DNA of 64,000 nucleotides, taken from assembly GCF_900108585.1 (NCBI RefSeq), contig NZ_UESZ01000001.1, positions 2,790,001 to 2,854,000 of the forward strand, in the 5' to 3' direction. Positions 1-64,000 of this stretch are shown here, one piece after another. Made by a program: the position numbers and the translations under genes. The notes beneath the pieces are model-generated. The model was not told the DNA's origin and ran no database searches. It worked only from the letters and a program-made list of their open reading frames with translations. The DNA comes from Branchiibius hedensis (lineage in GTDB: Bacteria > Actinomycetota > Actinomycetes > Actinomycetales > Dermatophilaceae). Position 1 is the first letter of the stretch; every line of letters starts with the position of its first letter.

Positions 1-1083
1 GACCGGCACATCCTCGCCGGCCTCGTCGACCAACCGGAACTCGACGTGCATCAGCGGCTTGCCGATGGATCCGGCGTGCTCGAGCACCTGGTCGGGCTGC
101 AAACAGGAAGCGTTCGGTGAGGTCTCGGTCATCCCGAAACCCTCGGTGAACTGCACACCCCTCGCGCGCATCCCCTCGATCACCACGATCGGGCACGGCG
201 CGCCGCCGCTGACCGCCGTCCGCAAGGAGGACAGATCCCGTTCGGCAAACGATGGCGCGTTCAACACCGCGGCCCACATCGCCGGGACCAGGAACGCGTT
301 GGTGATCCGGTGCCGTTCGGCCAGTTCGAGCCACGAGTCGGGAGTGAACGCCTCCTGGATCACCGTGCACGCCCCGAGATAGAGGTACGGCGCGGTGTGC
401 ACCCCGAGGGCACCGATGTGGAACAGCGGCGCACTGGACAACGTGACGTCCCGGCCGTTGTTGCCCTCACCCAGGCCCAGCCCGTTGAAGACGTTCCACT
501 GGAAGTTGCCGTGGGTCAGCATCGCGCCCTTCGGCGCGCCGGTCGTGCCCGAGGTGTACATCAGCACACACACCTCATCGAGGTCGATGGGCAGGGTGAC
601 CCGGTCCGGGTTTCCGCTGCGCAGGAAAGCCTCGTACTCACTGTCCGCGGCCCGGTCAGCCGACGTCGGCACGGCGATGCGCTCGCGGACCGCCGTACCC
701 TCCGAGCAGGCGGCCTCGGCCAGCTTGGACAGGGACGTGGATTCGAACAGCACGGTGGCGCCGCTGTCGGCCAGCACGTACCGGACCTCAGGGGCCGACA
801 GGCGGAAGTTGACCGGGACGCTGATGGCGCCCAGCTTCGCGACGGCGACGTAGATCTCCATCATCGCCACGCTGTTCAGCGTCAGCATCGCGACACGATC
901 GCCGCGGCCGATACCGCGGCCCCTGAGCGCATCGGCCAGCTGATCGGTGCGAACCTCGAGTTGGGCGTAGCTGGTCACCTCGCCGGATTCGGCACTGATC
1001 AGCGCCGGGCGTTCCGGGTTGCGCAGCGCGTGTTTGGTGACCCAGTCACCGAAGCCGGCATCGACGCCGAGTGCGTGGTCCAT
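1..1083 (-). CDS. Acyl-CoA synthetase (AMP-forming), C-terminus cut by window edge
   Basis: This is a class I adenylate-forming enzyme that would activate a fatty or isoprenoid acid to its CoA ester. The ATG is at 1083 and the reading frame stays open to base 1, so about 361 codons are present and the C-terminal domain lies outside the window. Visible family motifs are the AMP/phosphate-binding YTSGTTGAPKG (near 540-570) and GMTETSP (near 125-145). It starts 3 bases after the stop of the acyl-CoA dehydrogenase on the same strand, so the two are probably co-transcribed from the leaderless promoter at 2242. The gene may feed the carboxylase pathway encoded on the other strand (an AtuH/FadD-like role). 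The exact acid substrate cannot be told. Confidence 0.9.
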   Translation of the reverse strand, partial: MDHALGVDAGFGDWVTKHALRNPERPALISAESGEVTSYAQLEVRTDQLADALRGRGIGRGDRVAMLTLNSVAMMEIYVAVAKLGAISVPVNFRLSAPEVRYVLADSGATVLFESTSLSKLAEAACSEGTAVRERIAVPTSADRAADSEYEAFLRSGNPDRVTLPIDLDEVCVLMYTSGTTGAPKGAMLTHGNFQWNVFNGLGLGEGNNGRDVTLSSAPLFHIGALGVHTAPYLYLGACTVIQEAFTPDSWLELAERHRITNAFLVPAMWAAVLNAPSFAERDLSSLRTAVSGGAPCPIVVIEGMRARGVQFTEGFGMTETSPNASCLQPDQVLEHAGSIGKPLMHVEFRLVDEAGEDVPV

Positions 1084-1086
1084 GGT

Positions 1087-2235
1087 TCAGCTCAACGGGT
1101 AGCCGTCGATGCGGGCGACGACCTGCAACATGACTTCGTCAGCGCCGCCGCCGATGGAGGCGAGCCGGGCGTCGCGGAACATCCGCGCCGTCCAGGTCTC
1201 CTCCATGTAGCCGATACCGCCGTGGAACTGCAGGCACATGTCCGCGACCTCACGCACCAGCCGGCCCGCCTCCCACTTGGCGATCGAAGCCATCCGGGTG
1301 ATGTCCTCCCCCGCGAGCACCGCCTCGCAGACCGCCTGGTTGTGATGCCGCAGCAGGTCGTTGCGCGCCGCGAGCTCGGTCAGCCGGAAGGCGATGTACT
1401 GGTGCTGCGCCAGCGCCTTGCCGAAGGTCTTGCGCTGCAACAGGTAGTCGCGGGTCTTCTCCAGGGCGACATCGACCTGGCCGACGATGGAGTAGGCCGC
1501 GGCCATCCGCTCGATGACGAATTGCTCCATCTGCTGCTGGAAACCGCGACCGATCGTGCCGATCGTGTTCTCGACGGGCACCCGCACCTGGTCCAGGACC
1601 AGTTCGGCGGTGTCGGACGACCGGTTCCCGAGCTTGTCCAGTTTGCGGGCGACCGAGAACCCTTCGGACGCCGTGGGTACGACGATCTGGGACATCCCGC
1701 GGTAGCCACCCTCATCGGAGGTGCGGACCAACAAACAGACCCAGTCGGCCTGCACCCCGTTGGTGATGTAGAGCTTGCGCCCGGTGATCACCCAGTCGTC
1801 GCCATCCCTGGTCGCCCGGGTGCGCAGCGCCGACACATCGGATCCGGTATCCGGCTCGGTCACCCCGATGGCGGCGACCATCTCACCGGCGATCGCCGGT
1901 TTCAGGAACTTCTGCCGCAGTTCGGGCGAACCGTACTTCGCCAGTGAGGGGGTGGCCATGTTCGCCTGCACATTGATCGCCATCGAGACGCCACCGGCGG
2001 CGATCCGGCCGAACTCCTCGCAGGCCACCATCGTGTAGGAGTGGTCGGCGCCCTCGCCGCCGTCCTCGGGCGAGTATTCGAGGCCGAGCAGACCGTACTT
2101 GCCCAGCTGCGGGAACAACTCGTGCGCCGGGAAGATGCCGTCCGCTTCCCACTGGTCGACGTACGGGTTGATCTGGGTGTCCACGACCGACCGGACGGTG
2201 GCCGCGAACGAACGATGGTCATCGGTGAGCCGCAT
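1087..2235 (-). CDS. Acyl-CoA dehydrogenase
   Basis: This 382-residue FAD flavoenzyme oxidises an acyl-CoA to the 2-enoyl-CoA. The flavin-binding motif VTEPDTGSDV (about 125-134) and the C-terminal QFHGGIGYMEE (about 336-346) are clear. The usual MCAD/SCAD catalytic Glu position reads SIGGGADEV, without Glu. A Glu at residue 242 (VIERM) sits where isovaleryl- and long-chain-type enzymes keep theirs, so a branched-chain or isoprenoid substrate is likely. The promoter looks leaderless: TAACGT at 2247-2242 on the minus strand, six bases before the ATG. The gene diverges from the TIGR03084/AtuA operon and is followed by an acyl-CoA synthetase. Confidence 0.93.
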   Translation of the reverse strand: MRLTDDHRSFAATVRSVVDTQINPYVDQWEADGIFPAHELFPQLGKYGLLGLEYSPEDGGEGADHSYTMVACEEFGRIAAGGVSMAINVQANMATPSLAKYGSPELRQKFLKPAIAGEMVAAIGVTEPDTGSDVSALRTRATRDGDDWVITGRKLYITNGVQADWVCLLVRTSDEGGYRGMSQIVVPTASEGFSVARKLDKLGNRSSDTAELVLDQVRVPVENTIGTIGRGFQQQMEQFVIERMAAAYSIVGQVDVALEKTRDYLLQRKTFGKALAQHQYIAFRLTELAARNDLLRHHNQAVCEAVLAGEDITRMASIAKWEAGRLVREVADMCLQFHGGIGYMEETWTARMFRDARLASIGGGADEVMLQVVARIDGYPLS

Positions 2236-2242
2236 GACCGAA

Positions 2243-2258
2243 CGTTACCTAGATCACA
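2243..2258 (-). promoter_or_regulatory. Crp-like site overlapping the dehydrogenase -10 box
   Basis: On the minus strand the bases read TGTGATCTAGGTAACG. The left half matches the actinobacterial Crp/GlxR box (TGTGA-N6-TCACA) perfectly; the right half is weak. The last bases form the -10 box TAACGT (2247-2242), so a bound protein would block transcription of the 2235 gene. Very similar strings lie before the CBS gene (16740) and the rpf gene (14443-14470). Confidence 0.4.
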
Positions 2259-2268
2259 CTTTGGAAAA

Positions 2269-2284
2269 CAAGCACTCTTGCTTG
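2269..2284. promoter_or_regulatory. Candidate TetR operator in the divergent catabolic promoter
   Basis: A perfect inverted repeat CAAGCA-ctct-TGCTTG lies between the dehydrogenase gene and the TIGR03084 gene. Its arms resemble operators of TetR-family acyl-CoA-responsive repressors in actinobacteria. The obvious partner is the TetR encoded at the end of the operon (10345-10956). No binding is proven. Confidence 0.45.
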
Positions 2285-2314
2285 ATTTCTTTCTGTGTGG
2301 CAACGTCGGCCCTC

Positions 2315-3106
2315 ATGAACACCGTGGATCACCTCAGCGCCGAGGGCGACGATCTGGCGGCGTTGGTTCGCGATCTGACCACCGCCGAATGGCAGCGGCC
2401 AACCCCAGCGGCCGGCTGGAGCATTGCCCACCAGATCGGCCACCTCGCCTGGACCGACGAGGTCGCGCTGGCCGCGGTCACCGATCCAGACGCCTTCGCC
2501 GAGGTCGTGGCGCAGGGCGCCGCCGACCCCCTGCACTTCACGGACACGACCGCCGCCGCGCGAGCCGAACTGCCTGCCGCACAACTGCTTTCGCAGTGGC
2601 AGGATGGCCGGGCAAAGCTGGCCGAGGCACTCACCGCTCTCCCAGACGACACCAGCATCGGGTGGTTCGGTCCCCCGATGAAGCCGCGCTCGATGGCCAC
2701 CGCCCGACTGATGGAGACGTGGGCGCACGGTCAGGACGTGGCCGATGCACTCGGCGTACGTCGAGTGCCCACCGACCGCTTGCGGGATATAGCTCACCTG
2801 GGTGTCCGCACCCGTGCCTTCGCCTACGCGATCAACCAGCTGGAACTTCCCGCTGCTGAACCGCGCATCGAGCTGACGGCCCCCTCGGGTGCGTTGTGGA
2901 CCTGGGGACCGGACACCGCCGAGGATCGGATCACCGGACCGGCTGAGGACTTCTGCCTGGCGGTCACCCAACGCCGCGAGCTGCCCGAACTGGCCCTGGT
3001 CGCCACCCCGGGCGCGGCGACCGAGTGGCTCACTATCGCGCAGGCGTTCGCCGGCGCACCGAAGGCGGCGGTCCGCGCCGCACACACCAGAGAGGTGACC
3101 CGATGA
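2315..3106 (+). CDS. TIGR03084-family (DinB/maleylpyruvate isomerase-like) protein
   Basis: This 263-residue protein has the N-terminal four-helix fold of the mycothiol-dependent maleylpyruvate isomerase/DinB group (LVRDLTTAEWQRPTPAAGWS, then HQIGHLAWTDE with candidate metal-binding His residues). I recognise it as the TIGR03084 family, which commonly travels with AtuA-like proteins and acyl-CoA carboxylases. A longer open frame exists upstream, but the ATG at 2315 begins the conserved protein and lies after the divergent promoter. Its stop overlaps the start of the AtuA gene (ATGA). Its reaction is unknown; a mycothiol- or metal-dependent step on a CoA intermediate is only a guess. Confidence 0.8.
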   Translation: MNTVDHLSAEGDDLAALVRDLTTAEWQRPTPAAGWSIAHQIGHLAWTDEVALAAVTDPDAFAEVVAQGAADPLHFTDTTAAARAELPAAQLLSQWQDGRAKLAEALTALPDDTSIGWFGPPMKPRSMATARLMETWAHGQDVADALGVRRVPTDRLRDIAHLGVRTRAFAYAINQLELPAAEPRIELTAPSGALWTWGPDTAEDRITGPAEDFCLAVTQRRELPELALVATPGAATEWLTIAQAFAGAPKAAVRAAHTREVTR

Positions 3107-4809
3107 CCGACGCCCTGCGAGTGGGCAACTGCTCCGGCTTCTACGGCGACCGGATCAGTGCCATGCGCGAGATGCTCGAAGGCGGGCCCCTCGACGTACT
3201 CACCGGCGACTATCTGGCCGAGTTGACCATGCTGATCCTGGGCCGCGACAAGGCCAAGGACGCCTCGCTCGGCTACGCCAAGACATTCCTGCGGCAGCTC
3301 GAGGAGTGCCTCGGTCTGGCCATCGACAAGGGCGTCCAGATCGTCAGCAACGCGGGCGGACAGAACCCGGCCGGGCTGGCGGCCGCGATCCATGAGCTAT
3401 CCGAGCGGCTGGGCGTGGGCGCAACCGTCGCGTACGTCGATGGCGACGACGTGACCGCCCGTGCCGCCGAGCTTGGGTTGCCTGAGTCGCTGGCTGCGAA
3501 CGCCTATCTCGGCGCCTTCGGGATCGCCGAAGGGGTGCGCTCGGGTGCCAACGTCGTGATCAGCGGCCGGGTCACCGACGCCTCGGTCATCATCGGTCCG
3601 GCGATCGCCCGATTCGATTGGGGCCGTGAGGATTACGATGCTCTGGCCGGTGCCACCGTGGCAGGCCACATCATTGAGTGCGGCACCCAGGCCACCGGCG
3701 GCAACTTCGCCTTCTTCACCGAGATCGCCGATCTGCTGCATCCCGGCTTCCCCATCGCGGAGATCCGCGCCGACGGCAGCAGCGTGATCACCAAGCATCC
3801 GGGCACCGCTGGCGCCGTCACCGTGGACACCGTCACCGCCCAGTTGCTCTACGAGATCGGCGGCGAACGCTACTACGGCCCCGACGTCACCACACGTCTC
3901 GACAGCATCCGACTGTCCCAGGAAGCGCCCGACCGGGTCCTCGTGGACGGCGTCACCGGGGAAGCGCCGCCCGCGACGCTGAAGGTGTCCTGCAACGCGC
4001 TCGGCGGCTTCCGCAACCAGGTTGCCATGGTGCTGACCGGCCTGGACATCGACGCCAAGGCCGACCTCGCGCGACGCGGCTTCGAGCAAGCCCTGAAAAC
4101 CCAACCCGCACAGATCGATTGGGAACTCACCAAGACCGCAGTCGCCGACGCTGACACCGAAGAAGGCGCCTCCGCCAAGCTCATCGTCACCGCCCGTGAC
4201 AAGGACCCCAAGGTCGTGGGCCGGGCCTTCAGCAACGCCGGCGTCGAGATCGCGTTGGCCAGCTACCCCGGCTTCCATTCGATGACCCCGCCGGCCGACG
4301 CCACGGCGTACGGCGTCTTCACGCCGGGCTTCATCCCCCAGGAAGAGGTTGACCACCGGGTGACCCTTCCCGACGGTACCCAGCTGACGATCGAGGCCCC
4401 GGGTGACTACCTGACCGAGACGGCGATCGAGGCGCCGGCCACCGGTCCGGCGCCCGCCGGCGATACCGTGCGCGCCCCCCTCGGCCGGGTCGCCGGAGCG
4501 CGAAGCGGCGACAAGGGCGGCAGCGCCAACATCGGCGTATGGGCCCGCGACGACGCCGGATTCGCCTGGCTGGCAGAGGCTCTCACGACCGACACGCTCC
4601 GGGAGCTGCTTCCTGAAACCGCTGACCTCGCGATCCACCGCACCGTCTTCCCGAATCTGCGGGCGGTGAACTTCCTCATCGAGGACCTGCTCGGTGAGGG
4701 CGTCGCCTACCAGGCCCGCTTCGACCCGCAGGCCAAGGGCCTCGGCGAATGGCTGCGCGGTCGCTACCTCGACATCCCCACAGCCCTGCTACCCCAGGAA
4801 GGCCACTGA
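3103..4809 (+). CDS. atuA: AtuA-family acyclic terpene utilisation protein (DUF1446)
   Basis: The product is 568 residues. An N-terminal DUF1446/AtuA domain covers roughly 1-450 (starting with LRVGNCSGFYGDR). A C-terminal AtuA-like ferredoxin-fold domain covers roughly 475-560 (RSGDKGGSANIGVWARDD). The start at 3103 has a good ribosome site (GAGGTGA) and overlaps the upstream stop; an in-frame start at 3025 would run into the previous gene. AtuA is needed for citronellol/geraniol catabolism in Pseudomonas, but its reaction is not established. Here it is coupled to a dehydrogenase and a carboxylase, which supports a role in branched acyl-CoA breakdown. Confidence 0.88.
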   Translation: MTDALRVGNCSGFYGDRISAMREMLEGGPLDVLTGDYLAELTMLILGRDKAKDASLGYAKTFLRQLEECLGLAIDKGVQIVSNAGGQNPAGLAAAIHELSERLGVGATVAYVDGDDVTARAAELGLPESLAANAYLGAFGIAEGVRSGANVVISGRVTDASVIIGPAIARFDWGREDYDALAGATVAGHIIECGTQATGGNFAFFTEIADLLHPGFPIAEIRADGSSVITKHPGTAGAVTVDTVTAQLLYEIGGERYYGPDVTTRLDSIRLSQEAPDRVLVDGVTGEAPPATLKVSCNALGGFRNQVAMVLTGLDIDAKADLARRGFEQALKTQPAQIDWELTKTAVADADTEEGASAKLIVTARDKDPKVVGRAFSNAGVEIALASYPGFHSMTPPADATAYGVFTPGFIPQEEVDHRVTLPDGTQLTIEAPGDYLTETAIEAPATGPAPAGDTVRAPLGRVAGARSGDKGGSANIGVWARDDAGFAWLAEALTTDTLRELLPETADLAIHRTVFPNLRAVNFLIEDLLGEGVAYQARFDPQAKGLGEWLRGRYLDIPTALLPQEGH

Positions 4810-5969
4810 TGAACCCCTGGCAGACCGACGAACTGCGTGCCTTGCGCGACACCGTCACCCGCTTCACCAAGGACCAGATCCTGCCCTACCAGGACCAGTG
4901 GGAGATCGACGGCGAACTCCCCCGCGAACTGTCCAAGAAAGCCGGCGCCCTCGGCATCCTCGGCGCCGGCTACCCGGAGGAGGCTGGCGGTGGCGGCGGT
5001 GGCCTGCGCGAGTCGGTGACCGTCACCGAGGCACTGCTGGAGGCCGGCGCCGCGGGCGGCGTTCCGGCGTCGATGATCACCACCGGTATCAACGTGCCGC
5101 ACCTGATCGCCGCCGGCGACCCGTGGCAGATCGACCGCTGGGTCCGCCCCGCCCTGGACGGCGACATCATCGGCTCCCTGGCCATCACCGAGCCCGGTGG
5201 CGGCTCCGACGTGGGCGGCCTGCGCACCACCGCCCGCCGCGACGGCGACGAGTACGTCGTGAACGGCGCCAAGACCTTCATCACCTCCGGCACCCGCGCC
5301 GACTTCGTGGTCACCGCGGTGCGCACCGGCGGCCCGGATCTGCCTCGCGCCCGGGGCGTTTCGCTGGTGGTGATCGAGAAGGGCATGCCTGGCTTCACGG
5401 TCAGCAAGAAGCTGCAGAAGATGGGCTGGCACTGCTCCGACACCGCCGAGCTGAGCTTCGAGGACGTCCGCGTGCCGGTACGCCACCTGGTCGGCGAGGA
5501 GAACACCGGCTTCGCGCAGATCGGTGCGCACTTCGTCAGTGAACGTATCTGGCTTGCGGCACAGGCGTATTCGCACGCCCAGCGCTGCCTGGACCTGAGC
5601 GTCCAGTGGTGCCGCGACCGCGTTACCTTTGGCGAACCGCTGATCAGCCGCCAGTCGGTCCAGGACACCCTCGCGGACATGGCCCGCAAGATCGACCTGG
5701 CCCGCACCTACACCCACGCCGTCGTCGACCAGGCCCTGTCCGGGGACACCACCGATCTGATCCCGCGGGTCTGCTTCGCCAAGAACACCGCCACCGAGTA
5801 CGGCGAGTGGGTGGCTGACCGCGCCGTGCAGCTCTTCGGCGGGATGGGTTATCTGACCGAGGGTGAGGTGGAGCGGCAGTACCGCGACATGCGCATCCTG
5901 GGCATCGGCGGCGGCACGGTGGAGATCCTGCGGCAGTTGGCGGCACGCAACCTGGGGCTGACTGCATGA
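4809..5969 (+). CDS. Acyl-CoA dehydrogenase, AtuD/isovaleryl type
   Basis: This 386-residue acyl-CoA dehydrogenase has the FAD motif ITEPGGGSDV (about 126-135) and QLFGGMGYLTE near the C-terminus. As in the divergent paralogue, the MCAD-type catalytic Glu is missing (LGIGGGTVEI) and Glu245 in the helix VSERIW is the likely base, as in isovaleryl-CoA dehydrogenase. A glycine run (GGGGGG, about 60-65) is unusual. The ATG at 4809 follows AGGAAGG and overlaps the atuA stop (TGATG); an upstream in-frame ATG at 4749 lies inside atuA and is rejected. It probably makes the 2-enoyl-CoA that the next two gene products carboxylate. Confidence 0.92.
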   Translation: MNPWQTDELRALRDTVTRFTKDQILPYQDQWEIDGELPRELSKKAGALGILGAGYPEEAGGGGGGLRESVTVTEALLEAGAAGGVPASMITTGINVPHLIAAGDPWQIDRWVRPALDGDIIGSLAITEPGGGSDVGGLRTTARRDGDEYVVNGAKTFITSGTRADFVVTAVRTGGPDLPRARGVSLVVIEKGMPGFTVSKKLQKMGWHCSDTAELSFEDVRVPVRHLVGEENTGFAQIGAHFVSERIWLAAQAYSHAQRCLDLSVQWCRDRVTFGEPLISRQSVQDTLADMARKIDLARTYTHAVVDQALSGDTTDLIPRVCFAKNTATEYGEWVADRAVQLFGGMGYLTEGEVERQYRDMRILGIGGGTVEILRQLAARNLGLTA

Positions 5970-7564
5970 GCACGCTCACCTCAACCCTGGATCCCACGAG
6001 CCCGGACTACGCCGCCAACGTGACGGCGATGCAGGAGAAGCTGGCCGAGATCGACGGGGAACTGGCCAAGGCCGTCGACGGCGGCGGCGAACGGTCCAAC
6101 ACCCGGCACGCGTCCCGCGGCAAGATGACGGCTCGCGCCCGCATCGAGTTGCTGCTGGACCGCGATTCGCCGTTCCTGGAGTTGTGCCCGCTGGCCGGCT
6201 ACGGCAGCGAGTTCACCGTCGGCGGCAGCATCGCCGGCGGCATCGGGGTGGTCAACGGCGTCGAGTGCATGATCGTGGCCACCGACCCCACCGTGAAGGG
6301 CGGCGCCACCAACCCCTGGGCGATGCGCAAGTCGCTGCGGCTGCAGACGATCGCCCTGGAGAACCGGCTGCCGGTAATCTCGCTGGTCGAGTCCGGTGGC
6401 GCCGACCTGCCCCGGCAGTTGGAGATCTTCATCCCCGGCGGTCGCTCCTTCAAGAACCTCACCAACCTGTCCAAGGCGGGCATCCCCACCATCGCCCTGG
6501 TCTTCGGCAACTCCACCGCCGGCGGCGCCTACCTACCCGGGATGAGCGATCACATCGTGATGATCAAGGAACGCTCCAAGGTGTTCCTGGCCGGGCCGCC
6601 GCTGGTGAAGGCGGCCACCGGCGAAGTCAGCAACGACGAGGAACTCGGCGGCGCAGAGATGCACGCCCGGGTCTCCGGTCTGGCGGACTACTTCGCCGAG
6701 GACGAGCAGGACGCCATCCGGATCGGTCGGCAGATCGTCGGCCGACTGAACTGGAGCAAGGCCGGGCCGAAGCCTCGGGCGCTGGCCACCGCTCCCCGGT
6801 ACGACGAAGAGGAGTTGCTCGGCGTCGTACCACCGGATCTGAAGGTGCCCTTCGACCCCAAGGAGGTCATCGCCCGAGTCGTCGATGACTCGCAGTTCGA
6901 TGAGTTCAAGCCACTCTTCGGTACCTCGCTGGTCACCGGTTGGGCGGACGTGCACGGCTACCCGATCGGGATCCTGGCCAACGCCCGCGGCGCCCTCTTC
7001 AACGAAGACGCCCTGAAGGCAACCCAATTCATCCAGTTGGCGAACCGCTACAACACTCCGCTGCTCTTCCTGCACAACACCACCGGCTACATGGTCGGCA
7101 AGGACTACGAGCAGCGCGGCATCATCAAGCACGGTGCGATGATGATCAACGCCGTCTCCAACTCGACCGTCCCCCACATCTCGATCCTGCTCGGATCCTC
7201 CTACGGCGCAGGGCATTACGGCATGTGTGGGCGACCCTATGACCCCAGATTCCTCTTCACCTGGCCCAGTGCGCGGTCCTCGGTGATGGGCGCGCAGCAG
7301 TTGGCCGAGGTCACCTACAACGTGTCCAAGGCGTCGGCGGAGGCGCAGGGCAAGCCGTTCGACGACGAGGGCGCCCTGGCGATCAAGGCCGCGATCGAGC
7401 ACCAGATCGACGCCGAGTCCCTACCCCTGGTCCTGTCCGGGATGGTCTACGACGACGGGATCATCGACCCGCGCGACACTCGCACCGTCCTGGGCATGAC
7501 CTTGTCCGCGATCCACTCCGCACCAGTGGAAGGCACCGGCGAGTTCGGTGTCTTCCGGATGTGA
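5966..7564 (+). CDS. Acyl-CoA carboxylase beta subunit (methylcrotonyl/geranyl-CoA type)
   Basis: This is the 532-residue carboxyltransferase subunit, the length typical of MCC-beta/AtuC. It carries the crotonase-like oxyanion motifs of the family: VESGGADLPRQ near 135-145, GNSTAGGAYLPGMSD near 175-190, and GSSYGAGHYGMCGR in the C-terminal half. It would transfer CO2 from biotin to the gamma carbon of a 3-methyl-2-enoyl-CoA. The segment that separates methylcrotonyl from geranyl specificity (near FKNLTNLSKAG) is shorter than in the Pseudomonas MCC I remember, so specificity is open. The start overlaps the previous stop (ATGA). Confidence 0.92.
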   Translation: MSTLTSTLDPTSPDYAANVTAMQEKLAEIDGELAKAVDGGGERSNTRHASRGKMTARARIELLLDRDSPFLELCPLAGYGSEFTVGGSIAGGIGVVNGVECMIVATDPTVKGGATNPWAMRKSLRLQTIALENRLPVISLVESGGADLPRQLEIFIPGGRSFKNLTNLSKAGIPTIALVFGNSTAGGAYLPGMSDHIVMIKERSKVFLAGPPLVKAATGEVSNDEELGGAEMHARVSGLADYFAEDEQDAIRIGRQIVGRLNWSKAGPKPRALATAPRYDEEELLGVVPPDLKVPFDPKEVIARVVDDSQFDEFKPLFGTSLVTGWADVHGYPIGILANARGALFNEDALKATQFIQLANRYNTPLLFLHNTTGYMVGKDYEQRGIIKHGAMMINAVSNSTVPHISILLGSSYGAGHYGMCGRPYDPRFLFTWPSARSSVMGAQQLAEVTYNVSKASAEAQGKPFDDEGALAIKAAIEHQIDAESLPLVLSGMVYDDGIIDPRDTRTVLGMTLSAIHSAPVEGTGEFGVFRM

Positions 7565-9573
7565 GGCAGCCCGTGTATTCACCCACCATCAAGACCGCGC
7601 CCATCGGCCGGGTGCTCGTCGCCAACCGTGGTGAGATCGCCCGCCGGGTGTTCCGGACCTGCCGCGATCGCGGAATCGACACCGTCGCGGTGTTCTCCGA
7701 CGCGGACCGGGACGCCGCGTTCGTCCGCGAAGCCGACCGGGCGGTCCACCTGCCCGGCTCCGCACCAGCCGACACGTATCTGCGCGGTGACCTGATCATC
7801 GCCGCAGCGCTGACCTCCGGCGCGCACGCCATCCACCCCGGGTACGGATTCCTCTCGGAGAACGCCGATTTCGCGCAGTCCGTGCTGGACGCCGGCCTGG
7901 TCTGGCTCGGTCCGCCACCGGCCGCGATCGCCGCGATGGGCTTGAAGATCGAGTCCAAGGCGATGATGGCCGACGCGGGCGTGCCGGTGCTGACCCGGTT
8001 GCAGCCGGATGCCGTCACCGAGAAGGATCTACCCGTCCTGATCAAGGCATCGGCGGGCGGCGGCGGCCGCGGGATGCGCGTCGTACGTTTCCTCGCCGAT
8101 CTGCCCGGTGAGATCGAAACCGCTGCGCGGGAGGCGAAGTCGGCCTTCGGCGATGAGACCGTCTTCTGTGAACGGTACGTCGAGACCGGCCGGCACATCG
8201 AGGTCCAGATCATGGCCGACACGCACGGGACGGTGTGGGCGGTCGGTGAGCGGGAGTGCTCGATCCAGCGCCGGCACCAGAAGGTGTTCGAGGAAGCGCC
8301 CGCGCCCCTGGTCGAACGCGTCGGTCCGGGCATGCGGGATCGCCTGTACGACGCGGCGCGGGCCGCCGCCAAGGCCGTCGACTACGTGGGGGCCGGGACC
8401 GTGGAGTTCCTGGCCGACCACGACGGCGAGTTCTTCTTCCTGGAGATGAACACCCGTCTGCAGGTCGAGCACCCGGTGACCGAGAACGTCACCGGTCTGG
8501 ATCTGGTCGGCCTGCAACTGGACGTGGCCACCGGGTTGCCACTGAGCGGGGCCGAACCGACGATGCGCGGCTGGTCGATCGAGGCCCGGCTCTACGCCGA
8601 GGATCCGGCCGCCGACTGGCAGCCGCAGTCCGGCACGATGTCCGGCTTCGTCGTACCGGGCGTGACCGAGCAGTTCACGCTCACCCCGCAGCGGGGCATC
8701 CGGCTGGACTCCGGCACCGAAGCCGGGGACACCATCGGTGTGCACTACGACCCGATGCTGGCCAAGGTCATCGCGACCGCACCGACCCGGCCTGAGGCCT
8801 GCCGGTTGCTGGCAAAGACGTTGCAGGACAGCGTGATCGAGGGTGTCGTCACCAACCGCGACCTTCTCGTCGGCGTGCTGCGCGACCCGGAGTTCCTCTC
8901 CGGGGAGTTCGACACCGGCTACTTCAACACCCACGACCCGGCGGAACTCACCCGCGCGCAACGGATCTCACCGCCGTTGGCCGCGGTGGTCGCCGCCGTC
9001 GCTGACGCGGCGCGCGAGCGGGCCACCGCCACGGTGGATGCCGACCTGCCGTCCGGCTGGCGCAACGTGGTGTCCGCGGCCCAGAACCGCACCTACCTGC
9101 ACGACGAGGACGAGATCGCCGTGGGGTACCGGTTCACCCGGGACGGGGTGGTTGTCACCACCCCAGCGCTGGATGAGTTGCGGATCGTGTCCGTGGCACC
9201 GGACCGGGTGGAGGTCGAGCAGGCGGGATTGCGCACCCGCTACCGGGTGGGCCGATCCAGCGTGCGCGATGAGCAGCGGGTGCACGTGCAGGGCCCGGAC
9301 GGCTCGCTGACGCTGGGCGTTGTCCCACGCTTCGTCGACCCGTCGACCCTGGCGACTCCGGGGTCGCTGGTTGCCCCGATGCCGGGGGTGGTGTCCCGGG
9401 TCGCCGTCAGCGAAGGCGACACGGTCACGCAGGGGCAACCGCTGTTGTGGCTGGAGGCGATGAAGATGGAGCACGCCGTGCTCGCGACCGCCGACGGCGT
9501 CGTGACTCAGTTGGTCGCCCAGGGCACCCAGGTCGAACCCGGCGCGGTGCTGGCTGTGGTCAGCGATGAGTGA
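7561..9573 (+). CDS. Acyl-CoA carboxylase alpha subunit (biotin carboxylase + BCCP)
   Basis: The product is 670 residues. A biotin carboxylase domain (about 15-460) holds NRGEIARR, HPGYGFLSEN and the ATP-grasp glycine-rich loop KASAGGGGRGM. A middle domain follows, then a C-terminal biotinyl domain with EAMKMEH and biotin acceptor Lys635. It forms carboxybiotin for the beta subunit just upstream. The GTG at 7561 overlaps the beta-subunit stop (GTGA). The order beta-then-alpha next to AtuA and acyl-CoA dehydrogenase genes resembles, as I recall, the accD2-accA2-fadE region of Mycobacterium. Confidence 0.94.
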   Translation: MRQPVYSPTIKTAPIGRVLVANRGEIARRVFRTCRDRGIDTVAVFSDADRDAAFVREADRAVHLPGSAPADTYLRGDLIIAAALTSGAHAIHPGYGFLSENADFAQSVLDAGLVWLGPPPAAIAAMGLKIESKAMMADAGVPVLTRLQPDAVTEKDLPVLIKASAGGGGRGMRVVRFLADLPGEIETAAREAKSAFGDETVFCERYVETGRHIEVQIMADTHGTVWAVGERECSIQRRHQKVFEEAPAPLVERVGPGMRDRLYDAARAAAKAVDYVGAGTVEFLADHDGEFFFLEMNTRLQVEHPVTENVTGLDLVGLQLDVATGLPLSGAEPTMRGWSIEARLYAEDPAADWQPQSGTMSGFVVPGVTEQFTLTPQRGIRLDSGTEAGDTIGVHYDPMLAKVIATAPTRPEACRLLAKTLQDSVIEGVVTNRDLLVGVLRDPEFLSGEFDTGYFNTHDPAELTRAQRISPPLAAVVAAVADAARERATATVDADLPSGWRNVVSAAQNRTYLHDEDEIAVGYRFTRDGVVVTTPALDELRIVSVAPDRVEVEQAGLRTRYRVGRSSVRDEQRVHVQGPDGSLTLGVVPRFVDPSTLATPGSLVAPMPGVVSRVAVSEGDTVTQGQPLLWLEAMKMEHAVLATADGVVTQLVAQGTQVEPGAVLAVVSDE

Positions 9574-10348
9574 GGAACTGGTCCACTACGAGGTGGCTGA
9601 CGGGGTTGCCACCATCACCTTAGACTCGCCGCACAACCGCAACGCGCTGTCCGACCCCTTGGTGACATCGCTCAACGAGCTGCTGCAGCAGGCCGACTCA
9701 TCCTCGGACGTGCGGGTCGTCGTGCTCACCCACACCGGGGGCACCTTCTGCGCGGGAGCCGACCTGTCCAGCGCTGCCGCCCTCCCGCCGGGTGCGGACC
9801 CGGTCACCGCGCGCGGCCAGGCCCTCGCCGACGTGCTGCGGGCGATCCTCGCACTGGGCAAACCGGTGGTGGCCCGGCTCGATGGGCACGTGCGAGCCGG
9901 CGGCATGGGGCTGGTCGGAGCATGCGACATGGTGATCGCCGGCCCGCGAACGACCTTTGCGTTGACCGAAGCACGCCTGGGTCTGGCGCCGTCCGTGATT
10001 TCATTGACCGTGCTTCCGCGACTCAGCAGCCGTGCCGCTGCGGACCTCGCGCTCACGGGACGGGTGCTGACCGCGCTGGAAGGTGCCGAACGCGGCTGGG
10101 TGACCCGCGCCGTACCCGACTCGGCGGATGTCGACGGAGCCACCCGGGGCGTCCTGGACGACCTGTTGAAGTGCTCCCCCCAGGGCCTGGCAGAGACCAA
10201 GCTGCTGCTGAATCGCCCTCTCCTGCAGCGGTTCGACGCGGACCGGGAGATTGTCGTCGAACAGTCCGCACGGCTGTTCGCCAGCGATGACGCACGAGAG
10301 GGCATGACCGCTTTCCTGCAGAAGCGGCCGCCCCGGTGGGCGCAGTGA
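9566..10348 (+). CDS. Enoyl-CoA hydratase/isomerase family protein
   Basis: This 260-residue crotonase-fold protein has the oxyanion-hole segments GGTFCAGADLSSA (about 52-64) and GHVRAGGMGLVGACD (about 107-121). It overlaps the end of the carboxylase alpha gene by 8 bases, so translation is coupled. In atu or leucine pathways this step hydrates the glutaconyl-type CoA made by the carboxylase (AtuE or LiuC role). The position where many crotonases have a catalytic Glu reads GLAPSVISL, as in the glutaconyl-CoA hydratase subgroup rather than standard fatty-acid hydratases; I judge this by eye only. Confidence 0.88.
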   Translation: MSEELVHYEVADGVATITLDSPHNRNALSDPLVTSLNELLQQADSSSDVRVVVLTHTGGTFCAGADLSSAAALPPGADPVTARGQALADVLRAILALGKPVVARLDGHVRAGGMGLVGACDMVIAGPRTTFALTEARLGLAPSVISLTVLPRLSSRAAADLALTGRVLTALEGAERGWVTRAVPDSADVDGATRGVLDDLLKCSPQGLAETKLLLNRPLLQRFDADREIVVEQSARLFASDDAREGMTAFLQKRPPRWAQ

Positions 10349-10956
10349 CCACCACCGATCGCGAGATCCGCGAGCCGAAGCAGGACCGCAGTCGGGCCAC
10401 CCGGCAACGGTTGCTGCAGGCCGCGATCACCTGCTTGGCCCGGGACGGCTGGGACAACGCGACCGTCGCCAACATCGCGGCCGAGGCCGGTATCAGCCGT
10501 GGCGCCGCGCAGCACCACTTCCCGACCCGGGAGGACCTGAACTTCGCGGCGTTGGACTACATCTTCGAGCGCCGCCGTGAGGCGATGAGTTCCCTGGAGA
10601 CCGACCTGCAGGGGCCACACCGGCAGCGGCGCGCCGTCAGCCTGCTGATCGAGTACTACGCCGACGACTTCTTCAAAGCCGCGCTCCAGGTCTGGACCGC
10701 CGCCGCAGCCGACAAGGCGCTGCGGGACCGCTTGGTCCCCCTGGAACGGCGACTGGGCCGGGGTACCCACGAGATGGCGGTCCGGTTGCTGAACGCCGAC
10801 GACTCCGACCCGCGGACCCGCCGACTCATCCAGGCCACCCTCGACCTCGCTCGTGGCCTCGGCCTGGCCGACGTACTCACCGACGACTCGAGGCGGCGCC
10901 AGCAGATCGCTGCCGAGTGGGGCGCCGTCCTCGAGTCGTCGATCAAGACCCGCTGA
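10345..10956 (+). CDS. TetR-family regulator of the acyl-CoA catabolic cluster
   Basis: This 203-residue TetR protein has the N-terminal helix-turn-helix TVANIAAEAGISRGAAQHHF and a ligand domain with no recognised signature. The GTG at 10345 gives a GTGA overlap with the hydratase stop, the pattern used throughout the operon; an in-frame GTG at 10336 is also possible. As the last gene of the operon it is likely an AtuR/LiuQ-like repressor acting on the divergent promoter region 2236-2314, where the inverted repeat at 2269-2284 is the best operator candidate. The inducer is presumably a pathway acyl-CoA. Confidence 0.88.
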   Translation: MTTTDREIREPKQDRSRATRQRLLQAAITCLARDGWDNATVANIAAEAGISRGAAQHHFPTREDLNFAALDYIFERRREAMSSLETDLQGPHRQRRAVSLLIEYYADDFFKAALQVWTAAAADKALRDRLVPLERRLGRGTHEMAVRLLNADDSDPRTRRLIQATLDLARGLGLADVLTDDSRRRQQIAAEWGAVLESSIKTR

Positions 10957-10959
10957 GGC

Positions 10960-11649
10960 TCACGCCGCGCGGGCACCGCCCTCCACGTGGATGGTCTCGC
11001 CGCTGACGAAACCGGCACCCCACAGCCACGCCACCGCATCGACGATGTCCTCGGTCCTGCCGACCCGCCCAGCCAGATTGCCCTGCGCCACGCCCGCGAA
11101 GAACGCCTCGCGGTCCGCGTCCGGCATCGCGTCGTAGGTCCCGGAGTCGATGATCCCCGGCGAGATCGCATTCACTCGCACCGGCGCCAACTCCTTGGCC
11201 AATGCCGCCACCGCGAACGCGACGGCGCCGTTGGTGATGCCCATGACCGCGTACCCCGGCGACGGCTGCCAGGCCGCGACCCCGGAGAAGAGCACGATCG
11301 AGCCGGTCACGTCGAAATGCTTGGCCACCAGCAACGGGCCAACGACCTTGGCGTCGAACGCGGTGACGGTAGCCGCCTTGTCGAGATCGGCGACAGCCAC
11401 GTTGTGGTGCGCGGCCGCCGTCGAGACGATGTGATCAATGGTGCCCAGTTCCGCTGCAGCAGCGGCAATCGAGTCCTCGTCGGTGATGTCGAGGGCGACC
11501 ACCCGGAACTCATCGCCCGCCGCGTCCTGGGCCGAACGTACGCCGATCGTCACCGTTGCGCCGAGCGCCGCCGCCTTCCGCGCGATGGCCAATCCCAGAT
11601 TCTTGCCGCCGCCGATCACCAGCACGCTCTGGCCGGTCAGGTCCGTCAT
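10960..11649 (-). CDS. SDR-family protein lacking the YxxxK motif
   Basis: This 229-residue Rossmann protein has a dinucleotide loop GGGKNLGLAIA (about 13-23), a putative active-site Ser122, and a C-terminal SPGIIDSGTYD. Where classical SDRs have YxxxK the sequence is GYAVMGITNGA: Tyr133 is not followed by Lys at +4, and alignment to the helix ending ALAKEL puts Met and Asn at the catalytic sites. I recall other SDR-like proteins with this divergence, but the catalytic capacity is uncertain. The start at 11649 has a strong ribosome site (AAGGAG). It diverges from an HxlR regulator across a palindrome. Confidence 0.85.
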   Translation of the reverse strand: MTDLTGQSVLVIGGGKNLGLAIARKAAALGATVTIGVRSAQDAAGDEFRVVALDITDEDSIAAAAAELGTIDHIVSTAAAHHNVAVADLDKAATVTAFDAKVVGPLLVAKHFDVTGSIVLFSGVAAWQPSPGYAVMGITNGAVAFAVAALAKELAPVRVNAISPGIIDSGTYDAMPDADREAFFAGVAQGNLAGRVGRTEDIVDAVAWLWGAGFVSGETIHVEGGARAA

Positions 11650-11699
11650 TGTCTTCTCCTTCGTCGCAGTTACGCTGTCCTGAACGAAGGTATTGATTT

Positions 11700-11711
11700 G
11701 ATACCGGTATC
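11700..11711. promoter_or_regulatory. Palindrome GATACCGGTATC, candidate HxlR operator
   Basis: This is a perfect 12-bp palindrome in the 98-bp gap between the SDR and HxlR genes. HxlR dimers bind such symmetric sites, so it is a plausible operator for both genes. Confidence 0.45.
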
Positions 11712-11747
11712 TACAACGAAACCGACTCTGAGCAGGGACGATCCGCG

Positions 11748-12152
11748 ATGGCGAAGGCGTACGACGTGATGGCACCGACCTGTCCGAGTCGGGTGGTGCT
11801 GCACCGGATCGGCGCGCGTTGGACGGTCTTCGTGGTAACCGCACTGGCCGACGGGCCGCTGCGGTTCACCGAGTTGAAACGGCACATCGCCGGCATCACA
11901 CCGAAGGTCCTGACGGAGACGTTGCGGGCGCTGGAGTACGACGGACTGGTCGCCCGCGTGGACAAAGGCGGCCACCCGCCGTACGTCGAATATCGCCTCA
12001 CCGCACTCGGCCGCTCACTCCTGGAGCCACTCAGCGCGGTCCGCGAATGGGCCGAGACCCACGTGCCACAGGTGGAACGAGCCAACCGCCTCAGCGACGA
12101 TCGAGCAGCTTCCACCCCGCCGGAAGCAACAGCGCGATCGCGGCGATCTTGA
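11748..12152 (+). CDS. HxlR-family winged-helix regulator
   Basis: The product is 134 residues. The HxlR signature covers about 15-105: GARWTVFVVTALADGPLRFTELKRHIAGITPKVLTETLRALEYDGLVAR. Many such proteins regulate an adjacent, divergent oxidoreductase, and that is the arrangement here with the SDR gene. The last roughly 25 residues are low-complexity and Arg/Ser-rich. Their codons (12091-12152) run antisense over the end of bioY, so the two convergent genes share 62 bp. Confidence 0.9.
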   Translation: MAKAYDVMAPTCPSRVVLHRIGARWTVFVVTALADGPLRFTELKRHIAGITPKVLTETLRALEYDGLVARVDKGGHPPYVEYRLTALGRSLLEPLSAVREWAETHVPQVERANRLSDDRAASTPPEATARSRRS

Positions 12153-12693
12153 GCCCGTCACCGATCAGGAACGGCGTCACCCCCAGCTTCAGGGCGGTGC
12201 CGAAGTCAGCGCCGACGAAGTGCATCAACCACGGCACGCCGAACGCGTAGACCACCAATGAGCCGATCGCCGCTGAGATGGCCATAGTCGGGATGGTGCG
12301 CGACCAGCCGCGCTCGGCGAGGTAGCCGACCAGCGGAGCGGCGACCACCATCCCGATCAGGTAGCCGAAGGAGGCGAAGTGCCAGCCACTGGTGTGCTGC
12401 GCGAAGACCGGTGCGCCCGCGATCCCGGCCAGGAAGTAGATGGCGACAGCCGCCAACCCGCGCACGGAGCCCAGCGCGGCGCCGGAGGCGATCACCGCGA
12501 ACGTGCCCAGCGACAGCGGCACCGGCGTCCACGGCAGCGGGATGGTCACCTGGCCGGCACCGATCAGCAGCAGGACCGTGGCCGCAACGAGCGCGACGTC
12601 GCGGGCCAGCCCACCGGGCAGCACGTCGGCCAGTACCCGGACCTTGCCGCGTGGTACGGCAATCGCCGCGTTGTGTGTGGCATCGAGACTCAT
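12091..12693 (-). CDS. bioY: Biotin transporter substrate-binding subunit BioY
   Basis: This 200-residue membrane protein is the S component of an ECF-type biotin importer. Hydrophobic segments alternate with the BioY signatures GQVTIPLPWTPVPLSLGTFAV (about 47-67) and the C-terminal LGVTPFLIGDGLKI (about 175-188). The start at 12693 follows GGAGG; the longer open frame upstream crosses the operators and is rejected. No bioM/bioN genes lie beside it, so it must use a shared ECF module encoded elsewhere or work alone. Two BioQ-type operators precede it. Confidence 0.93.
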   Translation of the reverse strand: MSLDATHNAAIAVPRGKVRVLADVLPGGLARDVALVAATVLLLIGAGQVTIPLPWTPVPLSLGTFAVIASGAALGSVRGLAAVAIYFLAGIAGAPVFAQHTSGWHFASFGYLIGMVVAAPLVGYLAERGWSRTIPTMAISAAIGSLVVYAFGVPWLMHFVGADFGTALKLGVTPFLIGDGLKIAAIALLLPAGWKLLDRR

Positions 12694-12730
12694 CGGGACC
12701 TCCAGTTGCGTACGCCGGGTACGGGCTTGC

Positions 12731-12758
12731 TGAACACCGTTCAGGTGAACACTGTTCA
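12731..12758. promoter_or_regulatory. Two tandem BioQ-type operators (TGAAC-N3-GTTCA)
   Basis: Two perfect inverted repeats, TGAACACCGTTCA at 12731-12743 and TGAACACTGTTCA at 12746-12758, lie 15 bp apart start to start in the bioY-bioQ gap. They fit the TGAAC-N3-GTT core known for BioQ in Corynebacterium and Mycobacterium. The second is just upstream of the TACGGT -10 box of the TetR gene, so autorepression is expected as well as control of bioY. Confidence 0.85.
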
Positions 12759-12772
12759 GGTACGGTAGCCGC

Positions 12773-13324
12773 ATGCCCGCTGCCCCCGCAACCGCCCGCC
12801 GTACCGCGGACGATGTCGTTGACGCGGCACTGGACATCCTGGACAGCCACGGCCTGCCCGGGTTGTCGATGCGGCGGATCGCGGACAGCCTCGACCTGCA
12901 ACCCAGCGCGTTGTACTGGCACTTCCCCAACAAGCAGTCACTGCTGGCGGCCGTCAGCGAGCGCATCCTGGCGCCGTTGCGCAACAGCCACGCCACCGAC
13001 TTCCAGCAGGTGGCCGACGAGTTCCGAGCTGCCTTACGCGACCACCGGGACGGCGCTGAACTGGTCTACAGCTCCTACGCCCTCGGGTTGAGCGGCGTCC
13101 CCGCCCTCGGCCTCTTCGAAGCCGCCGCGCAGGGCAGCGAGCAGGCGCAGACGGCCGCCCGCACCGCCGTGCATTACGTGCTCGGCTTCGTGTTCTTCGA
13201 ACAACAGCAGGAGTTCGCGACCCGCCTCGGCGTGATCGACGCGCCCAGCGCCGACCGGGACGCTGACTTCGCCGCCGGTGTCGCCCTCCTGGCGGCCGGA
13301 CTTCCTGCTGTTTCGACCTCGTAG
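12773..13324 (+). CDS. bioQ: BioQ-like TetR repressor of biotin genes
   Basis: This 183-residue TetR protein has the helix-turn-helix SMRRIADSLDLQPSALYWHFPNKQ (about 34-57). Its position opposite bioY with two BioQ-type operators between them supports the BioQ name. The mRNA is probably leaderless: TACGGT (12761-12766) is six bases before the ATG. It ends shortly before a bidirectional terminator shared with the rpf gene. How biotin status is sensed is not visible from the sequence. Confidence 0.85.
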   Translation: MPAAPATARRTADDVVDAALDILDSHGLPGLSMRRIADSLDLQPSALYWHFPNKQSLLAAVSERILAPLRNSHATDFQQVADEFRAALRDHRDGAELVYSSYALGLSGVPALGLFEAAAQGSEQAQTAARTAVHYVLGFVFFEQQQEFATRLGVIDAPSADRDADFAAGVALLAAGLPAVSTS

Positions 13325-13331
13325 TGCGCAG

Positions 13332-13372
13332 CCGAAAGCCCCCCGCTCAGCCATGGAGCGAGGGGCTTTCGG
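13332..13372. terminator. Bidirectional terminator between bioQ and rpf
   Basis: The stem ccgaaagcccc pairs with ggggctttcgg around a short inner loop, in the gap between two convergent genes. It lacks a long U-tract, as is usual in high-GC actinobacteria. Confidence 0.8.
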
Positions 13373-13384
13373 ATCACGCGGGAC

Positions 13385-14167
13385 TCAGGCCGCCCAGGCG
13401 CAGGACCACGGCTTCAGGCCGAGCTGCGCGTAGAGGTTGTTGGCCACGGTGATCTGCTCCTCGCGGGAGGACTGGTTGGCGTTGTAGGAGAACGCCAGAC
13501 CGCCGCCGATGCGCCACGCGTCGTGGGTCATCATCAGACCGCCGTAGTAGGTGCCGGTGCTGTTCGAAGCAACCAGACCCCAGCGTCGGCCGGACTCACA
13601 CCAGGCGATCCGGTCCCACATGGCCGCGCGGGCCAGGTTCAGCCGCTCGCCGCCACGGGAGGTGCTGCCACCGCCGGAGGAGGAGGCGACCGGGGCCGCG
13701 CCGGTCAGCTTCAGCGTCCGGTTGAGGTAGCTCTGCAGCCCCTTCACGGTGCGCGCGTTGAGGTAGCGCGCGCCGTCCCGGGAGATGCCGATCTTCTTCT
13801 GCAACGCGGCGACCGTCTTCGGACCGATGATGCCGTCCTGGGTCGTGCCGACCTTGCGCTGCAGGGCCTTGCGCGTGGTCAGGTTCAGCGACCCGGTCTG
13901 CGCGACACCGACCCAGCGCTGCGTGGCCTTGGTGGTCTTCGGGCCGATGACGCCGTCGACGGAGAGCTTGACGCCGGAACTGGCGGCCTTCACGGTCACG
14001 GCTGCGGGAGCAGCGGCGGGCGCGACGGACACGGTGGCCGCGTGCGCGGAGGTGGTGTTGACGATCATGCCGGCGCCCAGGGTGCTGGCTCCGACGGCCA
14101 CGGCGGTGGCGGTGCGACGAGCAGTGGTGGTCTGCTTGGGCGCAGCGTGCTTCGGGGTATAGCGCAC
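13385..14167 (-). CDS. Secreted resuscitation-promoting factor (Rpf) with peptidoglycan-binding repeats
   Basis: This 260-residue exported protein has an N-terminal signal peptide (basic start, hydrophobic stretch, cut near SAHAA at about 43). Next come two or three PG_binding_1-like repeats (each with DGxIGPKT, about 68-150), a Ser/Gly linker, and a C-terminal Rpf lysozyme-like domain (about 180-260). The catalytic Glu is residue 191 in WCESG, and a second Cys near the C-terminus could pair with that Cys. Rpf enzymes cleave peptidoglycan and help dormant cells regrow. A c-di-AMP riboswitch and a Crp-like motif precede it, so expression probably follows cell-wall and nutrient signals. Confidence 0.92.
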   Translation of the reverse strand: MRYTPKHAAPKQTTTARRTATAVAVGASTLGAGMIVNTTSAHAATVSVAPAAAPAAVTVKAASSGVKLSVDGVIGPKTTKATQRWVGVAQTGSLNLTTRKALQRKVGTTQDGIIGPKTVAALQKKIGISRDGARYLNARTVKGLQSYLNRTLKLTGAAPVASSSGGGSTSRGGERLNLARAAMWDRIAWCESGRRWGLVASNSTGTYYGGLMMTHDAWRIGGGLAFSYNANQSSREEQITVANNLYAQLGLKPWSCAWAA

Positions 14168-14189
14168 GAAAAGGAATCCTTCCTGACGA

Positions 14190-14342
14190 ACGCCTGCGGG
14201 GTGAGCTGTCGGGTTCGGGCTGTCAGGTGCCCGGCCGGCGGACCGGCTTCACCCCAAGGCCACGGATCGCGATCCCTGGCCGATCGCCGCTGACGCGGCG
14301 CTGGGTCCCCCGTCCTCACCACACCTTGTTGGTGCGGCTACG
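14190..14342 (-). promoter_or_regulatory. ydaO-type c-di-AMP riboswitch upstream of rpf
   Basis: Read on the minus strand, the leader shows the ordered conserved blocks of the ydaO/yuaA class: gaggacgggggaccc, ccttggggtgaagccgg, ccgggcacctga, and cgaacccgacagctcaccc followed by cgcaggcg, then a purine-rich AGGAAGGA just before the gene. These match, block by block, the Thermoanaerobacter and actinobacterial examples I remember. In this class c-di-AMP usually turns expression off, and rpf or NlpC cell-wall hydrolases are its typical actinobacterial targets. The outer limits are approximate. Confidence 0.88.
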
Positions 14343-14475
14343 CGCCTGAGAGTTGAGGCTCGGCGTTCAGGCGCTCGGACAGACATGAAGTTGTGATGCT
14401 CCGGCGGTCAGCGAACTGCCACCGCAAGAACTATCGACGAAAGATACCGGATCGTTACGCAGATCCGTAAATGAG
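14343..14475 (-). promoter_or_regulatory. rpf promoter region with Crp-like and hairpin motifs
   Basis: This is the non-coding stretch between the kinase stop and the riboswitch. It contains a perfect 8-bp hairpin (GCGCCTGA/TCAGGCGC, about 14342-14374). On the minus strand it also has TTACGGATCTGCGTAACG, which resembles the Crp-like strings before the 2235 and 16732 genes. I see no convincing -35/-10 pair and no coding sequence. Confidence 0.4.
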
Positions 14476-16215
14476 TCAGCGGATGCTCGGAAGACTCGGG
14501 ATCAGACCGGATCCGGGGATCTGCGAAGCGTCGGAATACGGCCACCAACTCGGCGGCAGTTGCCAGTGCGTGCCTGCGTGGAATGCGCACCACGCGGCCG
14601 CCGCCAGTACGAGCACCACGAGGCCCGTGCCGATCACCGGTTGCGGTGCAACGGTGCGCACGATGCTGCGTGATCCGCGGCGCAACGCCTGACCGCCCGG
14701 GCCCCACCAGGACAGTGCCGTCGCCAACAACACCCCGACCGCGACCGGTAGCGGCCGGCCCAGTTCGGGGCTGTTGGAACGCAGGACAGCCACCCCGAGC
14801 GCAGTGGCGACGGCACCGGCGACCCCGACGACGGCCGGCAGGATCGCCGCCAGGATGGTGCTGATCGCCGCGACGAGCGCCTGCCACGGGGCGGCGGCGG
14901 CCGCGACGAGCGGGTCTGTCGATCGCCGCCCGGCGTCGAATCGGCGTACGACCATGGCAGTCATCGACCGGTCCACCCACCGGGCCACGAACGACCAGAT
15001 CAGCAGGGCGCCCCAGGCGGCCACGGGTACGACGGCGCTGAGCGCGACCACACCGACCAGGAGCGCAGCCAACGTCCCCGATCGCGGCGGCCGCCCGATC
15101 CGGGGGTCGGTCGACGGCACCGAGCGTGGCTCCGGCGCCGGCTGACTGGGTGCCGCGGCCGGTGCCGGTTGGGCTGGCGCCCAATAGTTGGCTGAGTGCA
15201 CCTGCGCGGGCGGCCGGCTCACGGGCGCCACCCGCCCCGCCGACGGAGCCGGCAACCGCTTGGTCGCATCCGGCCGCAACGGCGCGGTATGCGGCGCCGA
15301 GGCGGTGGCGACGGGCAGTCCGGTCGTGTACCCGCCGCCGGCGTAGACCCGCAGTTCGTGCAGCACCTGCTGCGTCCCGGGACGCCGGGCGGGATCCGGC
15401 GACAGGGCCGCTGCCAGCAACGGTCGGATGCGTTCGTCGACCCCGCGCAGGTCGGCCTGACCGCGCAGCACCCGATCGAGTACGACCGTCATCTGGCCCC
15501 GGCCGAACGGTGGGGTGCCGGACGCGGCGTACGCCAGAGTCGCCGCCCAGCCCCACCAGTCGGCGGCCTGGGTGACCTCGCCACCCTCCACCATCTCCGG
15601 CGAGAGATAGCCCGGGGTGCCCATGACCAGCCCGGTCATCGTCAGGCGGGAGTCCTCGGCGACGTGCGAGATGCCGAAGTCGATCAACACCGGCCCGTCC
15701 CGACCGACCAGCACATTGCCGGGTTTCAGGTCGCGGTGGATGACGCCGGCGCGGTGGATCGCACTCAGCGCATCGGCCAGTCCCTGCGCCAGGTCGGCGA
15801 GCCGCTGATCGGTGAAACGACCCTCGTTGGCGACGACCTTGTCCAACGGCGGACCCGAGACGAACTCGGTCACCAAGAACGGTCGCGGGCCGTCGACGTC
15901 CGCATCCAGCAGCGCCGCGACCCCCGGTGCGCGCACCCGCCGCAGCGACGCCACTTCCCGGCGCAGCCGCGCGCGAGCGTCGGGATCGTGGGCGATGTAG
16001 GGACGTAACGCCTTCAGCGCGACGTACTGCCCGTCGGGCGCCTTGGCCCGGTAGACCACGCCCATGCCGCCCTCGCCGACCTGGTCCAGCAGCTCGTAGG
16101 CGCCGAGCATCTCGCGCGGCCGCTGCGTGGTGGCACCAGGTAGCCGCCGACGGATCGGAGCCACCGCGGTCGGGTCCAGGTGCGAATCGACACCGGACCC
16201 GTCCATGCTGCTCAT
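14476..16215 (-). CDS. Membrane Ser/Thr protein kinase (Hanks type)
   Basis: This 579-residue kinase has a complete catalytic domain (about 38-295): GEGGMG loop (47-52), Lys68 in VALKAL, HRDLKPGN (160-167), DFG (179-181) and SPE (205-207). A Pro/Ala-rich linker (about 300-390) follows. The C-terminal region has roughly four hydrophobic segments in place of the single TM plus PASTA repeats of PknB. The start is supported by a leaderless promoter, TACCGT (16227-16222) six bases before the ATG. It stands alone, without a phosphatase or FHA gene nearby, so its input and targets are unknown. Confidence 0.92.
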   Translation of the reverse strand: MSSMDGSGVDSHLDPTAVAPIRRRLPGATTQRPREMLGAYELLDQVGEGGMGVVYRAKAPDGQYVALKALRPYIAHDPDARARLRREVASLRRVRAPGVAALLDADVDGPRPFLVTEFVSGPPLDKVVANEGRFTDQRLADLAQGLADALSAIHRAGVIHRDLKPGNVLVGRDGPVLIDFGISHVAEDSRLTMTGLVMGTPGYLSPEMVEGGEVTQAADWWGWAATLAYAASGTPPFGRGQMTVVLDRVLRGQADLRGVDERIRPLLAAALSPDPARRPGTQQVLHELRVYAGGGYTTGLPVATASAPHTAPLRPDATKRLPAPSAGRVAPVSRPPAQVHSANYWAPAQPAPAAAPSQPAPEPRSVPSTDPRIGRPPRSGTLAALLVGVVALSAVVPVAAWGALLIWSFVARWVDRSMTAMVVRRFDAGRRSTDPLVAAAAAPWQALVAAISTILAAILPAVVGVAGAVATALGVAVLRSNSPELGRPLPVAVGVLLATALSWWGPGGQALRRGSRSIVRTVAPQPVIGTGLVVLVLAAAAWCAFHAGTHWQLPPSWWPYSDASQIPGSGLIPSLPSIR

Positions 16216-16271
16216 AGGCCAACGGTACGTCGTGTGCGGACGCGCGCCGTTCCTCGCCGGACGCTCGGCGT

Positions 16272-16292
16272 GCCCGCGGGGCCCCCGCGGGC
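16272..16292 (-). terminator. Terminator after the CBS gene
   Basis: The inverted repeat GCCCGCGGG / CCCGCGGGC with a 3-base loop lies immediately downstream of the CBS protein stop codon at 16295. Confidence 0.65.
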
Positions 16293-16294
16293 GC

Positions 16295-16732
16295 TCACTG
16301 CGAGATGTAGTTCTCCAGTTGACTGCGCTCGTGCTCGAGCTGGTCGAGGCGGGATTTGACGATGTCGCCGATGCTGACGATCGCCAGCACCCCGGGCTCG
16401 TCGTCGTCGGAGGTCACCGGCAGATGCCGGATGCGCAGACTGGTCATCCGCTCGGCCAGATCCGGAACGTTGTCGCCGGGCGAACACGTCTCGACCCGGG
16501 TGGTCATCAGATCGCTGACGGGTTGCGCCAGCACCGCGCTGCCGTGTTCGGCCAGGCCGCGGACGATGTCGCGTTCGCCGACGATCCCGATGAGTCGGCG
16601 GTCCGCGTCGAGGACGACGACCGCACCGATGTGATGCTCGTGCAGCAGCGCGACCAGGTCGCTGATGGTCGCATCGGGCGCGACAGTCACGACATCAGTG
16701 CCCTTGCGGCGGAGGATCTCGGAGACTCTCAT
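16295..16732 (-). CDS. CBS-domain pair protein
   Basis: This 145-residue protein consists of two CBS motifs (about 7-60 and 75-128; GIVGERDIVRGL ends the first, IVSIGDIVKSRL the second) and a short C-terminal helix. CBS pairs bind adenine nucleotides and act as energy or redox sensors; stand-alone versions are common in actinobacterial stress regulons. The ATG at 16732 is preceded by TACATT five bases upstream, and a Crp-like site overlaps that promoter. It diverges from otsA. Confidence 0.9.
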   Translation of the reverse strand: MRVSEILRRKGTDVVTVAPDATISDLVALLHEHHIGAVVVLDADRRLIGIVGERDIVRGLAEHGSAVLAQPVSDLMTTRVETCSPGDNVPDLAERMTSLRIRHLPVTSDDDEPGVLAIVSIGDIVKSRLDQLEHERSQLENYISQ

Positions 16733-16817
16733 ACTCGAATGTAACGCAGATCACGCAGGCGTGTCAGCGCTGCGGTGCGGCCCGGAAGGGTCCCCGGCGA
16801 CTACCTATCCTGGGCAG
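16733..16817. promoter_or_regulatory. Divergent promoter region, CBS gene / otsA
   Basis: Towards the left, TACATT lies five bases before the CBS ATG and overlaps TGTAACGCAGATCACG (16740-16755), a near-match to the Crp box TGTGA-N6-TCACA. Towards the right, TATCCT (16806-16811) lies six bases before the otsA GTG, so otsA mRNA is probably leaderless. Confidence 0.6.
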
Positions 16818-18239
16818 GTGACCTCGCCCACTTTCGACCTCGTGATCGCCGCCAACCGGCTGCCCGTCGACAAGGAGGTCGCCGAGGACGGCAGCATCGA
16901 ATGGCATCGCAGCCCCGGCGGCCTCGTCACCGCGATGGAATCGGTGATGCGGGGGCGGGAAGCGGCCTGGATCGGCTGGTCCGGTGACGCCGGCGACCCG
17001 CCTGAGCCGTTCGAGGAGAACGGCATGTACCTCGTCCCGATCGGGCTGAGCGAGGACGAAGTCACCAACTACTACGAGGGGTACAGCAACGACACGCTGT
17101 GGCCGCTGTATCACGACGTCATCGTGCCGGCGACGTTCCGGCGGCGGTGGCGGTCGTCGTACGAACGCCTGAACCAGCGCTTCGCCGACGCGGTCAGCGA
17201 AGTCGCCGCCCCGGGGGCCACCGTCTGGCTGCACGACTACCAACTGCAGCGCGTTCCCTCCCTACTGCGCGCGATCCGGCCGGACCTGCGGATCGGCTGG
17301 TTCAACCACATCCCCTTCCCACCGGTCGAGATCTTCATGCAACTGCCCGGCCGGGAGACCCTGCTGGAAGGTCTGCTCGGCGCCGACTTCCTGGGCTTCC
17401 AGGTCCGCGCCGATGCCGCCAACTTCCGCGAAGCGTGCCGCCGGCTGCTGCGCGCACCGGTCAAGGGCGACGTGGTCACCGCTCCCGACGGTCGCCGGGT
17501 GCGCGCCGCGGCGGTGCCCATCTCGATCGACGTCGAGGAGTTGCGCGAACTGGCCACGTCGCCCGAGACGCTGCAACGGGCCAAGGAGATCCGCGCGGAG
17601 ATGGGCGACCCGGAGGTCCTCCTGCTCGGCGTGGACCGGCTGGACTACACCAAAGGCATCCGGCACCGGCTCAAGGCGTACGGCGAGTTGTTGGCCGACG
17701 GACGCCTGGACCCCCGCAAGACCCGGCTGGTGCAGATCGCCACCCCGAGCCGCGAGCGCCTGCAGGCCTACCGGGTGCTGCGCGGGCAGATCGAGCAGGC
17801 GGTGGGCCGCATCAACGGTGATCACGCCGACTTCGGTGACACTCCGGTCGTCTACATGCGGCGGTCCTTCCCCAAGGAGGAGATGGCCGCGATCTACGCC
17901 GCCGCCGACGTTGCCCTCGTCACGCCGTTGCGCGATGGCATGAACCTGGTCGCCAAGGAGTTCGTGACCTGCGCCCGTGACGACGCGGCGCTGGTGCTGA
18001 GCGAGTTCGCCGGCGCCGCAGGCGAATTGAAGCGCGCCTACCTGTGCAACCCGCACGACGTTGACCGGTTGAAACAGACCATTACGGCCGCGATCGACGC
18101 CCCCGCCGACGAGCGTCGCAAGCGGATGCGGTCGATGCGGCGCGCCGTACTGGCCAACGACGTGCACCACTGGGCCGAGGCGTTCCTGGCCAGTCTGCAG
18201 GCCGCACCGGAACTACCCGCCGAGGAGAGTGCCCGATGA
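16818..18239 (+). CDS. otsA: Trehalose-6-phosphate synthase
   Basis: The product is a 473-residue GT-B glycosyltransferase of family GT20 that joins UDP- (or GDP-) glucose and glucose-6-phosphate. Recognisable blocks are the N-terminal [12 protein letters not shown], the HDYQLQRVP and [10 protein letters not shown] motifs, [11 protein letters not shown], and the C-terminal nucleotide-sugar region [13 protein letters not shown]. The GTG at 16818 is set by the leaderless promoter TATCCT six bases upstream and begins the conserved protein; the open frame extends further upstream without homology. otsB follows with an ATGA overlap, so the two trehalose enzymes are made together. Confidence 0.96.
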
Positions 18240-19003
18240 GCGACCTGACCGATGCCCTCCAGGCGTACGCCGCCCGCTCACCTCTGGTGGTGGCCAGCGA
18301 CTTCGACGGCGTGCTGGCCCCGATCGTCGCTGACCCGATGGCCGCCCGACCGCTGGCCGACTCCATGAGCGCATTGCGCGCGCTCGCGGGTCGTGCCGAC
18401 GTGACCGTTGCGCTGGCGTCCGGACGCGATCTGTCCACCCTGCGCCATCTCACGGGCATCACCGAGGACGAGCCGATCGTGCTGATCGGCTCGCACGGAG
18501 CGCAGGCGAGTGACGCGCAGTTGATCGCTGCGGAGTTCGACGCTGCGGCGCAGCAGCGTCTGGATGCAGCGGAGGCTCTGATCGCGGCCGTTGCCGCCCG
18601 CCACCCCGGTACCCGGATCGAGGGCAAACCGACCGGGGTCGTGCTGCACACCCGCGGGATGCCGCTCGAGCAGGAGGACGCCGCGTTGCGCGATGCGCAG
18701 GAGCAGGGCGCGACCCTGGACGACGTCATCGTCATCCCGGGCAAGAGCATCCTGGAGATACAGGTCGTCGATGTGTCCAAAGGCGCTGCCCTGCAGGCCC
18801 TTTCACACTCCCGGGGCGCGGCGGCGACGATCTACTTCGGCGATGACCTCACCGACGAGACGGCGTTCGAGGCCCTGGCACCCGACCCCGCGAACGTCAC
18901 GGTGAAGGTCGGCGAGGGTGACACCGCGGCCGGGTTCCGGGTGGCCGATCCGCCCGCCGTTACCGAGGCGTTGACCGCGTTGGCGGCGGCGCTGACCCAC
19001 TGA
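18236..19003 (+). CDS. otsB: Trehalose-6-phosphate phosphatase
   Basis: This 255-residue HAD-superfamily phosphatase completes trehalose synthesis. The nucleophile motif DFDGVLAPI (about 22-30), the conserved IEGKPTGVVLH segment and the C-terminal metal motif YFGDDLTDETAF (about 198-209) are present. It is translationally coupled to otsA. Trehalose is a stress protectant and carbon store in actinobacteria. Confidence 0.95.
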   Translation: MSDLTDALQAYAARSPLVVASDFDGVLAPIVADPMAARPLADSMSALRALAGRADVTVALASGRDLSTLRHLTGITEDEPIVLIGSHGAQASDAQLIAAEFDAAAQQRLDAAEALIAAVAARHPGTRIEGKPTGVVLHTRGMPLEQEDAALRDAQEQGATLDDVIVIPGKSILEIQVVDVSKGAALQALSHSRGAAATIYFGDDLTDETAFEALAPDPANVTVKVGEGDTAAGFRVADPPAVTEALTALAAALTH

Positions 19004-19112
19004 CGGAGGCGATGCGGTACCGTTTACATGCTCCACGTCACACTCGGCGCGGAGATTTTCTTCACTACGGATCGTCCGGCACGTACCTGCCGGTGAAGGA
19101 GTTTGATTCAGC

Positions 19113-20195
<1,083 letters not shown>

Positions 20196-20209
20196 ACCGG
20201 TTGACGTCA

Positions 20210-20238
20210 GCGGCCCGTCCCCTTCTGGGGCGGGCCGC
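20210..20238 (+). terminator. Terminator after the sugar ATPase
   Basis: Stem gcggcccg-t-cccc pairs with gggg-c-gggccgc around a short loop, followed by TTTC, 14 bases after the stop codon. Confidence 0.85.
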
Positions 20239-20301
20239 TTTCGCATCCCCCGCCCGTACGGCGCGTGCCCACCCCGGTGCCCGCGTGCCACGATGAGGGG
20301 C

Positions 20302-21555
20302 GTGGCGCTCGACATCCTCACCGCCCGGCCCTGGCCGGCCCTGCTCGGTCTGCCGTGGCGGCTGCCCCTGGAGGAATGGCCCGAGGAGATCCTGGCTGCG
20401 CTGCCCCGGGGCATTTCCCGGCACATCGTGCGCTTCACCCGCGTCGAGGGTCGCGTGGTGGCGATCAAGGAGATCAAGGCGGACATCGCGCGCCGGGAGT
20501 ACGAGATGCTGCGGATGCTGCGCCGCCTCGACCAACCGGTGGTCGAACCCATCGGCGTCGTGGATGGGCGGGTGGACCTGGCGGGCGAGCCGCTGGACGC
20601 CTGTCTGCTGACCCGGCATCTGCAGTTCTCCCTGCCCTACCGCGCGATGATGAGCCAGACCCTGCGCGAAGACACCGCCGCCCGGTTGCTCGATGCGCTC
20701 GCCGCGCTGCTGGTGCGCCTGCACCTGGTCGGTTTCTGGTGGGGCGACGTGTCGTTGTCCAACACCCTCTTCAAACGCAACGCCGGTGCCTTCGCCGCGT
20801 ACCTGGTCGACGCGGAGACCGGTGAGTTGCACGAGTCGCTGTCCGATGGGCAGCGCGCACACGACCTGGACATCGCGCGGGTCAACATTGCCGGTGAGTT
20901 GATGGATCTGCAGGCCGGCGGCTTCGTCGACGAGCGCGTGGACCCGGTGGACGTCTCTGCCCGGATCCTGGAGCGCTACGACCTGCTGTGGCGGGAAGTC
21001 ACCGCTGTCGAACGCTTCGATGCAAGCAAGTTGTTCAAGGTCGACGATCGGATCCGGCGGTTGAACGACCTCGGATTCGACGTCGATGAGCTGTCCATGA
21101 CCACCGACATCGACGGCACGACCGTGCAGATCCAGCCCAAAGTCGTTGATGCCGGTCATCATTCGCGGCGGCTGTTGCGGTTGACCGGCCTGGACGTCGA
21201 AGACAACCAGGCGCGGCGGCTGCTGAACGACCTGGACTCCTACCAGGCCGCGACCGATCGGCAGAACGACGACGAGGAACAGGTCGCCCACGACTGGTTG
21301 ACGGCGTGTTACGAGCCGGTCGTGCGAGCGGTGCCGCCGCAGTTGCGGGGCAAGTTGGAGCCGGCCGAGATCTTCCACGAAGTCCTCGAAAACCGTTGGT
21401 ATCTCTCGGAGGCCGCCGACCAGGACGTCAGTCTCGCGGAGGCGACCCAGGACTACGTGCACCGCATCCTGCCCGAGAAGCCGGACGAGGCAGCGGTCGT
21501 GGGGGTCGACACCATGTCGATCCCGGTGCGCGCCCACGAGCAGCTAGGCGGGTGA
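20302..21555 (+). CDS. DUF4032 protein with kinase-like N-terminal domain
   Basis: This 417-residue protein has an N-terminal lipopolysaccharide-kinase-like fold (LPRGISRHIVRF, then LHLVGFWWGDVSLSNTLF, which resembles the HxDxxxxN catalytic loop of kinases). A C-terminal DUF4032 region follows (about 230-385). I chose the GTG at 20302 because homologues I recall begin at this point (MALxILAAxP); an ATG at 20293 is a near alternative. CACGAT seven bases before the GTG is a weak leaderless promoter. The function is unknown. The gene end overlaps the convergent DUF2752 gene by 12 bp. Confidence 0.85.
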   Translation: MALDILTARPWPALLGLPWRLPLEEWPEEILAALPRGISRHIVRFTRVEGRVVAIKEIKADIARREYEMLRMLRRLDQPVVEPIGVVDGRVDLAGEPLDACLLTRHLQFSLPYRAMMSQTLREDTAARLLDALAALLVRLHLVGFWWGDVSLSNTLFKRNAGAFAAYLVDAETGELHESLSDGQRAHDLDIARVNIAGELMDLQAGGFVDERVDPVDVSARILERYDLLWREVTAVERFDASKLFKVDDRIRRLNDLGFDVDELSMTTDIDGTTVQIQPKVVDAGHHSRRLLRLTGLDVEDNQARRLLNDLDSYQAATDRQNDDEEQVAHDWLTACYEPVVRAVPPQLRGKLEPAEIFHEVLENRWYLSEAADQDVSLAEATQDYVHRILPEKPDEAAVVGVDTMSIPVRAHEQLGG

Positions 21556-21978
21556 CAGCCACGTCCACCCCGGCACGTTGCGCGCGATCATGAATACCAC
21601 CAGAAAACCCAACACCCAGTAGGTCGTTCGGGCGCCGAGGGCGGGACGCCAGTGCCGACCGGTGACCCGGGACCAGGCCCATCGCCCCCATGCGACAACA
21701 GCCACCAGCAGCAGTGGCGGGACGATCGGATTGCGCGCGAACGCCCCGGCCACATCACCGTGCGTCAGATCCGCCGTAGCCCGCAAGCCGCCGCAGAACG
21801 GGCAGTACAAACCCGTCAGCCTCAGCAGCGGGCAGGGTGGGTAGAAGCTGTGCGCGCCAGGCGTCCGCAGGTGCAGCAGCGCCAGCCCGCCCAGCCCGAG
21901 CGTCGCGGTCAGCGCGGGAGCCGCCCATCGACGTACGTCGCGGGGTCGGGTCGGGGCTTGCCGCACCGTACCGTCCAC
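21544..21978 (-). CDS. DUF2752 membrane protein
   Basis: This 144-residue integral membrane protein has three or four hydrophobic segments and the DUF2752 signature PCPLLRLTGLYCPFCGGLRA (about 62-81), with Cys residues that could bind metal or form disulphides. The GTG at 21978 is chosen because TACCGT lies exactly six bases upstream (leaderless); the open frame extends further upstream without membrane or DUF features. The function is not established. Confidence 0.85.
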   Translation of the reverse strand: MDGTVRQAPTRPRDVRRWAAPALTATLGLGGLALLHLRTPGAHSFYPPCPLLRLTGLYCPFCGGLRATADLTHGDVAGAFARNPIVPPLLLVAVVAWGRWAWSRVTGRHWRPALGARTTYWVLGFLVVFMIARNVPGWTWLSPA

Positions 21979-22144
21979 CCGCCAACGGTACTGCGCCGAC
22001 GCCCTACTGCTCAGGAGGTATCTTCCCGCCGCGCAGCGGCTCTTGAGGCACGTGCGCGCCACGTTGATTAACGCTTGGGCCTTCACCCAGCCCACTAGGC
22101 TCAGCACGACAGCAGCGCTGCAGATCCGTCCAAGGAGGAACCTC

Positions 22145-22855
22145 ATGTCCAACGATTCCAGCGGTCCCGCTGACCCCTACGGGCAGCCGGAGCAACCCGG
22201 CCAGCCCGGTGACGGTCAGCAACCGCCCCAGTACTCCCCGCCGCCGGCCGCACCCCAGGGTCCGCCGTCCTACTCCACCCCGCAACAGCCACCGGCCTAC
22301 CAGCAACCGCCGGCCTACCAGCAGCCCGGCCAGGCCTACCCACCCGCGCCGGGGTACGGCGGTCAACAGCCCGGCTACCCGGCGCCGGGGTACGTCGGCC
22401 CCGGCCCAGACGCCTACTCGCCGTGGCCGACTCGCGCCGGAGGCTTCATCATCGACCTGCTGATCGGGGGTGTGCCCGCCTGGATCATCGAGTTGATCGG
22501 TGCCTCGATCGGTGGTGGCTTCGGCAGTTTCGTCATCTTCATCGGCTGGATGCTCGGGCTGGTCATCGTCGCGTGGAACCGGTGGTACAAGGGCGGCAAG
22601 ACCGGCCAGAGCGTCGGTCGCGGCGTCGTAGGTGTCAAGGTCATCGGCGAGCAGACCGGTCAGCCGATCGGGCCGCTGATGGCGTTCGTGCGCGACCTTG
22701 CGCACCTGGTCGACTCGTTGATCTGCTACATCGGATGGTTGTTCCCGCTGTGGGACGCCAAGCGCCAGACGATCGCCGACAAGATCATGACGACCGTGGC
22801 CATCCCCGCGCAGAAGGTCAGCGCCCAGGAGACCATCAAGAACTGGGACAAGTAG
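22145..22855 (+). CDS. RDD-family membrane protein with Pro/Gln-rich N-terminus
   Basis: The product is 236 residues. The first roughly 95 are disordered and rich in Pro, Gln, Tyr and Gly with repeated QQPPAYQQPP units. An RDD domain follows (about 97-225; TRAGGFIIDLLIGG, GQSVGRGVVGVKV and DAKRQTIADK are characteristic) with three hydrophobic segments. AAGGAGG precedes the ATG at 22145. RDD proteins are widespread in actinobacteria and some act as ion exchangers; the role here is unknown. Confidence 0.9.
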   Translation: MSNDSSGPADPYGQPEQPGQPGDGQQPPQYSPPPAAPQGPPSYSTPQQPPAYQQPPAYQQPGQAYPPAPGYGGQQPGYPAPGYVGPGPDAYSPWPTRAGGFIIDLLIGGVPAWIIELIGASIGGGFGSFVIFIGWMLGLVIVAWNRWYKGGKTGQSVGRGVVGVKVIGEQTGQPIGPLMAFVRDLAHLVDSLICYIGWLFPLWDAKRQTIADKIMTTVAIPAQKVSAQETIKNWDK

Positions 22856-22868
22856 AAACGCGGTCCCC

Positions 22869-22922
22869 TCGGGAGGGGATCTACGGGTCGGACGGAATCC
22901 TGGCCCGTAGATCCCCTCCCGA
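22869..22922. terminator. Long perfect inverted repeat, bidirectional terminator
   Basis: The arms TCGGGAGGGGATCTACGGG (22869-22887) and its exact reverse complement (22904-22922) form a 19-bp perfect stem with a 16-base loop, between the convergent RDD and rlmB genes. Outer bases aacgc and gcgtt may extend it past a bulge. Confidence 0.8.
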
Positions 22923-22942
22923 ACTGCGTTCTCGCCCGGACC

Positions 22943-23890
22943 TCAGCCCGCTCGGCGCTGCTTGAAGATCTCGTAGAGCGTCACTGACGCGGCGATTCCG
23001 GCGTTGAGCGATTCGACGGCCGACGACATCGGCACCGACACGATCTGGTCGCAGGTCTCGCCGACCAACCGGGACAACCCTTTGCCCTCGGAGCCGACCA
23101 CGATGACCAGCGGTTCGGTGGCCAGGGTGATCGCGGGCAACTCGACGTCGCCGTCCATGTCCAGACCGAGCACGAAGAAGCCGGCCTTGCGGAACTCTTC
23201 CAGCGTCCGGGTCAGGTTGCCCGCCAACGCCACCGGCACCCGGGCGGCCGCACCGGCCGAGGTCTTCCACGCGGCCGCGGTCATGCCCGCCGACCGGCGT
23301 TCGGGCACGATCACGCCGTGGCCGCCGAAGGCCGCCACCGATCGGATGATCGCACCGAGGTTGCGCGGGTCGGTGATGCCGTCGAGAGCAACCACCAGCG
23401 GGATGCCCGGTGCCTGCGGGTCGATCAGATCAGCGGGGTGGGCGTACTCGTAGGGCGGGATCTGCAACGCTGCACCCTGATGCACCGCACCGTCGGTCAA
23501 CCGGTCCAACTCCTGGCGGGTGGTCTCCAGGATCGGAATCGCCTCCGCTGCAGCAATCTTCAGGATCTCCCGGACCCGGTCGTCGGAGTCGATGCGACCG
23601 GCGAGGTAGAGCGTGGTCGCCGGCATCCCGGTGCGCAGCGCCTCCAGCACGGAGTTGCGGCCCGCCACCATCTCGCTGCTCGGCTTGTTGCTGCGCTTGG
23701 CAGCCGGTCGGCTGGTGCCGCCCGAGCGTTGAGTGGATTTGTAGGCCTTGTGGTTCGGCCGTTCGGACGCCTTCGGGGTCGGGCCCTTGCCCTCCAGACC
23801 GCGGCGACGTTGACCACCGCTACCGACGACGGCGCCCTTCTTCGAGGTGCCCTTGCGGATCGAGCCTCGTCGTTGCGAATTGCCAGGCAT
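22943..23890 (-). CDS. rlmB: 23S rRNA (guanosine-2'-O-)-methyltransferase RlmB (SpoU family)
   Basis: This 315-residue protein has a basic, disordered N-terminal extension (about 1-70) typical of actinobacteria. A substrate-binding domain comes next ([12 protein letters not shown]), then the SpoU/TrmH knot with motif 1 [15 protein letters not shown], motif 2 [12 protein letters not shown] and motif 3 [20 protein letters not shown]. It methylates a 23S rRNA guanosine. The start is two bases after the cysS stop, so it is co-transcribed with cysS. Confidence 0.94.
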
Positions 23891-23891
23891 A

Positions 23892-25307
23892 TCAGTGCTT
23901 TCCGTCGGTGGACAGCGACCAGGTGGCCCCGTCCGGGTTGTCGGCGACGGCCACTCCGGCAGCCGACAGTTGGTCACGGATCCGGTCGGATGTCGCGAAG
24001 TCCTTCTCGGCGCGCGCTGCGGACCGCTGGGTGAGCAGGCTCTCCACCAGCACGGCCAGGGCGTCGGAGGACGCATCCGACGCGTCTGCCGACCAGTGCG
24101 GGTCGAACGGGTTGACCCCGAGCACGTCGAGCATCGCGACGACGTCGGTGGCCACTGCGGCCGCCCCGCCGGCATCACCCGCGGCCAACAGGCTGTTGCC
24201 ATCACGCACGGCGGTGTAGATCACCGCGAGCGCCTCGGAGATGTTCAGGTCTTCGTTCATGGCGGCTGCGAAACCGGCTGGGACCGCGCCGGATTCGACC
24301 GGGCCATCGGGAAGCGCTCGCAGCAGGAAGGTTTCGATCCGGCTGAACGCGGCCTCCGCCTCGGCCAGTGAACCGGGCGCGTACTCCAGCGTCGAGCGGT
24401 AGTGCACCGACCCGAGGTAGAAGCGCAGCACGATCGGCCGGATCGTGCGGGTCAGCTCCGGCACGCTGAGCCCATTGCCCAGCGATTTGCTCATCTTTTC
24501 CCCCGCGAGCGTGAGGAAGGCGTTGTGCATCCAGTACCGCGCGAACCCGAACCCGGCGGCGCGGGACTGGGCCAGTTCGTTCTCGTGGTGCGGGAAGCGC
24601 AGGTCGATCCCGCCACCGTGGATGTCGAACTCGTCGCCCAGCCAGCGGCGGGCCATCGCCGAGCACTCCAGGTGCCAGCCCGGTCGACCATCGCCGTACG
24701 GCGTGGGCCAACTGGCCGTCGCGGGCTCGCCGGCCTTACGACCCTTCCAGAGCGCGAAATCGCGCGGGTCACGCTTTCCGCGCGGGTCGGCGTCGGTCGC
24801 CGACTCCATGTCGTCGATGCGCTGGTGGGTCAGTTCGCCGTACGCGGGCCAGGACCGAACGTCGAAGTAGACGTCCCCGCTGCCGTCCGGCGCGACGTAC
24901 GCGTGGCCCTTCTCGATCAGGATCTGCATCAGATCGACCATGTCGGTGACGTGCCCGGTGGCCCGCGGCTCGTAGGAGGGTCGCTGCACGCCGAGGATGT
25001 CCAACGCGTCGCTGGTCGCTCGCTCGAAGCGGTAGGACCACTCGTTCCACGCCACCCCGGCCTCGGCCGACTTGTTCAGGATCTTGTCGTCGATATCGGT
25101 GACGTTGCGGACCAGGGTGACCTCGAGGCCGTGGCCGATGGTCAACCACCGGCGCAGGATGTCGAAGGCGACGGTGAAGCGGATGTGCCCGATGTGCGGT
25201 TCGCCCTGGGTGGTCAGTCCGCAGATGTAGATGCTCGCCTTGCCCTCGTGGAGCGGGACGAAGTCGCGCAACTCCTGGGTCAGGGAGTCGTAGATCTGCA
25301 TGGCCAC
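23892..25307 (-). CDS. cysS: Cysteinyl-tRNA synthetase
   Basis: This 471-residue class I synthetase charges tRNA-Cys. It shows [15 protein letters not shown] with the HIGH motif, zinc ligands including WHLECSAMA and HHENE, and the KMSKS loop ([11 protein letters not shown]). In many CysRS the first Cys-zinc block reads CGPTVY; here it is CGLTTQ, a modest variant. The GTG at 25307 is supported by TAAACT six bases upstream (leaderless); an ATG two codons in is the alternative. It overlaps none of its neighbours and leads into rlmB. Confidence 0.95.
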
Positions 25308-25414
25308 CTGTGGAGTTTACCGATGGCGCGGGCCAACAGCAGAATCCTGCAGCCGCGCAGCCGCGCAGCCGCCCGAACCCCGACACGCCGTCCGCCGCTC
25401 CTCGTTGCCCGCGG

Positions 25415-25464
25415 CGTAATACTCGGTATACATTCGCTCACCAGCAGCAATACCGAGTATTACG
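25415..25464. promoter_or_regulatory. Candidate PadR operator (15-bp inverted repeat)
   Basis: CGTAATACTCGGTAT (25415-25429) and its exact reverse complement (25450-25464) flank 20 bases directly upstream of the padR ribosome site. The right arm reaches to ten bases before the ATG. PadR regulators of ABC exporters usually control their own operon through such symmetric sites. Confidence 0.7.
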
Positions 25465-25474
25465 GGGAGGGCAG

Positions 25475-26080
25475 ATGTCCGTGAAGTTGGGCCTGATGGC
25501 CCTGCTCAGTGACGGCCCGATGTACGGCGCGGCCCTGCGTTCGGCCTTCGAGGAACGCACCGGCGGTACCTGGCCACTCAACGTCGGGCAGGTCTACACC
25601 ACTCTCGGCCGGCTGGAACGCGACGGCCTGGTCGAGCAGACCGGCCCGGCGGACGACGAGGGTCGGATCAGTTACCGGTTGACCGACACCGGCCGCGCCG
25701 AGGTCGCCCAGTGGTGGCGATCGCCCGTCGACCGGGAGACCACCCCGCGCGATGAGTTGGTCATCAAACTGGCCCTCGCGGTCACCGTGCCGGGGGTGGA
25801 CGTACCCGCCATCGTGCACGTCCAACGCACCTCGACCATGCGGCACCTGCGCGATCTGACCCGGCTCAAGGGTCAAGCACTCGCGGCGGTCGAGGAAGCC
25901 GACCCACCCCAGTCCACCGACGCCGCATGGCTCCTCGTCCTGGAGAGCCACATCTTCACCACCGAAGCCGAAGCCCGCTGGCTGGATCACATCGAGTCCC
26001 GCTTGGCGCAGATCGGCCCTCTTGCACCCGCCCCAACCCACCCATCCGACATCGCAGCCATCTCGGGGGAGATCCGATGA
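25475..26080 (+). CDS. PadR-family transcriptional regulator
   Basis: This 201-residue protein has an N-terminal PadR winged helix (about 4-80: MALLSDGPMYGAALRSAFEE, VGQVYTTLGRLERDGLV) and a C-terminal helical dimerisation domain. It has a good ribosome site (GGGGAGGG) and its stop overlaps the ABC ATPase start (ATGA). With the 15-bp inverted repeat upstream, it is most likely the autoregulated repressor of the exporter that follows, relieved by the exported compound. Confidence 0.93.
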   Translation: MSVKLGLMALLSDGPMYGAALRSAFEERTGGTWPLNVGQVYTTLGRLERDGLVEQTGPADDEGRISYRLTDTGRAEVAQWWRSPVDRETTPRDELVIKLALAVTVPGVDVPAIVHVQRTSTMRHLRDLTRLKGQALAAVEEADPPQSTDAAWLLVLESHIFTTEAEARWLDHIESRLAQIGPLAPAPTHPSDIAAISGEIR

Positions 26081-26808
26081 ACACCACCTCACCAGCCCTG
26101 ATCCTCGAGGACATCGAACGCACCCACGGCACCGGCGACAACGTCGTCCACGCCCTGCGCGGGGTCAGTCTCACCGTGGCGCCGGGTGAACTCGTCGCCG
26201 TGATGGGCCCCAGCGGCTCGGGCAAGTCGACCTTGCTGAACATCGCCGGCGGCCTCGACCGGCCCACCAGCGGTCGCGTCATCATGCACGACGTGGACCT
26301 GAGCTCGCTCAGCTCCAAACAACTGGCGATGGTGCGCCGCCGCCAGGTCGGTTTCGTCTTCCAGGACTACAACCTCATCCCGGCATTGACGGCGGCCGAG
26401 AACGTCGGCCTGCCGATGGAACTCGACGGCGCCTCACCGGGCAAGGCACGTCGGGCGGCCATCGCGACCCTGGAACAGATGGGCCTGGCGGGGGTCGCCG
26501 ATCGATTCCCCGATGCCCTGTCCGGTGGGCAACAGCAGCGACTGGCGATCGCCCGCGCCCTGGTCGGCACCCGCTCACTGGTCATGGCCGACGAACCCAC
26601 CGGCGCCCTGGACACCACCACCGGCGAGCGGGTCCTGCGCGTGCTGCGACAGCGCTGCGACGAAGGAGCCGCCGGGTTGTTGGTGACCCACGAGTCCCGG
26701 CACGCCGCCTGGGCCGACCGCACCGTGTTCCTGCGCGATGGCGTCGTCGTCGACGACACCGGCGCCAACGACCCGACCGACCTGCTCACCACGGAGGCGT
26801 CCGCGTGA
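26077..26808 (+). CDS. ABC transporter ATPase (MacB/LolD type)
   Basis: This 243-residue ATPase has Walker A GPSGSGKST (about 46-54), Q-loop VFQDYNLIP, signature LSGGQQQR, Walker B LVMADEPTGALD and the switch His in VTHESRHA. It belongs to the FtsE/LolD/MacB branch that pairs with FtsX-type permeases. It overlaps both neighbours (ATGA and GTGA). Together with the next gene it forms an exporter for a peptide, lipid or antimicrobial compound. Confidence 0.94.
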   Translation: MNTTSPALILEDIERTHGTGDNVVHALRGVSLTVAPGELVAVMGPSGSGKSTLLNIAGGLDRPTSGRVIMHDVDLSSLSSKQLAMVRRRQVGFVFQDYNLIPALTAAENVGLPMELDGASPGKARRAAIATLEQMGLAGVADRFPDALSGGQQQRLAIARALVGTRSLVMADEPTGALDTTTGERVLRVLRQRCDEGAAGLLVTHESRHAAWADRTVFLRDGVVVDDTGANDPTDLLTTEASA

Positions 26809-29714
26809 GCGTCCTGACTGCGCCGGAGGCTGGCACGGGGGTACAGCCTCCGGCGCGACCCACCGGGGCCGGCCGGGTGGCCGGTTGGCTCGGTAGCTGG
26901 CGGGTATCGCTGCGGATGGCCCGCCGCGACGTACGTCGACACAAAGGTCGCAGCATCGTCGTCCTGATCATGGTCGGGCTGCCCATCGCCATCCTGTCCT
27001 TCGTGTTGACGATGTACGACAGCACCACCGTCCACGGCGCGGCCGCCCTGCCCTACTCCCTCGGCAATGCCCAAGCCAGCCTGACCGGTCCGGATCCACA
27101 CCAGACCCTCCAGTACGCCGACTCGGACGGGGTGTACGCGACCAACAACGGCACCACCGACACCCCCGCGCTCCCGGTGCCCGGCTGGAGCGCATCCAAC
27201 CAGGACGCCCAATCGGCGGCCATCGGCAAACTGACCCACTCCACGGTCGTGCCCGTCACTATTGTCGGCGGCCGAGCGGCGATCAGTCCTACGGTGTCGC
27301 GATCGGTCTCCGTGGTGGTGACCGACCTGAGTAATAGCCTCGGCCCCAAACTCACCCTTGACAGTGGCCGCTGGCCCCGCCGCGGCGATGAGATCGCGGT
27401 CACTGCGATGGGGGTCGAGCGCGGCATGCCCACCACCGGATCCGTAACGCTCACCATCGACGGGTCGCCCCGCACGGTCACGGTTGTCGGCCGCGCAACC
27501 TATTACGAGGGCACCGGACCCACCGGTGAATTCGTTGCCGACAGCAGCTTTGGGACGCCGGCTCTCTCGATCCCAACCTGGTACCTGCTGCGCGACCGTC
27601 CGGTGAGTTTTGCGGAACAGGTCAGTCTGAACCGGTACGGCTTCACCGTCCTGTCGGCCGATGTCGTCCGCCATCCGCCGACGCGGGCCGAAGAAGCCGC
27701 GCTGCTGCCGACCCACGACAATTCCTTCGACAACACCAACGTCGCCAACGCGGCGGCGTCCATCACCGCCGGCGGGATCATCCTGTTGATGTTGATCGCG
27801 CTACTGGTCGCGCCCGCCTTCGCTGTCTCGGCGTCCCGGCAGCGACGCACGCTGGCCCTCGTTGCCGCCGCCGGCACCACGACGCCGCAACTGCGCCGGA
27901 CCGTGCTGGCTCAAGCCGTCGTGCTGGGTGCGCTCGCCGGTGTGGTCGGCGCCGTGGTCGGCGCCGTGGTCGGCATCCTGGCGACGTACGCCGCGCGGTT
28001 GTGGATCATGCCCCGATTCGCGCCGAACACGTTCATGCCCACCGTCGCGATCCCCTGGCTGGAACTGCTTCCGGTGGTCGCGGTGGCCGTGGTCGCCTCG
28101 CTCATCGCGGCGATGATCCCGGCGCTGCGGCTCGGCCGACTCGACATCGTCGGCGTCATGAAAGGGCAGAACACCTCGCCCCGCCTCAACCGGGTGTTAC
28201 CGATCGTCGGCATCTTGCTGGCTGTCATCGGCGGCGCGATCATCTTCAAGGGGCTCACCGCCAGCAACCTGAGCGGTGCGGGGACCAATGGGGTCGCGTT
28301 GGCTGCCGTCGCCATGATCAGCGGCGCCCTCATGCTGGTGCCGGCCGTCCTGGTAGCGGTGGGCCGGTTGTCGGCTCCGTTGCCGGTCGCCCTGCGCCTG
28401 GCGGCCCGGGACAACGCCCGGCAGCGGCAGCGCGCCACCGGTGCGGTGGCCGCGATCCTGGCCGCGGTCGCCGCCTTCACGATGATCGTGATCCCGGCCC
28501 TCAGCGACACCGCGCAACGTCGCGGGCAATACACCCCGATGACCATCGCGGGCGAAGGGATCGTGTCGTCCGACTTCGATATGCCGGGCGGCCCCACCAC
28601 CGAGGCGGCCGAACGAACGATCCGCCGAGTTGATCCGCACCTGGAAATCGTGCGGCGCCAGATACCTGCCGGGGCCATCAACCCGGGGGGACGGACCGAT
28701 TTTGTGCTCTTGTCCCCGCCCGACTGCCCACCGCAGATGGGTATGGCGCCCACTGACACCCCCAACGGTCGTTGCAACGTCACCATCGGCCTGGGCGGGA
28801 TGAGCACGAACGGTCAGATCGCCGTGTTGCCGGCGGCGGAGATCATGCGCCGGCTTCACCTTCCGGCGGGCGATGCGGCGCTGTTGCGCTCCGGCGCGGT
28901 CGTCGCACGCACCTACGGCAGCAGCTTCGCCACCTACGACGAGAACGGCCAACGCGTCTCGCCGCCGCCCGTGCCGAAGCAGTTGAACCTCTCCGTCGGG
29001 ACCTACCTCCTCAGCGACACCGACGGGTCAGCCAGCGACATCAAGACGACGAGCATCGTCACCGTGCCGGTCATCTCCGTCGCCCTCACGATGGGCAACG
29101 AGGCCACCTTCGGTCAAGGAAACGGGGCTCTGATCGCCGCAGAGGCGGTTCGGACCGTCAAGCTGCCGATGACCGGTGCCAGCTCCGATCTGCTCATCCG
29201 GGACCCACGCGGCGACATCAGCGAAAAGACCCAGCAACGACTGGAAGACGCCTTCAGCGACGACGCAACGGTCTACGTCGAGCGTGGCTACCAGGACCCG
29301 TCCGGGCTGATGCTCGCGGTCATCGTGGGCTCGTTCAGTCTGCTCGTGCTGATCATCACGCTGACCTCCACGGCGCTGACCATGACCGAACGCCGCGCCG
29401 ACGACGCCACCCTGGCCGCGGTGGGTGGCACCCGGCGCACCCGGCGGGCACTCTCCGGCAGCCAAGCGTTCGTGACCGGATTGGTCGGCACCGTGTTGGG
29501 ACTGGCGGTCGGCTTCGTGCCGGGCATCGCGCTGGCGCACAGCCTGACCCAGGACGGCTACGACACCATGGACGGCAATCACATTCCCGGACCCATCGTC
29601 GCGATTCCCTGGCCGTGGCTGGCAGCACTGACGATCGGGGTGCCCCTCCTCGCCGCAGCCATCTCGGCGGTGGCTATCCGCAGAGCACCCCAGGTCACCC
29701 GCCGGATGACCTGA
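26805..29714 (+). CDS. FtsX-domain ABC transporter permease
   Basis: This 969-residue permease has a first TM segment at about 45-67 and a large extracytoplasmic domain (about 68-315). A block of TM segments with an FtsX domain follows (about 318-440), then central TM segments (about 465-560), a second external domain, and a C-terminal FtsX-like block (about 850-965). The duplicated two-block layout is typical of actinobacterial FtsX exporters. Starts with GTG overlapping the ATPase stop. The substrate is unknown; PadR control suggests a toxic or antimicrobial compound. Confidence 0.92.
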   Translation: MSVLTAPEAGTGVQPPARPTGAGRVAGWLGSWRVSLRMARRDVRRHKGRSIVVLIMVGLPIAILSFVLTMYDSTTVHGAAALPYSLGNAQASLTGPDPHQTLQYADSDGVYATNNGTTDTPALPVPGWSASNQDAQSAAIGKLTHSTVVPVTIVGGRAAISPTVSRSVSVVVTDLSNSLGPKLTLDSGRWPRRGDEIAVTAMGVERGMPTTGSVTLTIDGSPRTVTVVGRATYYEGTGPTGEFVADSSFGTPALSIPTWYLLRDRPVSFAEQVSLNRYGFTVLSADVVRHPPTRAEEAALLPTHDNSFDNTNVANAAASITAGGIILLMLIALLVAPAFAVSASRQRRTLALVAAAGTTTPQLRRTVLAQAVVLGALAGVVGAVVGAVVGILATYAARLWIMPRFAPNTFMPTVAIPWLELLPVVAVAVVASLIAAMIPALRLGRLDIVGVMKGQNTSPRLNRVLPIVGILLAVIGGAIIFKGLTASNLSGAGTNGVALAAVAMISGALMLVPAVLVAVGRLSAPLPVALRLAARDNARQRQRATGAVAAILAAVAAFTMIVIPALSDTAQRRGQYTPMTIAGEGIVSSDFDMPGGPTTEAAERTIRRVDPHLEIVRRQIPAGAINPGGRTDFVLLSPPDCPPQMGMAPTDTPNGRCNVTIGLGGMSTNGQIAVLPAAEIMRRLHLPAGDAALLRSGAVVARTYGSSFATYDENGQRVSPPPVPKQLNLSVGTYLLSDTDGSASDIKTTSIVTVPVISVALTMGNEATFGQGNGALIAAEAVRTVKLPMTGASSDLLIRDPRGDISEKTQQRLEDAFSDDATVYVERGYQDPSGLMLAVIVGSFSLLVLIITLTSTALTMTERRADDATLAAVGGTRRTRRALSGSQAFVTGLVGTVLGLAVGFVPGIALAHSLTQDGYDTMDGNHIPGPIVAIPWPWLAALTIGVPLLAAAISAVAIRRAPQVTRRMT

Positions 29715-29726
29715 CGCCGACACGAC

Positions 29727-30209
29727 TCAGGTCATCGACCAGACGAGTGCTGTTGCGATCGCAGCGGCCGCCTCACCCCGTCCGGTGATGCCGACACCGT
29801 CGGTAGTCGTCGCGGCGACGGACACCGGCGCACCCAACGCGTCACCGAGGACCCGTTGCACCTCATCGCGCCGGGGGCCGAGTTTCGGCCGGTTCGCGAT
29901 CAGTTGCACCGCGACGTTGCCGATCTCGAAACCGGCCGCGCGCACCAACCGGGCCGCTTCGGTGAGGAACTCGACCCCGTGAGCGCCGGCGAACTCCGGC
30001 CGGTCGACGCCGAAATGCTGGCCGAGATCACCGATCCCGGCCGCCGAGAACAATGCGTCACAGATCGCGTGAGAGACGACATCGCCGTCGGAGTGCCCGT
30101 CCAAACCGCCCTGGTCCGGCCAGTGCACCCCGGCGAGCCACAGCGGCCTGTCGTCGGTCGCCCACCGGTGCACGTCGACACCAATGCCGGTGCGCGGCAG
30201 AAGGGTCAT
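29727..30209 (-). CDS. ispF: 2-C-methyl-D-erythritol 2,4-cyclodiphosphate synthase
   Basis: This 160-residue MEP-pathway enzyme has metal ligands in GVDVHRW (Asp12, His14) and the conserved [18 protein letters not shown] and [13 protein letters not shown] segments. It cyclises CDP-methylerythritol phosphate on the way to isoprenoid precursors. It overlaps ispD by 4 bases and follows carD-ispD in one leftward unit. Confidence 0.96.
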
Positions 30210-30910
30210 GACTGGGCCGCCAACTCGGTCAGCAACCGCAGGTCCACCTGCGTGGTCACCTTCGCCGCCAGCGCCGAGCCCTCGATGACGCGTACGACGC
30301 CACCCGCCTTCTCGACCAGCGCCGCATCGTCGGTGGCCAGGTCGCCGGACGCATGCGCCGCAACCAACGCCGCCCGGGTGAAACCCTGCGGAGTCTGGAT
30401 GGCTCGCAACGCCGACCGGTCCAGGGTGGCGAGGACCTGTCCGGTGTCGTCGACCTGCTTGATCGTGTCGGAGACTGCGACCCCGGGTACCACGGCATCG
30501 GCGCCGTCGCGCACGGCTGCGATCACCGCATCGAACAAGGCGGGCGGGGTCAGCGCGCGCGCCGCGTCATGCACCAGCACCAGCTGCGCCGACGAGGGCA
30601 GCACCGCCAGTCCGGCGCCGACGGAATCGGTGCGCTCGGCGCCACCGGCCACCACCGTCACCTCGTAGGAATCCAGGAGGGACACGAAGTCCGCCAGGAC
30701 GTCACCTGGCGCAACCACGACGATCGGCCCGATCTGCTCGCACGCCCGCACCCGGCGTACTGCGTGCACGACCAACGGTTCGCCCGCAAGCGGCACCAGG
30801 GCCTTGGGTATCCCGGCGTCCAGCCGGGTGCCCCGCCCGGCGGCGACGACGATCGCCGCCACCGACGACGCAACGCCCGCAGCGGAGTCGCTGCGGGCGT
30901 TGGGTGACAT
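30206..30910 (-). CDS. ispD: 2-C-methyl-D-erythritol 4-phosphate cytidylyltransferase
   Basis: This nucleotidyltransferase has the CTP-binding loop [21 protein letters not shown] and the conserved [10 protein letters not shown] and IQTPQGFTR motifs. The open frame from 30910 gives 234 residues, with a 16-residue N-terminal extension ([15 protein letters not shown]) that typical IspD proteins lack. That extension is encoded by a 13-bp perfect hairpin, so the true start may be the GTG at 30862 (218 residues). It lies between carD and ispF. Confidence 0.93.
30872..30901 (-). terminator. Hairpin between carD and ispD, overlapping the ispD 5' end
   Basis: AACGCCCGCAGCG pairs perfectly with CGCTGCGGGCGTT around a 4-base loop, 21 bases after the carD stop. 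It could terminate or attenuate transcription after carD, or protect the carD mRNA end, leaving less message for ispD-ispF. Confidence 0.6.
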
Positions 30911-30921
30911 CGGGGGATGGT

Positions 30922-31404
30922 TCAGGATGCGAGGACCTCATCGAGGGTGGCTTCGGCCTTGTCCTCGTTGGTGTGCTCGGCCAGGGCCAACTCGGAGACG
31001 AGGATCTGGCGCGCCTTGGCCAGCATCCGCTTCTCGCCGGCGGACAGGCCACGGACCTGGTCGCGGCGCCACAGGTCGCGGACGACCTCGGCCACCTTGA
31101 TCACATCACCGGAGGCGAGCTTCTCGACGTTGGCTTTGTAGCGACGGGACCAGTTGGTCGGCTCCTCGGTGTGGTCGGCGCGCAGCACCGCAAACACGCG
31201 GTCGAGGCCTTCCTTGCCGACGACGTCACGGACGCCCACGAGGTCGCAGTTCTCGGCGGGCACCTCGATGGTCAGATCACCTTGGGCAACCTTGAGTTTG
31301 AGGTACTGCTTGTCCTCACCCTTGATCTTGCGGACATTGATCTCTTCGATGAGTGCTGCGCCGTGATGCGGATACACGACGGTCTCGCCGACCTTGAAAA
31401 CCAT
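30922..31404 (-). CDS. carD: CarD-family RNA polymerase-binding regulator
   Basis: This 160-residue protein has an N-terminal Tudor-like RNA polymerase beta-binding domain ([17 protein letters not shown], about 1-55) and a C-terminal helical DNA-binding domain. The latter holds the Trp ([12 protein letters not shown]) that wedges into the upstream edge of the bubble. CarD stabilises open complexes, notably at rRNA promoters, and is essential in mycobacteria. AAAGGGG precedes the start. The order carD-ispD-ispF is conserved in actinobacteria. Confidence 0.95.
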
Positions 31405-31622
31405 ATGGATTTAGCCCCTTTCGCGACTCCCAGGATAACACGGCAGTGTGATCGGTCTCATGGCTGTTTGTGCTGGTCAAGGGGCATAGACGGGCTCGAA
31501 ATGGCAAATCCACATCCACTGCCAAACCCTTGACAAACGTTACTTTGTCTGTTTCGCGGGCGCGTGACTTGTCAGTGGGAGGCCCGCACGGCAGGCGGTG
31601 GTGACCCGCTATCCTGAGCGGC

Positions 31623-32177
31623 GTGACGCGACGAACCGCCCGACCCACCACCAAGGCCCGCCTGGCCCGTCCGCTGCTTGCCGGCGTCGTCATGACCGGC
31701 GCCGCGCTCACCCTCAGCGGCTGCTTCTACCTCTCCCCCGATGAGGTCACCAGCTACAACGCCTCCGACGGCATCGCGGCGAACGTGGGCAAGGTGCAGT
31801 TGTCCAACATCCTGATCGTCACGTCGGCCAAGGGCGCCGAGGGCAGCCTCTACGGCACCGCGACCAACCCCACCCAGGAGCCGGTGCAGTTGACCGTGAC
31901 CCCGACCGGTGGCAGCGCCACCACCGTGACGGTGCCCGCCGCCACCGCGGTGCGCCTGGACGGTCAGGCGTCCGGCAACTCGACGGCCACCGCCGGCCCG
32001 GTCAAGATCGCCGCCGTCGGCGCCGAGCCGGGTGCCAGCACCCAGGTCACCTTCGCGACCGACTCCGCCGGCAGTGTTCCGGTCAGCGTTCCGGTCGTCC
32101 TGGACAGCGCACCCTACGGTTCGGCGTCGGTCAGCCACGCGACGTACGAGGCCCCGACCTCCTCCGCCGGCGAATAG
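31623..32177 (+). CDS. Putative lipoprotein
   Basis: This 184-residue secreted protein has a twin-basic N-terminus, a hydrophobic stretch and lipobox LTLSGC (Cys at about 34). The remainder is Ser/Thr/Ala/Val-rich and likely beta-stranded, with no catalytic motif I recognise. The GTG start fits a leaderless promoter: TATCCT (31610-31615), seven bases upstream. It converges on regX3, leaving 4 bp between stops. A small cell-surface lipoprotein of unknown function. Confidence 0.85.
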   Translation: MTRRTARPTTKARLARPLLAGVVMTGAALTLSGCFYLSPDEVTSYNASDGIAANVGKVQLSNILIVTSAKGAEGSLYGTATNPTQEPVQLTVTPTGGSATTVTVPAATAVRLDGQASGNSTATAGPVKIAAVGAEPGASTQVTFATDSAGSVPVSVPVVLDSAPYGSASVSHATYEAPTSSAGE

Positions 32178-32181
32178 CCGG

Positions 32182-32865
32182 TCAGTTCTCGAACTTGTAA
32201 CCCAGACCCCGCACGGTCAGGATGTGCTGCGGGTTGGAGGGATCGGGCTCGACCTTGGCCCGCAATCGTTTGATGTGCACGTCCAGGGTCTTGGTGTCAC
32301 CGACGTAATCGCTGCCCCACACCCGATCGATCAACTGACCCCGGGTGAGTACCCGTCCGGTGTTGCGCAGCAGCAACTCCAGCAGTTCGAATTCCTTCAG
32401 CGGCAACGAGACCGGCTGCCCACCGACGGCCACGGTGTGCCGCTCGACGTCCATCCGCACCGGGCCGGCGCTCAGCGTCGCGGGCACCAACTCCTCGGGT
32501 TCGGTGCCCCGCCGCAGCACCGCCTTGATCCGGGCGAGCAACTCCCGACTCGAGTACGGCTTGGTCACGTAGTCATCGGCGCCCAGTTCCAGACCGACCA
32601 CCTTGTCGACCTCGGAATCCTTGGCGGTCAGCATGATCAGCGGTACGCCGGAGCGGGCCCGGATCGTGCGGCACACCTCGATACCGGAAACACCCGGCAA
32701 CATCAGATCCAGCAGCACCAGGTCGGCGCCATCGGATTCGAACAGATCCAGCGCGCGCTGGCCGTCGTCGGCGACCACGACGTCGTACCCCTCCTTGCCC
32801 AACAGGTAGGACAACGGGTCGGACAGCGACTCCTCGTCCTCGACGAGCAGGATCCGAGTGGTCAT
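32182..32865 (-). CDS. regX3: Response regulator RegX3
   Basis: This 227-residue OmpR/PhoB-type regulator has a receiver domain (about 1-118, phospho-acceptor Asp53 in LVLLDLMLP, Thr in MLTAKDS, Lys in VTKPY) and a C-terminal winged helix (about 130-225). It overlaps the sensor kinase gene senX3 by 4 bases. The pair faces phoU across a PHO-box-like repeat, the arrangement of the phosphate-starvation system in actinobacteria. Confidence 0.94.
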   Translation of the reverse strand: MTTRILLVEDEESLSDPLSYLLGKEGYDVVVADDGQRALDLFESDGADLVLLDLMLPGVSGIEVCRTIRARSGVPLIMLTAKDSEVDKVVGLELGADDYVTKPYSSRELLARIKAVLRRGTEPEELVPATLSAGPVRMDVERHTVAVGGQPVSLPLKEFELLELLLRNTGRVLTRGQLIDRVWGSDYVGDTKTLDVHIKRLRAKVEPDPSNPQHILTVRGLGYKFEN

Positions 32866-34049
32866 GCGGTGGCCTCCTGAGGGTTCTGATGAGGTTGCGC
32901 CTCTTCGGGCGCGTGCGCGGCGGGTAAGCGGATGGTGAAGGTGGAACCCTGGCCCTCCTCGGACCAGACGCTCACTTCCCCGCCGTGGTTGGCGCAGATG
33001 TGTTTGACGATAGCCAGGCCGAGCCCGGTACCTCCGGTGCGGCGGGATCGGGCGGCGTCGACCCGATAGAACCGTTCGAAGATCCGGTCCAGCTCGACGG
33101 CGGGGATACCCGACCCCTGATCCTTGACCAGGATGCTGACCAGGTCGGCGTCGGCCTGCAGGGTCACGGTGACGCGGGTACCCGGGTCGGAGTAGTTGAT
33201 GGCGTTCTCGACCAGGTTACGGACGGCGGTGGTGAGCAGGTGCTGATCGCCGTACACCGTCGGGCGCTCCCCCGATGAGGTGAACGCCACGGTGATCTCC
33301 CGGTCCTGGGCGACCATCCGCAGATGGTCAAGGGCGTCGCGGACACAGCTCTCGACGTCCACGAGCACGGGCTGCTCGAGGTTCTCGCTGACCTGCAACC
33401 GGGACAGTTCGATGATCTCCTGCACCAACCTGGACAACCGCACGCTCTCCGAGCGCATCCGCTCAGAGAACCGGTGCACGGCCTCCGGGTCGTCGCGGGC
33501 TTCGTCGATCGCTTCGGACAGCAGGGTCATCCCGGCCACCGGCGTCTTCAACTCGTGGCTGACGTTGACCAGGAAGTCGCGTCGGGTCTCCTCGACGCGC
33601 CGGGACTGGGTGCGGTCCTCGATGAGCAGGAGGACGAATCCCCGGTCCAGCGCGCCGGCCCGCACCCCGATGGAGAGCCGCTCGTTGCCGAACGGGCCAC
33701 GGGGCACGTCCAGGTCCAGGTCCCGAATGCCCTGCTCCCGCCGGACCGTGCGCACGAGTTCGCGCAGCGCGGGGTGGGTCAGTTCACCGGACCGGATCAG
33801 ACCCAGGGCGCTGGCGTTGGCCGATGATCGACGTACGGCGTCCGAAGAGTCCACGATCACGTAGACGCCCGGGAGCACCGCCAAGACATCCTCAGATGCC
33901 GACGGCAGCACCTCATCGACGTCCTCCCCCGCGCGTTCGGGGACAGCCTGGGGCTGGCGCGGCCGGAAAAGCAGAGCGCCGAGCACCCCGCCGACGGCTA
34001 GAAAGCCGATCGCGACCAGCACGAGCTCCACGTCGCTCAATGTACGCAC
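32862..34049 (-). CDS. senX3: Sensor histidine kinase SenX3
   Basis: This 395-residue kinase has one N-terminal TM segment (about 7-28), a PAS-like region (about 55-145), a HisKA H-box with His165 in NVSHELKTP, and a HATPase domain (NLVENAINYSDPG, KDQGSGIP, GTGLGLAIV). SenX3 senses phosphate limitation together with the Pst transporter and PhoU, and phosphorylates RegX3. The gene diverges from phoU. Confidence 0.94.
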   Translation of the reverse strand: MRTLSDVELVLVAIGFLAVGGVLGALLFRPRQPQAVPERAGEDVDEVLPSASEDVLAVLPGVYVIVDSSDAVRRSSANASALGLIRSGELTHPALRELVRTVRREQGIRDLDLDVPRGPFGNERLSIGVRAGALDRGFVLLLIEDRTQSRRVEETRRDFLVNVSHELKTPVAGMTLLSEAIDEARDDPEAVHRFSERMRSESVRLSRLVQEIIELSRLQVSENLEQPVLVDVESCVRDALDHLRMVAQDREITVAFTSSGERPTVYGDQHLLTTAVRNLVENAINYSDPGTRVTVTLQADADLVSILVKDQGSGIPAVELDRIFERFYRVDAARSRRTGGTGLGLAIVKHICANHGGEVSVWSEEGQGSTFTIRLPAAHAPEEAQPHQNPQEATA

Positions 34050-34104
34050 GCCGTACGAGGGCGTGCCAACTCGGAAGCGACCAGGGCGGGCCCAGGTGCC
34101 TGAT

Positions 34105-34137
34105 GTTCACCTTCTCGCCCGATTACGTTCACGCGAT
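34105..34137. promoter_or_regulatory. PHO-box-like direct repeats between senX3 and phoU
   Basis: Three consecutive 11-bp units read GTTCACCTTCT, CGCCCGATTAC and GTTCACGCGAT. The first and third match the G(G/T)TCACC core of PhoP/RegX3-type PHO boxes and lie exactly 22 bp apart. It is well placed to control senX3-regX3, phoU or both. Confidence 0.7.
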
Positions 34138-34235
34138 ACTGCGACTGTCACATCGGCACACGGGTGAGGCAGGCCCATCACCCGTTACCGACGTGCCACC
34201 ATCAGTACGGGCCACGACACCAGAGGACACACCCC

Positions 34236-34895
34236 ATGCGCACCGGATTCCACGAAGATCTCGACCGGATTTCCGACGACCTGGTCCAGATGGCGACCCT
34301 GGTCGGCACCGCAATGAGCCGCGCCACGATCGCCCTGCTGGACGCCGATCTGCAGTTGGCCGAGAGTGTCATTGCCTCGGATACCGACATCGACACCATC
34401 CGCGACCAGGTCGACGAACTCGCGGTGGACCTGCTGGCCCGTCAGCAGCCGGTCGCCACCGACCTGCGCATGGTGGTCACCGCGATGCAGATGTCCAGCA
34501 GCATCGAGCGGATGGGCGACCTCGCCGAGCACCTGGCCAAGGTGGCCCGCCTGCGCTACCCCGACCACGCCGTTCCGCCGGAGCTGCGCGAGATCTTCGT
34601 GCAGATGTCCAAGATCACCCAGGAACTGGCCGAGCGGGTCGCCGCCGCGATCGCGGACAAGGACGTGTCCGCGGCGGAGGAGATCGAGAAGCGGGATCAG
34701 GAACTCGACGAGTTGCACCGGCAGATCTTTGGGATCCTGGTTGACCCGTCCTACTCCAGCGGGGTCGAGGCCGCGATCGACGCCACACTGCTCAGCCGGT
34801 ACTTCGAGCGGTTCGGCGACCACGCCACCTCGGTGGCGTACCGCATCGTCTACCTGGTCACCGGGCGTCGGCCCAACGCCGAGGTCGACGACTGA
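34236..34895 (+). CDS. phoU: Phosphate transport regulator PhoU
   Basis: This 219-residue protein consists of two PhoU three-helix repeats, each with the metal-binding E/DxxxD pattern and the SSIERMGDLAEHLAK and FERFGDHATSVAYR motifs. PhoU links Pst transport activity to SenX3 and damps phosphate signalling. The ATG at 34236 is the start of the conserved protein; the open frame upstream overlaps the PHO box region. A strong terminator follows. Confidence 0.95.
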   Translation: MRTGFHEDLDRISDDLVQMATLVGTAMSRATIALLDADLQLAESVIASDTDIDTIRDQVDELAVDLLARQQPVATDLRMVVTAMQMSSSIERMGDLAEHLAKVARLRYPDHAVPPELREIFVQMSKITQELAERVAAAIADKDVSAAEEIEKRDQELDELHRQIFGILVDPSYSSGVEAAIDATLLSRYFERFGDHATSVAYRIVYLVTGRRPNAEVDD

Positions 34896-34907
34896 GATCG
34901 ACAACGG

Positions 34908-34939
34908 GAAGGGGCCCAGCCGTGCGGCTGGGCCCCTTC
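34908..34939. terminator. Bidirectional terminator between phoU and gpm
   Basis: GAAGGGGCCCAGCCG pairs with CGGCTGGGCCCCTTC, a 15-bp near-continuous stem in the gap between two convergent genes. Confidence 0.88.
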
Positions 34940-34949
34940 GCGTTCGGCG

Positions 34950-35693
34950 TTACCGTCCCTGGTTCGCGACGGCTTCCGCGGCGGCCTTCGCGGCCTCCGG
35001 GTCGAGGTACTCCCCGCCCGGGGTGACGGGCTTGAGGTCGTCGTCCAACTCGTAGACCAACGGCATGCCGGTGGGGATGTTCAGACCCACGATGTCGTCA
35101 TCGGAGATACCGTCCAGGTGCTTCACGATCGCGCGCAAGCTGTTGCCGTGGGCGGCGACCAGCACCGTTTTGCCCGCCTTCAGATCGGGCACGATCGCCT
35201 CGTTCCAGTAGGGCAGGAAGCGGGCGATGACGTCCTTGAGGCACTCGGTGCGGGGCATGTCGTCACCGAGGTCGGCGTACCGCGGGTCGCCGTCCTGGCT
35301 GTACTGCGAGCCGAATTCGATCGGCGGCGGCGGGACGTCGAAGGACCGGCGCCAGGTCATGAACTGCTCCTCGCCGAACTCCTCCAGGGTGGCCTTCTTG
35401 TCCTTGCCCTGCAGTGCGCCGTAGTGCCGTTCGTTCAGCCGCCAACTGCGCTTCACCGGGATCCAGTGCCGGTCAGCCACGTCGAGCGCGATGTTCGCGG
35501 TGTTGATCGCGCGGCGCAACAACGAGGTGTGCACGACGTCCGGCAGCACACCGGAGGAGGTCAACAACTCACCACCGTGTGCCGCCTCGGCGCGGCCCTT
35601 CTCACTGAGGCTGACATCCACCCACCCGGTGAACAGATTCAGCGCGTTCCATTCGGACTCACCGTGCCGCAGGAGCACCAACGTGTAGGTCAT
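34950..35693 (-). CDS. gpmA: 2,3-bisphosphoglycerate-dependent phosphoglycerate mutase
   Basis: This 247-residue glycolytic enzyme has the phosphohistidine motif [10 protein letters not shown] (about 7-16) and the second active-site His in [13 protein letters not shown] (about 180-192). It interconverts 3- and 2-phosphoglycerate. It is last in the mshA-ybjN-gpm leftward series, an order also seen, as I recall, in Mycobacterium near senX3-regX3. Confidence 0.96.
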
Positions 35694-35715
35694 GCGGCCA
35701 GTGTAGGGAGCGGCG

Positions 35716-36210
35716 CTATCCCTCCAACAGGTGGCGGAATGCCTCCAGGTTGCGGGTGGACTCTCCTCGGGAGATGCGCCAGTCCCATTCTTTCTTCATG
35801 GAGCTGAAGAAGCCGAGGACGAGCAACTCGTTGAAGACCTCGTCGGCGGCCGCCAGCACCGCGCCCAGGAGCCGGTCCAGATACTCCTCGTCCACCCCGC
35901 CGATCGGCACGCGACTGGTGACGTAGACATCGCCGTCACCGTCGATCCCGTAGGCCAGTCCGGGCAGCTTGAGATTCTTGCGCAGCAGGAACCGGTAGAA
36001 CTCGGCATGGTTCTCATCCGCGTTGCGGATGACGAATGCCGTTGTGGTCAGGTCGGTTTCGCCGACCAACAGGGAGCAGCCGGTCTTCAGTTTGCGCTCG
36101 CCCGGCAGGTTGGCGACCAGTTCGAAGTCGCGCGCGCCGGGCTCCCAGTCGACGTCGTTGCCGCTCAAGAAGGCAGCGACGGTGTCGTAGGTGGCTTGTT
36201 GAGTGCTCAC
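35716..36210 (-). CDS. YbjN-domain protein
   Basis: This 164-residue protein has the YbjN (sensory-transduction-like) fold: [15 protein letters not shown] at the N-terminus and a central [30 protein letters not shown]. It starts with GTG overlapping the mshA stop (GTGA), so it is co-translated with mshA. YbjN proteins may act as chaperone-like partners; a type III secretion chaperone-like fold is often noted. The conserved linkage with mshA suggests a housekeeping role, not defined. Confidence 0.88.
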
Positions 36211-37454
36211 AGAACCCTCCTCTTGTGCTGCACAGCCTCGACGTACGCCGAGAACAGATCGTCCGTCGTACGTTCCCAGCCGTGGGCGGCGGCGTGCGCT
36301 ATTCCCGCCTCGCTCAACTGCTTGCGCAGATCGGGATCATCCAGAAGACCGGCGATCGCGCTCGCCCAGTCCGCCGGGTCATGCCCGCGCACCAACCGGC
36401 CGCCGGGGCCCACGGCGCCCGGCAGTCCCCCGACATCGGTGGCCAGGACCGGTGCCCCACTGGCCAACGCCTCCAGCGCGACCAAGCCGAAGGACTCCGA
36501 TCGGGAGGGGACGGCAACCAGATCGGCCGCGCGGAACCAATCGGCCAAGCCCGCCCGCGACACGGGCGGCACGAACTGCACGACGTCGGCAATGCCGAGA
36601 TCGCGGGCCAGTTGCTGCAGGGCACGCGGGCGCTCCAAGCCACTTCCACTCGGGCCACCGAGGACACCGACGATCAGGTTCGACCGCCGATGCGGTTCTC
36701 GGGCAAGCAGATTCGCGACCGCTCGCAGTAGAACGTCCGGTGCTTTCAGCGGCTGGATGCGCCCGACAAACAGCACAAGGTCGGCATCAACCGGCAGGTC
36801 GAGGCGACTGCGCGCGGTGCTCGCGGCTCCGGAGGTGAAGGTCGTGAGGTCCACACCCGGTTCGATGACGCGCACCTTGACCGGATCCGCGGCGTACAGG
36901 TCGATCAGTTCAGTTGCCTCGGTCTCGGTGTTGGCCACCAGCACATCGGCAACCTTCACCACCTGCTCCTCACCGACGATGCGAGTGAGCGGCTCGGGCG
37001 TATCCCCTTCGGCCAGCGCAGCATTCTTGACCTTGGCCATCGTGTGCATGGTGTGCGCAAGCGGGACCCCCCAGCGCTCGGCGACCAACCAGCCGACCTG
37101 ACCAGAGAGCCAGTAGTGGGAGTGCACCAGGTCGTAGTGGCCGTGCGGTTGGCGAGCGACCTGGGCCATCACTTCCGCGGCGAAGGCGCACAGCTGCGCG
37201 GGCAGATCTTCTTTGCGCAGGCCTTCGTACGGGCCGGCGTCCACGTGACGCACCAGCACCCCGGGCGCGAGGACCACCTCGTCGGCCAGGCTGGCACAGG
37301 TGCGGCGAGTGAAGATCTCCACCTCGACACCGCGTTGCGCGAGCCGTCGGGCGGTCTCGACGACGTAGACGTTCAGGCCGCCGGCGTCCCCCGTGCCGGG
37401 CTGTTCCAGCGGGGAGGTGTGCACCGACAGCATCGCTACCCGTCGGATGTCCAC
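36207..37454 (-). CDS. mshA: D-inositol-3-phosphate glycosyltransferase (mycothiol synthesis)
   Basis: This 415-residue GT-B enzyme of family GT4 transfers GlcNAc from UDP-GlcNAc to inositol-3-phosphate, the first step to mycothiol. Signature segments are [22 protein letters not shown] (about 10-31), [15 protein letters not shown] and [15 protein letters not shown] with the Glu pair that binds the nucleotide sugar. The GTG at 37454 is supported by TAGGGT seven bases upstream. mshD lies 10 kb to the right in the same window. Confidence 0.96.
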
Positions 37455-37477
37455 CCGACAAACCCTACGCTTGAGCG
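37455..37477. promoter_or_regulatory. Overlapping divergent -10 boxes, mshA / methyltransferase
   Basis: Only 23 bp separate the two GTG starts. Leftward -10 TAGGGT occupies 37467-37462; rightward -10 TACGCT occupies 37466-37471; they share two base pairs. Both lie 6-7 bases from their GTG, so both mRNAs should be leaderless and each -35 region must lie within the other gene. Confidence 0.7.
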
Positions 37478-38260
37478 GTGCCAGCCAAGCGTCCCGTGGG
37501 TGCCGTCACCCGGGGCACGACCAACCCCAACCGGTTGCGCCGGTGCGACCGGTGGCTGGCCGGCCCCCAGGCGTGGCGACTGCGCTCCAGCCCGGCACCG
37601 ACGGTGGTGGACCTCGGGTACGGCGCGTCCGGGGTGACCGCGCGCGAACTGTCTGATCGGTTGCTGGCCGTGCGCTCGTCGGTGACCGTGGTGGGTTTGG
37701 AGATCTCCGCTGCGCGGGTCGAAGCCGCCCTGCCGCTGACCCGGCCCGGACTGTCCTTCGCCGTCGGCGGATTCGAGATCCCGGTGCCTGGGACGGTGCG
37801 CGTGATCCGGGCATTCAACGTGCTGCGCCAGTACGACGAATCGTCGGTCGCGGACGCGTGGTCGCTGATGCAGTCGCGACTCGATCCGGATGGCCTGATC
37901 GTGGACGGCACCTGCGACGAACTCGGCCGGATCGCCTCGTGGGTGGCGCTGGAGCGATCCGGGCCGGTCTCGCTGACCGTGTCGCTGCGGTTGCGTGGTC
38001 TGCAGGACCCGGCGATCGTGGCCGAGCGACTGCCCAAAGCACTGATCCACCACAACGTTGCGGGCTCACGAGTGCATGCCTTCGTCAGTGATCTGTCCGG
38101 TGCGTGGGCTCGGTCAGCCAGCTACTCGGCGTACGGCGCCCGGCAGCGTTTCCGCCAGACCGCGCTCGCGCTGCGGGAGGCGGGGTGGCCGTTGTTGGAC
38201 GACGAATCGCGTTGGCGGCTGGGCGAACTCACGGTTGCTTGGTCTGCGGTGGCGCCGTAG
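37478..38260 (+). CDS. Class I SAM-dependent methyltransferase-like protein
   Basis: This 260-residue protein has a Rossmann-like SAM pocket ([20 protein letters not shown], about 43-62, then VVGLEIS) but a weaker downstream half than typical methyltransferases. The basic N-terminus ([16 protein letters not shown]) is conserved in homologues next to mshA in actinobacteria, as I recall. The GTG start fits the leaderless promoter described for this gap. Substrate unknown; the neighbourhood suggests a function tied to general metabolism rather than a pathway. Confidence 0.8.
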
Positions 38261-38294
38261 CCTCGACGATTCCGAGGATCAGAACCAGCGCCAG

Positions 38295-38717
38295 TCATCC
38301 GGGCAGAAGGATGGTGTGGACCCCGAGTGCGTCGTAGGTCGTCCGTGCGCGAGCGTCACGTGTCGCCAGCGCCAGCCCGTGCTCACGTGCCGCAAGCGCA
38401 ACCATGCCGTCGTACGTCGATCCGCCGCTGACCCCGGCGGCGGACAGGGTGCGGTGCAACTGCGCAGCAACGCTGTGCGGGAGCGCGACTCGCCGCGGAA
38501 AGTTGTGATCGATCAGGGTCGCCGCATCATCTGCGGAAACCCTGGCATCGGCCGGAAGCCGGGTGATGACTGCGTACGTCTCGGGCAGGGCGTGCCCGCT
38601 CAGGACGAGCGTCTTACCAACGGCCCAGCCCGCCACAGCCCGGTGAGCTGTGTGCGACGAGATGAGCAACGGGACCGCAACACTGGTGTCGATCCCGACC
38701 GCAGTCGGTTGACTCAC
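38295..38717 (-). CDS. vapC: PIN-domain toxin (VapC family)
   Basis: This 140-residue PIN ribonuclease has acidic metal ligands in GIDTSVAV (Asp9), the central ETYAVITRLP (Glu46), STYDGMVALAA and ATRDARA. It is the toxin of a VapBC pair and probably cleaves tRNA or rRNA when free. It overlaps its antitoxin gene by 4 bases. All catalytic acids are present, so it looks functional. Confidence 0.92.
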   Translation of the reverse strand: MSQPTAVGIDTSVAVPLLISSHTAHRAVAGWAVGKTLVLSGHALPETYAVITRLPADARVSADDAATLIDHNFPRRVALPHSVAAQLHRTLSAAGVSGGSTYDGMVALAAREHGLALATRDARARTTYDALGVHTILLPG

Positions 38718-38953
38718 CGGCGACCGGCGTCGATCAGCGCAAACATGTCGCCATCAGTGACCGGCGTTGCACTCACCGCGACCAAACGCCCGTCCTCGTC
38801 TTGTTGGAGTCTCGCCGTCCGACCGCCCGGCGTGATCTGGGCCCCGGCGCCGTAGACGGAAACGTCGACGGTTGTGCCGGGCGTCAGACCGAGCGCGTCT
38901 CGCACCGCTTTGGGCAGGAGCAGCCGACCCGCGGCGTCGATGGTGACCTCCAT
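38714..38953 (-). CDS. vapB: AbrB/SpoVT-type antitoxin (VapB)
   Basis: This 79-residue antitoxin has an N-terminal swapped-hairpin AbrB domain (MEVTIDAAGRLLLPKAVRDALGL, about 1-23) and a C-terminal tail to cover VapC. The ATG at 38953 is six bases from TAGCCT (38965-38960), so the mRNA is probably leaderless. It autoregulates, most likely through the inverted repeat over its promoter. Confidence 0.9.
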   Translation of the reverse strand: MEVTIDAAGRLLLPKAVRDALGLTPGTTVDVSVYGAGAQITPGGRTARLQQDEDGRLVAVSATPVTDGDMFALIDAGRR

Positions 38954-38980
38954 GGGAACAGGCTACCAATTGACTCCCAT
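38952..38980. promoter_or_regulatory. Candidate VapB operator over its own promoter
   Basis: ATGGGA (38952-38957) and TCCCAT (38975-38980) form an inverted repeat spanning the -10 box and start codon of vapB, the usual place for toxin-antitoxin autorepression. Confidence 0.45.
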
Positions 38981-39002
38981 TTGGTCGGGTGCACCGTCGC
39001 CG

Positions 39003-40121
39003 TCAACCGGCGGTCGCCACGAACAGCGTTCCGGACCCCGCCACGGTCACGTCTTCGCCAGGAGCCAGGAACGCGGCGTCACCACTGCTCAGTTCGAGGC
39101 TGGTGGGCCCTGAGGTCACCGTCGTGGAATCCTGCAGCGACAGGACGATGCGCGGCCCCGCACCGGGGATGAGGGTCGCCTCGGGACCCGGCCCCACGGC
39201 GTACAGGTGGAAATAGTCGGTGTCCACGCCGTAGTCGCGCACCCGGCCCGGTGGCTCACTGCGCCGGATCGGCGCCGAATCAGGACGCACGATTCGCAAC
39301 AGCTCGGGGATGTTGATCGCCTTGGGCGTCAGACCCGCCCGGATCACATTGTCGGAGTTGGCCATGATCTCGACCGCCACGCCGTGTTGGTAGGCGTGCA
39401 AGCAACCGGCGGGCACAAAGACGTAATCGCCGGGCATCGCCGTCAGATGGTTCATGGTCAGCAGCACCACCAGGCCGATGTCACCGGGGAAATCCTCGGC
39501 GACACGGCGGATAGCAGGAAAAGCCGGGTCGTCTTCGCGGTCCGCTATCGCGCCGATCACACTGCGCACCAGTGCATTTCGGACCGGCAGATCCAACGTC
39601 AACAGAGCTTCCAGCAACGCCACGGACGGTTCGTCCTGCCCGCTGGCCCACTCCACGATGGCGCTCAGTTCAGGTACTTCGAGACCAGCCACCAGCGACA
39701 CGATGTCCGCGTAGTCCCGCATGCCGACGAACGTCTCGAACGGGGTGATCGCCACCAGGCCCTCGGGTTTCGGCCAGGTGTCGACGTACGTCCCGTCCGT
39801 GGCATCCTGCGCCTGCTCGCGACTTGGATGGCATTGGATCGAAAGGGATTTCGTCGGCGCCAGCACCTTCAACATGAACGGGAACCGCCCGTCGAAGACG
39901 CGCACCGCGTCTGCACCCACCAACGCCTTGGGGTTGGCTTGGTAGAGCACAGCCAGATCGGTGTGACCCCCTGCTGCCGGTACGCCGCTCGGTGCGGACT
40001 CGTGGGCACCGAACCAGAGCTCGGCCTCAGGTCGATCCCCCGGCGCGCGGCCGGTCAACCGCGGCAGCGCGTCGTACGAGCCCCAGTCGTAATGCTGGAC
40101 CCGGGGGATCAACCGGAACAT
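39003..40121 (-). CDS. manA: Mannose-6-phosphate isomerase, class I
   Basis: This 372-residue zinc enzyme interconverts fructose-6-P and mannose-6-P for cell-wall mannans. The signature QCHPSREQA with the zinc His, the APTKSLSIQCHP context and PAGCLHAYQHGVAVEIMANSDN are clear. An N-terminal HYDWGSYDALPRL motif sets the start at 40121, overlapping the alcohol dehydrogenase stop by one base. The coupling with an alcohol dehydrogenase has no obvious metabolic reason. Confidence 0.94.
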   Translation of the reverse strand: MFRLIPRVQHYDWGSYDALPRLTGRAPGDRPEAELWFGAHESAPSGVPAAGGHTDLAVLYQANPKALVGADAVRVFDGRFPFMLKVLAPTKSLSIQCHPSREQAQDATDGTYVDTWPKPEGLVAITPFETFVGMRDYADIVSLVAGLEVPELSAIVEWASGQDEPSVALLEALLTLDLPVRNALVRSVIGAIADREDDPAFPAIRRVAEDFPGDIGLVVLLTMNHLTAMPGDYVFVPAGCLHAYQHGVAVEIMANSDNVIRAGLTPKAINIPELLRIVRPDSAPIRRSEPPGRVRDYGVDTDYFHLYAVGPGPEATLIPGAGPRIVLSLQDSTTVTSGPTSLELSSGDAAFLAPGEDVTVAGSGTLFVATAG

Positions 40122-41167
40122 CAGCCCACCTCGAGCAGCGACTTGATGGCCCGGCGCTCGTCCATGGCGGCGTACGCCTCGGCGACCTGCGTCAACGGCA
40201 GGGTGAGGTCGAAGACCTTGCCCGGGTTGATCTGCCCGGACGTCACCAACGCGATCAAGTCCGGCAGGTAACGGCGCACCGGCGCCACGCCACCGGCGAT
40301 CCCGACGTTCGTGCTGAACATCTGGCCGATCGGCAGTTCGACGCCGTGCGGGACGCCGACATAGCCGACGGTCGCACCCGGACGGGCGATCGCGAAGGCG
40401 GTGTTCATCGACTGACCGGTACCCACGCACTCCAGCACCGCGTCGACACCCACCCCGTCGGTGAGCTCCCGGACCGCTGACTCGCCCTCCTCGCCGCGGG
40501 CAGCCACGATGTCCGTGGCTCCGAACTCCTTGGCCAGCTTCGTGCGTTCGGCGTTGCGGGACATCACAATGATCCGACCGGCCCCCTTGGCTGCCGCCGA
40601 GATGACGCCGCACAGGCCGACCGCACCGTCGCCGACGACCGCCACGGTGTCACCCTCGCTGACCTTGGCGGAAGTCGCAGCGTGCCACCCCGTGCCCATC
40701 ACATCGGACAGGGTGAGCAGGGACGGCTCGAGGGCGGCGTCGTGCTCACCGGCGACAACCAGAGTTCCGTCGGCCAACGGCACGCGGACGTACTCGCCCT
40801 GACCGCCATCGACCGCGCGACCGTCGGCGTCCTTGCGACCCCACACACCGCCGTGATCGCACACCGACTGGAAGCCGGAGCGGCACGCCGGACAGGTGTT
40901 GTCGGAGAAGGTGAACGGCGCGATCACGAAATCGCCGGGTCGTACCGTGCGGACCTCGTCGCCGACCTCTTCGACCACCCCGATGAACTCATGCCCGAAC
41001 GGCATCGGCTTCTTGATCGGGCTGTCGCCGCGGTAGTACCACAGGTCGGACCCACATACGCAGGCCTTGGTGACCCGGACAATCGCATCTTGCGCAGTCG
41101 CTAGTTGCGGATCGGGAACCTCTTCAAGGCGGACGTCGCCCGGGGCATGCAACACAGTCGCTTTCAC
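40121..41167 (-). CDS. Zinc-dependent alcohol dehydrogenase family protein
   Basis: This 348-residue medium-chain dehydrogenase has catalytic Zn ligands in CVCGSDLW and GHEFIGVV, and a Rossmann motif VAVVGDGAVGLCGV. The structural zinc loop reads DNTCPACRSGFQSVC, with Asp in place of the first of the usual four Cys, a known variant in this subgroup. The substrate is not evident. It starts at 41167 and leads directly into manA. Confidence 0.9.
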   Translation of the reverse strand: MKATVLHAPGDVRLEEVPDPQLATAQDAIVRVTKACVCGSDLWYYRGDSPIKKPMPFGHEFIGVVEEVGDEVRTVRPGDFVIAPFTFSDNTCPACRSGFQSVCDHGGVWGRKDADGRAVDGGQGEYVRVPLADGTLVVAGEHDAALEPSLLTLSDVMGTGWHAATSAKVSEGDTVAVVGDGAVGLCGVISAAAKGAGRIIVMSRNAERTKLAKEFGATDIVAARGEEGESAVRELTDGVGVDAVLECVGTGQSMNTAFAIARPGATVGYVGVPHGVELPIGQMFSTNVGIAGGVAPVRRYLPDLIALVTSGQINPGKVFDLTLPLTQVAEAYAAMDERRAIKSLLEVG

Positions 41168-41282
41168 AAGCGACGACTCTAGTTGCCGGTCAACCCCACT
41201 CGACCTCCGCTACACCCCGCGTCGCCGCTCCACATCACCAGCCGCCATACCCTCTGCGGCCGGTGAACCTCACTCAACCTCC

Positions 41283-41315
41283 GCCGCCGACTCGCTACGC
41301 TCGCCGACAACTCCG
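41283..41315. repeat. Dispersed GC-rich repeat, copy 1
   Basis: In the 160-bp non-coding gap between the alcohol dehydrogenase and DUF2516 genes there is a stretch (GCCGCCGACTCGCT, then ACGCTCGCCGACAACTCCG). It recurs at 46180-46214 with two single-base insertions and one substitution. Nothing else is visible in this gap. Confidence 0.6.
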
Positions 41316-41327
41316 GCCTCGCTCGGA

Positions 41328-41654
41328 TCACCAACCGCCATAAGGACCGCGGCCACCCTTCGCGTTGTCCTTCCCCAACACCTGCCGCAGCGCGGGACGC
41401 ACGTCGACCAGGAAGACGATCGCTGCGGCAGTGGCCAGCAACTCGAAGATGTTCAACGGCGAATTCAACGACAACAACCCGATCAGCACCGCCACACCGG
41501 TAATCGCCGACCACGCGATCTTCGTCAACTTGCCAGCGGCCGGGTAAGCATCCGTGCGGTACCGCAGCGCTTCAACGAACGCGAAGACCTGCAGCGCCAG
41601 CAGCGCCACGCCGAGGATGAGGGCGACGTATCCCTGCACGATGTCGAGGCTCAC
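41328..41654 (-). CDS. DUF2516 membrane protein
   Basis: This 108-residue small membrane protein has TM segments at about 8-28, 47-63 and 68-86. The motif YRTDAYPAAGKLTKIAWSAITG between the first two segments is characteristic of DUF2516, an actinobacterial family of unknown function. The C-terminus is Gly/Lys-rich and soluble. It lies between a dehydrogenase and an asparaginase on the same strand. Confidence 0.85.
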   Translation of the reverse strand: MSLDIVQGYVALILGVALLALQVFAFVEALRYRTDAYPAAGKLTKIAWSAITGVAVLIGLLSLNSPLNIFELLATAAAIVFLVDVRPALRQVLGKDNAKGGRGPYGGW

Positions 41655-41675
41655 GGCACCAGCGTAAGGCGCCGG

Positions 41676-42644
41676 TCAGATCCCGACGACCCGTACGGCG
41701 CCCACGGGCTGACCGTGTCCGGGCACCGGGACCTCGGACAACGTCTCCAGCACCTCGGCCCGAATTCCCACCGAGGAGAGCAACGAGGCCATGATCGCCG
41801 GACGTGCACGCTGCCCACCGTCCGCGATCTTCAGGGCCAGTCCGCGCCCGTCGGCCAGCCCCACGGCGTACACCGCTTCGGCCCCGTCCTTGGCGATCAG
41901 GCCGTCGACGCCGCGGATCAACGCGGTCACATCCCGGCGGGTCCCACCCAGGTACTCCGGGTAGCCGCGGATGGCGTCACGCACCGCGGCAGCCGGCCCA
42001 GACGTGGCGGCCGCGATCGACCCGAAGGCCCGCGCCAACCCCGCCAACGAAATCGCCATGACCGGCGCACCACAGCCGTCGATCCCGGTCGCCGCCACCG
42101 GCTCGCCCGCCAACGACGCCAGCGACGAGGCCGTCAGCACCTGCAACGGATGATCCGGCGAACGGTAGGTCGAGGGATCCCAGCCCGCCGCCACGCACGC
42201 GGCCAGCATTGAGGCGTGTTTGCCCGAGCAGTTCTGCGCGAGCGACGTCGGCCCACGGCCAGTCTCGATCCACGCACGACGGGCCAGGTCGTCGTACGGG
42301 TAATCGGGGGTGTTCTGCAGGTCGTCCTCGGTCAGCCCGGCGGCGGCCAGGATTGCGCGCACGCCCTCGAGGTGGAAGTCCTCGCCCGAGTGACTGGCGG
42401 CCGCGAGCGCCAGGTGCGCGCCGGATGCCTGCAGCCCGGCTTCCAGCATCGCGATCGCCTGCATCGGCTTGTTCGACGAACGCGGAAAACACGGCGCGCC
42501 AGCATCACCGATCGCCCGCTCCACCGAACCGTCCGGATTGGTGACCACGGCAATCCCGTGGTGGACCGACTCGACGAATCCGCTGCGTTCGACGACAGCG
42601 AGGACGGGTGCCGCGGCGAGCGCGGATTGAGAGAGTGAGGTCAC
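41676..42644 (-). CDS. Asparaginase (rhizobial AsnII-like family)
   Basis: This 322-residue protein belongs to the asparaginase II family (PF06089) found in rhizobia and actinobacteria. It carries ERSGFVESVHHG at the N-terminus, CFPRSSNKPMQA, AAASHSGEDFH, NCSGKHASMLAACV and GIDGCGAPV, which include Ser, Lys and Cys residues implicated in catalysis. It would hydrolyse asparagine to aspartate and ammonia. The GTG at 42644 fits a leaderless promoter, TAACCT (42657-42652), whose first three bases are the ygfZ stop codon. Confidence 0.92.
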   Translation of the reverse strand: MTSLSQSALAAAPVLAVVERSGFVESVHHGIAVVTNPDGSVERAIGDAGAPCFPRSSNKPMQAIAMLEAGLQASGAHLALAAASHSGEDFHLEGVRAILAAAGLTEDDLQNTPDYPYDDLARRAWIETGRGPTSLAQNCSGKHASMLAACVAAGWDPSTYRSPDHPLQVLTASSLASLAGEPVAATGIDGCGAPVMAISLAGLARAFGSIAAATSGPAAAVRDAIRGYPEYLGGTRRDVTALIRGVDGLIAKDGAEAVYAVGLADGRGLALKIADGGQRARPAIMASLLSSVGIRAEVLETLSEVPVPGHGQPVGAVRVVGI

Positions 42645-42654
42645 AGCCAGCAGG

Positions 42655-43704
42655 TTACGGCGCGACGATCACGGTCTGCGCGGCGCTGGTCGGCCCCGCG
42701 AAGAGCGTCACAACGGTCGGTGTCGAGCGCTTCACGACCGCGAGCGCAATCGGTCCGTCGACGGCGTGCCGTGCCACCGAGGTCAGTTCTCCGACCGGCC
42801 GGCCGCCCTCCTCCAGCACCAGCGGGGTGCCCGGCTCGGGCAGCACGTGCCCCGAGCCGTCCAGGTGCAGGAAGACCAACCGCCGTGGCGGCCGCCCCAG
42901 GTTGTGCACCCGCGCGATCGTCTCCTGCCCCCGGTAGCAGCCCTTGTGCAGGTGCACCGCGGTGCGCAGCCAGTCCAACTCGTGCGGGATGGTGCGGTGG
43001 TCGGTCTCGAACCCGAGCCGGGGCTGCCAGGCCGCCACCCGCATCGCCTCGTGCGCCCACAACCCGGCCAGCGGCCGGTCACCGACCTCGGCACGTACGG
43101 CGTCCCGCGGCACAATCAGTTCCCGCCACGCCCAGCCGGTGCCGGGATGCTCCGTGACCTCGGAGTACGACGCGGTGTCCGGTCCCAGCGCGGGCCACGG
43201 ATCGCGCCACGCGATCACGCCGAGATCACTCAACTCGGCGGGCAGGGACTCAGCGCTGATCGGCTCGCCCAGCACGGCGTACTCGCTGCTGACGTCGGTG
43301 ACTTCCACGCGCAGCATGAAGCGCATCGAGTCCAACCACGCCACCAGCGCCGGCGCGGTCCCGGGCTCCACGGTGATCCACAGCGTCGAACCGTCGTCGA
43401 CCAGGTGCAGATCGTGCTCGACGTGCCCCTTGGGGCTCAGCACCAGGTCCTGGACCGAGGTGTACGGCGGCAGATCCTTGATCTGCTGGGTGGTCATCGA
43501 ATCCAGCCACTTCAGCCGGTCCGGTCCGGTGATCTGCACGACGCCACGATGTGACAGGTCGACCACGGCCAGGCCGTCCTCGAGCAGCCGCTGCTCCCGC
43601 ATCGGATCGCCGTAATGCGCCGCAACGCCCTCATCGACGCCGGTGCCTTCAACGGCGCCGGGGGTGTCGAGAAGGATCGAGCGCACGTGCGACGGAACAG
43701 TCAT
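42655..43704 (-). CDS. ygfZ: Folate-binding protein YgfZ (iron-sulfur cluster repair/assembly)
   Basis: This 349-residue protein resembles aminomethyltransferase (GcvT). It has the YgfZ hallmark KGCYRGQE with its conserved Cys, and the folate domain (VVDLSHRGVVQITGPDRLKWL at the N-terminus). YgfZ uses tetrahydrofolate in maintenance of certain Fe-S enzymes such as MiaB. The ATG at 43704 begins the conserved protein; the open frame continues into the opposite-strand LytR gene and is a shadow there. It diverges from the LytR gene. Confidence 0.93.
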   Translation of the reverse strand: MTVPSHVRSILLDTPGAVEGTGVDEGVAAHYGDPMREQRLLEDGLAVVDLSHRGVVQITGPDRLKWLDSMTTQQIKDLPPYTSVQDLVLSPKGHVEHDLHLVDDGSTLWITVEPGTAPALVAWLDSMRFMLRVEVTDVSSEYAVLGEPISAESLPAELSDLGVIAWRDPWPALGPDTASYSEVTEHPGTGWAWRELIVPRDAVRAEVGDRPLAGLWAHEAMRVAAWQPRLGFETDHRTIPHELDWLRTAVHLHKGCYRGQETIARVHNLGRPPRRLVFLHLDGSGHVLPEPGTPLVLEEGGRPVGELTSVARHAVDGPIALAVVKRSTPTVVTLFAGPTSAAQTVIVAP

Positions 43705-43782
43705 ATCCAGGCAACCCCGCACCGAGGGCGGGCATTCCAGCGGCATCCGGGCTCTGCTGTGTTCGACACCTACAATGACCCC

Positions 43783-44811
43783 ATGACGCTCGGGACGGAT
43801 GTCGACGCCTCGGAGGCGCCGTCTCCCGCGAGGCGTCGCAAACCGGCCGGCAAGCTGAAGGTTGCGCTGCTGACACTGGCCTCGATGCTGGCGGTTCTGG
43901 TCCTCGCCGCGGGCGGTTTCGCGCTCTACCTGAACCATCTGCTCGACAGCAACATCAAGCACAGCGCGATGTTGCCCGTCGGTGAGCAGCCGACCAAGGA
44001 CCCCGGCGCCGGAGACGCGCAGAACATCCTGCTGCTGGGTTCGGACTCCCGCGATCGGGAGATCGGCGCCGGCTCCCGCTCCGACGTCATCCAACTGCTG
44101 CACGTCAACAACGATCGTTCCCGGATCGACATCATCCATTTCCCGCGGGACATGTACGTCGAGATTCCCGGGCACGGCAAGAACAAGATCAACGCGGCCT
44201 ACTCCTACGGCGGTGCACCGTTGCTGGTGCAAACCATGGAGAACATGCTGAACCTGCGGATCGACCATGTCGCACAGATCGACTTCCAGGGCTTCGCGGA
44301 CTTGACCGACACCCTCGGCGGGGTCCGTCTCTACGTCCCGCAAGGGTTCGACGAGGCCGGGTTCGGTAGCTGGACCAAAGGCTGGCACGACATGAACGGC
44401 GAGCAGGCGCTGGGATTCGTACGGGAGCGCCACCAACTGACCCAGGGTGACCTGGATCGCGGTCGTAACCAGCAGGCGTGGATCAAGGCGGTCCTGACCA
44501 AAACCCTGAGCGCCGGAACCTTGTTGAACCCGATCAAGTTGACCGACGCCATCAACGACGTCACCAAGTACACGACGGTCGACGAATCCTTCGATTCCGC
44601 CACGATCCGCTCGCTGGCGCTCAGCCTGCGGGACATCCGCGGCGACGATCTGCACTTCAAGACCGCTCCGATCAGCGGTTTCCAGACCATCGATGGCCAG
44701 GACGTCGACATCGTCGACAGCACCCTGCTTTCCCAACTGGGCAAAGCGCTGGTCACCGATCAGATGTCCACCTATACCGAGGGCACGAATGTGCCGAACC
44801 CTGGTGCCTGA
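43783..44811 (+). CDS. LytR-CpsA-Psr family cell-wall ligase
   Basis: This 342-residue membrane-anchored protein has a short cytoplasmic N-terminus, one TM segment (about 26-50) and an extracellular LCP domain (about 78-235). Conserved acidic/Arg residues appear in ILLLGSDSRD, SRSDVIQLLHV, FPRDMYVEIPG and the QALGFVRERH region. LCP enzymes attach arabinogalactan or other polymers to peptidoglycan. ATG at 43783 is six bases from TACAAT (43771-43776), a near-consensus leaderless promoter. Confidence 0.93.
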   Translation: MTLGTDVDASEAPSPARRRKPAGKLKVALLTLASMLAVLVLAAGGFALYLNHLLDSNIKHSAMLPVGEQPTKDPGAGDAQNILLLGSDSRDREIGAGSRSDVIQLLHVNNDRSRIDIIHFPRDMYVEIPGHGKNKINAAYSYGGAPLLVQTMENMLNLRIDHVAQIDFQGFADLTDTLGGVRLYVPQGFDEAGFGSWTKGWHDMNGEQALGFVRERHQLTQGDLDRGRNQQAWIKAVLTKTLSAGTLLNPIKLTDAINDVTKYTTVDESFDSATIRSLALSLRDIRGDDLHFKTAPISGFQTIDGQDVDIVDSTLLSQLGKALVTDQMSTYTEGTNVPNPGA

Positions 44812-45308
44812 TGCCTTTTGAACTCGACCTGGACCTGCCCCGCGAACTCGCGCCCCTGGCGTGGTTGATCGGCCGATGGGAGGGCGCCGGCGTCCTGGGC
44901 TACCCCACGATCGAATCGGCCAACTTCGGCCAGGAGATCGAGTGCTTCCACGACGGTCGACCGTTCCTGGAGTGGCACTCGCACACCTGGCTGCTGGATG
45001 AGTCCGGCGAGAAAGTGAAGCCGCTGGCTACGGAGCTCGGCTTCTGGCGCCCGCTGCCGGACGGTGAGGTCGAGTTCCTCCTCGCGCACCCGATGGGCAT
45101 CGTCGAGATGTACTACGGCAAGACCGAGACCGCGAAGGTGCAGTTGCAGACCGACGGCGTTCTGCGCAGCCCGCACGCCAAGGAGTACTCAGCGGCGACC
45201 CGGATGTACGGCTACGTCAACTCCAACCTGCTGTGGGTGATGGAAATGGCGGCCGTCGGTCAGTCGATGCAAAGCCACGTGTCCGCGGAGTTGAAGCGGG
45301 TCGGCTGA
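44811..45308 (+). CDS. Nitrobindin-like heme-binding beta-barrel protein
   Basis: This 165-residue protein has the THAP4/nitrobindin (DUF1794, FABP-like) signature LIGRWEGAGVLGYP (about 19-32) and the conserved C-terminal His in QSHVSAELKR, the heme iron ligand in family members. Mycobacterial relatives bind ferric heme and react with NO or peroxynitrite. It begins on the last base of the LytR stop (TGATG). The family fits the nitrosative-stress theme of a mycothiol-containing cell. Confidence 0.9.
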   Translation: MPFELDLDLPRELAPLAWLIGRWEGAGVLGYPTIESANFGQEIECFHDGRPFLEWHSHTWLLDESGEKVKPLATELGFWRPLPDGEVEFLLAHPMGIVEMYYGKTETAKVQLQTDGVLRSPHAKEYSAATRMYGYVNSNLLWVMEMAAVGQSMQSHVSAELKRVG

Positions 45309-45311
45309 ACC

Positions 45312-46076
45312 TCAGCGGTTCAACCACCAGGTAGCCGCGTAGGCGATCATTCCGCCGCTGAGGGCGATCGCGACCCCCACGGCGATCTGGGCCAACCGGT
45401 CACGGACGGCGGCGGTCAGCAGCACTCGACGGACGGCGTGGGCAAGGGCGGCGGCCAGCATCCCGATCAGCAACAGGCGGTTCCAGGCCAGTCCGGTGGC
45501 TCCGGCGATCACGACGCCGCCGATTCCGCCGACCACCATCGCGACGGGGACCGCCCACTCCAGATCCAGCGACGTGCGCTGGACCGCCGACCGGGTCAGG
45601 ACGCTGGCGACCACACCGATCGCGACCGTCCAGGCCACCGGTACGGCGTGTGGTCGGGCCGCCGCGAACGGCGCCAAACCGCCGCACGCCAGGACCGCGA
45701 ACGCCAGCGCGCAGCTACCCAGGGATCCGACGACGTCGGAGCGGCCGTCCGGGCGCAGAAGTTGCACCAGGAACGCGAGCACCAGGCTGCCGGCGAGCGC
45801 CAGCGCCAGCCAGTGCGGGTGGCCGCCGGCGTCCGAGCGGATACCGCACGCCGCGATGAGTACCGCCCCGATGGCGACGACCTCGCGGATCCCCCACTGA
45901 CTGGGGCTGAGCGCCGGCCAGCCCGACGCCAACACCAGACCCACCAGGAGTACGCCGATCCCGACCCACACCGGACCGGCCGGCGTGAGGAGCGCCAGCA
46001 GCACAGCGACCCCGGTCGCGGCGGTCGCCGACAGCAGGGACAGCGGCGTCTCGGCGACGGCTGGTTCGGTGCTCAC
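45312..46076 (-). CDS. Polytopic membrane protein of unknown function
   Basis: This 254-residue protein has about eight hydrophobic segments in an Ala/Val/Leu-rich chain. I do not recognise a family. The GTG at 46076 is preceded by CAAGGA at ribosome-site distance; the open frame from 46133 runs into the upstream duplicated sequence and is less likely. It converges on the nitrobindin gene with 3 bp between stops. Could be a permease-like or integral stress protein; no substrate-binding motif is visible. Confidence 0.75.
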   Translation of the reverse strand: MSTEPAVAETPLSLLSATAATGVAVLLALLTPAGPVWVGIGVLLVGLVLASGWPALSPSQWGIREVVAIGAVLIAACGIRSDAGGHPHWLALALAGSLVLAFLVQLLRPDGRSDVVGSLGSCALAFAVLACGGLAPFAAARPHAVPVAWTVAIGVVASVLTRSAVQRTSLDLEWAVPVAMVVGGIGGVVIAGATGLAWNRLLLIGMLAAALAHAVRRVLLTAAVRDRLAQIAVGVAIALSGGMIAYAATWWLNR

Positions 46077-46113
46077 GGGCCCATCCTTGCAAACACCGCG
46101 GTCCTGCATCAGG

Positions 46114-46143
46114 CTCCGTCGTCCGTGCGTCACCCGCCGGCAA
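46114..46143. repeat. 30-bp direct repeat, upstream-of-membrane-gene copy
   Basis: An exact 30-base sequence beginning CTCCGTCGTCCGTGCG and ending CCGCCGGCAA recurs at 46210-46239. The second copy contains the end of moaD, so this copy looks like a partial duplication of the moaD 3' end and its downstream flank. Confidence 0.85.
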
Positions 46144-46179
46144 TACCTTCTGGCCGGCGGACGCCACCCCTCCTCCTAC

Positions 46180-46239
46180 GCCGCCGACTCCGCTGCGCTC
46201 CGCCGACAACTCCGTCGTCCGTGCGTCACCCGCCGGCAA
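46180..46239. repeat. Dispersed repeat copy 2 plus 30-bp direct repeat copy 2
   Basis: Bases 46180-46214 are the second copy of the GCCGCCGACTC...GCCGACAACTCCG element seen at 41283-41315. They run straight into bases 46210-46239, the second exact copy of the 30-base direct repeat at 46114-46143, which extends over the moaD stop codon. Confidence 0.75.
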
Positions 46240-46486
46240 ATGGCGGGAGCACCTCGAGCACCTGCCCACCAAGCACCTGCGTGTCCAGGTCGCCGACCCG
46301 GACCCCGTCCAGCAGCAGGCTGCAGCGCGGCAAGACCGCAATTAACGCCGGATGCCGCCCCGATGCGTCGGTGACGATGTCGCGGACGCTCGCCGCGGCG
46401 TACGTTTCGGTGTGTGTCCCGGCGGCCTCCTGGGCGGCTGCCCAGAACCGCACCGTCAGCTGTCCCGTGGGGGTCGTGTCCGACAT
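46226..46486 (-). CDS. MoaD/ThiS-family sulfur carrier protein
   Basis: This 86-residue ubiquitin-like protein ends in Gly-Gly, the site of thiocarboxylation. Family segments are LTVRFWAAAQEAAGT at the N-terminus and LLLDGVRVGDLDTQV near the middle. It carries sulfur for molybdopterin or another cofactor; no partner genes are nearby. GAAGG before the ATG is a good ribosome site and lies within a PHO-box-like direct repeat. The last codons fall inside the 30-bp duplicated sequence. Confidence 0.88.
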   Translation of the reverse strand: MSDTTPTGQLTVRFWAAAQEAAGTHTETYAAASVRDIVTDASGRHPALIAVLPRCSLLLDGVRVGDLDTQVLGGQVLEVLPPFAGG

Positions 46487-46488
46487 CC

Positions 46489-46510
46489 GGTCACCCTTCG
46501 TTCACCATTC
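46489..46510. promoter_or_regulatory. PHO-box-like direct repeat upstream of moaD/glnR
   Basis: Two adjacent 11-mers, GGTCACCCTTC and GTTCACCATTC, match the G(G/T)TCACC pattern of the repeats at phoU and pstS. The site lies just before the moaD start and 151 bp before glnR. PhoP control of glnR is known in Streptomyces, so glnR is a reasonable target; overlap with the moaD ribosome site could also explain part of the match. Confidence 0.4.
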
Positions 46511-46661
46511 ATCTACTTGCTGCCTCGTATTTACGCAGGTGAGAGGCCGTCCCGGTGGTTCCGAGGCTCGTCCAGCATCACCCTGATCGTGATGTGGCAG
46601 AAATCACGGCTGCACCGGAAGTCCCCTCCTACCCTGCCGTCACGCCGTATTGTTTCAGGCC

Positions 46662-47366
46662 ATGGCACGGCTGTTGATGCTCACCGAGGCGCGAGGCTCT
46701 AGCGTCGAAGTGCTGCCTGCCCTCGGACTGCTCGGTCACCGGGTCCGAATCCTGCCTCCTGAGCCGCAGGCCCTCATCGACCCGCCGGAGTGCGACATCG
46801 TCCTGCTGGACGCCCGACGCGACCTCGCCGGCGCTCGTGGACTGTGCCGGCTGCTGCGCAGCACGGGCACGTCCGCTCCGCTGCTGGCCGTCTTCACCGA
46901 GGGTGGTCTGGCGGCGCTGACCCACGAGTGGCAGATCGACGACGTGCTGCTGGATTCCGCCGGCCCCGCCGAGGTCGAGGCCCGCATCCGGTTGGCCCTG
47001 ACCCGCTCGGCGCCCGAGGAGCAGGAGCAGGGCGGTCCGATCACCGCCGGCGACCTGATCATCGACGAGGACGCCTACTCAGCTCGCATCCGGGGCCGCT
47101 CGCTGGATCTGACCTACAAGGAGTTCGAGCTCATCAAGCACCTCGCACAGCACCCGGGGCGGGTCTTCACCCGCGCCCAGTTGCTGCAGGAGGTCTGGGG
47201 CTATGACTACTTCGGCGGTACCCGCACGGTCGATGTCCACATCCGCCGGTTGCGCGCCAAACTCGGCGTGGAGCACGAGTCGCTGATCGGTACCGTGCGC
47301 AACGTGGGCTACCGCTTTGTGGGCGTGCAGGAGTTGCGCGCGGCAGCGGAGTCCACGACCGCCTGA
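46662..47366 (+). CDS. glnR: GlnR-type OmpR-family nitrogen regulator
   Basis: This 234-residue atypical response regulator has an N-terminal receiver-like domain with [11 protein letters not shown] and [34 protein letters not shown], nearly word for word as in Streptomyces GlnR. The winged helix (about 130-225) contains [26 protein letters not shown]. GlnR works without canonical phosphorylation and controls nitrogen assimilation. I chose the ATG at 46662; TATTGT lies eight bases upstream, and another in-frame ATG is at 46650. Confidence 0.88.
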
Positions 47367-47381
47367 GCGATAACCCGGCGA

Positions 47382-47750
47382 TCAGGCAGCGATCGCCGGC
47401 TCAGGCCCCGGGCCGTACTTGTTGGGCCCCTGGCTCTCGCCGACACAGAAGATGACCAGCACGATCGTGCCGATCAACGGGATGAAGTGCAGCCACCACC
47501 ACCAGCCGCTGCGGCCCGTGTCGTGCAGACGGCGCACGGTGACGGTGATGAACGGGATGATCAGGAAGATGGCGACCAACCCCAAGATCGTGGTCAGCAG
47601 CGCCCCGTCATCCCTGCTCCGCAGGAAGCTCAGGACTGCGTCCACCACGAACCACAGCAGGACGAACCACCAGAACTCGGCCTTGCCGGCGCGCCCGGAC
47701 AACGTGAAGTACTTGCTGAAGACGGTACGAATCGCTTGCGAGAATGACAT
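47382..47750 (-). CDS. DUF805 membrane protein
   Basis: This 122-residue membrane protein has the DUF805 pattern FSKYFTLSGRAGKAEFWWFVL at the N-terminus and VRRLHDTGRSGWWWWLHFIPLIG in the middle, with three or four TM segments. The function is unknown; some are linked to envelope stress. The ATG at 47750 is only nine bases from the mshD start on the other strand. CATACT six bases before the ATG may be a leaderless promoter inside mshD. Confidence 0.9.
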   Translation of the reverse strand: MSFSQAIRTVFSKYFTLSGRAGKAEFWWFVLLWFVVDAVLSFLRSRDDGALLTTILGLVAIFLIIPFITVTVRRLHDTGRSGWWWWLHFIPLIGTIVLVIFCVGESQGPNKYGPGPEPAIAA

Positions 47751-47759
47751 GACCGCAGT

Positions 47760-48665
47760 ATGGCGGGCATCGCGTGGTGGAATCGGGAGATGCCGATCAA
47801 CACCGACACCGTGTCCGCCATCCGCGCCCTGGCCGATCGCGCGGACCGTGCCGACGGCGTAGCCCCGTTCTCGGAGGCGACCCGACTGGCGTTGCCCCAG
47901 GCAGAGCCCGACCAAGCTCCCGACGGTACGCCGATCGCGCACCTGACCTTCGACCCCACCGAGCATCTGCTCGCCGCTGGGATCGTGCTCCCGGACGGCA
48001 GCACCGAACTGGTCGTGGACCCGCAGCACCGCCGCAACGGCCTCGGCGCGGAGTTGCTGACGCGCATCCTCGACCAGCGTCCCGACGCACACGTCTGGGC
48101 GCACGGCGATCTGCCGGGATCCGAGCAACTGGCCAGCGGCGCCGGGCTGCGCCGGGTCCGCACCCTGTTGGAGTTGGCGCGGCCGGTCGATGCTGAACCA
48201 AGACTCGTGGATCCAGCTGTGCCGCAGGGCTTTACGTTGACAACCTTCGATCAGGGCCGCGACGCCGAGGATTGGCTGGCGTTGAACGCGACGGCCTTCG
48301 TCAACCACCCGGAGCAAGGCCGGATGACGATGGCCGATCTGCAGCAGCGCATCGCCGAGCCGTGGTTCGACCCGGCCGGCCTGCTGCTGTTGCGCGACGA
48401 CGAGGGTCGCCTGGCCGCATCCCACTGGACGAAGATCGAACCTGCCGACCTGGGTGAAGGTGAGGTCTACGTGGTGGCCGTCGACCCGGCGTACCAGGGT
48501 CATGGTCTTGGCCGGTTCATCACCGCCGCGGGGCTGGCCCACTTGCGCAGCAAGGGCGTTCATCGCATCACGCTCTACGTCGAGGGCGACAACGAACCGG
48601 CGCTGGCGACCTATCGCGGGCTCGGCTTCGCCCCCGCAGCGGTCGATGGGCAATACGCCCGCTGA
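47760..48665 (+). CDS. mshD: Mycothiol synthase (acetyl-CoA:Cys-GlcN-Ins acetyltransferase)
   Basis: The product is 301 residues with two tandem GNAT domains. The first is degenerate (about 60-140, LVVDPQHRRNGLGAELL) and the second is catalytic (about 155-300, VYVVAVDPAYQGHGLGRFITAAGLAHL). It performs the last step in mycothiol synthesis. The ATG at 47760 matches the N-terminal Trp-containing start of mycobacterial MshD. Neighbourhood with glnR and the phosphate genes is shared with Mycobacterium, as I recall. Confidence 0.93.
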   Translation: MAGIAWWNREMPINTDTVSAIRALADRADRADGVAPFSEATRLALPQAEPDQAPDGTPIAHLTFDPTEHLLAAGIVLPDGSTELVVDPQHRRNGLGAELLTRILDQRPDAHVWAHGDLPGSEQLASGAGLRRVRTLLELARPVDAEPRLVDPAVPQGFTLTTFDQGRDAEDWLALNATAFVNHPEQGRMTMADLQQRIAEPWFDPAGLLLLRDDEGRLAASHWTKIEPADLGEGEVYVVAVDPAYQGHGLGRFITAAGLAHLRSKGVHRITLYVEGDNEPALATYRGLGFAPAAVDGQYAR

Positions 48666-48696
48666 CATCGCCAGATGGGCCTGACACGATAGGGCC

Positions 48697-50928
48697 ATGT
48701 CGAGCGAACCGTCTGCCAGCGAAGCGTCCCTGACCCGGCTCTCGCAGCGGGTGCAGCATCGTGCGCGCGGGGCCAACGGCCGGTTCATCCGGGTGGCAGC
48801 ACCCGTGGTCCACCCCGGCGACAACGACTTACCGGATGACCGGTTCCTGGACCGGGAGATCTCCTGGCTGCAGTTCAACGAGCGCGTCCTGCAACTGGCC
48901 CAGGACCCGGGCGTTCCGCTGCTTGAGCGCGCCCGGTTCCTGGCGATCTTCGCCAGCAACCTCGATGAGTTCTTCATGGTGCGCGTCGCGGGCCTGAAAC
49001 GCCGGATCGCCACTGGGCTGGCCGTGCGCTCCGCCTCGGGTCTCGAACCCCGCGAGGTCCTCGATGAGATCTCCCGGGCCGCCCACCAGTTGATGGACGC
49101 CCACGCCGCCGTCTTCCAGGTGCACATCCGTCCGGCCCTGGCCGACGAGGGTGTGCGGATCCTGCGGCCGGACGAGTTGACCGAGACCGACCGCCAGCAC
49201 CTGGCCACGTTGTTCCGCCAGCAGATCTATCCGGTGCTGACCCCGCTGGCGGTGGACCCGGCGCACCCCTTCCCCTACATCTCGGGCTTGTCGCTGAATC
49301 TCGCGGTCATCCTGATCAACCCCAAGACCGAGCGGGAGCACTTCGCCCGGGTCAAGGTGCCGCCGCTGTTGCCGCGGTTGCTCCGTCTGCCGACCGCCGA
49401 CGGCGACGATGACCTGTACGACGCCCGCTTCGTCACCCTCGAGGACGTCATCGCCGAGCACCTGCAGTTCCTCTTCCCCGGGATGGAGGTGCGCGAGCAT
49501 TTCACCTTCCGGGTGACCCGCAACGAGGACCTCGAGGTCGAGGAGGACGACGCCGAGAACCTCCTGACCGCACTGGAGAAGGAACTCACCCGCCGCCGCT
49601 TCGGGCCGCCGGTCCGGCTCGAGGTCGCCGACGACATCGACGACCACGTCCTGGACCTGCTGGTGCGCGAACTGGCAGTGCACGAGGGCGAGGTCTACCG
49701 ACTGCCCGAGCCACTGGACTTGACCGGCCTCAACGTCGTCGCCGATCTGAACCGCAGCGAATTGCGCTGGCCGCCGTTCGTGGCGATGACGCATCCGGAC
49801 CTCGCGCCGGTGGAGCGGTCCAGCCAGCCCGACGTCCTGGCCGCGATCCGCCGGGGCGACGTGCTGTTGCACCACCCCTACGACTCGTTCTCCACCTCGG
49901 TCCAGGCGTTCCTGGAGCAAGCTGCCGCGGACCCGCAGGTGCTGGCGATCAAGCAGACGCTCTACCGCACCAGCGGCGACTCCCCGATCATCGACGCCCT
50001 CATCGACGCCGCCGACGCCGGCAAGCAGGTCCTGGCCGTCGTCGAGATCAAGGCCCGCTTCGATGAGGAGAACAACATCTCCTGGGCCCGCAAACTGGAA
50101 CGGGCCGGCGTCCACGTCGTCTACGGGATCGTCGGTCTGAAGACGCACGCGAAACTGTCGATGGTGGTGCGCCAGGAAGGCGACACGCTGCGCCGCTACT
50201 GCCACGTCGGCACCGGCAACTACAACCCGAAAACCGCTCGCCTGTATGAGGATCTGGGCCTCCTGACCTGCGATCCCGAGGTCGGCGAGGATCTGTCGCG
50301 GCTCTTCAACCAGTTGTCCGGGATGGCTCCGCGCAGCAAGTTCAAACGGTTGCTGGTCGCGCCCCGGTCGATGCGCACCGGGCTGGTCGAGCAGATCGAG
50401 CGGGTCATCGCGGCCAAACGCGACGGCAAGCAGGTGCGGATCCAGTTCAAGATCAACTCACTGGTCGACGAGCAGATCATCGACGGCCTCTACCGCGCTT
50501 CGCAGGCCGGAGTTCCGGTCGACATCTTCGTCCGCGGCATTTGCGCGATCCGCCCCGGCGTCCCCGGGCTGTCCGACACGATCCGGGTCCGCTCGGTCCT
50601 CGGCCGGTTCCTCGAGCACTCCCGGATCTTCCGGTTCGCCGTCGAAGGCGAGCAGGACGTCACCTTCATCGGCAGCGCGGACATGATGCACCGCAACCTG
50701 GACCGCCGCGTCGAGGCGCTGGTGCGGATCAGCTCCCCCCGGCACCTGAGCGAGTTGGCCGGGCTGATCAACACCGGCATGTCCGATGCCACCTCCTCCT
50801 GGCACCTGGGCGGCGACGGTCTGTGGGAGCGCCACAACCTCGCCCCCGACGGACATCCCCTCGCCGACCTGCAGGCCGGGCTGATCGAGGAGTACAGCAA
50901 ACGCCGCCGCCGGGCCCGCCGCCGGTGA
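48697..50928 (+). CDS. ppk: Polyphosphate kinase 1
   Basis: This 743-residue enzyme reversibly makes polyphosphate from ATP. The four Ppk1 domains are visible: N-terminal [20 protein letters not shown], a head domain, then two phospholipase D-like domains with the catalytic His in [16 protein letters not shown] (about 505) and the second active His in [15 protein letters not shown] six bases before the ATG is a weak leaderless promoter. It is coupled to a Nudix gene and followed by the pst operon. Confidence 0.97.
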
Positions 50929-51899
50929 CCGCTCTGACCGACCGCCCGCGCATCGTCGCCGCTGCCGGCACTCTGCTGTGGCGCCGGTCCGACCATGCCG
51001 CCGGCATCGAGGTCGCCCTGGTCCACCGGGAGCGGTACGACGACTGGTCCTGGCCCAAGGGCAAACTCGACCCTGGCGAGGGCTGGGTCGAGGCGGCCGC
51101 CCGGGAGACCTTCGAGGAGACCGGGCTGCGACCGCGTCTGGGCGTACCTCTACCGAAATCGGTCTACTCGATGCCTCGCGGCGGGGTCAAAGAGGTCCGC
51201 TACTGGGCCGCCCAGTCCGTAGCCGGCAAGGGCCGACTGACCCACGAAGTCGACGAGGTCGCCTGGCTGTCCCCGCGCGCCGCCCGCGAGCGTCTGTCCT
51301 ACGAACGCGATGCCCGGCAGTTGCAGGCGCTGTTGGAAGCCGACGGCCGAGGTGAGTTGGAGACCTGGCCCTTTGTCGTCGTACGTCATGGGGAGTCGGT
51401 GGGCCGCAAACACTGGGACGGGCGCGACCTCGATCGCCCCCTGGACAGTGAGGGGCGCGACCAGGCCAAACGGTTGGTCGGGGTCTTATCGGCGTACGCC
51501 GTGCCCCGGGTGATCAGTTCGCCCGCCAAACGCTGCATGAGCACGATCCGCCCGTACGCCGGCCACGAGCACCTCGTGATCGAACGGCGAAAGCGCTTGT
51601 CCGAAGAAGGTTTCGAGGACCATCCAGACCGCGCGGCCGCTACGACAACACATCTGCTCGATCGTGGGACCACCGTCGCCGTGTGCACCCACCGCCCGGT
51701 TCTGCCCACGATCCTGGAGGTGCTGGCCGACCGTGCGCGGCCCGACTCGACGGCCCAGCGCACACTGCGTGAGTTGGCCACTGATGTCGCCGCCGACGCC
51801 ATGGACAAGGGTGAGGCGCTCATCTGCCAGGTCGCCGGAGCCGGTGCGGCGGCCGTGGTCGTGTCGGTCGAGCGGAACCGCCCGGTCCGCAGCACTTGA
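50925..51899 (+). CDS. Nudix hydrolase fused to histidine phosphatase (MutT1-like)
   Basis: This 324-residue two-domain protein has an N-terminal Nudix domain with a complete Nudix box ([20 protein letters not shown], about 44-63). The C-terminal RHG phosphatase domain has VVRHGES (about 148-154) and a second His in CTHRPVLP. Mycobacterial MutT1, also beside ppk1 as I recall, hydrolyses 8-oxo-dGTP and diadenosine polyphosphates with this architecture. The GTG at 50925 overlaps the ppk stop (GTGA). Confidence 0.94.
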
Positions 51900-51971
51900 C
51901 GGTTCCTTGACGATTCGTTCAACGAGACCTCACTCACAAGCCGCCTAGCTGACATCGACACGCCGCGAGTC

Positions 51972-52015
51972 GTTCATACTGCGTTCACCTTTCGCACCAG
52001 ATCTGGTCACCCACC
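51972..52015 (+). promoter_or_regulatory. PHO box upstream of pstS
   Basis: Four consecutive 11-bp units read GTTCATACTGC, GTTCACCTTTC, GCACCAGATCT and GGTCACCCACC. The pattern G(G/T)TCA at every 11 bases is the PhoP/RegX3 PHO-box layout. It is placed 88 bases before the pstS start. Confidence 0.82.
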
Positions 52016-52103
52016 ATCCCTACCGTCAGGACACGACGCCGGGCTCCTCTGCGCCCGACGCAGGCAGCACCGACTGACTTGGTTCCCTTGAGAGGTAATT
52101 GAC

Positions 52104-53219
52104 TTGAACATCACCCGCATCGGTCGCGCCGGGAGCGCCGCCGTCGTCGCCGCCCTGGCCCTGGCCGCCTGTGGCAGCGCGAGCAACGACAACAACACCA
52201 GCGCAGCCCCTGGCGGCAGCAGCACCACCGGTGGTGCCAGTGACTGCTTCACCGGCAACCTGAAGGGCGAAGGTTCGACCGCTCAGGGCAACGCCATCGA
52301 CCAGGCGATCGCCGACTTTGGCCAGAAGTGCTCCGGCGCCAAGGTCTCCTACAACGGCACCGGCTCCGGTGCTGGCGTGACCGCCTTCATCGCCAAGAAC
52401 GCCGACTTCGCCGGCTCCGACTCCGCGCTGAACTCTGACAAGGGTGAGCCGGACAAGGCCAAGGCCGCCTGCGGCTCCGAGGCCTGGAACCTGCCGATGG
52501 TCACGGGCCCGATCGCCGTCGCCTTCAACGTCAAGGGCATCGACAAGCTGAACCTGACCGCCAGCACGATCGCCAAGATCTTCAGCGGTGCGATCACCAA
52601 GTGGAACGACCCGGAGATCGCCAAGGAGAACTCCGGCGTGAGCCTGCCCGACACCGCGATCAGCGTGTTCTTCCGCTCGGACTCCTCCGGCACCACGGAC
52701 AACTTCACCAAGTACCTCAACACCGCGGCCAAGGCCGACTGGCCGGCCGAGCACGCCAAGTCCTGGACCGGCAAGGTCGGTCAGGGTAAGGCCAGGAGCG
52801 CCGGTGTCGGTCAGGCCGTTGCGTCCACCGACGGTGGCATCGGCTACATCGAGTGGTCCTACGCGGTCACCAACAACCTGAAGATGGCTGCTGTCGACAA
52901 CGGCGCCGGCCCGGTCGAGCTGACCGCTGACTCCGCGGGCAAGGCCGTCGCGGCCGCCACCGTCGCGGGCACCGGCAACGACCTGAAGCTGAAGCTGGAC
53001 TACGCCACCAAGGAAGCCGGGGCCTACCCGATCATCCTGGTGACCTACGAGATCGTCTGCTCCAAGTACCCCAACGCCGACACCGGCAAGGCGGTCAAGT
53101 CCTTCCTGACCTACATGGCCAGCAACGACTTCCAGAGCACGCTGACCAAGGTTGGCTCGGCGCCGTTGCCGACCGACATCCAGAGCAAGGTCCAGACCGC
53201 GGTCGCCGCGATCTCCTGA
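52104..53219 (+). CDS. pstS: Phosphate ABC transporter substrate-binding lipoprotein
   Basis: This 371-residue lipoprotein has a signal peptide with lipobox ALAACG (Cys23), an Asn/Ser-rich linker and a periplasmic-binding fold. Phosphate-contact motifs are KGEGSTAQ and FFRSDSSGTTDNF. It captures inorganic phosphate for PstCAB. The start codon appears to be TTG at 52104, preceded by AGAGG; no in-frame ATG or GTG is close by. A hairpin follows the gene before pstC. Confidence 0.96.
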   Translation: MNITRIGRAGSAAVVAALALAACGSASNDNNTSAAPGGSSTTGGASDCFTGNLKGEGSTAQGNAIDQAIADFGQKCSGAKVSYNGTGSGAGVTAFIAKNADFAGSDSALNSDKGEPDKAKAACGSEAWNLPMVTGPIAVAFNVKGIDKLNLTASTIAKIFSGAITKWNDPEIAKENSGVSLPDTAISVFFRSDSSGTTDNFTKYLNTAAKADWPAEHAKSWTGKVGQGKARSAGVGQAVASTDGGIGYIEWSYAVTNNLKMAAVDNGAGPVELTADSAGKAVAAATVAGTGNDLKLKLDYATKEAGAYPIILVTYEIVCSKYPNADTGKAVKSFLTYMASNDFQSTLTKVGSAPLPTDIQSKVQTAVAAIS

Positions 53220-53228
53220 TCCACCTGA

Positions 53229-53271
53229 AACAGGCCCGCGGAGTGCAAAAATGGCACCCCGCGGGCCTGTT
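53229..53271 (+). terminator. Intercistronic hairpin between pstS and pstC
   Basis: AACAGGCCCGCGG (53229-53241) pairs with its exact complement (53259-53271) around a 17-base loop. It may be a partial terminator or mRNA-stabilising element that lets pstS be made in excess of the permease genes. Confidence 0.8.
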
Positions 53272-53292
53272 CCCTAGGAGAGTTCTTTTCCC

Positions 53293-54309
53293 ATGAGTTC
53301 GATCACTGGTCATTCGATCATCGACGAAGCCCCCGAGCCCGGAGGTCGCGGGCCGCTTGAGGGCGACAACGCCTCGACCGGGCGGGTCGGCGACAAGGTT
53401 TTCGCCTTCTTGTCCACCGGCGCTGGCGTCGTCGTCATTGCGCTGGTCCTGGCGATCGGACTCTTCCTGCTATGGCAGGCGATCCCGGCGCTGCTGAAGA
53501 ACAACGCCAACTTCCTGACGTCCAGCGACTGGGTGACCTCGCCGCCCGGCAGCATGAGCTTCGGTATTGCCTCGCTGCTGTGGACCACGGTGGCGACGTC
53601 GGTCGTGGCTCTGGTCATCGCCGTACCGTTCTCGATCGCGGTCGCGCTCTTCCTGACCCACTACGCACCCAAGTGGCTCTCCCGCCCCGGTGCGGCGCTG
53701 ATCGACCTGCTGGCCGCCGTACCCTCAATCGTCTACGGCTTGTGGGGCTTGCTGATCGTCGCGCCCTGGTCCGAGCCGTTCCAGAACTTCCTGGCCGACA
53801 AGCTCGGCTGGATCCCCATCTTCGCGCCCGTCACGGGTGTCTCGGGCGGCACCACGATCTTCCTGGTCGGCATCGTGCTGGCCATCATGATCCTGCCGAT
53901 CATCACGGCCGTCTCGCGTGAGGTCTTCGCGCAGACGCCGACCACCCACATCGAAGGCGCGCTCGCGCTCGGCGCCACCAAATGGGAGATGATCCGCACC
54001 GCGGTCCTGCCGTTCGGTAAGCCCGGTGTGATCAGCGCTTCGATGCTCGGCCTGGGTCGCGCCCTCGGTGAGACGATCGCCGTGCTCTACATCGTCTCCT
54101 CGCTGCCGGTCGGCGCGAAGTGGACTGCGTCGCTGTTCAACGGCGGTGAGACCTTCGCCTCCAAGATCGCCAACGACGTCTCCGAGTTCGGTACGCCGCT
54201 GCAGACTGGCGCCTATATCGCCGCTGGTCTGGTGCTGTTCATCCTGACCTTCCTGGTCAACGCGATTGCCCGGATCATCATCGAGCGCCGGAAGGCCTTC
54301 AGCGAATGA
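53293..54309 (+). CDS. pstC: Phosphate ABC transporter permease PstC
   Basis: This 338-residue inner-membrane permease has six TM segments and the EAA loop (EGALALGATKWEMIRTAVLP, about 219-238) that contacts PstB. It forms the channel with PstA. The N-terminal roughly 35 residues are soluble and acidic. Confidence 0.95.
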   Translation: MSSITGHSIIDEAPEPGGRGPLEGDNASTGRVGDKVFAFLSTGAGVVVIALVLAIGLFLLWQAIPALLKNNANFLTSSDWVTSPPGSMSFGIASLLWTTVATSVVALVIAVPFSIAVALFLTHYAPKWLSRPGAALIDLLAAVPSIVYGLWGLLIVAPWSEPFQNFLADKLGWIPIFAPVTGVSGGTTIFLVGIVLAIMILPIITAVSREVFAQTPTTHIEGALALGATKWEMIRTAVLPFGKPGVISASMLGLGRALGETIAVLYIVSSLPVGAKWTASLFNGGETFASKIANDVSEFGTPLQTGAYIAAGLVLFILTFLVNAIARIIIERRKAFSE

Positions 54310-54363
54310 TCGCGCACCGCCAATTCCTCCGATCCTCGACAGCCGATGAGTAAGGACGACGCC

Positions 54364-55284
54364 ATGGCTGCCATTTCCTCGGACGCAGTCCGACCGAAGC
54401 CCGCAATCGATCTCAGCCCGAAGTCCGGTAGTCGTGCGGTCAAGAACGTCATCGCCACCAGCCTGATGTGGGGCGCTTTCCTGCTCGCGCTGGTGCCGCT
54501 GGTCTGGATCCTGTGGGTCGTGTTGTCCCGCGGTCTGCACGTGATCCTCAGCCCGACCTGGTGGATCAAGGACCAGTCCGGCGCCGGCGCACCCGCCTTC
54601 GACACCAACGTCCGTGGCGCCCGCCACGCGATCGCCGGCACCCTGATCATGTCGGGTGTGACTGCGGTGATCGCCATCCCGATCGCGGTGATGACCGCGA
54701 TCTACCTGGTCGAGTACGGCCGCGGCAAGTTGGCCCGCGTCGTCAGCTTCATGGTCGACATCCTCTCCGGTGTGCCCTCCATCGTGGCCGCCCTGTTCCT
54801 CTACGCGGTGTGGGTGACGACGTTCGGTCTGTCGTTGCTGCCCATCGTGGCCTCGCTGGCCCTGGTGCTGTTGATGATCCCGGTCGTCACCCGCTCCACG
54901 GAGGAGATGCTCAAGCTGGTGCCCAACGAGTTGCGCGAAGCGTCCTACGCGCTCGGCGTACCCAAGTGGAAGACGATCTCCCGGATCGTGCTGCCCACCT
55001 CGCTGTCCGGCATTATCACCGGCGCACTGCTCGGCCTGGCCCGCGTCATGGGTGAGACCGCCCCCTTGCTGCTCCTCGCGGCGTACACGCAGTATCTGAA
55101 CCAGAACCCGTTCAGCGGATCGATGGCTGCGCTGCCGACGATGATCAACTCCCAGCTGTCCAACATCAACGTGCCCATCGCCGCCGACCGTGTGTGGGGT
55201 GCCGCGTGCACCCTGATCGTGCTGGTGCTGGCCATCAACCTCCTCGGCCGCTTCATCGGCCGGTTCGCCAAAGTCAAGAACTAA
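54364..55284 (+). CDS. pstA: Phosphate ABC transporter permease PstA
   Basis: This 306-residue permease has about six TM segments and the EAA loop ELREASYALGVPKWKTISRIV. The ATG at 54364 is preceded by AAGGA seven bases upstream; an in-frame ATG at 54346 would add six residues but has a poorer ribosome site. It pairs with PstC. Confidence 0.94.
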   Translation: MAAISSDAVRPKPAIDLSPKSGSRAVKNVIATSLMWGAFLLALVPLVWILWVVLSRGLHVILSPTWWIKDQSGAGAPAFDTNVRGARHAIAGTLIMSGVTAVIAIPIAVMTAIYLVEYGRGKLARVVSFMVDILSGVPSIVAALFLYAVWVTTFGLSLLPIVASLALVLLMIPVVTRSTEEMLKLVPNELREASYALGVPKWKTISRIVLPTSLSGIITGALLGLARVMGETAPLLLLAAYTQYLNQNPFSGSMAALPTMINSQLSNINVPIAADRVWGAACTLIVLVLAINLLGRFIGRFAKVKN

Positions 55285-55300
55285 GCCCTAGGAAGCACTC

Positions 55301-56077
55301 ATGGCAAAACGCATCGACGTCAAGGACCTCAACGTCTACTACGGCGACTTCAAAGCCGTCGAGGGTGTCACGATGACTATCGAGCCCCGCTCGGTCACGG
55401 CCTTCATCGGACCGTCCGGCTGCGGCAAGTCGACGTTCCTGCGCACCCTGAACCGGATGCACGAAGTGATCCCCGGCGCCCACGTGGAGGGGTCGGTCAT
55501 GCTCGACGACCAGGACCTGTACGCATCCGGTGTCGACCCCGTCGGCGTACGGCGCACGGTCGGCATGGTCTTCCAGCGCCCCAACCCCTTCCCCACCATG
55601 TCCATCGGCGACAACGTCACCGCGGGCCTGCGCCTCAACGGGGTGAAGGACAAGAAGAAGTTGGCCGAGGCCACCGAGGAGTCGCTGCGCGGCGCCGGCT
55701 TGTGGGATGAGGTCAAAGACCGGTTGAAGAAGCCGGGTGCCGGGTTGTCCGGTGGGCAGCAGCAGCGGCTGTGCATCGCCCGGGCGATCGCGGTCAACCC
55801 GCAGGTGCTGCTGATGGACGAGCCGTGTTCGGCGCTGGACCCGATCTCGACGCTGACCATCGAGGACCTGGTCACCAAGCTCAAGGACGACTACACGATC
55901 GTCATCGTCACGCACAACATGCAGCAGGCATCGCGGGTCTCGGACAAGACGGCGTTCTTCAACCTCGCGGCCACCGGCAAGCCGGGCAAGCTGATCGAGA
56001 TGGACGACACCCAGACGATCTTCAACAACCCGACCGAGAAGGCGACGGAGGACTACATCTCCGGCAGGTTCGGTTAA
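55301..56077 (+). CDS. pstB: Phosphate ABC transporter ATPase PstB
   Basis: This 258-residue ATPase has Walker [10 protein letters not shown] (about 35-43), the PstB-specific [14 protein letters not shown], signature LSGGQQQR, Walker [13 protein letters not shown] and the switch His in VTHNMQQA. It powers PstSCA. The final codons and stop lie within a short tandem duplication that continues downstream. Confidence 0.97.
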
Positions 56078-56103
56078 GAAGCAGGCTTCGGTTAAGAAGC
56101 AGG
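56069..56103. repeat. Tandem 17-bp duplication at the end of pstB
   Basis: TTCGGTTAAGAAGCAGG occurs at 56069-56085 and again at 56087-56103, separated by one base. The first copy contains the last codons and stop of pstB, the second repeats them in the non-coding strip before the next, convergent gene. Confidence 0.9.
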
Positions 56104-56104
56104 A

Positions 56105-56386
56105 TCAGGGCAGCGGCAGTCCGTCGACCTTCTTGGTGTCGGTCGCGCCGACGTGGACTTTGCCCTTGCCGTCGCACTCCACACGGTGATCGCGCGCGTC
56201 CTCACGTGCCTTGTCGCGGGACCGGCGGGCTCGGCCGCGCCAATCGCAACTGGTGCAGTAGCCGAAGGTGAAACTGCCGACGTCCTCGGTCGGCGGGTCA
56301 TCCTTGGCTTTGCCCTTCAGCGGCAGTTCGACGACTTCGTGGTCGCTGCCGCGTTTCTTCCCCTTGTGCGTACTCCCCTTGGCCAC
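56105..56386 (-). CDS. Small basic C2HC zinc-finger-like protein
   Basis: This 93-residue protein has a Lys/Gly-rich N-terminus (about 1-28) and Cys44-x2-Cys47 in YCTSCDWRG. A highly charged helix follows, then His67-x3-Cys71 in DHRVEC, together a C-x2-C-x19-H-x3-C pattern like a C2H2 finger. It would bind one zinc ion and possibly nucleic acid. I do not recognise a named family. It converges on pstB and has a palindrome 39 bases upstream. Confidence 0.75.
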   Translation of the reverse strand: MAKGSTHKGKKRGSDHEVVELPLKGKAKDDPPTEDVGSFTFGYCTSCDWRGRARRSRDKAREDARDHRVECDGKGKVHVGATDTKKVDGLPLP

Positions 56387-56424
56387 ACCAGCATCATGCC
56401 TGCGCCGACCGGGCTGCCACTAGG

Positions 56425-56440
56425 TGGGTCATATGACCCA
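56425..56440. promoter_or_regulatory. 16-bp palindrome TGGGTCATATGACCCA
   Basis: This perfect palindrome lies 38 bases upstream of the small C2HC gene start (56386). It is the right size and place for a dimeric repressor site. I cannot name the regulator. Confidence 0.55.
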
Positions 56441-56505
56441 GAGCACGCTGACCCGGACTCGCCCGTTGGGAACATCTGATCCGCGCCAGCAGTTAGGGTG
56501 AGTGT

Positions 56506-56588
56506 GCGTCGGGCCGCGGCAGCCCCGGGTCCCAACATAAGCCGCTACGAGCGGCCTCGCGCCGTGAGGCGCTCCCGGCCCGACGCAG
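56506..56588. other. Branched inverted-repeat structure, possible ncRNA or complex terminator
   Basis: TGCGTCGGGCCG (56506-56517) pairs exactly with CGGCCCGACGCA (56577-56588), enclosing two perfect hairpins: GCCGCT-acg-AGCGGC (56542-56556) and GCGCC-gtga-GGCGC (56560-56573). On the plus strand the second loop is GUGA, a GNRA tetraloop, and TAGGGT (56495-56500) lies where a -10 box would place the transcript start at the stem base. On the minus strand it begins eight bases after the stop of the 57231 gene and could act as its terminator. The sequence between (AGCCCCGGGTCCCAACATA) would be unpaired. Confidence 0.5.
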
Positions 56589-56595
56589 CTAACTT

Positions 56596-57231
56596 CTAGT
56601 GCAGGCGCCCGTCCCGCCAGGCCGCCGCGCACCGCGTCAGATCCTGTGCTGTCGACAACAACGCTGCCGCGCTGCGGGTCTGCGCCGTGGCGAGCGTGTC
56701 GTCAACCCCGTCGTGGTCGTCGGCGCGGTGTGCTCGTCCGATCGAGATGACCCGACAGAACGCCGCGGCCCGCTCCAACGCGACCGCCAGGTCGCCGTCG
56801 AAGACTCCGGTCAGGATCGAGTCGCTCAACGAGACCATCGACGCCGGGTCCGGTGGTTCGGAAGCGCCTGCGACAGCGTGGGATACGGACGCATGGGCCA
56901 GACCGGTGCGGTAGTCCGCCGACAACTCCACCGGGTTGCGCTGCACCCACTCACGCAGCACGTACATCCGCCACAGACACCCCGGCAGGCTCACCGCGGG
57001 CTGGGCGGACCACAACGCCGCGACCGTCGACAACCCCAGTTCGTCGACCAGATGCACCAGCCGCGCGGTCAGCTCCGGATCGTGCTCGGCCCGCCCGGTC
57101 CCGACCAGCACTGCCGCGGTCTCGTGCGCGACCTCACTGACGTCCGCTGGGTCGACGTTGCCGACGAAGGCATCGAATGTGCCGGGACCCATCGGGGTCG
57201 GCCGGCGCGGTCGGCGCTCATCCTCACACAC
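56596..57231 (-). CDS. Conserved actinobacterial hypothetical protein
   Basis: This is a 211-residue, helix-rich, acidic protein with no TM segment or signal peptide. Recognisable conserved runs are VAHETAAVLVGTGRAEHDPELTARL, AVSLPGCLWRMYVLREWV and GDLAVALERAAAFCRV. I recall close relatives in many actinobacteria but no assigned function. I chose the GTG at 57231, six bases from TACCCT (57243-57238); GTG at 57234 is the alternative. The gene follows the helicase on the same strand but has its own promoter within the helicase end. Confidence 0.78.
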   Translation of the reverse strand: MCEDERRPRRPTPMGPGTFDAFVGNVDPADVSEVAHETAAVLVGTGRAEHDPELTARLVHLVDELGLSTVAALWSAQPAVSLPGCLWRMYVLREWVQRNPVELSADYRTGLAHASVSHAVAGASEPPDPASMVSLSDSILTGVFDGDLAVALERAAAFCRVISIGRAHRADDHDGVDDTLATAQTRSAAALLSTAQDLTRCAAAWRDGRLH

Positions 57232-57235
57232 CACC

Positions 57236-59782
57236 TCAGGGTAAGTGATCGAATCTGTTGAGACCTTGGACCAGGATGATCGTTTGCCCAGCGTGGTCCG
57301 AGGCCAGCAAATCGACGTACCCGTCGATGCCCCAGTCCCGATCGCCTTGCGGATCCGCGATCACCTGGCGCACCAACCACGCCTCGGACTGGCGCTCCAC
57401 CTGCAGGTACGACGAGTTGCGGGCGTCCGCGTCGGTCACCATCTCGTCGTGCTCGGCGTAGTAGGCGCCCAGGTCGGAGCGCCACGCCTCGGCGTCCATG
57501 ACCGGCTCGACCGGTGGATCAGTCAGGGCGGCCAGGTTGGCCTCCAGGGCGAGCAAGCCCTCGACGTCCCGGCGCGCAGCCAACTCCAGTCGACGCCACA
57601 TCGCGTTGCGTACGCCGATCTCGAAGGCTTTCGTCGCGGTGAACCGTCGCGGGGGTGGCGGGGGTCCGCCGACCGCCGCACCCTCTGCAGACGCGGGATG
57701 CAACAACGCCTCCCACTCATCGAGCAGGCTGGAGTCGGTCTGCCGGACGGTCTCCCCCAGCCACTCGATGAGGTCGGCCAGCTCCGGGGTCTTGCGGCCA
57801 TCCGGCACCGTGTCCCGCAATGTCCGGTAGGCGTCGGACAGATACCGCAGCACCACGCCCTCGGAGCGGCCGATCTGGTACTGCGCCACGAGATCGCCGA
57901 AGCTCCAAGCGTTTTCGTACATCTCGCGCACCACGGACTTGGGCGACAAGGCCTCCAAGGGCACCCACGGTTGGGCTGACCGGTAGGTCTCGAACGCCGC
58001 TTCGAGGAGTTCGGCCAGCGGCTGCGGCCAGCTGATCTCCTCCAGCAACTCCATCCGCTCGTCGTACTCGATGCCGTCGGCCTTCATCTGACCGATGGCG
58101 ATGCCGCGGGCCTTGTGCCGCTGCGCCAACAGGATCGGCCGCGGGTCCTCCAGGATGGCCTCGATCACCGAGACCACATCGAGGGCGTAGTCCGGCGCCG
58201 TCTCGTCCAACAGATCCAGTGCCGCGAGCGCGAACGGGGCCAGCGGCTGGTTCAGGGCGAAACTGTCTTGCAGCGCGGTGACCAATTCGACCTGCCGCCC
58301 GTCGGCCAAGGGTTGGTCGAGTCGGCGGACGACACCGCTGGCCAGCAGTTCGCGATAGAGCGCGATCGCCTGGCGGGTGAGCCGGATCTGACGCCGGGTG
58401 TCTTCATGATTGTCGCGCAACAGCTTTCGGGTCGACGCGAACGGATCACCCTCCCGGGCAATCAGATTCAGCATCATCGAGTGATTGATCCGCATCCGGG
58501 ACTGCAACGGTTCGGGCTCAGCAGCAACCAGCTTGTTGAAGGTGTCCTCCGACCAGATCACCTCTCCCTCAGCGGGTTTGCTGCGCTGGACCTTGCGCAA
58601 CTTCTTGGCGTCGTTGCCGGCCCGGGCCACGGCTCGCGCGAACTCGATGACGTGCTCGGGTGCCTGCACGATCACCGTCCCGGACGTGTCGAAGCCGGCC
58701 CGTCCCGCACGACCGGCGATCTGGTGGAATTCTCTCGCCTTGAGGATGCGTTGCCGCGACCCGTCGAACTTGGCCAGACCGGTGAATACCACCGTCCGGA
58801 TCGGCACGTTGATGCCCACCCCGAGGGTGTCGGTGCCACAGATCACCGGCAGCAACCCTTCTTGCGCCAGTTGCTCGACCAACCGGCGATATTTGGGCAG
58901 CATTCCTGCGTGGTGCACGCCAATCCCGTGACGCACCAACTGATTCAACGTCTTGCCGAAGCCGGCGTTGAAGCGGAAGTCGACGATCCGGGCCGCGATC
59001 GCAGCGCGTTGTTCCTTCGTCGCGACCGGTGTCGTCAGCAGCGACCGGGCTTGCTCCAACGCAGCAGCCTGGGTGAAGTGCACGACGTACGCCGGTGCCT
59101 GGTCGGTCTTGATCAACTCCGCCAGCAGGTCCGGCAACGGCTCCACGGACCACGCGTAGGACAACGGCACCGGGCGGTCGACGCCAGTGATGGTGGCGGT
59201 CGGACGACCGGTGCGGGCGGTGAGGTCCTCTTCGAAACGGGTGACGTCGCCCAGGGTCGCGGACATCAGCAGGAACTGCGCTTGGGGCAACTCCAGCAGC
59301 GGCACCTGCCAGGCCCAGCCGCGGTCCGGTTCGGAGTAGAAGTGGAACTCGTCCATGACAACCAGACCGACGTCCGCCGTACGCCCCTCACGCAGCGCGA
59401 TGTTCGCCAGGATCTCTGCGGTGCAACAGATGATCGGCGCATCGGCGTTGACCGATGCGTCACCGGTGATCATGCCGACGTTGTCGGCGCCGAAGATGGC
59501 GACCAGGTCGAAGAACTTCTCCGAGACCAGTGCCTTGATCGGAGCGGTGTAGAAGGCGACGCGGTCGGTGGCCAGAGCGATGAAGCAGGCGGCTTGGGCC
59601 ACCAGGGATTTACCGGAGCCGGTCGGCGTCGCCAGGATCACGTTCGCGCCGCTCAGCAACTCCAGGACCGCGTCGTCCTGGTGCGGGTACGGCGTGAGGC
59701 CGCGCTCGCGCACCCAGGCCGTGAACACGGCGTACAGCGCATCGGGATCGGCAGGTGACGGGATCGCGTCGGTGAGGGTCAT
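57236..59782 (-). CDS. DEAD/DEAH-box helicase with DUF3516 C-terminus
   Basis: This 848-residue SF2 helicase of the Ski2-like group has Walker A TPTGSGKS (about 53-60), Asp-Glu box VVMDEFHF, motif III MSATLGD, and motif VI HQIAGRAGRAG (about 357-367). It has a long C-terminal DUF3516 region (about 400-840) found mainly in actinobacteria. The ATG at 59782 (MTLTD) matches homologue starts I recall; GTG at 59788 is possible. RNA or DNA remodelling is likely; the partner and substrate are unknown. Confidence 0.9.
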   Translation of the reverse strand: MTLTDAIPSPADPDALYAVFTAWVRERGLTPYPHQDDAVLELLSGANVILATPTGSGKSLVAQAACFIALATDRVAFYTAPIKALVSEKFFDLVAIFGADNVGMITGDASVNADAPIICCTAEILANIALREGRTADVGLVVMDEFHFYSEPDRGWAWQVPLLELPQAQFLLMSATLGDVTRFEEDLTARTGRPTATITGVDRPVPLSYAWSVEPLPDLLAELIKTDQAPAYVVHFTQAAALEQARSLLTTPVATKEQRAAIAARIVDFRFNAGFGKTLNQLVRHGIGVHHAGMLPKYRRLVEQLAQEGLLPVICGTDTLGVGINVPIRTVVFTGLAKFDGSRQRILKAREFHQIAGRAGRAGFDTSGTVIVQAPEHVIEFARAVARAGNDAKKLRKVQRSKPAEGEVIWSEDTFNKLVAAEPEPLQSRMRINHSMMLNLIAREGDPFASTRKLLRDNHEDTRRQIRLTRQAIALYRELLASGVVRRLDQPLADGRQVELVTALQDSFALNQPLAPFALAALDLLDETAPDYALDVVSVIEAILEDPRPILLAQRHKARGIAIGQMKADGIEYDERMELLEEISWPQPLAELLEAAFETYRSAQPWVPLEALSPKSVVREMYENAWSFGDLVAQYQIGRSEGVVLRYLSDAYRTLRDTVPDGRKTPELADLIEWLGETVRQTDSSLLDEWEALLHPASAEGAAVGGPPPPPRRFTATKAFEIGVRNAMWRRLELAARRDVEGLLALEANLAALTDPPVEPVMDAEAWRSDLGAYYAEHDEMVTDADARNSSYLQVERQSEAWLVRQVIADPQGDRDWGIDGYVDLLASDHAGQTIILVQGLNRFDHLP

Positions 59783-59791
59783 CGCCACCCA

Positions 59792-60703
59792 TCATCCCTT
59801 CCCGCGCGGGGCGACGCCGATCTGGTCACGGCGCTCGGCGAGGTAGGCCCGCAGCCGCAGCGCCGCCGGGGAGAGCGTGGCGGGGTCCGCACACACCAAC
59901 GCGATCTCCCGGCGGTAGTCGCCGCCGGCGAGCGGGATCTCGACCAGACCTTCGTGCGTCAGTTCGGCGGGCGGCAGCAGCGCCACGCCCAGACCTTGGG
60001 CGACCAAGGCGCGCAACGTCTCGATCTCGCTGCCCTCGAAGATGATTCGTGGCCGGAAGCCTGCCGCCAGACACCACTGGTCGGCCAGCCGACGCACGGA
60101 GTACGTCGTGGGGCCGGCGATGAACGCCTCATCGGCGAGTTCGGCGATCCGCACGCTGCGACGTTTCGCCAACCGGTGACGGGCGCCCACGTTGAGTTGC
60201 AAGTGCTGATAGCCGAGGGGTACGACGTCCAGATCGTCCGGTGGCGGCGTGACGATCGCCAGATCGAGGCGCCCGTCGCGTACCTCGTCCAGCATCGCGC
60301 CGCCGTGGCCCTGGTGCAGGATCAGCCGCACCCGCGGCGCCTGCTCGTAGAAGCCGGCCAGCAGGGCGGGTGTACTGCGGGGACCAACCGTCAACGGGAA
60401 GCCGAAGCGGACCAGACCGGCCTGCGGGTCGGCCTCCCCGCGCAACCGGCCGAACTCGCTGTCCAGATCATCCAGGGCGCGGCGCAGACCGGGCAGCAGA
60501 CTGCGACCGGCCGGGGTCAGGGCGATCCCGCGGCCGTGCGGCTGCACCAACGGCTGGCCAAGAGCCCGTTCGAGAGTTTTGATCCGGCGGCTCATGGTCG
60601 ACTGAGGGATGCCCAGTTCCGCTGCGGCCCGGGTGATGTGACCCTGCTCCGCCGCCGCACGAAACGCGATGAGTTCCGGGGCCAGCGTCGTCAATTCATC
60701 CAC
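59792..60703 (-). CDS. LysR-family regulator
   Basis: This 303-residue regulator has an N-terminal helix-turn-helix (RAAAELGIPQSTMSRRIKTLE, about 25-45) and a type 2 periplasmic-binding-like effector domain. The GTG at 60703 is six bases from TATGAT (60715-60710), an almost perfect leaderless promoter. It diverges from an MFS exporter that it most likely controls through the 66-bp gap. The gap has T-N11-A-like sites but no single standout. Confidence 0.92.
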   Translation of the reverse strand: MDELTTLAPELIAFRAAAEQGHITRAAAELGIPQSTMSRRIKTLERALGQPLVQPHGRGIALTPAGRSLLPGLRRALDDLDSEFGRLRGEADPQAGLVRFGFPLTVGPRSTPALLAGFYEQAPRVRLILHQGHGGAMLDEVRDGRLDLAIVTPPPDDLDVVPLGYQHLQLNVGARHRLAKRRSVRIAELADEAFIAGPTTYSVRRLADQWCLAAGFRPRIIFEGSEIETLRALVAQGLGVALLPPAELTHEGLVEIPLAGGDYRREIALVCADPATLSPAALRLRAYLAERRDQIGVAPRGKG

Positions 60704-60769
60704 ATCCTGATCATATCTGCGCTATTTCATCATTGGACGGAACGGCGGTCGACGAGATACACCAGAAGG

Positions 60770-62008
60770 GTGAGCACATCGGACCTCTTCACCCGCGGAT
60801 CGGCGGCCTACCGGCGGCTGATGATCGCCGTCTTCCTGGTCGGGATCGCGATCTTCCTGATGATGTACAACACCCAGGGGCTGCTGCCGCAGATCGCTGC
60901 GACCTACGGCAGCTCGGAGACCGACGCCAGTTGGACCGTGTCGGCGACGACCCTGGGCATGGCCATCGGTTTCATTCCGCTGAGCACCATCGCCCTTCGG
61001 CGCGGCTATTTCGTGAAGATGACTGCCTTCCTGCTGGCTGCCACCACCGTCGGTCTGCTCGTGCCGTTCGCACCGACGCTGGGCTGGTTGATCGCCGGCC
61101 GCTTCACCCAGGGCTTCCTGATCTCCGCCGTCCCCGCGGCCGCGCTGGCCCTCATCGCGCACCGCGTCGACCCCATCGCTGTCGTTGACGCCACCGGAAT
61201 CTACCTGGCCGGCAACACAATTGGCGGGTTGCTGTCTCGCGTCCTAACCGGACTGTTGACCGACGTCGCGGACTGGCAGGTCGGCCTGTTCGTCATGAGC
61301 GTCATCTGCCTGGTCTGCGGGGTTCTCCTACTCTTCCTGCGACCCAGGCCGCAGCCGGGCACAGGCGGGCCGATCGTCGTACCGGGAGCCGACACCCGGA
61401 TGCGGCAGGCGGCCGCGGACTCGCTGCGCACCCCCGGCGTATGGGTCTGGTGCGCCACCGGCGCGCTGCTGATGTGCTGCTTCGCCGCGGCGTACACCGC
61501 TCTCGGGGTGCGCGTGCAGCAGGCTCCGTTCAACCTGTCCGCCGGTCAGGCGGGCGCGATCTTCCTGCTCTACGTGATCGGCACGATCGCCACCGCCCGG
61601 ACCCGCGTGGTGGTCAGCAGGTACGGCGCTCGCCGGACTGTGCTGGGCGCCATCGCTCTGCTCGTAGTCGGGTTCGCGTTGACGCTGTCCGGGTCATTGT
61701 TGGTGATCCTGGTCGGGGTCGCGATCATCACCGGTGCGTTCTTCGTCGGGCACACGACCGCCTCGAGCAGCGTGTCGTTGCTCGCGCCGCCGCACGCCCG
61801 GTCAACCGCGTCGGCGCTCTACCTGACGGCGTACTACGTCGGCAGCAGCATCGGATCGACAGGCTCCACAACGCTTTTCGTGCACGCCGGATGGCTTGCC
61901 GTGGTCATCGGCGCCATCGTCGCGTTGGCGATCGCCGCCGGGCTGCACCTGCACGCGCTGCGCGCAGCGGTCCCGGCCCCCGCTCGGCGGCACGTCACGG
62001 TGAGCTGA
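60770..62008 (+). CDS. MFS transporter
   Basis: This 412-residue transporter has 12 hydrophobic segments. The N-half contains MYNTQGLLPQIAATYGSSETDASWTVSATTLGMAIG and IAGRFTQGFLISAVPAAALAL, typical of drug:H+ antiporters related to YgaY/NepI. GTG at 60770 starts the protein; upstream, TTGGAC and GATACA with 17-bp spacing may form its promoter. It is divergent from the LysR gene and overlaps the convergent esterase gene by 14 bp. Substrate unknown. Confidence 0.9.
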   Translation: MSTSDLFTRGSAAYRRLMIAVFLVGIAIFLMMYNTQGLLPQIAATYGSSETDASWTVSATTLGMAIGFIPLSTIALRRGYFVKMTAFLLAATTVGLLVPFAPTLGWLIAGRFTQGFLISAVPAAALALIAHRVDPIAVVDATGIYLAGNTIGGLLSRVLTGLLTDVADWQVGLFVMSVICLVCGVLLLFLRPRPQPGTGGPIVVPGADTRMRQAAADSLRTPGVWVWCATGALLMCCFAAAYTALGVRVQQAPFNLSAGQAGAIFLLYVIGTIATARTRVVVSRYGARRTVLGAIALLVVGFALTLSGSLLVILVGVAIITGAFFVGHTTASSSVSLLAPPHARSTASALYLTAYYVGSSIGSTGSTTLFVHAGWLAVVIGAIVALAIAAGLHLHALRAAVPAPARRHVTVS

Positions 62009-63185
62009 CGACCGCGTCCACCCTGTTCGGCGCGAACTGGGGCAGCGCATGGCTCAACCAGAGCAACGCGTGCGGGTAGGCAGCCAGCCAGACCGAGAAG
62101 CGGTGTCCTGCGTCGGGGTAGGTCACCGAGGTCACCGCCATCGGTGGTTTGGCATCCTTCACGAACTGCCGGCTCGGCGGGCCCGAGAGCGTGTCCTTGC
62201 CGGAGATCTCCAACCAGACCGAGATGGCCGGCGGGTGGTGCTCGGCCGTGGCCAGGACGTCGTACTTCTCGGGTGTCTTCTTGAACGGCCGCCAACTGCC
62301 GAAGATGGGTTGGAAGTATCCGCCGAGGACGATCGCCGCGCCGTACGTCTGGGGGTGCAGGGTCGCCGTCATGATCGCGCACCACGCACCGGCACTGAAG
62401 CCGATCGTGGCCCAGCCGTTGCGGTCCGCGGACGCGCGGAAGTGCTCGACGATCCAGTGCGGGATCTCCTTGGCCAGCCAGGTCTCCATCTCAAAGCGGC
62501 CACCGCCGTTGACGCACTCGGTGTCGATGCCGTCGGGCGTTGTCGACGGGGACACGATGATCGCCTGGCTCAACTCGTGCTCGGCGGCCAACTGTCCGAC
62601 CGTCGTGCCGAGGTGAGCGATCTTGAACCAGGCCTGGTCGCTGGAGGGCACGCCCTGGAACGCCTCGATCACCGGGAACGTGCGGTCCTGCTGGTTCGGG
62701 TCGGTGTAGGCCTGCGGTAACCAGACCTTCACTTCACCGACGGCGCCGGCACCGCGGCCCGGGATGTGGACGGTCACCTCCTGGCCGCCCTGCCCAGGGT
62801 TCTGCTGCAAGTGCAGTGAGACCTGCTCGCCCCGGCGCTCGGCGCCGAAACGCTCCTGAGCGGCGCGGTTGGTGGCTGTCTCCTGCGCGGTGTTGAAGGT
62901 CCGCACGGCCATTCCGGCCTGCTGCACGGTCCCCGCCGGTAGACCGCCGCCAACGAGATCGTTGCCGAGGTCAGCCCAGTCGGCGTACCAGTCGTTCTGC
63001 GCGTTCAGGGTTGCGCCGACCGCGAGCACGGCGAGGGCGCAGGTCACGATCTGCGTGATCAACCGCACGAGGAAGGTCACGGGAGTGCGCTTGGTGAGCT
63101 GCACACCCAACACCACAGATCCGATGATGGCCAGAACGGCCACGATCCAACACAGCGCAACCAGTGCGCCACTATCCGGTTCCAC
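61995..63185 (-). CDS. Membrane-anchored esterase D/mycolyltransferase-like hydrolase
   Basis: This 396-residue protein has two N-terminal TM segments (about 7-29 and 38-60), a variable stretch, then an alpha/beta hydrolase domain (about 130-390). The nucleophile is in IGFSAGAW (GxSxG), an acidic residue probably in SGKDTL, and His in DAGHRFSVW. The fold resembles antigen 85-type and esterase D proteins, but mycolic acids are not implied by anything else in the window. The GTG at 63185 is preceded by GGAAGG. Its active site should face outside the cell. Confidence 0.87.
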   Translation of the reverse strand: MEPDSGALVALCWIVAVLAIIGSVVLGVQLTKRTPVTFLVRLITQIVTCALAVLAVGATLNAQNDWYADWADLGNDLVGGGLPAGTVQQAGMAVRTFNTAQETATNRAAQERFGAERRGEQVSLHLQQNPGQGGQEVTVHIPGRGAGAVGEVKVWLPQAYTDPNQQDRTFPVIEAFQGVPSSDQAWFKIAHLGTTVGQLAAEHELSQAIIVSPSTTPDGIDTECVNGGGRFEMETWLAKEIPHWIVEHFRASADRNGWATIGFSAGAWCAIMTATLHPQTYGAAIVLGGYFQPIFGSWRPFKKTPEKYDVLATAEHHPPAISVWLEISGKDTLSGPPSRQFVKDAKPPMAVTSVTYPDAGHRFSVWLAAYPHALLWLSHALPQFAPNRVDAVVSSP

Positions 63186-63371
63186 GTTGACCGCCCTTCC
63201 GCGTCACGGACAGCGTGCCTCGTGGATCTGGACGTTTTCTGGACGTCTGCTGTACGCGTTGCCAGCCTCCGTGGCGGCTCGGTGCGACGGCCCCGATTGT
63301 GCCCGTACGACGTGCTGCGACTACGCTGGCCCGGCACCGTTGCGCAGTTCCAAAGCCCGCGAACGGCGCAC

Positions 63372-63444
63372 GGGCCCTTAGCTCAATTGGTAGAGCAGTG
63401 GACTTTTAATCCATTGGTTCCGGGTTCGAGCCCCGGGGGGCCCA
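63372..63444 (+). tRNA. tRNA-Lys (anticodon UUU)
   Basis: A full cloverleaf is readable. Acceptor arm GGGCCCT pairs with GGGGCCC (one G-U), D arm is GCTC-AATTGGTA-GAGC, and the anticodon loop CTTTTAA has anticodon TTT. The T arm is CCGGG-TTCGAGC-CCCGG, with discriminator A. CCA is not fully encoded. TACGCT near 63330 is a possible -10 box. Confidence 0.97.
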
Positions 63445-63449
63445 CCCTG

Positions 63450-63962
63450 TCAGACCGCCAGGCGACGGAACGTGCTGCCGTGGAAGATCAGCGGGTGGGC
63501 TGCTTCGTCGATGTCGAGGTCGTGCACCTTCAACAGCACGATGAAGTGATCGCCGGCCGGCACGACCTGGTGCACCGAGGTCTCGAACCACGCCGAAGCC
63601 CGCTCGATCAGCACGCCACCCTCGGGGGTCTGCTGCCAGTCCAGCTGGGCGAACCGGTCAATTCCCTTGGTGGATAGCACGGTTGTCTCGTGCTCCTGGT
63701 CCGCCGACAGCACGCTGACACCCAGCTTGGTGGCCCGTTCCAGCACTGGCCAGGTGGTTGACGTCTGCGCCACGCACACCGAGACCAGAGCGGGATCGAG
63801 CGACACCGAGGTGAAGGAACTCGCCGCCAGGCCGTGCGGCACGTCATCGACGATCGCAGCCACGGCGGTCACCCCACTGGGGAACGCACCGAAGACCTGC
63901 CGCAGGCGTGCGGTGTCGAAGGCCGGTCGCGGCCGGCCACTGGTGATGTCGTACACGGTCAT
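63450..63962 (-). CDS. Flavin reductase (FMN-binding split-barrel)
   Basis: This 170-residue flavin reductase-like protein has FGAFPSGVTAVAA (about 24-36), HGLAASSFTSVSLDPALVSVCV (about 43-64) and a C-terminal GDHFIVLLKVHDL. It supplies reduced FMN/FAD to a two-component monooxygenase. It starts with ATG overlapping the stop of the gene to its right (ATGA), so that gene probably encodes the partner oxygenase. Ends only 5 bases from the tRNA gene on the other strand. Confidence 0.92.
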   Translation of the reverse strand: MTVYDITSGRPRPAFDTARLRQVFGAFPSGVTAVAAIVDDVPHGLAASSFTSVSLDPALVSVCVAQTSTTWPVLERATKLGVSVLSADQEHETTVLSTKGIDRFAQLDWQQTPEGGVLIERASAWFETSVHQVVPAGDHFIVLLKVHDLDIDEAAHPLIFHGSTFRRLAV

Positions 63963-64000
63963 GCCGCTGCCTTCGTCTCGAGACGGGCCCGGATGCGCTC
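63959..64000 (-). CDS. 3' end of a gene coupled to the flavin reductase
   Basis: The minus strand from 64000 reads in frame ERIRARLETKAAA then TGA at 63961-63959, overlapping the flavin reductase ATG by 4 bases. Only 13 codons are in the window. Coupling suggests a flavin-dependent oxygenase or dehydrogenase, but this cannot be shown here. Confidence 0.7.
   Translation of the reverse strand, partial: ERIRARLETKAAA

Follow-up and report, generated by a model that had tools for sequence, protein, structure and literature searches.

A candidate bidirectional promoter between leaderless-type mshA and methyltransferase-like genes, and the recurrence of its geometry across the order

The divergent GTG start codons of mshA and of a methyltransferase-like gene are separated by only 23 bp, and the element ACCCTACGCT lying between them is probably a sigma-A-type bidirectional promoter, of the 23-bp class, that gives rise to a leaderless methyltransferase mRNA in one direction and to a leaderless mshA mRNA in the other; the starts, the sigma factor and the two-way activity are what we infer from its letters. 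We also lean, by a small degree, towards the view that double-leaderless bidirectional promoters, built on the 10-bp pattern ANNNTANNNT or the 7-bp pattern TANNNTA and with start codons about 22 or 17 bp apart, form a recurrent class in the order, which would have arisen repeatedly where intergenic DNA collapsed so far that a -10 box came to be shared by two leaderless promoters. The site lies in what is called here the window, namely the whole 64,000-nucleotide stretch that was analysed (G000:C1:2790001-2854000, G+C 68%), which comes from a genome of 4.0 Mb.

The features of the locus are collected in Table 1. The mshA product scored 600.9 bits against TIGR03449, above the curated cut-off of 462.5, and is thus a member of that family. 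No ATG, GTG or TTG was found in frame upstream of its GTG at 37454, and a start at the internal ATG (codon 8) was discarded because it would cut a conserved R-V-A-M stretch common to the relatives. The gap, CCGACAAACCCTACGCTTGAGCG, has the length and limits that had been proposed in the sequence-only reading, and the overlap of the two -10 hexamers by two base pairs was likewise confirmed: the TA at 37466-37467 belongs both to TAGGGT and to TACGCT, on opposite strands, in agreement with the overlap that defines bidirectional promoters (PMC10268837). On both sides a TANNNT box stands 5-8 nt before an ATG or GTG start (6 and 7 nt), as in leaderless promoters. These distances fit the earlier claim that both messages are leaderless, while the leaderless state and the start sites themselves are predictions; the latter, at 37454 and 37478, would be 24 bp apart, within the 7-25 bp of the definition (PMC10268837).

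Table 1. Features of the mshA/methyltransferase locus (positions in the window)
Feature	Position	Strand	Basis
mshA, D-inositol-3-phosphate glycosyltransferase (mycothiol synthesis, first step)	36207..37454	-	TIGR03449 equivalog
mshA GTG start and predicted transcription start	37452..37454	-	predicted leaderless
Intergenic gap, 23 bp, between both GTG starts	37455..37477	.	sequence
-10 box TAGGGT, mshA, 7 nt before GTG	37462..37467	-	sequence
10-bp shared element ACCCTACGCT (ANNNTANNNT, self-complementary pattern)	37462..37471	.	order-wide pattern enrichment
-10 box TACGCT, methyltransferase-like gene, 6 nt before GTG	37466..37471	+	TANNNT at 5-8 nt in 94/104 loci
Methyltransferase-like gene GTG start and predicted transcription start	37478..37480	+	predicted leaderless
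Methyltransferase-like gene, 260 aa, conserved divergent neighbour of mshA/gpm cluster	37478..38260	+	fold-level evidence

The occurrence of TANNNT 5-8 nt from both starts is expected in 0.28% of random 23-mers with the composition of the window, in 0.60% with that of the gap and in 0.35% of shuffles of the gap; for one gap, such an arrangement by chance is unlikely but not negligible. At spacings of 16-18 bp no -35 sequence matched at more than two of six positions on either strand, the best match overall being TTGGCT on the minus strand (four of six, at 15 bp), and a sigma-70 scan returned no site. Sigma-70 promoters of the -35/-10 kind, with a good -35 box, were ruled out, none having been found. 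Each -35 region does fall within the coding sequence of the other gene, as had been stated, but neither contains a good match. No Shine-Dalgarno-like sequence could be recognized by eye in the gap and Rfam gave no match over 37000-38300; a structured or riboswitch leader was dismissed on this Rfam result and because the gap leaves no room for one.

In the mechanism proposed, RNA polymerase with the main sigma factor would bind ACCCTACGCT in either orientation, one leading to the leaderless methyltransferase mRNA and the other to the leaderless mshA mRNA, with 5' ends at or next to the GTG codons. Since both messages look leaderless, the distance between the start codons would be set by the geometry of the promoter. 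The sister genera still have two leaderless-type promoters lying a short distance apart, and a pair of this kind would have merged as intergenic DNA was lost; the methyltransferase -10 box, on gaining an A four bases upstream, would have become a -10 box for mshA as well. With promoters of ordinary strength, each gene would be expressed independently of the other, and interference would be confined to strong activation of one side.

The evidence from relatives is different for the two boxes. The 110 methyltransferase loci comprise 105 distinct upstream regions, 104 of them with an ATG or GTG start, which was taken as an in-frame ATG or GTG, with a conserved TRG of the methyltransferase as anchor. 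In 94 of these 104 loci TANNNT precedes the start by 5-8 nt; the counts for the other 4-nt bins (1-4, 9-12, 13-16, 17-20 and 21-24) were 3, 26, 2, 1 and 13. The -10 box of the methyltransferase gene is secure because it is kept so widely and, judging from this conservation, the leaderless-type promoter of this gene is old and retained. For mshA, NANNNT was found 5-8 nt before the start in 17 of 35 loci, compared with 8-10 in the other bins. TANNNT at that distance occurs in only two (the window and L035), and conservation thus lends no direct support to the mshA box seen in the window.

With a single genome in the genus, the closest comparison is offered by five sister loci. Their mshA boxes are GAGACT (L048, Metallococcus), CACACT (L018), GAGACT (L013), CAGACT (L041, Allobranchiibius) and GACAAT (L039, Leekyejoonella), all directly preceded by TGC or TGG, located 6-8 nt before the mshA start and separated from the methyltransferase box by 13, 9, 14, 26 and 34 bp, respectively. 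The start-to-start gaps are 33-59 bp in these loci and 23 bp in the window, where the boxes overlap by 2 bp; in other relatives the gap between the two genes ranges from 80 to 950 bp, some reaching 820-950 bp. Because the sister genera keep both genes leaderless-type with separate boxes, the overlap seems to be a derived state, produced by the merging of two leaderless promoters, which is the simplest reading of these sequences. The A that completes ANNNTANNNT was present in 12 of the 94 methyltransferase promoters, a frequency close to that predicted from base composition, and the window is the single one of these 12 in which a gene known to be divergent starts at the right distance. As a separate observation, upstream of the methyltransferase gene at L184 (G190), TACAGT could be seen by eye on each strand, as divergent leaderless-type -10 boxes; they sit in an inverted repeat, CCACTGTAGG...CCTACAGTGG, beside a different divergent gene.

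Two leaderless messages whose -10 boxes share TA are expected to have start codons about 22 bp apart, and the pattern CAY-N6-ANNNTANNNT-N6-RTG was searched over 149 genomes of the order, with controls in which both spacers were changed. It was found at 201 sites in 101 of the 149 genomes, versus 61 sites in 39 genomes with N3 spacers, 74 in 42 with N9 (both of which preserve codon phase) and 59 in 34 with N10; these counts include repeats and sites common to related genomes, which are not independent, so that Fisher values for the comparison overstate its certainty. Four identical double-leaderless-type sites were noticed on contig C2 of G133, probably within a repeated element. The pattern read backwards gave 116 sites in 52 of the 149 genomes, more than the spacing controls, and in the genome of the window itself the N6 pattern and its backwards control gave equal numbers (three sites each). 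An 18-bp class, CAY-N5-TANNNTA-N5-RTG, was represented by 109 sites in 64 genomes, versus 23 sites in 17 genomes with N2 spacers.

At 16 of 30 N6 loci versus 2 of 30 N9 loci, an open frame no shorter than 100 codons led away from each of the two starts. The former were taken one per genome from the 38 matching genomes among 59 searched, and the latter one per genome from the 42 matching among 149, AT-rich genomes being commoner in the controls. In the genome of the window, three of the four sites with the 7/6 spacing, including the one under study, have long frames in both directions, while L122 has none. The other two such pairs consist of an AAA ATPase gene with a BrkB-family gene and of a uracil-DNA-glycosylase-family gene with a PLP decarboxylase gene; the one N6 site examined of the three in that genome (L175) lies between a glutathione-peroxidase-family gene and a peptidase S51 gene. 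These make at least three further pairs in the genome, and Pfam reveals no functional relation within any of them.

These results bear on the alternative that the element is a real promoter for the methyltransferase alone, that a single A has produced TAGGGT by chance on the reverse strand, and that mshA transcription begins inside the methyltransferase gene or at some other weak start, which we regard as unlikely, if still deserving some weight. That A, in 12 of 94 methyltransferase promoters, is about as frequent as base composition predicts, the window is the only case in which it falls 7 nt from the start of a known divergent gene, and mshA in the window lacks the TGN-[CG]AGACT type of box seen in its relatives. 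However, 7 nt is a usual leaderless distance, the gap is, by eye, devoid of any Shine-Dalgarno-like sequence, the sister mshA boxes are themselves of the leaderless type, so that a replacement is to be expected, and the same geometry is enriched across the order at real divergent gene pairs. The bidirectional promoter is thus the reading retained.

As for the partner of mshA, searches of the 260-aa protein with Pfam and NCBIfam profiles yielded no match at 0.001, including any to a class I SAM methyltransferase; the best Pfam family was Methyltransf_25, with 14.5 bits against a cut-off of 27, and a relative reached 22.0. A profile made of 25 relatives found one solved SAM-dependent methyltransferase (PDB 1wzn_A, E 0.00077). 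An AlphaFold2 model (pLDDT 92, pTM 0.88) was compared with the PDB using Foldseek, and the 50 matches listed were all or nearly all SAM-binding methyltransferases, with a best E of 1.2e-07, in accord with a Rossmann-like methyltransferase fold. Among these listed matches the TM score over the query was 0.33-0.42, and hence only part of the 260-aa protein is matched. Its motif is DLGYGAS, without the third glycine that is usual in the class I methyltransferase motif. Methyltransferase is therefore a fair label at the level of the predicted fold, the activity being putative.

A search of 198 genomes of the order detected the gene in 75. In 103 of the 110 loci its direction of transcription leads away from the mshA/gpm cluster, six others having no neighbour match and one being called same-strand, possibly through an orientation error of the script. 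The nearest divergent gene among those tested was mshA in 37 loci, some of which leave room for another gene in between, and gpm in 66; the names gpm and ybjN come from profile searches, and two further neighbour genes used as queries are, we presume, senX3 and phoU. The family thus appears as a conserved methyltransferase-fold family, with no Pfam or NCBIfam model above its cut-off, divergent to an mshA-ybjN-gpm cluster and, in Arthrobacter-type and Curtobacterium-type genomes, to gpm alone. A role of the protein in mycothiol synthesis in particular was rejected, as the gene adjoins gpm where mshA is not its neighbour. At 38295-38955 of the window, on the minus strand, the methyltransferase gene is followed at once by a convergent PIN-domain (VapC-like) gene, in front of which stands a short gene that by eye resembles an AbrB-type antitoxin.

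The sequence-only reading had drawn from the shared boxes that mycothiol synthesis and the methyltransferase should at each moment be mutually exclusive. Its physical premise holds: for steric reasons two polymerases cannot occupy boxes that share 2 bp at once, as is stated for this promoter type in PMC12825309. The expression claim does not follow, as the E. coli analogues, on which the only direct tests found were made, show no basal competition (PMC12825309): in all five of the bidirectional promoters tested the basal activity was too weak for it, the output of one direction hardly changed when the other was knocked down, and competition was seen only under strong activation of one direction. 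The anticipated rise of one promoter on disabling the -10 box of the other is, likewise, the opposite of what the same report describes at basal strength. Selected exclusion between the two functions is also unlikely because the overlap is not conserved, the boxes being 9-34 bp apart in the sister loci and the gaps 80-950 bp elsewhere.

We consider it improbable, therefore, that the element works as a functional toggle in which competition for the shared box sets the ratio between mycothiol synthesis and the methyltransferase. Steric exclusion at overlapping boxes is real, E. coli bidirectional promoters can show repression of one direction when the other is activated (PMC12825309), and mshA is the divergent neighbour of the methyltransferase gene at 37 of 110 loci, all of which would suit a toggle. 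Against it stand the absence of the overlap from the sister genera examined, the low basal activity at the five E. coli promoters (PMC12825309), the 66 further loci in which the methyltransferase gene diverges from gpm and not from mshA, and the lack of any functional relation, as far as Pfam shows, between the pairs that share this layout elsewhere in the genome. A conserved exclusion was rejected, the overlap not having been seen in the relatives examined.

The bidirectional promoter with independent expression of both genes remains the preferred account. It would be a compact example of a more general point, that with leaderless messages the closest packing of two divergent genes is set by the geometry of their promoters. 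Candidate double-leaderless promoters can be picked out by the spacing test from sequence alone, and the interest attaches mainly to this order-wide result, not to the mshA pair. It also advises caution, since a shared -10 box need not be a regulatory switch, and the layout described here is probably not one.

Bacterial bidirectional promoters were reportedly introduced in a founding paper of 2021 by Warman, Grainger and colleagues. The divergent pair ermE/eryCI is a possible precedent, for which no describing paper was found among those listed, and the titles and beginnings of abstracts of the open-licence papers listed contained no prior description of leaderless bidirectional promoters. The site would accordingly join a known class in the form of a leaderless variation. 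Common spacings between divergent starts are 18, 10 and 23 bp (PMC12825309), and bidirectional promoters are defined by divergent starts 7-25 bp apart (PMC10268837). Hexamers that share TA, with the usual distances to the start, give 23 bp by simple arithmetic; at the site in the window one spacer is longer by a base, hence 24 bp and not 23. The site resembles the promoters of both reports in its base-sharing -10 boxes, in divergent starts (here predicted) within 7-25 bp and in admitting one polymerase at a time. It differs in that those studies concern enterobacteria and leaderless messages go unmentioned in their accessible text, whereas here both messages look leaderless, with start codons about 22-24 bp apart.

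A second comparison is provided by M. tuberculosis, in which 26% of the genes with a primary transcription start are leaderless and leaderless promoters with TANNNT and no conserved -35 motif are common (PMC3898074). The two predicted promoters are like these in having TANNNT near a start site at ATG or GTG, in lacking a -35 box and in the use of GTG. A figure legend of that report describes divergent promoters in close juxtaposition as frequent in M. tuberculosis and shows prpD and Rv1129c as a divergent pair, both leaderless and induced together. An overlap of -10 boxes is not described for such pairs in the accessible part of PMC3898074, whereas the two boxes of the window do overlap.
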